From: a virus
Length of the DNA: 29,980 nt
Virus record (IMG/VR): IMGVR_UViG_3300021964_000334
Location: 1-29,980 of that record
Direction: 5' to 3' (one strand)
The translations under genes and the position numbers were made by a program. The notes below the pieces were generated by a model. That model searched no databases and was not told the origin of the DNA. It was given only the letters and a program-made list of their open reading frames with translations. Below are positions 1 to 29,980 of this stretch, piece after piece (position 1 is the first letter of the stretch; every line of letters starts with the position of its first letter).

Positions 1-1394
1 CTTTTCCGCATTTCATCCTTTGATTCTATTTTTATCTTTCCGCTTGAGGTATATTTGTACAAAGGCGAAGCGAGTTCCGAGGCAAGCTCGTCATCAATAG
101 GAAGTCGGCAATCACGCTTCGCCAACCAATCTTTTACCTCAAACCATAATTCAGCTCGGAGATTCAAATAATTTTTTTTCGTGCTTGGTGCTTCCGCAAC
201 ATTGATCCCACGCACGGGAAGATTCTGTTCAGCAAGTCTGTCCACCACGCCCGAACCAAGACCAATCACATCAATTAAGATTTCGCTCGGACGCTCGAGC
301 GCAGTAGCGTCATCGTATCTATTTTTTACTGCACCGCAGAGTTGCATCAGATCCATGCTTGGAAAAGTAATAAGTTCAAAAACAGTATTTCCCTGGCGTA
401 CGCACAAAGCAGAATTATCTCCGCCAAAGCGGGCAACATCCAAGCCCCATACTATAGGTGCGCTCGCGGTGAGCGATACATCACGCCCCATGGACGCACG
501 AATTAACTCCATTGGTATGACAGTGTCATCGTCCGCAGATGGGAACTCGCCCATAACTTCCACGCGTGCGACAGTAGAATCTTCTCCGTATTGCTCAATC
601 ATTTTTTGGAACAGGTCTTTGTCCGTTCCTTCGACCGTGCGGGAATCTATTTGTTCGGTTTTCCAGAAAGATCTTTTGGAATGGAAAGAATCATAAAATG
701 GGCCTGTGTTCCTGCGTGGGTTGGAAAAGGTAAACCAAAAACGATTCTTCGTGGGTTCGGAGAAGAAACCTTCCGATACAGAATATATGGGTGCTGGTAT
801 ACCAGATGCTTCGTCCATGATTAAACAAACACCATAAGATGAATGGATACCCGCAAATGCGTCTGGATTCTCCTCAGACCATAATTGAGCCTGTGCATAG
901 TAGTAACCAGTATCTATCTTTAGATCTTCTATCAGGGCTTTCTCAAACCATTGTGCTGGTTTTATGGTAGTAGCCGTCTTGTTAAACCAATGAGAGTGTA
1001 TAGAAAGCGTTAGCCACTTTCCTAACTCAGCCCATGTTCTACTTCTAAGCTGCTGCTCTGTGTTGGCTGTGACGATTATGGTTGATCCTAGTCTGGTTGA
1101 CAGCATCCAAAGTATTAACCATGAAACTAAAGCAGACTTACCAATACCACGACCAGAAGCAACTGCCATTCTAAACATCTCAGGCATATCAATACTTTCA
1201 TTTCTTTGGATATGCGTTGAAATTTCCCTCAAAATTTTTTCTTGCCACTTCCTTGGCCCTTCAAAATGCTCGAGGGGGGTATCCTTTTGTCCCCAAGGGA
1301 ACACAAATCTGACAAAGTTTAGTGGATCATCTTTTATATTCATTGACCAGATAGAGGTCATTAGTTCCTTTTCTTGCTTAATTGGATATTTCAT
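1..1394 (-). CDS. terL: Terminase large subunit, C-terminus cut by window edge
   Basis: This is the motor ATPase and nuclease that packages phage DNA into procapsids. My translation of the minus strand from 1394 stays open to base 1, giving about 464 residues. It shows a variant Walker A (SGRGIGKSA, residues 80-88), a Walker B (LIMDEAS, D194/E195), a coupling motif TFSNP (222-226) and RNase H-like nuclease acidic residues (WGLDVARFGGD, D319 and D326; LIDVIG, D375). The start at 1394 follows an in-frame stop but has no clear Shine-Dalgarno. An internal ATG at 1361, preceded by AAGGAAC, is an alternative. It lies downstream of terS, but across a 202-bp gap instead of the usual tight junction. 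The end of the nuclease domain, and probably the portal gene, lie beyond the left edge. Confidence 0.93.
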   Translation of the reverse strand, partial: MKYPIKQEKELMTSIWSMNIKDDPLNFVRFVFPWGQKDTPLEHFEGPRKWQEKILREISTHIQRNESIDMPEMFRMAVASGRGIGKSALVSWLILWMLSTRLGSTIIVTANTEQQLRSRTWAELGKWLTLSIHSHWFNKTATTIKPAQWFEKALIEDLKIDTGYYYAQAQLWSEENPDAFAGIHSSYGVCLIMDEASGIPAPIYSVSEGFFSEPTKNRFWFTFSNPRRNTGPFYDSFHSKRSFWKTEQIDSRTVEGTDKDLFQKMIEQYGEDSTVARVEVMGEFPSADDDTVIPMELIRASMGRDVSLTASAPIVWGLDVARFGGDNSALCVRQGNTVFELITFPSMDLMQLCGAVKNRYDDATALERPSEILIDVIGLGSGVVDRLAEQNLPVRGINVAEAPSTKKNYLNLRAELWFEVKDWLAKRDCRLPIDDELASELASPLYKYTSSGKIKIESKDEMRK

Positions 1395-1596
1395 AAAATT
1401 TTATTTCAACAGTTCCATGTACTCTGCCCCCGCCCATCCGCATGAACGGGGGGCTACAGCGATAGTGAGTACTTACTTTCATGTTAGTGAGTGCTTACTA
1501 TCATTGTATGCGTTGCCGTGCGTGCGTTCGCGAGCGAGCGAAGAAAAAGCCGCGCCAATCTTGGAGAGAAAGGGAGAAAAGATATTTCATGCGTGG
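1395..1596. other. Unusual terS-terL spacer, non-coding
   Basis: I see no convincing gene in this 202-bp gap; the longest minus-strand frame is about 29 codons and lacks a ribosome site. It holds two phased dyad repeats (1464-1499), a GC-rich CGTGCGTGCG tract (1511-1540) in an otherwise AT-rich genome, and one copy of a 17-bp direct repeat whose partner is inside terS. Terminase genes normally abut, so a structured spacer suggests a packaging or regulatory site. That function is inference. Confidence 0.5.
1464..1499. repeat. Two 14-bp dyads at 22-bp spacing
   Basis: AGTGAGTACTTACT (1464-1477) is repeated as AGTGAGTGCTTACT (1486-1499), exactly 22 bp apart. Each copy is a near-perfect palindrome. 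The outer arms (GATAGT at 1461-1466 and ACTATC at 1497-1502) are also complementary, so the whole block has dyad symmetry. Two-turn phasing puts both copies on one face of the helix, as expected for a protein-binding site. TerS or a repressor are possible ligands. Confidence 0.6.
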
Positions 1597-1751
1597 CTAA
1601 TCCTCGCTCTTTGTTTGTTCTGCGCTCGTGCGTGCGCTCTGCTCAACGCTTATAAGCTCGCTAATATCTAGGCCTTGCTTATTCGTTAGCTCGTGCGTGC
1701 GTTGAGCGTCTTGCCGTTCGCTCGTGCCTTCAATTATGCGTTGCCGTGCGT
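1507..1751. repeat. GC-rich short direct repeats over the terS 3' end
   Basis: The 17-mer TATGCGTTGCCGTGCGT occurs at 1507-1523 (non-coding) and again at 1735-1751 (inside terS). Between them GCTCGTGCGTGCG occurs twice (1624-1636 and 1689-1701). They are far more GC-rich than the genome around them and straddle a coding boundary, so the repetition is not explained by the protein. Confidence 0.6.
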
Positions 1752-2112
1752 CCGTGAGAATTCCGCCTAGGTCGAGATTGTGATTTACTTCTTGGCGGTC
1801 TGCCCAGTTTTCCGATCTATTTTTTAAGTAGAATATTTGGGCAGTGACATTGTTCTCAAAGAGAGCATTATTCATGAGAGCCTGGGCAACTTTAGATACT
1901 CCTAATGCTTCCCCCTTTTTTAATGCGTGCTGTATTTCCTGAAATTCCTTTCTATTGCGGTCTAATGTTGACCAGGAAACACCAAGGCAACGACATATCT
2001 GCCGAAGCGATAAACCTTGAGCCGCATATTCTGTAATTTTTTCTAATGTTTCAGGATTATTAAGATCTTTCTTTTTTCTTCCTGGTTTACCTGGTATTTT
2101 AGATGTTCCCAT
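1597..2112 (-). CDS. terS: Terminase small subunit
   Basis: The small terminase recognises the packaging site and loads TerL. The 171-residue product has a basic N-terminus followed by a helix-turn-helix (residues about 24-60; LSLRQICRCLGVSWSTLDRN). A core typical of phage TerS follows (TAQIFYLKNRSENWADRQEV, about 100-119). The C-terminal 50 residues are polar, low in complexity and rich in Arg, Glu and Thr; they are encoded by the CGCACG-rich repeats of this region. The gene starts near the divergent promoter region and reads towards terL. The call rests on the conserved core plus its position next to terL. Confidence 0.85.
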   Translation of the reverse strand: MGTSKIPGKPGRKKKDLNNPETLEKITEYAAQGLSLRQICRCLGVSWSTLDRNRKEFQEIQHALKKGEALGVSKVAQALMNNALFENNVTAQIFYLKNRSENWADRQEVNHNLDLGGILTDARQRIIEGTSERQDAQRTHELTNKQGLDISELISVEQSARTSAEQTKSED

Positions 2113-2268
2113 TTTCTCCGCTCTTTACCTTATTTATTGTAATTTATACCTGGAAAATTATTTTTATTTTTTTTAATTATTTTGTTGATATGTTTCTCAA
2201 AATATGGAAAATAGGGAATACCCATTCTGTTTTGGGTAATTTAGGGCATAGCCCAGGAGATAAATAAA
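2113..2268. promoter_or_regulatory. Divergent control region, terS and early block
   Basis: This 156-bp AT-rich region separates terS (minus) from the early genes (plus). TTGATA at 2185-2190 is a possible -35 but no good -10 follows. GGTATAAAT on the minus strand at 2143-2151 is a possible extended -10 for terS. Just before the first early gene are two small hairpins: TACCCA/TGGGTA (2219-2224 and 2233-2238) and GGGC/GCCC (2244-2247 and 2251-2254). The Shine-Dalgarno AGGAGA (2255-2260) follows. The location is sound; the promoter boxes are weak. Confidence 0.45.
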
Positions 2269-2649
2269 ATGAGTAAAAAAGAAAAAATGTATAAAGCGAT
2301 TGACCAACACGGCCAGCGTTTAAACAACATATTCAAAACCAATATGGATAATGTTGCCTTATGTAAAAAGTTATTCAGGTTAGAAAATAAAACCTGGAGA
2401 CTTGCAACAGATTACTGTAATGGTCTTGTTCAATGTGATGAATGGGATAACCAAACAGATAAAATACTGTCCAAGGTTTCCGAGGTATTAGGAACAGATA
2501 AAGCTAATATTTATATCAATGGAGACCCTAGAGGTTATTCCCTCAAATTTAATATCGACTTTACTAACCAACATATAAAAAATATGTATCGTGATTTGGG
2601 TGGTTATGGAATTATCGCGCCTGATTTTAGATTAGAGAAGGTGGCCTAA
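2269..2649 (+). CDS. Conserved phage protein with DPRGY-LK motif
   Basis: This is the first gene of the plus-strand early block. Its 126 residues begin with a basic segment, then a helical region about 25-85. The C-terminal part contains IYINGDPRGYSLKF (residues about 82-95), a signature I associate with small conserved hypothetical proteins of many phages. Its biochemical role is not known to me. AGGAGATAAATAAA before the ATG is a good ribosome site. The stop is immediately followed by the next start, so it is probably co-translated with the following gene. Confidence 0.8.
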   Translation: MSKKEKMYKAIDQHGQRLNNIFKTNMDNVALCKKLFRLENKTWRLATDYCNGLVQCDEWDNQTDKILSKVSEVLGTDKANIYINGDPRGYSLKFNIDFTNQHIKNMYRDLGGYGIIAPDFRLEKVA

Positions 2650-2868
2650 ATGAAAACAGTTAATATTAAATTAAATAAAAAAGAGTTAAGCGCATTAATG
2701 GATTTTATTGAGCTGGATACGGCTACTGTTGAGGCGGAAAATAATTGGGAAGATACAACTTGTGCCGTTAGTGATTTAAATAGGGCAGAAGCAGATAATT
2801 TATTTTATAAGCTGTATCACGGGGAGAGATCTCTAGCAGTTGATGAAATTAAAAATAAAAATTTCTAA
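2650..2868 (+). CDS. Small acidic phage protein, unknown
   Basis: This 72-residue protein starts directly after the previous stop codon. An N-terminal basic stretch (KLNKKELS) is followed by an acidic, probably helical body. I recognise no domain and see no membrane segment or cysteine motif. The gene is supported by its junctions with both neighbours and the Shine-Dalgarno-like GAGAAGG upstream (2635-2641). Confidence 0.7.
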   Translation: MKTVNIKLNKKELSALMDFIELDTATVEAENNWEDTTCAVSDLNRAEADNLFYKLYHGERSLAVDEIKNKNF

Positions 2869-2877
2869 GGGGGAAAC

Positions 2878-3171
2878 ATGAAACCAGAAATAATCAGAAA
2901 CTTAAAAGAAACAGAGTACAAACAAGTACGAGTTAATACACGCAAGGGAATTATTAACTGTTATGACATTAGACCAAGGATATTTAATACCTGGTTAATT
3001 AATGACTTTGATATTCCAAGCACTAGAGCGCAAAAGCTAGGCGTTGCGATTGATGCCCTGCATGATGCTTTATGCTACATGGACGAAGAATACCAGGAGA
3101 AAATATTTAATATGCCAATTAAAGACCTGGTTAACCAATTCGCGAAACTTGAGGAACTAAGGACGCTCTAA
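2878..3171 (+). CDS. Hypothetical early phage protein, 97 aa
   Basis: AAGGGGGAAAC immediately upstream of the ATG is one of the strongest ribosome sites in the block. The N-terminal half is basic with beta-like character (VRVNTRKGIINCYDI). The C-terminal half is predicted helical (ALHDALCYMDEEYQEKIF). No known domain is recognised. The TAATG junction at 3169-3173 couples it to the next small gene. Confidence 0.75.
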   Translation: MKPEIIRNLKETEYKQVRVNTRKGIINCYDIRPRIFNTWLINDFDIPSTRAQKLGVAIDALHDALCYMDEEYQEKIFNMPIKDLVNQFAKLEELRTL

Positions 3172-3323
3172 TGAAAACTTATATAACTAATATTGGCGGT
3201 GTGAAAATCACCGCCCACAGTTTAGAAGAATTTAACGCAAAGATTGCCTACGCTTTAAAATGCCAAAAGAATTATAAGGCACTAAAAGATTTAGAACTTA
3301 AATACACGAGAGGAGAAAATTAA
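3171..3323 (+). CDS. Small early protein, 50 aa
   Basis: The start ATG shares its A with the previous stop (TAATG), a classic termination-reinitiation junction. The product begins MKTYITNIGGVKITAHSLEE and is basic with a C-terminal helix. I do not recognise it. Support is the coupling, the tight packing of the block and a codon composition like its neighbours. Confidence 0.6.
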   Translation: MKTYITNIGGVKITAHSLEEFNAKIAYALKCQKNYKALKDLELKYTRGEN

Positions 3324-3413
3324 ATGTTCCTCAGACGCACACACAACGCACAGGAGAGCCGTTCTTTAACTAGGACGGCATACCCTACGCATAACGCATA
3401 TAAACGCATTTAA
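3324..3413 (+). CDS. Possible 29-aa basic peptide
   Basis: An ATG directly abuts the previous stop, and GAGAGGAGAAAAT just before it is a good ribosome site. The frame runs 29 codons and gives a basic peptide (MFLRRTHNAQESRSLTRTAY at the start). The DNA is rich in ACGCA steps, unlike its neighbours. It may be a leader peptide, a real micro-gene, or an untranslated spacer before the next gene. Confidence 0.35.
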   Translation: MFLRRTHNAQESRSLTRTAYPTHNAYKRI

Positions 3414-3421
3414 GGGCATAT

Positions 3422-3604
3422 ATGACCAAGTACAAACTAATTTACACGGAGTACACGGACGGACACCAAGCGGACGGAGAAACCAAACAAAAAGAATTTC
3501 AGGCCGAGAGCCTAAAAGATTTATTTATTCAAGTGTTAGAGATAACGCAACGGAATGAAATAAAACCAAGCAACATTAACGCAATACTGCGGGGAGAGAA
3601 ATAA
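3422..3604 (+). CDS. Hypothetical early protein, 60 aa
   Basis: AAGGG lies about six bases before the ATG. The short protein has an N-terminal beta-like segment (KYKLIYTEYTDG), a polar middle and a C-terminal helix (LKDLFIQVLEITQ). No domain is recognised. It ends two bases before the next start with AGAGAAATAAA as the shared ribosome region. Confidence 0.65.
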   Translation: MTKYKLIYTEYTDGHQADGETKQKEFQAESLKDLFIQVLEITQRNEIKPSNINAILRGEK

Positions 3605-3605
3605 A

Positions 3606-3818
3606 ATGAGAACAAGACCAAAGAAACCTAATATATCCATAGGATTAAAAATAAAAGTATTTGATTTAAACGGAAATCCTGACGAGGTTTATAGAACTTT
3701 AAGTCACGAGAATATGCCTGATAGAGTATTTGATGTTATTTATGATGCGGTCATAGATTATCTTGTAATGGAGAGAAAAGAAATTGAAGAATTTTTAGCA
3801 CAACAGGAGACAGCATGA
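3606..3818 (+). CDS. Hypothetical early protein, 70 aa
   Basis: This 70-residue protein has a basic proline-containing N-terminus (RTRPKKPN) and a short beta segment (IGLKIKVFDLNG). A long amphipathic helix follows (residues about 38-66), ending in acidic and Gln-rich residues. I do not recognise the family. Its stop overlaps the next start (ATGA, 3815-3818), indicating translational coupling. Confidence 0.65.
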   Translation: MRTRPKKPNISIGLKIKVFDLNGNPDEVYRTLSHENMPDRVFDVIYDAVIDYLVMERKEIEEFLAQQETA

Positions 3819-4012
3819 GTATCAAGATAGATAAAAGATCTAAACATAGTGCATATATAACTGTGGGGAATATAACGATTTATGTTGAACACTCTCCAAA
3901 ATGTGCAGAGGAATATATTTCTATATGGAAAGAAAACCCACATCAAGAAACAATTTTTAAAAGTTATTTTGACTTTGATAAAAATAAAACTGTAATAGAG
4001 GTAACAAAATGA
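3815..4012 (+). CDS. Hypothetical early protein, 65 aa
   Basis: It starts in an ATGA overlap with the preceding gene, with CAGGAGACAGC as ribosome site. The 65 residues look like a small mixed alpha/beta protein with one Cys and no recognised motif. Its own stop overlaps the next start by four bases (ATGA at 4009-4012). Coupled overlaps on both sides are the main support. Confidence 0.65.
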   Translation: MSIKIDKRSKHSAYITVGNITIYVEHSPKCAEEYISIWKENPHQETIFKSYFDFDKNKTVIEVTK

Positions 4013-4197
4013 CAGAACACACAGACAAAGTAGAAGCTAGACGCTTCCAGTTATTCAAAGAAAGTACAGACTTACCAACGCTAGAAACTAGGGCGGGCTG
4101 GAATTACATTCTTAAACATTACCCAAGCGGTAAAAAAATTAAAGTCTTTGACGATAAACGCAAGAAAGACCAAATCATTAACGAGGGGGGAAACTAA
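4009..4197 (+). CDS. Hypothetical basic early protein, 62 aa
   Basis: The 62-residue protein carries a central RAGWNYILKHYPSGKKIKVF stretch (about residues 27-46), and its C-terminus is strongly basic (KVFDDKRKKDQI). It could bind nucleic acid or a host protein, but no family is recognised. It is coupled to both neighbours: an ATGA junction upstream and a TAATG junction at 4195-4199 downstream. Confidence 0.65.
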   Translation: MTEHTDKVEARRFQLFKESTDLPTLETRAGWNYILKHYPSGKKIKVFDDKRKKDQIINEGGN

Positions 4198-4427
4198 TGA
4201 ATAAGGAATTAATATGGGACAGCCATAGAGATTGCAATGTATGCGGAAAATCTTTTAACCTTTTTGACGGCTACGGATTACTTGATTTAGAGGAAATCCT
4301 AGACTGCACGGAAGAACGCCAACACGAATGGCAAAAAGAAAACCCAGATATAGATTTAACTGGCTATTTTTGCGGAAATTGTGCTGGAGATACTATCGAA
4401 GATATAGAGGGAGAAACTAATGGATAA
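4197..4427 (+). CDS. Small zinc-ribbon-like protein
   Basis: Two CxxC pairs (C13-C16 in CNVCGKSF and C59-C62 in CGNCAGD) are set 42 residues apart and suggest a zinc ribbon. The segment between is acidic and helical (LLDLEEILDCTEE). The overall charge is negative, so protein binding, for instance as a small regulator of a host enzyme, fits better than DNA binding; this is inference. GAGGGGGGAAAC before the ATG is a strong ribosome site. It overlaps the next gene by eight bases. Confidence 0.7.
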   Translation: MNKELIWDSHRDCNVCGKSFNLFDGYGLLDLEEILDCTEERQHEWQKENPDIDLTGYFCGNCAGDTIEDIEGETNG

Positions 4428-4692
4428 AGCATTAAAAGCAGTAAGAGAGGCAAGCATTTCTATAGCTTGTTTATTAGATGATGTATCAGTAAATAGAAGC
4501 GAAGAAATAAATCTTTCAGAATTGCATAAAGATATTGAGCATATTCAAGATCAAATAACAATTCTGGAAAACTATCTTGAGCCTTTTGTTATAGAAGAAC
4601 TCAATAATTCTATTGCAGACAAATACCAAGCAATAACCAACGATAACGCGGATTACTTTGTACAAGGAGAAAATAATGAGCGTAATAACTAA
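4420..4692 (+). CDS. Helical/coiled-coil early protein, 90 aa
   Basis: This 90-residue acidic protein is helical over nearly its whole length. Heptad-like spacing in the middle (LHKDIEHIQDQITILENYL, about residues 35-53) suggests a coiled coil and oligomerisation. The family is not recognised. Its start lies inside the previous gene with GAGGGAGAAACTA upstream, and its tail overlaps the next gene by 17 bases. Confidence 0.65.
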   Translation: MDKALKAVREASISIACLLDDVSVNRSEEINLSELHKDIEHIQDQITILENYLEPFVIEELNNSIADKYQAITNDNADYFVQGENNERNN

Positions 4693-4879
4693 ACCAAAAA
4701 CAAAAACTAAATCATGGACGGCAGTAATAACTTACTCCGTCTTTGATATGGGCAGAGAATGCGATACTCAAGAAGAATACATTGAGATGGTTAAAGATCA
4801 TTTCAGAGAAGAGCATAATATTGAGTTAAGCGATAATGAAATAAGCGATATCGAATTTGACGAGGTGGAATATGATTAA
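4676..4879 (+). CDS. Hypothetical acidic early protein, 67 aa
   Basis: The start at 4676 is preferred because AAGGAGAAAATA sits directly before it; an in-frame ATG at 4658 lacks a ribosome site. The product has a Lys/Thr-rich N-terminus (TKPKTKTKSW), a helical middle and a very acidic C-terminus (DNEISDIEFDEVEYD). Such acidic proteins are common among phage inhibitors that mimic DNA, but nothing here proves that role. Confidence 0.6.
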   Translation: MSVITKPKTKTKSWTAVITYSVFDMGRECDTQEEYIEMVKDHFREEHNIELSDNEISDIEFDEVEYD

Positions 4880-5117
4880 CACCACCTTTTATTTTGACTA
4901 CAACGGCACGGCTGTTTCTTGGAATTACAAGGGCGACTACACGGACAACACCAGCCCAATCTATAAGGCGTACAACCACAAGACATATAAACCACGCCTA
5001 AACGATCTTGTAATCCTAGAAACGCACGGCCACGATAAACGCACGCTTAAACAGGCACTGTTAGAAAGCATCAACGCAATACCGCTTGATAAACCAAAAA
5101 CAATATGGGGGAGATAA
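4872..5117 (+). CDS. Hypothetical early protein, 81 aa
   Basis: The start at 4872 follows GAGGTGG and overlaps the previous stop by eight bases; an in-frame ATG at 4857 is a weaker option. The 81 residues are aromatic-rich at the N-terminus (FYFDYNGTAVSWNYKGDY), suggesting a small beta sheet, followed by a short helix. No family is recognised. The DNA includes two GCACG cores (5024-5028 and 5041-5045). A TAATG junction leads into the next gene. Confidence 0.6.
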   Translation: MINTTFYFDYNGTAVSWNYKGDYTDNTSPIYKAYNHKTYKPRLNDLVILETHGHDKRTLKQALLESINAIPLDKPKTIWGR

Positions 5118-5263
5118 TGCAAAAATACTTATTACATATAGAGCCAATAGAAATTACCGAAGAAGAATACAAAGATATTAAAAAAATTGGTTTTGAAGAT
5201 TGGATTTTTGAACAAGCGGAATTGCAAAACATTGAACAAAACCGCATAGAAAAAATAAAGTAA
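5117..5263 (+). CDS. Small acidic early protein, 48 aa
   Basis: It begins in a TAATG junction with GGGGGAGATA as ribosome site. The 48 residues (MQKYLLHIEPIEITEEEYKD at the start) are acidic and probably a helical hairpin. I recognise no domain. Confidence 0.6.
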   Translation: MQKYLLHIEPIEITEEEYKDIKKIGFEDWIFEQAELQNIEQNRIEKIK

Positions 5264-5268
5264 AAAAA

Positions 5269-5466
5269 ATGAGAAATATTATTTGGGAAAGTGTCGCTAA
5301 ACGCGAAAATGGAAATCCTATAATTGTTATCCAACAATTAAAAAACGGATATGCAATTAAAGAATGCAACCTTAAAGGTGAATACAAAACCTGGAGAACT
5401 TACGCGGAACTATGGGACGCTGAAAATCACGCGATCACCCGCACGCTCGGACACACGCATGATTGA
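5269..5466 (+). CDS. Hypothetical early protein, 65 aa
   Basis: This 65-residue protein starts five bases after the previous stop. The spacer is only A residues, so translation probably depends on coupling. A beta-rich core (GNPIIVIQQLKNGYAIKEC) is followed by a helix (TYAELWDAENHAIT) and a His-rich tail. It resembles small sheet-plus-helix phage proteins in general, but I know no specific family. It overlaps the next start by eight bases. Confidence 0.55.
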   Translation: MRNIIWESVAKRENGNPIIVIQQLKNGYAIKECNLKGEYKTWRTYAELWDAENHAITRTLGHTHD

Positions 5467-5551
5467 ATTTCTCATACGCACGACCGCATTTATAATTCTT
5501 TTTACCTTTATTTATATTATCGCCTGGATTTTTATAGATAAGTTAAAATAA
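5459..5551 (+). CDS. Single-pass membrane micro-protein, 30 aa
   Basis: The last gene of the early block encodes 30 residues that are almost entirely one hydrophobic helix (TAFIILFTFIYIIAWIFI, about residues 9-26), with Arg before it and Lys after it. A one-helix inner-membrane peptide encoded early could affect membrane potential or superinfection, but the role is unknown. The start lies within the previous gene (eight-base overlap) and has only a weak ribosome site. A longer 66-residue reading from 5351 would be antisense-like shadow and is not favoured. Confidence 0.5.
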   Translation: MIEFLIRTTAFIILFTFIYIIAWIFIDKLK

Positions 5552-5597
5552 CTCTTTACGCACGGGAACGGGTAATTGTATATATTTATCTCCCCCC

Positions 5598-6038
5598 TTA
5601 CGAACGCTCGTTCTCGTGCATCTGCTTAATCATCACTACACCCAAACCCACTAACAGAATATGCTTACGCACGCCCGCTTTCGCTTTCCGCACGAGCGTC
5701 CGTTCGTTCTCTAACGCTATCCACAAGATATTCTTATCCACAAGCTCACTCACGCACGCACCTACTGTATTCCTACTGAGGCCTATCATCTTCGCGTAGT
5801 ACGCATAGGCATCATGACTGCTCATAGTTTCTGCTCTGTAGCGTTCGCATATTGCCCAGAGTGTTAGCTTGCTTCCAGGCGAGAGCGTACGATCGCCTGC
5901 GTGCGTGCGAAACCACTTCCACACACATACTCGCATCTTGCTGAAGTTTCTATACTTTGCAACTACGCTCGCACGAACGCACCCACTTTTGCTTTCGTTC
6001 TCAGGTATTGCATCTTCTATCCACCAGAACTTATCCAT
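5598..6038 (-). CDS. Winged-helix DNA-binding protein, candidate initiator
   Basis: This 146-residue basic protein contains a winged-helix/HTH_36-like domain (about residues 55-110; LTLWAICERYRAE, then YAKMIGLSRNTVGACVSELV and a wing-like KNILWIALENERTL). Such domains occur in phage and plasmid replication initiators and in repressors. The gene is the last of the minus-strand replication module. Directly upstream lie a hairpin and three 22-bp iteron-like repeats, and inside it are two DnaA-box-like sites. That context favours a replication initiator, but an autoregulating repressor is equally compatible. The start at 6038 has a G-rich tract about 9 bases before it; M35 is a fallback start. 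The DNA is unusually rich in CGCACG/CGTGCG. Confidence 0.6.
   Translation of the reverse strand: MDKFWWIEDAIPENESKSGCVRASVVAKYRNFSKMRVCVWKWFRTHAGDRTLSPGSKLTLWAICERYRAETMSSHDAYAYYAKMIGLSRNTVGACVSELVDKNILWIALENERTLVRKAKAGVRKHILLVGLGVVMIKQMHENERS
5717..5742 (+). other. Two DnaA-box-like sites
   Basis: TTATCCACA at 5734-5742 matches the bacterial DnaA box exactly, and CTATCCACA at 5717-5725 differs by one base. They lie 17 bp apart in the same orientation. Both are within the winged-helix gene, so they also encode protein, which lowers confidence. Proximity to the iteron-like array is what makes them notable. Confidence 0.4.
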
Positions 6039-6055
6039 TTACTTTAACCCCCATA

Positions 6056-6086
6056 AGAGAGATTGCCGTGCCAACGGCAATTCTCT
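6056..6086. promoter_or_regulatory. Strong hairpin upstream of winged-helix gene
   Basis: ATTGCCGT (6062-6069) pairs with ACGGCAAT (6074-6081) around a four-base loop. The stem extends by five more pairs (AGAGA with TCTCT) past one bulged G. No T tract follows on either strand, so it is not a typical intrinsic terminator. It sits 18 bp before the start of the minus-strand gene and could be an operator or an mRNA leader structure. Confidence 0.55.
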
Positions 6087-6107
6087 ATATGTTATGTTAT
6101 GGATATA

Positions 6108-6173
6108 TGCAAAGTATCTTTGCATTAATCGCCAAGTATCTTTGCATCTATTGCAAAGTATCTTTGCATTAAA
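6108..6173. repeat. Three 22-bp iteron-like tandem repeats
   Basis: TGCAAAGTATCTTTGCA occurs at 6108-6124 and 6152-6168, with a variant CGCCAAGTATCTTTGCA at 6130-6146. The three copies are exactly 22 bp apart and form a 66-bp direct tandem. Each unit is also a palindrome (TGCAAAG, TAT, CTTTGCA). A further 10-bp half-site (ATACTTTGCA, 5952-5961) lies within the adjacent gene. Spacing of two helical turns next to a DNA-binding protein gene is typical of replication iterons or a multi-operator. The flanking DNA at 6086-6108 is AT-rich. Confidence 0.75.
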
Positions 6174-6208
6174 CAGGTGATCGAGAGTGAAAATACCAAG
6201 TAAAAAAA

Positions 6209-6367
6209 TCATTTTTGAAGGGTAGATTTCGACTTTTTCACTTGGTTTTTTTCGGAAGGAGAAGTGTTATTTCCACCCTCGATCTTAATTCTTTTGTTAA
6301 ATATCCGCTCAAAATTTTCATCAAACTTTGACTTATCGTACGGACGAGGTTTACTGCCCTTGCTCAT
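6209..6367 (-). CDS. Small conserved phage protein (SKPRPYDK type)
   Basis: This 52-residue protein begins MSKGSKPRPYDKSKFDENFE and has a basic, Ser/Lys-rich disordered tail. The N-terminal pattern recurs in small proteins from many tailed phages, of unknown function to me. The start at 6367 follows AAGGAGAAAACA; a start 33 bases upstream has no ribosome site. It lies between the micro-gene cluster and the iteron-like array. Confidence 0.65.
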   Translation of the reverse strand: MSKGSKPRPYDKSKFDENFERIFNKRIKIEGGNNTSPSEKNQVKKSKSTLQK

Positions 6368-6425
6368 TGTTTTCTCCTTTTGGTAATTGTTCCAGGTCAA
6401 ACCAACCCCATAAATAATTAATCAT
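6351..6425 (-). CDS. Possible 24-aa peptide
   Basis: The start shares an A with the previous stop (TAATG at 6423-6427 on the minus strand) and is preceded by GGGAGAGA. The product begins MINYLWGWFDLEQLPKGENN, hydrophobic then polar. It overlaps the next gene by 17 bases. The junctions are good but the peptide is short and unrecognised. Confidence 0.4.
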   Translation of the reverse strand: MINYLWGWFDLEQLPKGENNEQGQ

Positions 6426-6514
6426 TATTCTCTCCCTGTGCCATTACAGTATTCGCAAACTTCGTTTGTTGGTAATGTGCCACAGCCATTACAGTTAGGA
6501 CATTCGTCTTTCAT
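6425..6514 (-). CDS. 29-aa DnaJ-type zinc-finger peptide
   Basis: My translation gives a 29-residue peptide with two CxxCxG motifs: CPNCNGCG (residues 5-12) and CEYCNGTG (20-27). They resemble half of a DnaJ central zinc-binding domain. It is embedded in a chain of overlapping micro-genes: it starts in an ATGA overlap with the previous gene and ends in TAATG. Free-standing peptides of this kind occur in phages and may act as small protein-binding modules; its partner is unknown. Confidence 0.55.
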   Translation of the reverse strand: MKDECPNCNGCGTLPTNEVCEYCNGTGRE

Positions 6515-6588
6515 TCTTGCCACCACAACATATAAATGGCCAAGACCATAAGAAATACTACTAAGTTTGTCATTAAAAAATCACTCAT
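6511..6588 (-). CDS. 25-aa membrane micro-peptide
   Basis: The peptide MSDFLMTNLVVFLMVLAIYM plus LWWQE is a single hydrophobic helix with Trp at the exit boundary. It overlaps the upstream gene by ATGA (6585-6588) and the downstream one by ATGA (6511-6514), which strongly suggests it is translated. The role is unknown; membrane insertion is the only safe inference. Confidence 0.5.
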   Translation of the reverse strand: MSDFLMTNLVVFLMVLAIYMLWWQE

Positions 6589-6758
6589 TGGTCATCTCTC
6601 CCAAAGGCTATCTGGGAAATGATGTTAGGTAATCGTTTCACAATATCCTTTTCTTCTGGTGTTTTCTTTTTTTTGTTATCAATCCTCGTGCCGTATTCAC
6701 CTAACGCACAGAGAATAATATGTTTATCTTCGCTATCTAATATTAGTTTAAGTGCCAT
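6585..6758 (-). CDS. Hypothetical protein, 57 aa
   Basis: The start at 6758 follows TGGAG and lies next to the stop of the methylase-like gene. A longer reading from 6815 would intrude into that gene and is not favoured. The product has a hydrophobic helical N-terminal half (MALKLILDSEDKHIILCAL) and a Lys-rich centre (DNKKKKTPEEKD). No family is recognised. Confidence 0.6.
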   Translation of the reverse strand: MALKLILDSEDKHIILCALGEYGTRIDNKKKKTPEEKDIVKRLPNIISQIAFGRDDQ

Positions 6759-6759
6759 A

Positions 6760-7368
6760 TTAAAACTCCATATTTTTAATATAAGTTCCCCATTGATCTG
6801 CCATAGCTTCTGCAATACCAGGCCAAAATTTACTTCTAACTTTCATTCTTTCTTGTTTGGGTAAAGCTAAAGCATCTGCATACCATTTAGGATGTCTTTT
6901 ACCGCTTTTGTATATAACAAATTCTCCCTTTCCAACAATATTTGTTGGTATTAAATTGGGTAAATTTTTTGTCCACAGGCAAGTAGTTTTTTGGGCTTCA
7001 TGGCCAAACTGATATGGTTGAATTATCTGATTTGGTTTTCTTATTTTTGAGGAAATTATTGAAACAGGATTTTCTAATGCAATATATTTTATCGGTGCAT
7101 CTAATAATTTTTTAACAAATTCTAATGCTTCTTCTTGCTCTTTTTGTTTATCTTTAAACCATCTAGCACCGCTTACTGCTAAGTGAGTGCAAGGTGGATG
7201 AGCTATCATTAAATCCCAACCATCATAAAGAATATCAAATATATTTCCTTGATAATGTTTTCCTTTGTTTTCGGTTGGCAAAATATCACAACTAGTTGCA
7301 TCAAAACCCCTTACAGTAAAAGCATCTCTTACAATTCCGCTATACTCACACGCTACTAATACTTTCAT
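6760..7368 (-). CDS. Phage DNA methylase-like protein (C5-type motifs)
   Basis: This 202-residue protein belongs to a phage family usually annotated as DNA cytosine methyltransferase. It starts VLVACEYSGIVRDAF, a SAM-site-like motif. It has an AHPPC motif (C60) in the place of the C5-MTase motif IV Pro-Cys and LENP (residues 98-101) in place of the motif VI ENV. It is about half the size of a full C5 methylase and lacks an obvious target-recognition domain and QxRxR motif. It could methylate phage DNA or catalyse another base modification. It overlaps nothing and is spaced one base from the primase-helicase, so it belongs to that operon. Confidence 0.65.
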   Translation of the reverse strand: MKVLVACEYSGIVRDAFTVRGFDATSCDILPTENKGKHYQGNIFDILYDGWDLMIAHPPCTHLAVSGARWFKDKQKEQEEALEFVKKLLDAPIKYIALENPVSIISSKIRKPNQIIQPYQFGHEAQKTTCLWTKNLPNLIPTNIVGKGEFVIYKSGKRHPKWYADALALPKQERMKVRSKFWPGIAEAMADQWGTYIKNMEF

Positions 7369-7369
7369 A

Positions 7370-9208
7370 TTAAAATTCCCAATTAATGCCTTTCTTTTCG
7401 TACACCTCTAAGACGGCATTTCTTCTTATCAGTGTCATAGGGTTAGTATCAACCTCTGATGAATTAGCTTTTACCACTCCAGCAGTCACTACCCTTGTTC
7501 TTTCGTACTCCAGGCCTTCTTCTGCACAGATGTTTTTAACCTGTTGTTCTTCGCATAAACCAATGGTAAGGCACAACCTGTGTCCGTCTATCAATGAGCT
7601 ACTTCCACGAACGCTGGCTCTAAGGGACATTTGATCCTCTTGTACTGCCAATGCGCTTTTGGCCATATGATGCAAAGAAAGTACGGACGCTTCAAACTTT
7701 GATGCGATACCAGCACAGAACTGACAATACAACTGAGCAGCTTCTTGGCTCGTTGTGATAGGTGCAGCTACAAAACTTTGAATAGGATCAATAATTACCA
7801 AAGAAACATCATTAAAACTGGATAATTCTTCTACCAATTCATCTGCTTCTGGTGTAAGGGCTAGACCATTTTTATCATCTTTTAATAACATTAATGGTTT
7901 TTCTGTATCTGGAACTGTATAGACATAAGTGTCATACTCGGTGTCATACCTTTTATTTTCTGGATCTAAGGCCTTTAATCTTCTAAAGACTTCGTTGCTA
8001 TCGTCCTCTGCCGCCAACACCAGAACATTGCCTGGTTTCTTTATTGGTTTACCTAGCCAAGTACCACGCCCAGAACTCACCTTTAACGCAAGATCTAACG
8101 CTAACATTGATTTACCTACGCCACCTATTGATGCAAGTATGCCTGGTTTAGATGTTTCTAATAATCCTTCAACTAACCAAGATCTTGGCGGGGGATCGCC
8201 AACCATTCTCTTTATAGAGAATTGTCGTATGCCAAGACCTTGATTATTTATTTCTAATCTGACTGCATCTAAACCATTAGAAATGGCTAGATCATTGTAA
8301 TCACCAACGACTGAGGGTAAACGGATAAGACATTTATAATTTTGTGATGCGATTTCTTCTGCTTTCTTCTTACCTAGACCGCTTTCATCATTATCAAACG
8401 CAAGAATTAACCTTGCATCTGTTTTATCTCTGATGTTTTTAACGGCATCTTTACCAAAGTTAGCTGAAAATACGCACGCCACAGGTAAATTGGTTGCTTG
8501 ATAGATACTAGCACCTGTAGCCATACCCTCTGTAATGACAATGGTATCCAACTTATCCAGACTGCGGTAATCCGCCCCGATTAAAAAAATGTTTCCTTTG
8601 ACTTCGCCAGAAGAAACAAACCTTTTTTGCCCGTCAGCCTGGATATATTGGAGTGAGCGTATTTTACCAGATAGGTTATATATAGGGATAACTAAGGCGT
8701 TATTGTGCGTCCTTAGATTAAAACTTTTGATCTGTTTATTCTTGAGATAATCGTGGTGTATCGCTTCTGGATACGACTGAAACCTTTTTTGACAATCCTC
8801 TGCAACTTCTTCATATCTTTCTTTCTTTTGTTTCTCTGCTTCTTCTTTCGCTTTTGCTAACGCTTCTTGTAGCTTTTGTCGTTCTCCATGATCGAGTGTA
8901 GATATCTCCACAGATGACCATTTGTATTCCGCCCCCGTTCTCCAGTTTCCGTAAGTTGCGTATAAGTAATCATTAAAAGTATTAATAACATACCAACCTG
9001 ATTTCTCATTTCCTTTATCTGGCCTAATTCCTTGTGTTGCTGTGACGGGTACTCGGACGAGTTCCCCGCTAGTATTTAAAAAAGAAACATTTAAACCTAT
9101 GGATTGCATTTCTGCAATAAGGTCAGACTCATTTCCTTTATTTTTTTTGTATAAAAATGATGGATCAACAACCAATCCATCTTTACCGCTATATTTCGTT
9201 AGATCCAT
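7370..9208 (-). CDS. Primase-helicase: TOPRIM plus RepA-like ATPase
   Basis: This 612-residue protein combines two replication activities. An N-terminal region with a coiled coil (about 107-140) precedes a TOPRIM fold typical of DnaG-like primases: ITEGMATG (E227), FDNDESG (D272, D274) and GDYND (D303, D306). The C-terminal half is a RecA-fold AAA_25/RepA-type helicase: Walker A SIGGVGKSML (360-369, K366), Walker B LVIIDP (D474) and LHHMAKS (about 512-518). No N-terminal zinc ribbon is visible, so template recognition may differ from classical primases. It would unwind the fork and prime lagging-strand synthesis. It overlaps the upstream zinc-finger gene by 20 bases. Confidence 0.88.
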   Translation of the reverse strand: MDLTKYSGKDGLVVDPSFLYKKNKGNESDLIAEMQSIGLNVSFLNTSGELVRVPVTATQGIRPDKGNEKSGWYVINTFNDYLYATYGNWRTGAEYKWSSVEISTLDHGERQKLQEALAKAKEEAEKQKKERYEEVAEDCQKRFQSYPEAIHHDYLKNKQIKSFNLRTHNNALVIPIYNLSGKIRSLQYIQADGQKRFVSSGEVKGNIFLIGADYRSLDKLDTIVITEGMATGASIYQATNLPVACVFSANFGKDAVKNIRDKTDARLILAFDNDESGLGKKKAEEIASQNYKCLIRLPSVVGDYNDLAISNGLDAVRLEINNQGLGIRQFSIKRMVGDPPPRSWLVEGLLETSKPGILASIGGVGKSMLALDLALKVSSGRGTWLGKPIKKPGNVLVLAAEDDSNEVFRRLKALDPENKRYDTEYDTYVYTVPDTEKPLMLLKDDKNGLALTPEADELVEELSSFNDVSLVIIDPIQSFVAAPITTSQEAAQLYCQFCAGIASKFEASVLSLHHMAKSALAVQEDQMSLRASVRGSSSLIDGHRLCLTIGLCEEQQVKNICAEEGLEYERTRVVTAGVVKANSSEVDTNPMTLIRRNAVLEVYEKKGINWEF

Positions 9209-9596
9209 CTACCCCGTTCCTTGCCTGTTCGATTGCGTAATCAAGATATCCACGCACGAGCGAAGTAAACAATGCTCTCCTATGCTCTGCTTGCCATTCA
9301 TGCAACGCTTTCTTCATAGTTTCGCCTTCACTCTCTTTACTCAAGCTAATATATTTTTCCTTCGCACGAGCGATCGCATGTTCCAATCCTTTTTCACTTA
9401 TTTGTGCCATTTGCTCGAGCGTCTTTCCTTCCTTTAATTTTTCCTGGCACGCACGACTGCACGCACCAAACCACTTTTCATCACGATAGAACAATAGACC
9501 GCCAACGGGTTTACAACAGATACCACATAATGACGGCCTATCATTCCGTAAAGCATTAAAATGGTATTTCTTCGTCTGCCTCTGGGGAAACACCAT
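9189..9596 (-). CDS. Zinc-finger protein, probably DNA module accessory
   Basis: The product has a cysteine cluster LCGICCKPVGG followed by GACSRACQ, consistent with one zinc-binding module. A long charged helical region follows. The start is placed at 9596 (MVFPQRQTKK), overlapping the 3' end of the SSB-like gene by 41 bases; a longer start at 9689 would lie deep inside that gene. The ribosome site is weak (AGAAGAAGC). The coding DNA contains two exact CGCACGAGCG decamers read in different frames and a dense GCACGCACG tract. Its role is unknown; position between SSB-like and primase genes suggests DNA metabolism. Confidence 0.6.
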   Translation of the reverse strand: MVFPQRQTKKYHFNALRNDRPSLCGICCKPVGGLLFYRDEKWFGACSRACQEKLKEGKTLEQMAQISEKGLEHAIARAKEKYISLSKESEGETMKKALHEWQAEHRRALFTSLVRGYLDYAIEQARNGVDGSNEI

Positions 9597-10005
9597 TATC
9601 TTTTGCTTCTTCTTTTTTGACGGGGGCAGACTTAGCTTTCTGCCAACCTTTGCCCTTGCCGTCATCAATGACGAGATAGCCTTTCTCATCTTTTACCAGA
9701 TTTGCACGCACGGACGAACCAACCAACTCGCTTGTGTCCTTGATCTTATCGAAGCCCATAGCTTTTCCAAGATTGGCAAGCGATTGTAAACCAATGCTTA
9801 CGGCTGCTTCGCTCGTATCATGCTCTACTGTAAAAGTGTGATAGACCAGACAAGGCTGTTCAACGCACTTAAATTGCACTTTCAATGCAACCCAGCCGTT
9901 TCTGCCTTGTATTTCTTCGTCTGAAACATATTCCAATGTATATGTTCCAGGCTCTAGGTGTGATCCTAGATCGCCACTTTCAAAATCATATTTACTTAGA
10001 TCCAT
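9556..10005 (-). CDS. DUF669 single-strand DNA-binding-like protein
   Basis: The 149-residue protein fits the phage DUF669 family: an N-terminal beta-rich domain (GTYTLEYVSDEEIQGRNGW) and the typical GLQSLANLGKAMGFDKIKD segment. The C-terminus is disordered and ends in EADEEIPF, the acidic tip used by bacterial SSB to recruit partners. DUF669 proteins commonly occupy the SSB slot beside Sak4-like recombinases, as here. It probably coats single-stranded phage DNA during replication and recombination. The start has AGGAGAGAAAA upstream. Confidence 0.8.
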   Translation of the reverse strand: MDLSKYDFESGDLGSHLEPGTYTLEYVSDEEIQGRNGWVALKVQFKCVEQPCLVYHTFTVEHDTSEAAVSIGLQSLANLGKAMGFDKIKDTSELVGSSVRANLVKDEKGYLVIDDGKGKGWQKAKSAPVKKEEAKDNGVSPEADEEIPF

Positions 10006-10015
10006 TTTTCTCTCC

Positions 10016-10216
10016 TTATCCTAAGTCGTAAGATTCATAATCTCTGAGGTAATCTATAAGATCACCGCAGTCCTGTTTAATGACCACTAAACGATATAGT
10101 GTTTCATCAGGTAGTTGGGTGTTATTAACATCAATGCTATCAACATATTTGTTAATGACTTTAACTACTCTGTTCATTGACTGATCTAGTCTGTCTATCT
10201 CGTTTAGCCTAGCCAT
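10016..10216 (-). CDS. Hypothetical helical protein, 66 aa
   Basis: This short acidic protein is mostly helical (LNEIDRLDQSMNRVVKVINK, then a second helix). It starts inside the 3' end of the Sak4-like gene (eight-base overlap) with AGGAGAAAAGAAAG upstream. The family is not recognised. It is wedged between the recombinase and the SSB-like protein, which suggests a function in the same complex, though this is inference. Confidence 0.65.
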   Translation of the reverse strand: MARLNEIDRLDQSMNRVVKVINKYVDSIDVNNTQLPDETLYRLVVIKQDCGDLIDYLRDYESYDLG

Positions 10217-10952
10217 CTTTCTTTTCTCCTATCATGGCCTTTCTAATCTCTGACCACTCAAAAGGTAAAAAGTCTGGTAATGCGTATCTATTCTTAGCAA
10301 GATGTGATGGTTTTTCTCTGCAATAAACAACCGCATCACCTGCAACTGCTTTTGTAGTTAGTCCACCTTTACCCTGTTTTTTAACAGTACCCATTTTATA
10401 ATTTGCAAAGAATACGCAATCTGAATTTTCCATAACAAGATCACATGCTTTTCTATGAAGTTTAGGCTCATAACGATCGTAAGGCTCAATCTCTGGAGAT
10501 TCAAACCTTTTGATTTGATGGTGGCCTATTTGAATAGTAATCATGTTTTTCTTTTCTCTAAGTTCATTTAAAAGATCTAAATATTGTCGCCAATGTTTTA
10601 ACACTTCTACATAACCTTTGCCGTAACCAGGTTGCTCAATAGATTTCCAACCATTTTCATCACATGCTTTTTGCCAGATCAATGGCTCTAACCAATCAAT
10701 AGAATCAACCACGACTGTTTTATATTCGTGATCTTCGTCTAATAGATCTTGCAAATAACCAAGCACCCCATCAAATGATTTTTGAAGCTCTGTTTGAAAT
10801 GCTTCTATTGTTCCCATTCCATCTTCTGTAAGAATGAAAACAGGATTTGGCATCTTAGATGCAAAAGTTGTTTTACCAATCCCTGCACCACCATAGAGAA
10901 TAATCCTAGGCGGTTTCTGTTTACCTTTACTTCTGATATCCGCTAGACTCAT
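10209..10952 (-). CDS. Sak4-like RecA-fold ATPase (AAA_24)
   Basis: This 247-residue protein has a Walker A GGAGIGKTTF (residues 21-30) and Walker B TVVVDSID (D83), followed by a sensor-like stretch ITIQIGHHQIKRF. Size and motifs match the phage AAA_24/Sak4 family of RecA-core proteins that promote single-strand annealing together with the phage SSB. A downstream DUF669 gene is the usual partner. It overlaps its upstream neighbour by four bases (ATGA), so the module is co-translated. Confidence 0.82.
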   Translation of the reverse strand: MSLADIRSKGKQKPPRIILYGGAGIGKTTFASKMPNPVFILTEDGMGTIEAFQTELQKSFDGVLGYLQDLLDEDHEYKTVVVDSIDWLEPLIWQKACDENGWKSIEQPGYGKGYVEVLKHWRQYLDLLNELREKKNMITIQIGHHQIKRFESPEIEPYDRYEPKLHRKACDLVMENSDCVFFANYKMGTVKKQGKGGLTTKAVAGDAVVYCREKPSHLAKNRYALPDFLPFEWSEIRKAMIGEKKDG

Positions 10953-11221
10953 TGCACCACCTCAACTTTATCTTCGCCACCTTCAACAGCATCTTTTAAT
11001 AGATTGCTATAGTGTTGTGATAACAGTTCTAGTTTCTCGACTTCAAAGTTAAGATTACCAATTTGGTTTAAGGCATCTCTCCTTTGGTTATTTAAAAGAA
11101 CAACTTTGTTATATAAAAGTTTGTTCTCATCATTAAGATCATCAACCTTATACTCTTTGCCATCTTCCTCAAAGGTAAAGGTCAATTCTTCTTTTACTTC
11201 TTTAGATTTGTCTTTAGACAT
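10949..11221 (-). CDS. Coiled-coil protein, 90 aa
   Basis: The start at 11221 follows CGGAGAGAAAA; a longer reading from 11326 would lie within the nuclease gene and lacks a ribosome site. The protein has a charged N-terminus, a short beta hairpin (TFTFEEDGKEYKVDDL) and a long heptad-patterned helix (about residues 30-80). This N-terminal hairpin plus coiled-coil layout is seen in phage accessory proteins of unknown function. The last codons overlap the Sak4-like start. Confidence 0.65.
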   Translation of the reverse strand: MSKDKSKEVKEELTFTFEEDGKEYKVDDLNDENKLLYNKVVLLNNQRRDALNQIGNLNFEVEKLELLSQHYSNLLKDAVEGGEDKVEVVQ

Positions 11222-11957
11222 TTTTCTCTCCGTTTCTAAGTTTATAAGTTTCGCAGACGCTGCGTCCATTGCAGAATCTACAGTGATCCCCAAACACATG
11301 TTCTGGGTTTTCTTCCATACAAGCATCTGCTCGTGGTTTCAGAAAATCGTACGCCCAATCAACCAAGTATTCGGCTGATGTGTGCCAAGTCTTTATGGCT
11401 CTTTCTCTTTTAACGCCTCTCGGCTGGACGATTGTTAGTTCCATTTCGGTATCTGCATTACCATATCTAGTCAATGCACCTAATGCATAAATCATTAACT
11501 GTTTATTGTTTTCAGGGCTGACTTGCCATTTACCAGACTTTAAATCTATAACTGCAATCTTATCTTTGGCCAGTATTATTGCGTCTGCTGTACCCCAGCA
11601 ACTTTGTGTGATCTCTGGTATCTCTACTTTTTCTTCTATCAATAGTCTGCCGTTTAATTCTTTTGTTCTTTCTTCTACATACTCTGTATAGATCCTGGCA
11701 CAATCAATCATGTCTTGATCTATTTCTATCTCAAAGTTTTCTATTGCTTCTGTTTTACCTAGCCAATAATCTTCTAAAGATATATCACCATCTAACATAT
11801 CTTTCATTAATATCTCTGACATCTGGTGAATCAATGTACCTGTAGCTGCTGGAACACTTGCAGTAAATGGTACTTTTGCTGCTTCGCTAGGCATAGCTGG
11901 GCAGATCGTCCATTTGTCCGCAGATGATGGTGATAATAAAGCGTGTTTACTTGGCAT
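11214..11957 (-). CDS. DUF2800 / Cas4-like PD-(D/E)XK nuclease
   Basis: The 247-residue product begins with the DUF2800 signature SKHALLSPSSADKWTICP. It has a PD-(D/E)XK core: H44, D125 (WGTADAIIL), D138-x-K140 (IDLKSGKW) and Q153. Four late cysteines (C213, C226, C229, C235) resemble the Fe-S cluster of Cas4/AddB-type nucleases. In phages these enzymes are thought to process DNA ends for Sak4/Redbeta-type annealing, which fits the neighbours. The start at 11957 is chosen because the signature follows directly; it overlaps the HTH gene by 11 bases. Confidence 0.8.
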   Translation of the reverse strand: MPSKHALLSPSSADKWTICPAMPSEAAKVPFTASVPAATGTLIHQMSEILMKDMLDGDISLEDYWLGKTEAIENFEIEIDQDMIDCARIYTEYVEERTKELNGRLLIEEKVEIPEITQSCWGTADAIILAKDKIAVIDLKSGKWQVSPENNKQLMIYALGALTRYGNADTEMELTIVQPRGVKRERAIKTWHTSAEYLVDWAYDFLKPRADACMEENPEHVFGDHCRFCNGRSVCETYKLRNGEKNV

Positions 11958-12162
11958 CTTTGGAAATATAACGAGCTTGTTCCCAAGCAATTACATCATT
12001 GATATCAAAGTATATCTTTCCTGTAATTTTCCAATGCGGTGGTGCATCACCCCTTGATCTTCTATTGTCTATAGTCTTTTTACTTACACCCCATCTTTTA
12101 GCTAGAGTTTCAGTGTCAATAGTGTTATTTATATCAAAGGTTTTATTATTGTTTATTTCCAT
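11947..12162 (-). CDS. Small HTH protein, excisionase/MerR-like
   Basis: This 71-residue protein heads the replication operon. It contains an HTH_17-like domain (LAKRWGVSKKTIDNRRSRGD, then APPHWKITGKIYFDINDVIA), the DNA-binding fold of excisionases and small phage regulators. No integrase is seen in the window, so regulation of the divergent genes is more likely than excision. The start at 12162 follows GGGAAC; an in-frame ATG at 12204 is less supported. A 21-bp palindromic element just upstream is a possible operator. Confidence 0.7.
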   Translation of the reverse strand: MEINNNKTFDINNTIDTETLAKRWGVSKKTIDNRRSRGDAPPHWKITGKIYFDINDVIAWEQARYISKDAK

Positions 12163-12249
12163 AAAAGTTCCCAATTTTTCCAAGATATGCTTATAATAAA
12201 CCATATTTGCTAATTTTGGTAAGATTATTTAAAAAAAAGGGAGTTTTTA
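12163..12249. promoter_or_regulatory. Divergent control region with 21-bp dyad
   Basis: This region separates the minus-strand replication operon from the plus-strand DUF3310 pair. ACCATATTTGCTAATTTTGGT at 12200-12220 is an imperfect palindrome. On the minus strand TTACCA followed 18 bp later by TATTAT is a possible promoter. AAAGGGAG before 12250 is the plus-strand ribosome site. The HTH protein encoded next door is the obvious candidate regulator. Confidence 0.4.
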
Positions 12250-12510
12250 ATGAGTATTGATAATGCAAAACCAGAGGAATGGAATGGGGCTAAAAAGGAC
12301 ATGGTTAACCACCCACCCCATTACAACGAGGGCGGACTTGAATGTATTGATTACATCAAACAACAACTAGGCGCAGAGTTTCCATCATATCTGGAAGGTT
12401 CAATTATCAAATATATACATAGGCATAAGTACAAGGATGCAAACATCCAGGACTTACAAAAGGCTAAGTGGTATTTGAATAAATTGATTGATTATTACGA
12501 AAATATGTAG
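12250..12510 (+). CDS. DUF3310 family protein
   Basis: The 86-residue product matches the phage DUF3310 family: VNHPPHYN (about residues 19-26), GGLECIDYI and IIKYIHRHKYK, then LQKAKWYLNKLI near the end. The family is widespread in phages and sometimes labelled nucleotide-kinase-like; its biochemical role is not settled. GGGAG precedes the start. It and the next gene form a small plus-strand operon between two minus-strand blocks. Confidence 0.85.
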   Translation: MSIDNAKPEEWNGAKKDMVNHPPHYNEGGLECIDYIKQQLGAEFPSYLEGSIIKYIHRHKYKDANIQDLQKAKWYLNKLIDYYENM

Positions 12511-12518
12511 AGGTATGT

Positions 12519-12725
12519 ATGAATCTTGCAGACTTTGACGATCCAATCCTTAGAGAAAGGAATGGTAGAAAGGCTGTCTATATGGATAGAGATTTGGTTA
12601 AAAACTTTTTAGGTTTTTGCAAAGATCACAAAAAAGATCCTCATAGCGTTGCTGAGTATTTGCTTAGAGTGGGTATTCACACCGCTAGTAAAGATAAAAT
12701 TTGTATTGATATAGATAGTTTATAA
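12519..12725 (+). CDS. Hypothetical protein, 68 aa
   Basis: This 68-residue protein follows the DUF3310 gene by eight bases, with GAGGTATGT as ribosome region. A basic N-terminal part (ILRERNGRKAVYMDRDL) and a helical part (VAEYLLRVGIHTA) could form a small DNA-binding fold of the ribbon-helix-helix type, but the match is weak. It ends ten bases from the convergent nuclease gene, and no hairpin terminator is visible between them. Confidence 0.65.
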   Translation: MNLADFDDPILRERNGRKAVYMDRDLVKNFLGFCKDHKKDPHSVAEYLLRVGIHTASKDKICIDIDSL

Positions 12726-12735
12726 AGATTATTTT

Positions 12736-13131
12736 TTAATTTTTATCTAGGATGTCTAGCAGGTTTCTTACGGCATCATTATTCTTCATATGTTCATCAA
12801 TAATAGTTATTTGATTTTCTGTGTGTGGTTTTATAAATACTATGTTGCGGTGTTCTAAAGAAACTAAAGCAAAGATATCTATTAGACCTTTTTTATATTC
12901 TCTGTCTTTAGTATGCGATCCTCTGCGAAGATCAAACCGCCAATTCTTTTTGTGGATTTCTTGTTTGGATTTGCTTTTGACTTGTACTCTGTAGAAAGTA
13001 TCTTCGTATTCAAATATAAGATCAGCCAAACCAGCGTTGGGTGTAAGTAGTACATTATCTGAAATAAGCGAGAGGATAGAAGCTGTCAGATATTCACCCG
13101 ATAGACCTATTCTATGGGTTGGATGTGACAT
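12736..13131 (-). CDS. PD-(D/E)XK nuclease-like protein
   Basis: This 131-residue protein has the layout of a small PD-(D/E)XK enzyme: an early helix with Glu (LSGEYLTASIL), Asp in ADLIFEYEDTF and the VQVKSKSK catalytic Lys strand. A basic patch (RFDLRRGSH) follows. Similar small folds include Holliday-junction resolvases and homing-type endonucleases. It is the last gene of the late operon and lies three bases from the large ejection-like protein, so a DNA-processing role late in infection is possible. Confidence 0.65.
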   Translation of the reverse strand: MSHPTHRIGLSGEYLTASILSLISDNVLLTPNAGLADLIFEYEDTFYRVQVKSKSKQEIHKKNWRFDLRRGSHTKDREYKKGLIDIFALVSLEHRNIVFIKPHTENQITIIDEHMKNNDAVRNLLDILDKN

Positions 13132-13134
13132 GGG

Positions 13135-15327
13135 TTATTGAGCTATGGGTTGCTCCTGTGGCTCTGATTGAATAAAACCATTAATAGATAAAAGATATAT
13201 TGATCTGCTAATAGCATCTCTTGAGCCAACATTTAATTTTCCAAGTTCTTCTAATACTTTTACAGAATCTGGGCTTGTAAGCATATTTGCTAATTTTCTG
13301 TTGGTTCTTCTTTCAACAGCCTCTCCAAATTTACCTGCAAACTTTACTCTCCACATAAAAGCACCGAATTGGGCAGCATCTTTTGAAATAAATCTTGGAT
13401 CTGGTGGCATACTTGGATTATTAACATTTACTATTTTTGCGGTTCTTTCCATAAGATCGTTAAATTTTTTCCAACCCAATATTAGATTATTTGGATTAAC
13501 TTTATTAGCTTCTGCAACTCCTTTTAACATTGCGTTGAAATTTGCTAACTTCGCCTCATTTCCAACCAAATCATCATAAAGGTTAAATCCAGCGGCAGGA
13601 TCTTCTCCTGTTTTTTTCTTAACTAATCTTTTATTCACAATGTTTTCAATATAAGTTCTAGCAATGCCTGGAAATACATTGGGATCTTTAGCATTTAAAA
13701 GTTTATATGTCCTTTCTATATCAACAGCATTATTTTTCTCATTGTTCAAAACAAATTGTTTTATTGTACTTGGTTGTATTTTTCCTTTTGATAATTGTTC
13801 AATGTTGTTTATTGCTGGTGTTGTTAGTTCATCATTAACTGCTGAGTAGATTTTTTTTGCTTTTGCGTAATTCGGATTAGTTAGCATGATGTCTTCTAAT
13901 TTATTCAACACACCACCACCGCCTTCAGGTAAAAATATAAATTGACCTTGCTTGTCTATATATTTTTTATCTGGTATTTGGTTTGCTCTGGAATCCTTAA
14001 CTTGCTCTCGCCATATTTTAAATATTGAATCCAATTTATTGACATTGGTTTCAGGTATGATGCGTGTAGTGTCTATTGCTTCGGTCAATGGTTTTCCAGA
14101 GGCATCATAAATAATTACTGGCTCATCTTTTGTGGTAACTTTTTTCTTTGTTAATTGTTGTTTTAAAGTATTTAATTGTTTAAGTGTAGTGGTATTTGAT
14201 ACTATTGGAGATGTTGGATCGGCGATTAATCTATCAATCTCTTTAATTAAATTTAACACTGATTCTTCATCAACAAATTCTTTATTTGAAACTTGGTAGC
14301 TTTCTTGGGATGCAATGGTTCTAGCTTTTTTTGCATCCTTAACAACCTTTTCGCCAGTTGTACCAACTGATCTCCAAAAATCTCTTAAAGAATCAGGATT
14401 TTCGGATAACTCATTTAATAAACCTTTTGCAACATTTTTAACTTGTTCTGGTCGTTGTTTTAAATATGAATACATAATTTGAGATCCGCCCTCTGATCCA
14501 TAAACCTTAGAAGCCAAAGATTGTAAAATTTGATTATCAATTAATTCTGCGGCAGTAATATTGATCCCAAGTTCTTTGGCTTGTTCTTGAAATTGTTTAG
14601 CTAGATCTATTTCTTCTTGGTCAACAGTCTTCATTGTCCTTTGTAATATTCTTTCAGCCCTTGATGGAGCTGTCAGAAGGCTTAAACCTATACTCGTTGC
14701 CAATGCTCCGCCTGCCTGTCCAGCAGGACTTACACCAGCTTGTTCCAATGATTCTTGTACTGCTCCAGTTCCAACTCCAGTGATAAGACCTTGCATCCTT
14801 CCGCTAGGGGTTTTTGCAATACTTAGGGTTGGCGCAACAGTAAATTCCGTCAAGGCTTCTGTATATCCGCCTAGTGGAGTTTGTGGTTCGTATTTTAAAA
14901 ATGGCAATACTGTTTCTCCAGCCGCTTTTAACATTCCGTAAGTTGGATATGTATAACCACCTGGCAATGGCCCTCGTCTTGGGCTAATTTTGCTTAACGC
15001 ATCAAAATAACTTTTTAAATTTTCTGCGCCAAAATACCCTGCAAGATCTGAAGGGCCTCTTTCTAACATACCAGGAGTTCCAGCAAGACCAGCATAACCC
15101 TTAAAAGTTCCAGTTAAAGCAGATCTTGCAACATCTTTTAAATAATCAACTGTGCTTGGTTTTGATTCTTGAACAACTTTTTCTAGTTTTGTTAAATCTA
15201 TTTCTTCTTGTTGCTTTTGAAGCTTGATAATTTCTGCGCCTATTTTTTTTGCTTCATCAATTTTATTATTTTCGTAGGCTATTTTTAAACCTTCTTCAAG
15301 TATTTTTATATCATCTTGAATTGCCAT
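13135..15327 (-). CDS. Large virion protein, candidate ejection protein
   Basis: This 730-residue protein starts with a coiled-coil-like N-terminus (EEGLKIAYENNKIDEAKKIG), then a Gly/Ala-rich segment (about 90-230) that could insert into membrane (GLITGVGTGAVQESL; AGGALATSIGLSLL). A long helical body fills the rest. Size, helical content and position after the tail genes fit podovirus internal or ejected proteins, but there is no clear sequence signature. The Shine-Dalgarno is weak. Confidence 0.55.
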   Translation of the reverse strand: MAIQDDIKILEEGLKIAYENNKIDEAKKIGAEIIKLQKQQEEIDLTKLEKVVQESKPSTVDYLKDVARSALTGTFKGYAGLAGTPGMLERGPSDLAGYFGAENLKSYFDALSKISPRRGPLPGGYTYPTYGMLKAAGETVLPFLKYEPQTPLGGYTEALTEFTVAPTLSIAKTPSGRMQGLITGVGTGAVQESLEQAGVSPAGQAGGALATSIGLSLLTAPSRAERILQRTMKTVDQEEIDLAKQFQEQAKELGINITAAELIDNQILQSLASKVYGSEGGSQIMYSYLKQRPEQVKNVAKGLLNELSENPDSLRDFWRSVGTTGEKVVKDAKKARTIASQESYQVSNKEFVDEESVLNLIKEIDRLIADPTSPIVSNTTTLKQLNTLKQQLTKKKVTTKDEPVIIYDASGKPLTEAIDTTRIIPETNVNKLDSIFKIWREQVKDSRANQIPDKKYIDKQGQFIFLPEGGGGVLNKLEDIMLTNPNYAKAKKIYSAVNDELTTPAINNIEQLSKGKIQPSTIKQFVLNNEKNNAVDIERTYKLLNAKDPNVFPGIARTYIENIVNKRLVKKKTGEDPAAGFNLYDDLVGNEAKLANFNAMLKGVAEANKVNPNNLILGWKKFNDLMERTAKIVNVNNPSMPPDPRFISKDAAQFGAFMWRVKFAGKFGEAVERRTNRKLANMLTSPDSVKVLEELGKLNVGSRDAISRSIYLLSINGFIQSEPQEQPIAQ

Positions 15328-15328
15328 T

Positions 15329-16513
15329 TTATTGATTATTTATTTGATATAGCTCGTTTAGTATTTTTTGGGTTTCTGCGCTTATTCCAGATGTTGGAAC
15401 ATCTCCACTATAAGATTTATAAAAATCTAAACTTGGCTCATATGCTTTTGGAAGTCTTTTTTCATATTCGTTGATTGTTTGTAATAAATTATCAATTCCT
15501 GCTGCAGGTTTTACAGATCTTTGAACATCTAAATCAATTTTTTCTGTATTAAAGAAATTTGTTACTTCAGATCCAAGATCATCAATAATATTTTGCAAAA
15601 CATCAATTCTTACCAAAGGATTCCCCTCTGATCCAACAACCCTTAAAGCGTTGTCAAAATCTTTATCAGAAAGACCTCTGCCCTCTTGCCCCTTTGCAGC
15701 CGCAAATTGATACGCAAGATTTAAAGTCATGGTTTTTTGTTTTTCTGTTGCTATACCAGCATCGGTAAATTTTGATTGAAATTTGGATAAATCTGTTTCA
15801 TAAGCCCCAGTTTCTTTTGCTTTATCTATAATATTTTTTGATCCCTGTATTTCAGCTAAAATTCTATCTGCTAAAGCTCCAGCAGATCCAGCAGCTAAAC
15901 CACCCAATGGTTTTTCTTCTATTTCTTTAATTAATTTATTTGCAAGATTTGTAAAGTTGCCATAAGCGGTAAATCTTGATTTTACATCCTGTCTAGTTTT
16001 GTCAAAAAACTCCACATCCCCAAAACTTCTTTTTTGAGAAACAGTTGGGAGTCTTTCTATAACATATCCCTTTTTATTGAGATCAGATATTTCTTGTTCG
16101 GTAGGGTTAACGATATTTCCAGCAGGATTGCCTTGTGGGTTTACTATAGTAAAAATATCTATATCTTTTGATGCTATTTCTTTCTCTATTCCTGGGAAAA
16201 CTCTTTGAAAAGATCCGTCTGGATTTACATAATAATTATATCCATCCGCACCCTTTACTATTCTTCTGTCTTTGCTTCCAAAAATAGTAGAGTATTTATC
16301 TTTAGCAGTCATGGCTTTTAAAAATGTTTTTTGCACATCAGGCAAACTCATCTTGTCTATTTGCTGATTAAGCAAAGCATCCATTTCTTGCGCTTTTCTA
16401 GCCTGAGTTTCACCTAAAGCTAACTGCAATCTTTGTGGATCGCCAGATAATCTAGCTGTTTCTAAATTTAGAACATCTGCTAGCTGTCTTAGTGATTCAA
16501 AACCATTTGCCAT
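15329..16513 (-). CDS. Virion-associated protein, candidate ejection protein
   Basis: This 394-residue, mainly helical protein starts in a TAATG junction with the preceding gene. The N-terminal 60 residues are a Gln/Leu-rich helix, followed by a small beta region (VKGADGYNYYVNPDGSFQRV) and a helical C-terminal half. No enzymatic motif is seen. It is the middle of three consecutive large proteins between the tail genes and the late-operon end, a layout common for podovirus core or ejection proteins. That role is inferred. Confidence 0.55.
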   Translation of the reverse strand: MANGFESLRQLADVLNLETARLSGDPQRLQLALGETQARKAQEMDALLNQQIDKMSLPDVQKTFLKAMTAKDKYSTIFGSKDRRIVKGADGYNYYVNPDGSFQRVFPGIEKEIASKDIDIFTIVNPQGNPAGNIVNPTEQEISDLNKKGYVIERLPTVSQKRSFGDVEFFDKTRQDVKSRFTAYGNFTNLANKLIKEIEEKPLGGLAAGSAGALADRILAEIQGSKNIIDKAKETGAYETDLSKFQSKFTDAGIATEKQKTMTLNLAYQFAAAKGQEGRGLSDKDFDNALRVVGSEGNPLVRIDVLQNIIDDLGSEVTNFFNTEKIDLDVQRSVKPAAGIDNLLQTINEYEKRLPKAYEPSLDFYKSYSGDVPTSGISAETQKILNELYQINNQ

Positions 16514-17532
16514 TACATTGCTACCCCTGAAAAACTACCGCCAGATCCACCGCTACCGCTAGAGCCACCAAAATAACTTTGCAAGTTAGATTGCATAAAT
16601 GGACTACTAAGGATATTAAATGCACTGGTTATACCTTCAAGTGCTGATGGTTGATATCCAGTAGTTTTGCTAATTGATTGCGGTTGTGCGCTTACGCCTT
16701 GAGCTAATAAACCAAGTTGTTGTGGCCCATAAGCCAATGCTCTTTGGAACTCTTGATATGGGACTTCTAATGCAGCTTGCTGTAGTGCTTGCTGTTGTGT
16801 TCCTATTCCGCCAAGTAATCCCAATCTTCTCATTTGCTCTGCGCTTATACCGCCAAGCAAACCAGCTCTTTGTTGTTGAGCCTGGAGTTGGAATTGTGGG
16901 GTAAATTGTTCCATTTGCATTTGTCTTGCAATATCGGATTCAGCAGCTCTTTGTGCTTGCTCAAATCCTGCTTGTCTTAAACCAGCAGATGTTCTTGCCA
17001 TTTGTTCTATGAATGGTCTTTGTGATTCTTGTTCTAATAATGCAGATCTTGAGCCACCAAAAGCTCCTGCTTGTATAGCTCTTGTTTGCGATAATCCTCT
17101 AGCAATATCTGCTTGCCTTTGGATATCAGCCATAGTTTGATCTATAACTTGTTGTTGGTAGGGTGATTGATAGGCTGCAATATCTGCTTGCAATAAAGTT
17201 GGCACTTGACCAACTGTAGGTAATGGTTGCTCTGCTAGTTGTTGTAAACCAGTAAAGGGATCATATCCCATTCCTGTTTCAAACAATCCACGAGTGGCTT
17301 GGAATTGTCTGAGTTGATCTGGCGTAAAACCAGCAACTCTTTTGCCTGTATATGGTATAAATGGCTGTGCAGCTATTCCTTGGGCTCTGCCATACAGATC
17401 CTCATACATTGCCATTTGTGCTGGATCGACTGTTTGCGAAACAGTTTGTTTCCCAGTTTTTGGATCAAATGCCATTTTAGCGGCTGCTGCGCCACCTAAA
17501 AATGTTCCTATTGCTGGTAATGCTTGTGGCAT
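16513..17532 (-). CDS. Conserved virion protein with AGAFGGSR motif
   Basis: The 339-residue protein has an N-terminal hydrophobic segment (ALPAIGTFLGGAAAAKMAF) and a tyrosine/proline region. The conserved block SPYQQQVIDQTMADIQRQAD, then AGAFGGSRSALLE, is a combination I associate with marine podovirus virion proteins. The second half is extremely Gln-rich and helical, and the C-terminus is Gly/Ser-rich. TAGGAGAATAT precedes the start. It may be an internal virion or DNA-ejection protein. Confidence 0.65.
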   Translation of the reverse strand: MPQALPAIGTFLGGAAAAKMAFDPKTGKQTVSQTVDPAQMAMYEDLYGRAQGIAAQPFIPYTGKRVAGFTPDQLRQFQATRGLFETGMGYDPFTGLQQLAEQPLPTVGQVPTLLQADIAAYQSPYQQQVIDQTMADIQRQADIARGLSQTRAIQAGAFGGSRSALLEQESQRPFIEQMARTSAGLRQAGFEQAQRAAESDIARQMQMEQFTPQFQLQAQQQRAGLLGGISAEQMRRLGLLGGIGTQQQALQQAALEVPYQEFQRALAYGPQQLGLLAQGVSAQPQSISKTTGYQPSALEGITSAFNILSSPFMQSNLQSYFGGSSGSGGSGGSFSGVAM

Positions 17533-17540
17533 ATATTCTC

Positions 17541-17939
17541 CTATAAATCCTTGCTAATTAGATATTCTTTTTTATAGCCTAAATGTTTTACTTTTCTAAA
17601 CCAACCTTTACGACCACCGCCATAAATTCTTTTAATTCCAATTTCTTTACAGTAACTTTCAATACATTTAAGCATTTCTTCTAATTCCTCATACTTTCCA
17701 CCAACGCATAAAATATTTATAGATTTTATTTGTGGAAATATAACAAATTCAGTTACTACGGCAGTTTCTTTTCCTGGCCATAATAAGGCTATTCCATGTT
17801 TTATTTTATCTTCTATATCGTCTATTGTATAGGAATCTTGATATTTCATAGCCTCTGCAATCAAAGGTTTGCATCTTTCCCATTCTACTTCCCAGGCATC
17901 TTTCTTGGGAAATTCAACGATATTAGTCGCCTTTTCCAT
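17541..17939 (-). CDS. GNAT-like phage structural-operon protein
   Basis: This 132-residue protein resembles a group of phage proteins with a GNAT-like fold found next to podovirus internal proteins. It has an N-terminal helix, an acidic TIDDIEDKIKHGIALLW segment, strands VTEFVIFPQIKSINILCVGG and a terminal GRKGWFRKVKHLGYKKEY. The terminal motif mirrors the acceptor end of acetyltransferases, but the acetyl-CoA loop is not clear. A structural or assembly role is as likely as catalysis. It overlaps its upstream neighbour by 17 bases. Confidence 0.55.
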   Translation of the reverse strand: MEKATNIVEFPKKDAWEVEWERCKPLIAEAMKYQDSYTIDDIEDKIKHGIALLWPGKETAVVTEFVIFPQIKSINILCVGGKYEELEEMLKCIESYCKEIGIKRIYGGGRKGWFRKVKHLGYKKEYLISKDL

Positions 17940-18288
17940 ATTCTACGATACTCATGTGGATATCTAAATTACCAGCGTGATTGCCTTGTACTTTAATTAT
18001 TTCACCTTGATGAATAATAATTGGTCTTTCTAATAGCTCTGTAGTGCTATTTGCACTAATTACTTTGCCATTAAATAAATTAAAAGTATCTGATCCATGA
18101 GTATTGGTTACATCAATTTGGGTTTGTTGTCCTTGATGTTCGCACACTAAAAATGACTGAATAATAGAAAAGGTAAAGTCATCGCCAGATGGTGCGGTAT
18201 AAACAGTATAGTCGGTATTAGCTAAAGTAATATTAATGTGAACATTCTCTGCTCTTTGGATATATTGTCTTTGTGAGGATAAATCCAT
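17923..18288 (-). CDS. Beta-rich virion protein, 121 aa
   Basis: The 121 residues are almost all beta strand with Thr, Asn and Ile alternation (NITLANTDYTVYTAPSGDDF; IIIHQGEIIKVQGNHAGNLD). This suggests a small jelly-roll or immunoglobulin-like capsid decoration or tail accessory domain. No specific family is recognised. A TAATG-type junction joins it to the tail protein upstream. Confidence 0.6.
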   Translation of the reverse strand: MDLSSQRQYIQRAENVHINITLANTDYTVYTAPSGDDFTFSIIQSFLVCEHQGQQTQIDVTNTHGSDTFNLFNGKVISANSTTELLERPIIIHQGEIIKVQGNHAGNLDIHMSIVEYGKGD

Positions 18289-19799
18289 TATCTTTTACCT
18301 CTAGCCTTGGTATCTATTCTTATATTACCAACTTGAAAGTCTTGGCTAGTTGAGCCTGTAACTTTCATTTGTATTTGTCTAGCTGTAAACCTTGCATCGG
18401 TATAGCCATCACTTTCAAAAGTAAAGTCGCCAAAGTCTGTTTCTGCACCTAGTGGTGTGAATTTACCTTTGAAACTAATGGTTACTCCTGGCAGAGTATT
18501 TGCTTCTTCGTCTGGAATGATTTGATTGACTTGCACTAATCTATCACCGCTACCAATTTCTATAGGGCCTGATTGACAGAATGGTACAGAGCCATTGATG
18601 TTAGGTGATGCTGAGAGTGTGCCTGATTCGTGTTGGTAAACAAAACCACTAGAATCACCAGCGATAGGGAAATTAAATGTGCCTTGGTCAATCCAGCATC
18701 CTCTATCTAATGAGCCGATAGACCAAACATTTTGTGCATAGTTCCAAATCACATATTTATTCGGTGTGTATTGAGATGTGCCTGATGGAAAGCCCCACCA
18801 TATCTCATTAAAGTTAGAGTTATGTCCACCCCAACAAGTTTTCTTACCTGGTATGTTTAGATTATCAAATACATAATCGTGTACTTCGCATGGTATTTCT
18901 CTGACAGCACCATCAAATACATAAAAAGCGTTTTCACCCATCCATGCTAAGAAGTTACCAGTAGATACTACAGATCTTCTGCTAACGGATTTACAGTTTT
19001 GTCCAGCCTGTGCAATACCATATACAAATGGTGAGCCAGCGTAATACATTCTGTTGATTCCGTTTTCTGTGAAGATCATTACATCGGATTGATGTTTGAT
19101 AGCGTATAAAGCTCTACCGCCTACAGGTACTTGTAAATCACCAGCAGTATTAGTGGCTTTAGATGTCCAGTTAGTTCTATCTTCTCTGTTTGACCAAGCT
19201 ACTAATCTTGGATCTCCGCCTGATCCTATAGCAACCAAATGTCTTTCGTTAGTTACTACGACTGACTGGTTGCCTGTGGGTGCATTGGTTACTGCGGTTG
19301 CAATAGTATCTGGTGTGCCACCTGCGGTATCTGGCGACCACTTATAGATCTTACCATCGCCTGAAAAACAAAAGATTAAATCCTCGCCCCAGTTATCAAA
19401 GGAGAAATGACCTGAGTCAAAGGGTAATCCAGATTGGCTTCTAGCATCTCCGTAATCTTCTGATCCGTAAGTGTATGCACCAAATCCTAGTGGATCGTTG
19501 TCTGCATCACTAACAAAACCAGCAGGAGTGATATCTGTCCAAGTGCCATCGTAAAGCACATAGACTTTTTCTCTAGTGCCAACTGCTAATACTTGACCGC
19601 CATTATTATCGTTATAGGCGTACATCCCAATGGGTGCGCCATCTAATGCGGTTGGTTTTAATCTTTCCCAGCCACCTATAGGTTTTAGGTAGCCATTTTC
19701 AAAACGAACTAAATCCCCGTCAACCCAACGGCCTTTGTTGGCATAATCAGTTCCGTTTTTGACTATGCCTGCTGGTGGGGTGATTGGGAATAGTGCCAT
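18288..19799 (-). CDS. Tail hub / stabilisation-type beta-propeller protein
   Basis: This 503-residue protein begins FPITPPAGIVKNGTDYANKG and continues with GRWVDGDLVRF and IGGWERL. That opening recurs in phage tail or DNA-stabilisation proteins of the P22-gp10/T7-gp12 functional class. Repeated strand segments around VYVLYDGTW, FCFSGDGKIYKW, ALYAIKHQSD and FYVFDGAVREI are consistent with a beta-propeller. It would form part of the short tail below the adaptor. The propeller assignment is by pattern; the family label is uncertain. Confidence 0.65.
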   Translation of the reverse strand: MALFPITPPAGIVKNGTDYANKGRWVDGDLVRFENGYLKPIGGWERLKPTALDGAPIGMYAYNDNNGGQVLAVGTREKVYVLYDGTWTDITPAGFVSDADNDPLGFGAYTYGSEDYGDARSQSGLPFDSGHFSFDNWGEDLIFCFSGDGKIYKWSPDTAGGTPDTIATAVTNAPTGNQSVVVTNERHLVAIGSGGDPRLVAWSNREDRTNWTSKATNTAGDLQVPVGGRALYAIKHQSDVMIFTENGINRMYYAGSPFVYGIAQAGQNCKSVSRRSVVSTGNFLAWMGENAFYVFDGAVREIPCEVHDYVFDNLNIPGKKTCWGGHNSNFNEIWWGFPSGTSQYTPNKYVIWNYAQNVWSIGSLDRGCWIDQGTFNFPIAGDSSGFVYQHESGTLSASPNINGSVPFCQSGPIEIGSGDRLVQVNQIIPDEEANTLPGVTISFKGKFTPLGAETDFGDFTFESDGYTDARFTARQIQMKVTGSTSQDFQVGNIRIDTKARGKR

Positions 19800-19803
19800 T
19801 CAC

Positions 19804-20058
19804 TTAGCTATTGCTAGAAATGTAGCTATTACCTGTAGAAATAGCAGAGTTGTAGCTAGACTTATCTGATCCGTCAGCTACCACTTCTTCATAAGCCAAA
19901 ATGATTTCAAGATGGTCAACATTACGCTGAACCATATCGTTGATTTCACTTTGCCCCATACCTTCTACATCCCAAGAGCCATCGTTTACACCATTTATCA
20001 AATCAACAGAATCATCTGCTGCTGATAGAATTTGTGTTACATCTCTTTCGATTTCCAT
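19804..20058 (-). CDS. Small virion-operon protein, 84 aa
   Basis: The 84-residue acidic protein has a helical middle (GQSEINDMVQRNVDHLEIIL) and a Ser/Asn-rich tail. It sits between the tail fibre and the propeller-like tail protein, with four bases or less on either side. Proteins of this size in this slot occur in other marine phages, but the function is unknown to me. AAAAGGAGAATAAAAA precedes the start. Confidence 0.6.
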   Translation of the reverse strand: MEIERDVTQILSAADDSVDLINGVNDGSWDVEGMGQSEINDMVQRNVDHLEIILAYEEVVADGSDKSSYNSAISTGNSYISSNS

Positions 20059-20061
20059 TTT

Positions 20062-22182
20062 TTATTCTCCTTTTAGAATATTAATTTCACTTTGTAAGCT
20101 ATCGCACTTAGCGGATAGTTCTTTTACAGCGTTTACAAGCATAGGAATAAAGGCTGAATCTCCTAGATGCTGAATACCATCAGGTCCTTCACGCCACATA
20201 CTTTGTCCGTTTTTAATTTCAGGATGATTATCAATAACTTCCTTAACTTCTTGAGCAATAAAACCATGATAAGTATGGTCTTTATCCCCATGTACTGTTT
20301 GTTCCGAATCGGCATCATAATAATTTACAAACTCAGAGGATATTTCGTTTTTGTTTTTCCATTGATAAGTAATAGGTCGTAAATCTTTTATAAAATCTAA
20401 ACCTGCTGTAGAAGTTTCAATATTCTTTTTAAGCCTTTCGTCTGAATGTGCTGTCCATGTAGTGGTTGAACCATTAATAGCAATGCTTACTCCGTTACCA
20501 CTTATACCAAGAGTTGCGGTATTAGCTCCTTGTCCTAATACATACCTTCCTATTGCTATTTCGTTGCTTACTGTTGCTGACGAACTTCTAGCAAAAGCAC
20601 CAATAATTACATTATCTCCACCTGTTGTAAGAGCGTTTTGATATGAACCTGCTAAATATCCTAAAATTGTATTAGCAGCAGCCGTTGTTACAGAGCTACC
20701 AGCATCATAACCGACTGCGACATTATCACTTCCTGATGTACTAGCATCAAGTGCTTGCCAACCAACTGCTGTATTATTTGATGCTTCACAAGACAATAAA
20801 GAACTTTTACCAACTGCGGTATTTCCAACACCTGTAGTACTTGCAGACAGTGAATTTTGACCAATAGCAGTATTATTTGTACCTGTAGTGTTTAATTTTA
20901 AAGCATCGTGTCCAACCGCCACATTGTAATTAGCTGTGGTGTTAGCCCCTAAAGCATTTGAGCCTATTGCAACATTAACAGCACCAGTCGTATTTGCATC
21001 AAGAGCAGTAGCTCCCACAGCAACATTATCTGTACCTGTAGTGTTTGCCTGTAATGCCCCTCTACCAACAGCAGTATTATAACCGCCTGTAGTAAGCCCA
21101 TTCATGGCTAAATAACCCACAGCAGTATTTAAATCGGCTGTAGTACTACCTGACATGCAATTGACACCAATCGCTGTATTTTGAGTTCCACCTGTATTTG
21201 AAGCTAAGGCGTTATAGCCAAAAGCAGAGTTATTGTCTGCGGTGTTTGCTGACAAGGAATTATAACCAACTGCGGTATTATTTGATGTGGTGGTATTGGC
21301 ATCTAGAGTATAAGTACCAACTGCCACATTAGCTGTACCTGTAGTGTTTGATGCAAGTGCGTTATAACCAACAGCAGTGTTATTTGATGCTGTGGTGTTT
21401 AAATCTAAAGCTGCCCAACCAACTGCTGTATTGTAATTCCCTGTACTATTTGCAGTTAATGTATAAGTTCCAAACGCAGCATTTCTTGTACCTGTGGTAT
21501 TTGCTGTTAAAGAATTGTAACCAACTGCTGTGTTATCGGATGCTGTGGTATTAGCATCTAAAGCAGCATAACCAACCGCTACATTCTGAGTACCTGTAGT
21601 GTTTGCATAAAGTGCTTGAGAGCCGACTGCGGTGTTATTTGCTGCTGTAGTGTTTTGATTTAAGGATAAGTAACCTACTGCAACATTATTAGCACCAGTT
21701 GAATTAGCGTATAAAGTTCCATAACCAATTCCTGAATTATAAGAAGCAGTAGTATTTGAAAATAAAGCAAATCTACCAAGAGCAGTATTAGCATCTCCAG
21801 TAGTATTGGCTGTAAGTGCTACATCTCCTATAGCTGTATTATTATCACCGCCAGTAATCACACTATCTAAAGCCTGATTACCCAAAGCAACATTATTAGA
21901 GCCAGTAGGATAATTACCATCAAGTTTGATAGTTCCGCCATCGAAAGAAACATTGGATGATGCAGTAAGAGTGGTAAAAGATCCCGCAGCAGCAGTAGTG
22001 CCACCAATGACAGAGCTATCAATAACAGCTCCGTCTAGATTCATCGCTACGGATGTACCAGTGGAGCTAAAGATCGCATCTAGATCGTCTAAGTCATCGT
22101 TTAGTTTTCCACCCCAGGTATCGGTAGATGCTCCTACCTCTGGTTTGGTTAAGTTTAAATTAGTGGTATATGTATCTGCCAT
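20062..22182 (-). CDS. Tail fibre with YadA-like repeats and S74 chaperone
   Basis: This 706-residue protein is probably a trimeric receptor-binding fibre. The N-terminus ([20 protein letters not shown]) is typical of fibres attaching to the virion. Residues about 94-540 are a tandem of 14-residue units of the YadA/haemagglutinin-head type (N-T-A-V-G-Y-x-A-L pattern with NTTG turns), which form a left-handed trimeric beta-roll. Residues 580-706 are a peptidase S74 intramolecular chaperone beginning SDERLKKNI; in this family the chain cuts itself before that Ser after trimer assembly. A C-terminal coiled coil closes the chaperone. Confidence 0.88.
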
Positions 22183-22195
22183 AAATCTCTATCCT

Positions 22196-23038
22196 TTAAG
22201 CTGCATCTTGTTCATCTAGTTCTGTCCATGGAGTGCTTGGATTGCTTAATGTTGTCCAAGTTGTACTTGTGGTTTGATCTGTCCATGTATCAGATGGAAC
22301 AATTATATCATTCCATTTTAAACCACCAATAGCAGAAAAACTACTACTTTGCGATATGGTAGCCGATCCTCTGTCAATTTGTCTGCCGATAGCATCAAAG
22401 CCAGATACAGCAGCACATGCAGCACTTGCGCTTACTGTAAATCTACCAACCGCAGTCATTCCAGAGGTCTGAGCGCATGTTGCTGTACCTCTGTCTATTT
22501 GTTTACCAACTGCACTCATGCCAGAAGTTTCTGCGCAAGTGGCTGATCCTAGATCAACCTGTGTACCAACTGCGGTCATTCCGCTAGTTTGGGCGATAGT
22601 AGCTGATCCTAAATCTATTTGTGTGCCTACCGCAGTCATGCTTGATGTCTGCGCTATGGTTGCTGTTCCGCGATCTATCTGTCTGCCGATTGCAGACATA
22701 GATGATGTTTGAGCTATAGTGGCTGATCCACGATCTATTTGCCTTCCTATAGCTGAAGCACCAGATGTTTCAGGCATGGTAGCAGAGCCAAGATTAATCT
22801 TGTGGCCTACCGCATTAAATCCTGATGTTTGTGCAGAGGTAGCTGCACCTAATTTAATTACTACACCAACAGAGGTAAAGTCTGATGTTTGTGCTGATGT
22901 AGCAGTAGCGTTCTTTTGAACAGATGATTCGGCTGTAAAGCCAGATGTTTGAGCAGATGTAGCTACGCCAAAATGATATACGGGAGTTCCATAGTTGGAC
23001 TTCCCGTATGTATATAATCCGTAGCCTACAGAGGCCAT
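22196..23038 (-). CDS. Repeat tail protein: eleven 20-residue units
   Basis: Residues 24-243 (bases 22310-22969) are eleven consecutive units of exactly 20 residues. A typical unit is GSATIAQTSGMTAVGTQIDL; hydrophobic and Gly positions are fixed, and the middle units are almost identical. The N-terminus (YGLYTYGKSNYGTPVYHF) and a Trp/Thr-rich C-terminus (TWTDQTTSTTWTTL) flank the array. The regular small-residue pattern suggests a beta-solenoid or stacked fibre shaft. It lies beside the tail fibre gene, so a fibre or receptor-binding part is likely. I do not recognise a named family. Confidence 0.7.
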   Translation of the reverse strand: MASVGYGLYTYGKSNYGTPVYHFGVATSAQTSGFTAESSVQKNATATSAQTSDFTSVGVVIKLGAATSAQTSGFNAVGHKINLGSATMPETSGASAIGRQIDRGSATIAQTSSMSAIGRQIDRGTATIAQTSSMTAVGTQIDLGSATIAQTSGMTAVGTQVDLGSATCAETSGMSAVGKQIDRGTATCAQTSGMTAVGRFTVSASAACAAVSGFDAIGRQIDRGSATISQSSSFSAIGGLKWNDIIVPSDTWTDQTTSTTWTTLSNPSTPWTELDEQDAA

Positions 23039-23042
23039 TGTA

Positions 23043-23441
23043 TTAAGCTAATGTGATGTCTAAATCACCAGCATCAAATCTGAATACATCTCCTGAAGAT
23101 ACTACTTTTGAGGTATCTAAGTCTGCATATGCAAGCAAATTACCAGCACTTGAAGCATCTAAAATACCAACAGCAACTACTGTTCCGTAGTTAGCAGTAG
23201 CAGTTGGATATTCAATAGCTGCTGAGTTAGTAGCTGTGGTTGGTGATGTACCAGATACTGTAAAAGTAGCAGTTTGTCTTGCATAAGCTGTGCCTGATGT
23301 TGTTACTTCAGTACCACCACCAGTATCATCTGGTGCTACAGTATATAAAGCTACATACAAAGTTGCAGGTGCAGTATAAGAAACTCCGCCAAAGACATGA
23401 TCTAATACTTTATCTTCTAAATAATCGCTAAATCCAGCCAT
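23043..23441 (-). CDS. Conserved virion protein (YLEDKVLDHVFGG type)
   Basis: The 132-residue protein has the N-terminal pattern SDYLEDKVLDHVFGGVSYTA followed by YVALYTVAPDDTGGGTEV and a Thr/Ala-rich beta body ending VFRFDAGDLDITLA. This arrangement recurs in phage structural operons, usually as a small tail or head-decoration protein. Its exact position in the virion is not known from the sequence. TAGGAGAAATAA precedes the start. Confidence 0.7.
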   Translation of the reverse strand: MAGFSDYLEDKVLDHVFGGVSYTAPATLYVALYTVAPDDTGGGTEVTTSGTAYARQTATFTVSGTSPTTATNSAAIEYPTATANYGTVVAVGILDASSAGNLLAYADLDTSKVVSSGDVFRFDAGDLDITLA

Positions 23442-23450
23442 TTATTTCTC

Positions 23451-24101
23451 CTAATTGTTATTCCAATAGTAAACATTTTTTCTTGCTTTACCATAAGTTC
23501 TTCTTCTTGGTATTAAAGATCCTTTGGCAAACTCTGCTCTCTCTTGCTGTAATCTGAGTTCTTCTAAAGATTTCTCAAACTGAGCGTTAAAGAGAGGCGC
23601 TCTTTCATCTTCCATTAGAAAGACAGAAGCGTGCTTTAATGATCCATATAAGTAAATATCTGGATGCGAAGCCAATACAAAGTTAGATGTATTAGAATCG
23701 CTTAAAGCATCTATCTTACTAAAGTATGTTAATTGTAATGTATATTCGCTATCAGGGGTAGGTGCAAGTTCCATTGTATTATCAACTAAAGCGTAATAAA
23801 TGGGTTGACCAGTAATATTATTGTTAGCTTTTCTATAAACATCCAATGATTCAATAGACATTTGCATTAATGGTCTAAAGTCATTAGAAGTAATTTCTAC
23901 ATTAACAGCTTCTAACCAATCGGATGGTAAAGATAAATATTGTGCATCTGCGGTTGCGGTTGCTCTTTTGATTTGATCTGCAACGCGCAATCTTCTGTTT
24001 AATTCGGCTTCGGTATTGTCAATGAATATATCTATTTCAGTTGTTAAATCTGATCTGTTTAGATAATTCGCTATGTTTGTTTTTAATTCGCTGTATGTCA
24101 T
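23451..24101 (-). CDS. Head-tail adaptor, SU10/P22-gp4-like
   Basis: The 216-residue protein matches the phage adaptor family. It has an N-terminal helical LKTNIANYLNRSDLTTEIDI, then IDNTEAELNRRLRV and SLPSDWLEAVNV. PIYYALVDNTMELAP and LTYFSKIDALSD lead to the C-terminal helix LEELRLQQERAEFAKGS. It would sit under the portal ring and connect it to the short tail. It follows the capsid gene cluster and overlaps the next upstream gene by four bases (ATGA). The call is strong on pattern and position. Confidence 0.82.
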   Translation of the reverse strand: MTYSELKTNIANYLNRSDLTTEIDIFIDNTEAELNRRLRVADQIKRATATADAQYLSLPSDWLEAVNVEITSNDFRPLMQMSIESLDVYRKANNNITGQPIYYALVDNTMELAPTPDSEYTLQLTYFSKIDALSDSNTSNFVLASHPDIYLYGSLKHASVFLMEDERAPLFNAQFEKSLEELRLQQERAEFAKGSLIPRRRTYGKARKNVYYWNNN

Positions 24102-24391
24102 AGTTTACCTTGCCATGTTCTAAATACTTTATTGTCTGAATTGTTTAGCCATTTCTTCCATGCTTTCATATCGTTAGCCCATCCTTCGCGACAAGCTCTT
24201 TGATAAACCACCAATGGGACTTCTGCAACATGACGGAAGTCTTTGCCTGGTTTCACATATTCTGCAATGTTTTTACAATGCTCTATGACTGGCTGAACAT
24301 CCTGTTTGGTGTGATACACAAGTTTATCATCTTCTGTGGCAAATTCGTGTGTATAACCAGTCTTATGATCTATTAATGTTTTTCTAGCCAT
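24098..24391 (-). CDS. Conserved phage protein, 97 aa, unknown
   Basis: The 97-residue protein contains DVQPVIEHCKNIAEY, HVAEVPLVVYQRACREGW and WKKWLNNSDNKVFRTWQGKL. These blocks recur in marine phages directly after the capsid gene. No enzymatic motif is seen; a head-completion or assembly role is inferred from position between capsid and adaptor. It overlaps its neighbours on both sides by four to eight bases. Confidence 0.7.
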   Translation of the reverse strand: MARKTLIDHKTGYTHEFATEDDKLVYHTKQDVQPVIEHCKNIAEYVKPGKDFRHVAEVPLVVYQRACREGWANDMKAWKKWLNNSDNKVFRTWQGKL

Positions 24392-24596
24392 ATTGCTTTT
24401 CTAAAAATTCAACAACTTTAATTTTATCATTGACTTCGGCTATTTGACTAATAATTTTATCTAAGTATTCGGTAAAGTTTGTGTGTTCTGGTAGTGAGTT
24501 TGGATTATCTAAATAAATTTCTAAGTCTAAAGATAGTTTAGATAATTCACCTTGTAGGTGAGATTTGTAAGATTTGAGGATATTTATTTTATCCAT
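24384..24596 (-). CDS. Small coiled-coil protein after the capsid terminator
   Basis: This 70-residue protein is mainly helical with heptad character (YKSHLQGELSKLSLDLEIYL; about residues 10-29, and again near the C-terminus). Its ATG begins immediately after the T tract of the capsid terminator, so no normal Shine-Dalgarno is available. Expression would therefore need readthrough and a leader-poor start. Function unknown. Confidence 0.6.
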   Translation of the reverse strand: MDKINILKSYKSHLQGELSKLSLDLEIYLDNPNSLPEHTNFTEYLDKIISQIAEVNDKIKVVEFLEKQYG

Positions 24597-24633
24597 AAAA
24601 AAAGGTGGGGTAGAAATTAATCTAGCCCCACCT
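24597..24633 (-). terminator. Intrinsic terminator downstream of capsid gene
   Basis: On the minus strand AGGTGGGG-C-TAGA pairs with TCTA-CCCCACCT around an AATT-type loop, giving an eight-plus-four-pair stem with one bulged base, followed by seven Ts. It lies directly after the major capsid gene and ends at the next start codon. It would reduce transcription downstream of the highly expressed capsid gene. Confidence 0.88.
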
Positions 24634-24645
24634 CATCCCGATCAA

Positions 24646-25581
24646 TTAAGATACATTAAGGTCTGCAACAATACCATGGGCAGCTTCGTTGGATACTTCT
24701 AATCCATACTCAACTACAATCATTTTGGTCATAGCATCGCCTATTGTTGAGATATCAATAGTTTTGAAATCTCTTAGGTAAGATACTTTTGCAAATTCAG
24801 GATCAACTAAGAGGAGTGATCTTTCTCTTGATCTGTTTGATGGAACGATTTTGAGTTCACCAAAGTCAGATGAATAGATAGACACTGAAGCCTCTACTGT
24901 ATTTGAATCTACAAATTGTCTTGCTTGTGTTCTACCTGTGAAACCAGAAATAACTTGTTTGTTATGTGGGCCACAAATAGCCAATGATGGTTCGCCACCA
25001 TTAGTGAAGCATAGTTGTAGAACATCTTTAAGTAGATCTTCAGTTAGATCTCTTTGTGTTCCGTCAGTTGGAGCAGCTCCGCCACCTGTTGAAGCACCGC
25101 CAGATCCTCTTGAATCGTTTGAAGTGATCCAAGACTCGAAACCGCCAGTTACCCTTGCAGTTGAGGCATCGCCAGTTGTTTTAGCTCCTTTCTGACATAG
25201 AGCTTCTTCCATATCTCTCTTAAGAGCTTTAGACATAATAGCAAGCTGATGAGCCATTTCTGACTTTTTACCTGCTGGATCTGAACTCTCTTGAGATCCT
25301 GTTACTGTTGCATCTCTTTTTGAGATCATACATACATTACTTTGCCTTACAGTAGCTGTAGAAGCTGCTCTTGAAAGTTCAAAACCTTCAAGTTCGCCAC
25401 TTGCGCTTGGTGTAGGTAAAGATTCGGTTTGCCAATCAAACACCACATTTTTAACACTTCTTTTGCCGATTGAGGACATAAAGGGAGTTTGCATTGGGGA
25501 GATGTTGTAAATGATATTACTTAAATCTTCCCTGTCAGCAGTTGCGGTGTAAGTATCAAAAGCGTTAGTTACTTTTGCCAT
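24646..25581 (-). CDS. Major capsid protein, SU10 type (HK97 fold)
   Basis: The 311-residue protein matches the SU10_MCP family by its opening: TYTATADREDLSNIIYNISP, then PFMSSIGKRSVKN and WQTESLPTP. These form the N-terminal arm and E-loop region of an HK97-fold capsid subunit. Later blocks (LLVDPEFAKVSYLRDFKTID) are also typical. It follows the scaffold gene by 21 bases with TAGGAG eight bases before the ATG. A strong terminator lies downstream, as expected for the most expressed gene of the phage. Confidence 0.92.
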   Translation of the reverse strand: MAKVTNAFDTYTATADREDLSNIIYNISPMQTPFMSSIGKRSVKNVVFDWQTESLPTPSASGELEGFELSRAASTATVRQSNVCMISKRDATVTGSQESSDPAGKKSEMAHQLAIMSKALKRDMEEALCQKGAKTTGDASTARVTGGFESWITSNDSRGSGGASTGGGAAPTDGTQRDLTEDLLKDVLQLCFTNGGEPSLAICGPHNKQVISGFTGRTQARQFVDSNTVEASVSIYSSDFGELKIVPSNRSRERSLLLVDPEFAKVSYLRDFKTIDISTIGDAMTKMIVVEYGLEVSNEAAHGIVADLNVS

Positions 25582-25602
25582 GAGTTTACTCCTATATAAA
25601 AA

Positions 25603-26610
25603 TTACTTTAACATTTGTTCAAAAACTTTGGCTGCATCTGATGTTTTACCAGTTTTAGCCAACCTTTGTTTTGCTCTCTTTGCTGGTGCTACCGATTTAG
25701 TTTTAGTAACTGCGCCTGGTCTAGCAACACGAGCTGGTGCTTTTTCGGTTGGTTTCTTCTTAGTTGCTTCAACAGTTTTGTTGTTCAACCAAGCGTTCCT
25801 CAAACCAAGCAAAGCTCTATAGTCGTAGATTGAATCCATTTCTTGTACTGTGTAGCCAAGAGTGTTGATTCCGTAATCGCGAATAGCTAACTTTTCTTGT
25901 TGGGCGATTTCTGGATTCTTCCATTCAGGAACAATCTCAAGAAGTTTTTGTTGTCCGTATTCTACGAACTTAGCTAATTGCTCTTGCTGTTTTGCAGCAG
26001 CTTCTTGTTGAAGCCTTTGGTTTTCAGCTTGAGTAGCTTTTAACTTCTCTTTTCTTTCATCCCAAAGTTGCTTTTCACGAACATAACCAACAGGATCATC
26101 TTCGTACAACCTGTTCCAATCAGGCTCGTTTCCTAAGTCAGCACTTAATTGTGCTTCTAATTTAGGTAACAACTGAGCATAGATTGCATCTCTTTGCGCT
26201 AACTCTTGTTGCTGTTGCTCAATAATTTTTCGTTGTTGAGCTAGCTCTTGAGTTTTGCGCGTGTAATCTTGCTGACGAGAATACCCGCTTTGGAGTTCAT
26301 CTAGCGTGACCTCAACTTCTTCTCCGTCAATCTTGACTTTGTAAGAAGTGGGTTGCTCTACTACATCCTCAACCTCGTTTTGTTCTTCATCATCAAATTC
26401 ATCATCGTAATCAAAGTCGTCATCTGCTTCGGTATCTTCTTCTTCAAGTTCAACTTCTTCAGGTAACTCATCTTCTTCGATGATTTCTTCTACTTCGTTT
26501 ATATCGACTTCTTCAACTGTATCCTCTGGGGGAGTTAAGAAACTCTCAAAAGCTGAAGTAGCTTTTTCATTATCAGTTTGTAAAGCAGTCGGTTTTTCCG
26601 TTATTGCCAT
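25603..26610 (-). CDS. Capsid scaffolding protein
   Basis: The 335-residue protein has a very acidic N-terminal third (long runs of Glu and Asp, about residues 30-85), a long Gln-rich coiled coil (about 110-225) and a strongly basic C-terminus (KKKPTEKAPARVARPGAVTK). An acidic, helical chain with a basic end that binds the capsid shell is the usual design of tailed-phage scaffolds. It lies immediately upstream of the capsid gene. AGGAG precedes the ATG, partly inside an inverted repeat. There is no sign of a protease domain. Confidence 0.85.
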   Translation of the reverse strand: MAITEKPTALQTDNEKATSAFESFLTPPEDTVEEVDINEVEEIIEEDELPEEVELEEEDTEADDDFDYDDEFDDEEQNEVEDVVEQPTSYKVKIDGEEVEVTLDELQSGYSRQQDYTRKTQELAQQRKIIEQQQQELAQRDAIYAQLLPKLEAQLSADLGNEPDWNRLYEDDPVGYVREKQLWDERKEKLKATQAENQRLQQEAAAKQQEQLAKFVEYGQQKLLEIVPEWKNPEIAQQEKLAIRDYGINTLGYTVQEMDSIYDYRALLGLRNAWLNNKTVEATKKKPTEKAPARVARPGAVTKTKSVAPAKRAKQRLAKTGKTSDAAKVFEQMLK

Positions 26611-26646
26611 AAAATACTCCTATATTGTATTTTTATAGTATTTTAT
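26609..26646. repeat. 10-bp inverted repeat over the scaffold start
   Basis: ATAAAATACT (26609-26618) is perfectly complementary in inverted order to AGTATTTTAT (26637-26646), with 18 bases between. On the scaffold mRNA the proximal arm covers the AU of the start codon and the end of the Shine-Dalgarno. It could be an operator or a weak, AU-rich translational hairpin; no clear promoter box accompanies it. Confidence 0.45.
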
Positions 26647-26672
26647 ACGAATTGTTTATAAAAAGGAAAGTT

Positions 26673-26939
26673 TTAGGCTATGTTGCGAATCTTGTTTATA
26701 TAAGATTGGGTGAGTTTACCCTTTTCAGCCATTATTCTTAGATGTTTTTCTATTTCAGATAATAATAAAACAGACTTATGTAAATGTTCTCTACTATTCA
26801 CATTATCTATATCTTGGTCTTTTAACCAAGCATCAATATAAGTTTGTTTTAAGTTTTCTAAAACTTCTTTAAATATTTCTGAGTTTAGTATTTGTTGAGC
26901 TTGTTCGGCCTTGACCGCTTCTTCGTGTGTTATAGACAT
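26673..26939 (-). CDS. Hypothetical helical protein, 88 aa
   Basis: The 88 residues are nearly all helix (THEEAVKAEQAQQILNSEIF; then LHKSVLLLSEIEKHLRIMAE). No conserved motif is recognised. It starts in the TAATG stop-start junction of the upstream repeat protein and sits just before the scaffold gene. Small helical proteins in that position may assist head assembly, but this is inference. Confidence 0.65.
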   Translation of the reverse strand: MSITHEEAVKAEQAQQILNSEIFKEVLENLKQTYIDAWLKDQDIDNVNSREHLHKSVLLLSEIEKHLRIMAEKGKLTQSYINKIRNIA

Positions 26940-28132
26940 TAACTAAAAAATCCTAATGGTTTAGGTAGGTTTGGAATTTTTGATGTTGGTACGCTTTCTA
27001 ATGCAGCTAGTCTTGCCTCTATATCAGAAAGACTTACCTGTGGAATACCAGCGATTGCTCTGTTTATGTCCTGTTGAGTTACGAATCGTGATACATCAGG
27101 CATTTGCACTTGAGGTAATGATCCTAGAATATCTGATCTTAGACCGCCAATATCTTCTTGTGTTACAAATCGTGATGTATCTGGCATCCTTACTTGCGGT
27201 AAAGATCCAAGTATATCTGATCTTAAACCAGTAATATCCTGTTCAGTTAAAAATTTAGATGTATCTATTTTAGGAATGTTTAAAGGTATATCTTTTAACA
27301 AAGATGGTAATTCCTCTCTGCCAACAAATTGAGAAACATCTACTTGTGGTGCTTGCGGTAAACCAGCAAGAATGTTTGGTAATTCTTCTCTACCAATAAA
27401 CTTTGAGGTATCTATTTGTGGAATGTCAAATTCTGGGATAGATGGAACAAAAGATGGTAATTCTTCTCTAGTTACAAATTTAGAAACATCTATTTCAGGT
27501 ATGCTTAATGATTCTCTTAAGCTCTTAGTTACATCTTTTGGTATTTCTATTTTAGAAAAATCTATATTAGAAAAATCAAATTGTGGTATTTGTCCAAAGA
27601 AATTTGGTAAAACATCTGGAAAAAACTTTTGCGCTGATGGAATAAATCTTTCAGGCATTGGTGTTCCAGTTGGCGCGTAAGGCATCATTGGCTCGCTTGG
27701 TTGAGCTACCTGTCCTGTTGTAGCAGGTGGTGTAGGAAATACTGGTGCTACATCTCTTGGTAAATTAACAACATTAAGATCAGCTTGTGTATAACCGCCA
27801 GGTTGCTCTGGTGAAAAACTCATGCCAGGTGCAACAACATCTTCAAATGGCATACCGCCCGCAATCGTGCGTGCGTAGTTAAAACCAGATGTATAAGTAG
27901 GATCAGATGCTGGTATTACATAGCTTCCGTATGCGTATGGATCTGCTTGCTCTTCCGTTGTTCTATTTTGCAAAAGACCTAAAATATTTGGAGATATGGC
28001 TTGGTTATTTCTAAAAAACATTGGCGGAATATTTCCATCTTGGACATAATTTGAAATTTTTTCTAAAACTCTTTCATCTATTTCACCATCTCTCATGTAT
28101 GGATTTTGTCTTAGTATGTTTTGTTCTGCCAT
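26939..28132 (-). CDS. Proline-rich protein with six 24-28 aa repeats
   Basis: This 397-residue protein has a disordered, Pro/Gly-rich first half and then six related units (residues about 211-370, bases 27023-27502). Each unit contains I-P-x-(I/V/F)-D-x-S-(K/R)-F-(V/I/L)-(T/G)-x-(E/Q)-(E/D)-(L/I). The units start at 218, 244, 268, 293, 321 and 349. The last two full units share a nine-residue block (LRSDILGSLP). No enzyme motif is visible. It lies between the lysis genes and the scaffold. A virion or assembly protein is the best guess; the family is unknown to me. Confidence 0.6.
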   Translation of the reverse strand: MAEQNILRQNPYMRDGEIDERVLEKISNYVQDGNIPPMFFRNNQAISPNILGLLQNRTTEEQADPYAYGSYVIPASDPTYTSGFNYARTIAGGMPFEDVVAPGMSFSPEQPGGYTQADLNVVNLPRDVAPVFPTPPATTGQVAQPSEPMMPYAPTGTPMPERFIPSAQKFFPDVLPNFFGQIPQFDFSNIDFSKIEIPKDVTKSLRESLSIPEIDVSKFVTREELPSFVPSIPEFDIPQIDTSKFIGREELPNILAGLPQAPQVDVSQFVGREELPSLLKDIPLNIPKIDTSKFLTEQDITGLRSDILGSLPQVRMPDTSRFVTQEDIGGLRSDILGSLPQVQMPDVSRFVTQQDINRAIAGIPQVSLSDIEARLAALESVPTSKIPNLPKPLGFFS

Positions 28133-28133
28133 A

Positions 28134-28373
28134 TTAATCCGTTATTAGTTTATCTATTTTAGCATCAAGTTTATCTATTTTGTCCATCAATCTTGAATAC
28201 TCTAAATTATGGGCTTCTCTAGTTACATAATCTCTAGCTACTTCTTCTCTGGTTTTATTCAATAAAATTCCTTGTCTTTGGATTTCAGATTCGTTCTTTT
28301 TAATAGAGTTCCATATCGGAGCTAGAACAAGTGTTACAACTAAATTCCAAATAAATATCCAAGAAAATTCCAT
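28134..28373 (-). CDS. Membrane-anchored coiled-coil protein
   Basis: The 79-residue protein has one N-terminal membrane helix (IFIWNLVVTLVLAPIWNSI, residues about 6-24) and a charged coiled coil to the end (MDKIDKLDAKIDKLI). This resembles small lysis accessory or spanin-like proteins. The gene lies between the endolysin and the repeat protein, which supports a lysis-related role, but a spanin lipobox is absent. Confidence 0.65.
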   Translation of the reverse strand: MEFSWIFIWNLVVTLVLAPIWNSIKKNESEIQRQGILLNKTREEVARDYVTREAHNLEYSRLMDKIDKLDAKIDKLITD

Positions 28374-28384
28374 ATTAATACCAA

Positions 28385-28756
28385 TCAGTAGCTCCAGAGA
28401 TGAGGCCTTGGACGACCATCTTCCATCTCTCCGATATCCAAATGTATAAATCGTCCATTACCTTTTTGATTAACTCCAATGCCTTTAAAACCATGTGCTA
28501 TACCTTTGTACAACACCTCTAATGCTTTTTCGTGGCTCACAGCAATATCTACTGCAATACCCTCTGCGTGTGTTCCTGGCTTACTTTTCTTTGCTTCTAT
28601 TGGATGTTCAGGACATCTGTAGCCAGATGATATAACTAGGGGAAATCCCAAGTCATCACGCAATAACTGTAGTTTATCAATTAATTTATGATTTATCTCA
28701 TTTTTTCCACAATGTTTACACGAAAATTCTTCTAGCTTAAAGTTTTTCCAGCTCAT
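28385..28756 (-). CDS. Peptidase M15 endolysin
   Basis: The 123-residue protein fits the Peptidase_M15 family. It has SGYRCPEHP (residues 44-52, H51), THAEGIAVD (H63, D70) and FIHLD (H105, D107). These provide the zinc ligands and catalytic aspartate of an enzyme that cuts peptide cross-links in peptidoglycan. There is no signal peptide or cell-wall-binding domain, so it needs the neighbouring holin to reach the wall. It overlaps the holin gene by four bases (ATGA). A CxxC pair near the N-terminus (C13, C16) recurs in this group. Confidence 0.9.
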   Translation of the reverse strand: MSWKNFKLEEFSCKHCGKNEINHKLIDKLQLLRDDLGFPLVISSGYRCPEHPIEAKKSKPGTHAEGIAVDIAVSHEKALEVLYKGIAHGFKGIGVNQKGNGRFIHLDIGEMEDGRPRPHLWSY

Positions 28757-29139
28757 TTTTCTCTGCTTACTCCCTTCATTTTTTCATAGGATCTTGCACC
28801 CGCAAGGCCAAGCATACCCATGACTATGGTTGATAATTGTGAAAAATCAAACTCTGGCAAATCTACTGTGCTACCAGATAAGACTAATATCCATTCTATT
28901 AATGGTGCAAACACAAAGTGATAAGCTAAAGATACTCCGCATACCCAACCAATAAATGGTCGCCATCCAGCTACAAAAATAGATTTATGAGCAGCCTCTT
29001 GTTGATTAACTTTTATTTGTGCAAGGTTAGCCTCTTGGATGGACATTAATAATTCGTGTTCTAGTTTTTGTTTTAGATCTTTGTCAGCGACAAACTTATC
29101 TAATATCTTGCTGACTGGCTCAATAAATTTATCAATCAT
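28753..29139 (-). CDS. Holin, 3-TM GTA type
   Basis: The 128-residue protein has a charged N-terminal helix, then GWRPFIGWVCGVSLAYHFVF (the signature of the GTA_holin_3TM family), a second hydrophobic segment (LIEWILVLSG) and a third (IVMGMLGLAGARSYEK). It would permeabilise the inner membrane and release the M15 endolysin encoded immediately downstream with a four-base overlap. Confidence 0.85.
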   Translation of the reverse strand: MIDKFIEPVSKILDKFVADKDLKQKLEHELLMSIQEANLAQIKVNQQEAAHKSIFVAGWRPFIGWVCGVSLAYHFVFAPLIEWILVLSGSTVDLPEFDFSQLSTIVMGMLGLAGARSYEKMKGVSREK

Positions 29140-29273
29140 TTGCCTTGCCCTCTATAAAGTTTATAAGATCTTTTTTTGTGTTTATTCATAGTAGCCATAG
29201 ACTTAGGGTTTCTACCAATAGAAGTTCCTTTGTTGATATGATTGATGCTTTGTATTACTTTTGCTTTAGCCAT
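29136..29273 (-). CDS. Small basic phage protein, 45 aa
   Basis: This 45-residue, highly basic peptide begins MAKAKVIQSINHINKGTSIG and ends RSYKLYRGQGK. The NKHKKRSYKLYRGQGK-type tail recurs in short proteins of marine phages. It may bind DNA or RNA. It starts in a TAATG junction with the membrane protein upstream and ends in an ATGA overlap with the holin, so translation is well supported despite its size. Confidence 0.65.
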   Translation of the reverse strand: MAKAKVIQSINHINKGTSIGRNPKSMATMNKHKKRSYKLYRGQGK

Positions 29274-29527
29274 TACTTTCTTGGGCTACCACCAACATAT
29301 AAACCAAACCATGCAGCTCCAGCACCTACTACTACAGATACAAAAGCTGACTGGGCGTTAGTGGGATCTGATAAGGTCATAAACCATTCGGTAGTTCTGT
29401 AAAAAGCAACTCCATAAAGCGTTATTAATAATCTAGGAAATACTCTCCATTTGTCAAAACCTTCAGCTAAGTTATACCAAGTCTTTGGTTCGTTATGATG
29501 AATCTCTGTCTTTGTTGGTTCTTCCAT
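29273..29527 (-). CDS. Small membrane protein, two TM helices
   Basis: The 84-residue protein has a polar N-terminus (MEEPTKTEIHHNEPKTWYNL) and two hydrophobic helices (LLITLYGVAFYRTTEWFM; VSVVVGAGAAWFGLYVGG) separated by a short polar loop. Its size and position just before a 3-TM holin suggest an antiholin or second holin component. No specific family is claimed. Its start lies within the preceding small gene. Confidence 0.6.
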   Translation of the reverse strand: MEEPTKTEIHHNEPKTWYNLAEGFDKWRVFPRLLITLYGVAFYRTTEWFMTLSDPTNAQSAFVSVVVGAGAAWFGLYVGGSPRK

Positions 29528-29639
29528 AGCGTTCTTCTTTTTTCCAAACTTCTTTTAATTCTTTCCAAGTATAAAATTTCTTATTATCCTCGTCCCAGAA
29601 TAAACCTTTGTAATCCCAAGGCTCGTGATTATTTTCCAT
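29493..29639 (-). CDS. Small hypothetical protein, 48 aa
   Basis: My translation gives MENNHEPWDYKGLFWDEDNK followed by a basic, aromatic-rich helix (KFYTWKELKEVWKKEERYG). It overlaps the membrane-protein gene by 35 bases and the preceding small gene by 11. Tight overlaps and aromatic, non-random composition support it. Function unknown. Confidence 0.5.
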   Translation of the reverse strand: MENNHEPWDYKGLFWDEDNKKFYTWKELKEVWKKEERYGRTNKDRDSS

Positions 29640-29742
29640 CTTTCTTTTTCTTTTGAGCAGCTTTATTTTTGATTTCTAAATCTCTCTTTTCTAAATACTT
29701 TTTAAATTCTTCAAAACTTTTAAACTTCGGTTCGTTGCTCAT
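29629..29742 (-). CDS. Small Lys-rich protein, 37 aa
   Basis: A 37-residue product (MSNEPKFKSFEEFKKYLEKR at the start) is one amphipathic helix ending in a run of lysines. It starts within the 3' end of the nuclease-like gene (23-base overlap) and overlaps the next gene by 11 bases. It is unrecognised, but its overlaps match the packing of the operon. Confidence 0.5.
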   Translation of the reverse strand: MSNEPKFKSFEEFKKYLEKRDLEIKNKAAQKKKKDGK

Positions 29743-29980
29743 GTAACTTAATAAAATACTCCGCATCTACTAATGCCAAAGGCTTAGTGTTATTTCGTTT
29801 TATTATAACCAAAGGTTCATAATCTTTACAGTTGCTACATGATTGTTCGTATGCCTTCCAAACATTAACTGCTTGTTGGTTTTTGCATTCTATTGAATAG
29901 GGGAATTGTTTGCGGGACTGAACGCCCATAATGATATCTTCGCCAGACGATCCCATAGGGCGTGATTCTAAATCTTCTTT
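29720..29980 (-). CDS. Nuclease-like protein, start cut by window edge
   Basis: The frame remains open to the right edge (KEDLESRPMGSSGEDIIMGV), so the ATG at 29956 is probably not the start and the gene is truncated. The visible part has GSSGEDI, FPYSIECKNQQAVNVWKA and PLVIIKRNNTKPLAL. These are the spacing and residues of a small PD-(D/E)XK fold (acid, then E-x-K) found in phage proteins next to late genes. It may resolve or trim packaged DNA. The enzyme assignment is inference. Confidence 0.6.
   Translation of the reverse strand, partial: KEDLESRPMGSSGEDIIMGVQSRKQFPYSIECKNQQAVNVWKAYEQSCSNCKDYEPLVIIKRNNTKPLALVDAEYFIKLHEQRTEV

Follow-up and report, generated by a model that had tools for sequence, protein, structure and literature searches.

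The oriV of IncQ plasmids carries three or more iterons with a 22-bp period, 20 bp of which are conserved (PMC4948828). RepC binds these repeats, the duplex opens, RepA unwinds it and a primase recognises small hairpins (PMC6925257, PMC8965321, PMC4948828, PMC7557826), one such site, ssiA, consisting of a 6-nt single-stranded 5′ tail and a hairpin at nucleotides 7–27 (PMC4434180). In the lambda origin there are several iterons, all of them imperfect inverted repeats (PMC7466680); theta-type iteron plasmids combine iterons and an unwinding element with a winged-helix Rep protein (PMC4980987); and the lactococcal replisome organisers, ORF13 of TP901-1 and Rep2009 of Tuc2009, bind a direct-repeat region that serves as the origin (PMC8965321). 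Here we describe a viral locus whose anatomy is closest to the IncQ oriV and the lambda origin, and which comparative sequence analysis suggests, with a probability of about 0.72, to be a phage origin of replication of iteron type; if origin activity is confirmed, the element would be a new variant of iteron origin.

A repeat array in the leader of a winged-helix gene

The window analysed is the whole of IMG/VR virus record IMGVR_UViG_3300021964_000334, positions 1–29,980. Three repeats in it, at 6108–6128, 6130–6150 and 6152–6172, follow one another in steps of exactly 22 and 22 bp, forming an array (6108–6172, no strand assigned) with the core TGCAAAGTATCTTTGCA. Both outer copies contain the 7-3-7 palindrome TGCAAAG-TAT-CTTTGCA, from which the middle copy, CGCCAAG-TAT-CTTTGCA, departs by two mismatches, bearing out the original prediction of three palindromic direct repeats spaced 22 bp apart. 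Self-similarity of the array at lag 22 reaches z=7.7, against a maximum of 4.6 among 1043 control windows drawn from the same and related contigs. A scan for the repeat motif at up to three mismatches gave five strand-wise matches, all within the array (0.22 expected; 0 of 100 shuffles reached five), and no copy outside it across the 29,980 bases.

Because the adjoining gene (5598–6038) lies on the minus strand, the array is upstream of it, in its leader. The gene had been proposed to code for a winged-helix protein, and structure prediction bears this out with confidence: the AlphaFold2 model of the 146-aa product is a single winged-helix domain (pLDDT 90), accompanied by a sub-threshold match to HTH_36. 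Profile matches across 21 family members, weak throughout, are consistent with a candidate iteron-binding initiator, with HTH_36 found in 16 (best 1.7e-6), the 'replication initiation protein' profile phrog_270 in 14, phage_O_Nterm (TIGR01610) in 4 (best 0.0076) and, in a comparison with the lambda O N terminus, phrog_678 in 5 (best 1.6e-4). Pfam and NCBIfam scans of the same 21 members returned no RepC-type family, and the family profile matched none of the sequences of solved structures.

Foldseek and other structure searches with the 146-aa protein recovered generic winged helices, the MarR types starting at E 2e-3, with many ties among Z scores that reach 7.1; among viral structure models, it matched phage helix-turn-helix and lambda-O-like proteins. 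A plasmid initiator (4pql, 4pt7) was considered as a specific fold relative and set aside, its Z of about 6 being tied with those of CRP, Fur and others. As modelled, the fold is no closer to initiators than to repressors such as the MarR types. This resemblance, and the placement of array and hairpins (below) after the upstream genes and ahead of the protein's start codon, would suit purely transcriptional autoregulation, by which a winged-helix repressor (or late switch) would act on three operators before its own gene and the hairpins would be 5′-leader RNA structures. The searches also returned TubR, a binder of centromere iterons (E about 0.015–0.03), which would fit a partition or centromere-like complex with a winged helix of TubR or ParR type on the iteron array; yet many unrelated winged helices score as well as TubR, the replication-region genes examined include none recognisable as a partition NTPase, and most contigs carry no integrase, so that a segregation system would be of little evident use. 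We consider partition very improbable.

Period and sequence of the repeats among relatives

The first homologue search yielded four loci: two near relatives, 98 and 92% identical in protein, which carry the same array, and a further two, 48% identical, in which different repeats occupy the same place. A wider search, by alignment of the winged-helix protein and the neighbouring primase-helicase, extended this to about 100 loci, and 77 IMG/VR entries, a figure that includes the window and some duplicates, proved to hold the winged-helix gene; many loci are near-duplicates, and subgroup counts are taken from non-redundant sets. The family is large and made up mostly of marine phages, with two loci from metagenome-assembled genomes, one labelled Pelagibacter.

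Nearly all homologous loci have 3–5 repeats of 21–22-bp period upstream of the gene. Among 20 representative subgroups, the best self-similarity lag is 22 in 15, including the window, 21 in 3, and 43, equivalent to two alternating units of 21–22, in the remaining 2. At lag 21–22 these subgroups score z=4.4–9.0; the controls have their 99th percentile at 3.9 and peak at 4.6, so that two of the 20 scores sit at the upper end of what the controls reach. Individual chains comprise mostly 3–5 units in steps of 22, sometimes 21, and in subgroup L096 the unit adjoining the conserved ATATCC hexamer described below is too diverged to chain. The repeat sequences themselves are unrelated between about a dozen subgroups: TGCAAAGTATCTTTGCA in the window stands beside TGCGACAAAAGTGGTACCT (L005), GGCACTAGTAGTACC (L040), TACCGTAGATGTCC (L078), GATGCATAACGCAACATC (L060) and TTGTAGCAAAGCGCTACAA (L073). 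The 22-bp spacing, whose loss in relatives had been put forward as a check on the original prediction, is thus kept, as a period of 21–22 across the 20 subgroups, while the sequence diverges.

The recognition-helix region of the protein varies between subgroups as the repeats do, which is what would be expected if the protein reads the repeats. Operators and repressors of phages also diverge together, in immunity groups, and to that extent the pattern counts for autoregulation. Further strong copies that might act as additional operators did not emerge from position-weight-matrix scans, which outside the arrays gave only borderline scores, in subgroups with weak matrices, a result that speaks against the autoregulatory reading.

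At the edge of the family, the most distant homologue (L023, 551–1037; 31% identity) has no ATATCC and no 22-bp array in the upstream DNA available, and its winged-helix gene comes after a different, 128-aa gene. Searches by tblastn found no match to the protein family in 50,697 phage records, nor to one family member in 72,556 plasmid records, and the origin type therefore appears to be unrecognised in phage and plasmid records. Three cultured phages were examined as possible relatives and rejected: pelagiphage HTVC106P shares the capsid protein, but its annotation names no primase-helicase, and in Alteromonas phage PB15 and Idiomarinaceae phage 1N2-2 the DNA that follows a shared but distant primase-helicase gene holds no 22-bp array. 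In 1N2-2 that DNA (L113, 7860–8070) instead carries inverted GGTACA...TGTACC repeats at irregular spacing, possibly another origin type.

The conserved leader block

Directly after the last iteron lies the hexamer ATATCC (6101–6106, minus strand), kept in all family members but the distant L023. It begins an AT-rich block, ATATCCATAACATAACATAT (6087–6106, minus strand), which is a candidate unwinding element: the 20 bp counted from ATATCC onward average 0.76 A+T, compared with about 0.6 around them, and a 6–9-bp AT-rich palindrome follows the hexamer in 23 of 29 distinct segments. This palindrome is perfect in most relatives and degenerate in the window's own clade, where the strand is A/C rich; its arms covary, with 17 distinct stems and a complementarity of 1.0 within stems against 0.49 across them. 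The AT-rich DNA predicted beside the array is accordingly present, as the short block at 6087–6106 and not as a long tract.

Between this block and the gene is a GC-rich hairpin, AGAGAATTGCCGT-TGGC-ACGGCAATCTCTCT (6056–6086, minus strand; 13 bp), a candidate primase site or regulatory hairpin. A hairpin of this kind occurs in 29 of 29 distinct segments, averaging 11 bp against 4 in shuffles, and here too the arms covary; covariation was counted stem by stem, the MAFFT leader alignment being out of register in hairpin 1. An Rfam search gave no match at gathering thresholds. Were the hairpins RNA structures of an autoregulated leader, wobble pairs might favour the mRNA-sense strand, but they are not enriched there (39/1067, against 66/1125 on the other strand); the hairpins are therefore not clearly sense-RNA elements, and we discarded a sense-strand RNA leader as their sole reason. 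A second, opposite-strand hexamer-hairpin was not found consistently. On the far side of the gene, long GC-rich stems (for example GGGCGCG...CGCGCCC) surround a purine-rich, AGGAG-type stretch directly after the winged-helix stop codon in several relatives, among them L076, L063, L089, L101 and L096; fold z-scores for this 3′ structure are mostly non-significant, standing out only in L076 and L063.

Promoters bear on autoregulation in both directions. In four relatives, a weak pair of promoter-like elements overlaps both the last repeat and the AT block, as an operator arrangement would have it, whereas sigma70-like promoters number 0 in the window region (2.4 expected) and 4 over 24 loci (8.8 expected), counts that speak against it with the reservation that promoters of marine hosts may not follow the consensus.

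DnaA-box-like sites inside the gene, and help from DnaA at the origin, had also been part of the prediction. A perfect box, TTATCCACA, does exist at 5734–5742 on the plus strand. With up to one mismatch allowed, however, the window holds 14 boxes, near the 9.3 expected by chance, and of 23 related loci L004, a close relative, is the only one to retain TTATCCACA; two others have single scattered variants and the other 20 have none. Given this lack of conservation, we judge the match coincidental, DnaA involvement is unsupported, and DnaA boxes were dropped as part of the origin. A switch in GC skew near 5 kb was likewise dropped as origin evidence: it falls where the coding strand changes and, being confounded with gene direction, says nothing about replication.

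A primase-helicase neighbour and the likeness to known origins

The candidate partner of the winged-helix protein is a 612-aa TOPRIM primase fused to a RepA-type, RecA-fold helicase (7370–9208, minus strand; Pfam AAA_25 at 4.9e-35 and Toprim_3 at 8.1e-8), the helicase domain having RSF1010 RepA (1g8y, E=2.4e-13) as its only confident solved relative. In every locus whose sequence reaches far enough, which leaves out L014 and L023, it is encoded on the strand of the winged-helix gene and lies at most 2.6 kb upstream of it. Other products of the replication region include a Sak4-like annealing protein and a PD-(D/E)XK-superfamily exonuclease. A search for PolA-family polymerases found none in 17 contigs, so a host polymerase is likely to be used. 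Integrase genes occur in only 4 of 20 contigs; the module is thus not tied to lysogeny.

These observations bear on two rivals. Direct-repeat arrays also mark some pac sites, which would favour reading the array as a packaging or late-transcription activation site, but a separate helix-turn-helix candidate for the small terminase lies at 1597–2112 and the array travels with the primase-helicase, leaving this reading little credence. The repressor with three operators, which the original prediction had named as the main alternative, keeps that place in weakened form, with no recognisable promoter, no second operator and a module kept with or without an integrase; it also leaves the constant primase-helicase neighbour and the conserved ATATCC/AT block unexplained, and we think it unlikely.

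Of the readings considered, the comparative evidence most favours a plasmid-like iteron origin whose winged-helix initiator is encoded by the phage itself. That part of the prediction holds up through the maintained period, the RepA-type primase-helicase nearby and the conserved AT-rich and hairpin block, and has lost its DnaA component. For an origin we count the fixed period with diverging repeats, the conserved ATATCC, AT palindrome and hairpin, the constant primase-helicase neighbour and its kinship with RSF1010 RepA, the weak replication-initiator profile matches, the lack of strong iteron copies elsewhere, the absence of a PolA-family polymerase from the 17 contigs, which fits use of a host enzyme, and the independence from lysogeny (integrase in 4 of 20 contigs). 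Against it we count the small protein with one winged helix and a predicted fold that is at least as repressor-like as initiator-like, the location of the repeats in the gene's own leader, where the operator of an autorepressor would lie, and L023, whose available stretch lacks both ATATCC and array.

Following the precedent of the IncQ oriV (PMC4948828, PMC7557826, PMC6925257), we propose that the 146-aa protein would bind the three repeats (3–5 in relatives), about two helical turns apart, and that binding would open the ATATCC/AT-rich block beside them. Once open, this block would be where the phage's TOPRIM/RepA-type primase-helicase is loaded and primes, perhaps at the hairpin or hairpins, with elongation by a host DNA polymerase. 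The protein probably also represses its own synthesis, since the repeats sit in the leader of its gene.

Compared with the RSF1010-type oriV, by published descriptions rather than RSF1010 sequence records, the phage locus likewise has at least three iterons of 20–22-bp unit and 22-bp period, an AT-rich region, hairpins, a candidate iteron-binding initiator and a RepA-type helicase encoded nearby (1g8y match above), and ATATCC followed by the AT palindrome resembles the layout of ssiA, a 6-nt tail and a hairpin. In contrast, its primase is of TOPRIM type and fused to the helicase where IncQ RepB′ is AEP-type, and its initiator, a single winged helix of 146 aa, has no detected sequence match to RepC; on these two grounds the origin should not be filed as IncQ. 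Where IncQ has one hairpin per strand, the phage has two hairpins, one with the conserved 5′ ATATCC, and no consistent counterpart on the opposite strand. With the lambda origin it shares palindromic iterons beside an AT-rich tract and an initiator of winged-helix type, with weak matches to the O N terminus. Lambda's iterons, however, lie inside gene O at uneven steps of 20, 24 and 23, whereas the phage array is upstream of its gene and regular at 22 bp, and O acts together with the P loader and host DnaB while this phage encodes its own helicase; because the array is outside the gene, the origin is not to be filed as lambda-type. Theta iteron plasmids such as RK2, F and P1, with Rep proteins of RepE/TrfA type, also pair iterons and an unwinding element with a winged-helix protein, but those proteins (RepE, for example) have two winged helices and the phage protein one, and their origins usually include DnaA boxes, which are not conserved at the phage loci, so the DnaA-assisted theta type does not apply either. 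The lactococcal replisome organisers resemble the phage system in pairing a phage protein with a direct-repeat region as origin, and differ in that their repeats lie inside the gene.

Taken as a whole, the comparison could mean that a large marine phage lineage has an IncQ-like origin with a new, minimal family of single-winged-helix initiators, fast-diversifying iterons locked to a 22-bp period, and a TOPRIM-RepA primase-helicase directed by a structural primase site (ATATCC and a covarying hairpin), a composite picture that we offer tentatively and rate at somewhat below even odds. If it is true, the diversified iterons would sort co-infecting phages into replication incompatibility groups. 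Fixed spacing with freely changing repeats makes the family a clean natural experiment on initiator–DNA co-evolution, one that bears equally on whether co-infecting phages form plasmid-like incompatibility groups, and the element is a small, portable candidate replicon for marine bacteria.

Two further features of the window may be recorded. A small HTH_17/excisionase-like gene (11947–12204), a possible transcription regulator, overlaps the start of the DUF2800 exonuclease gene (11214–11990) in the leftward replication-gene cluster. The most over-represented 7-mer of the window, ACGCACG (21 copies, with 0.6–0.7 expected), clusters at 1517–1751, 5022–5906, 8472–9712 and 27866–27876, and is also frequent near the winged-helix gene in relatives L013, L040, L045, L078 and L085.
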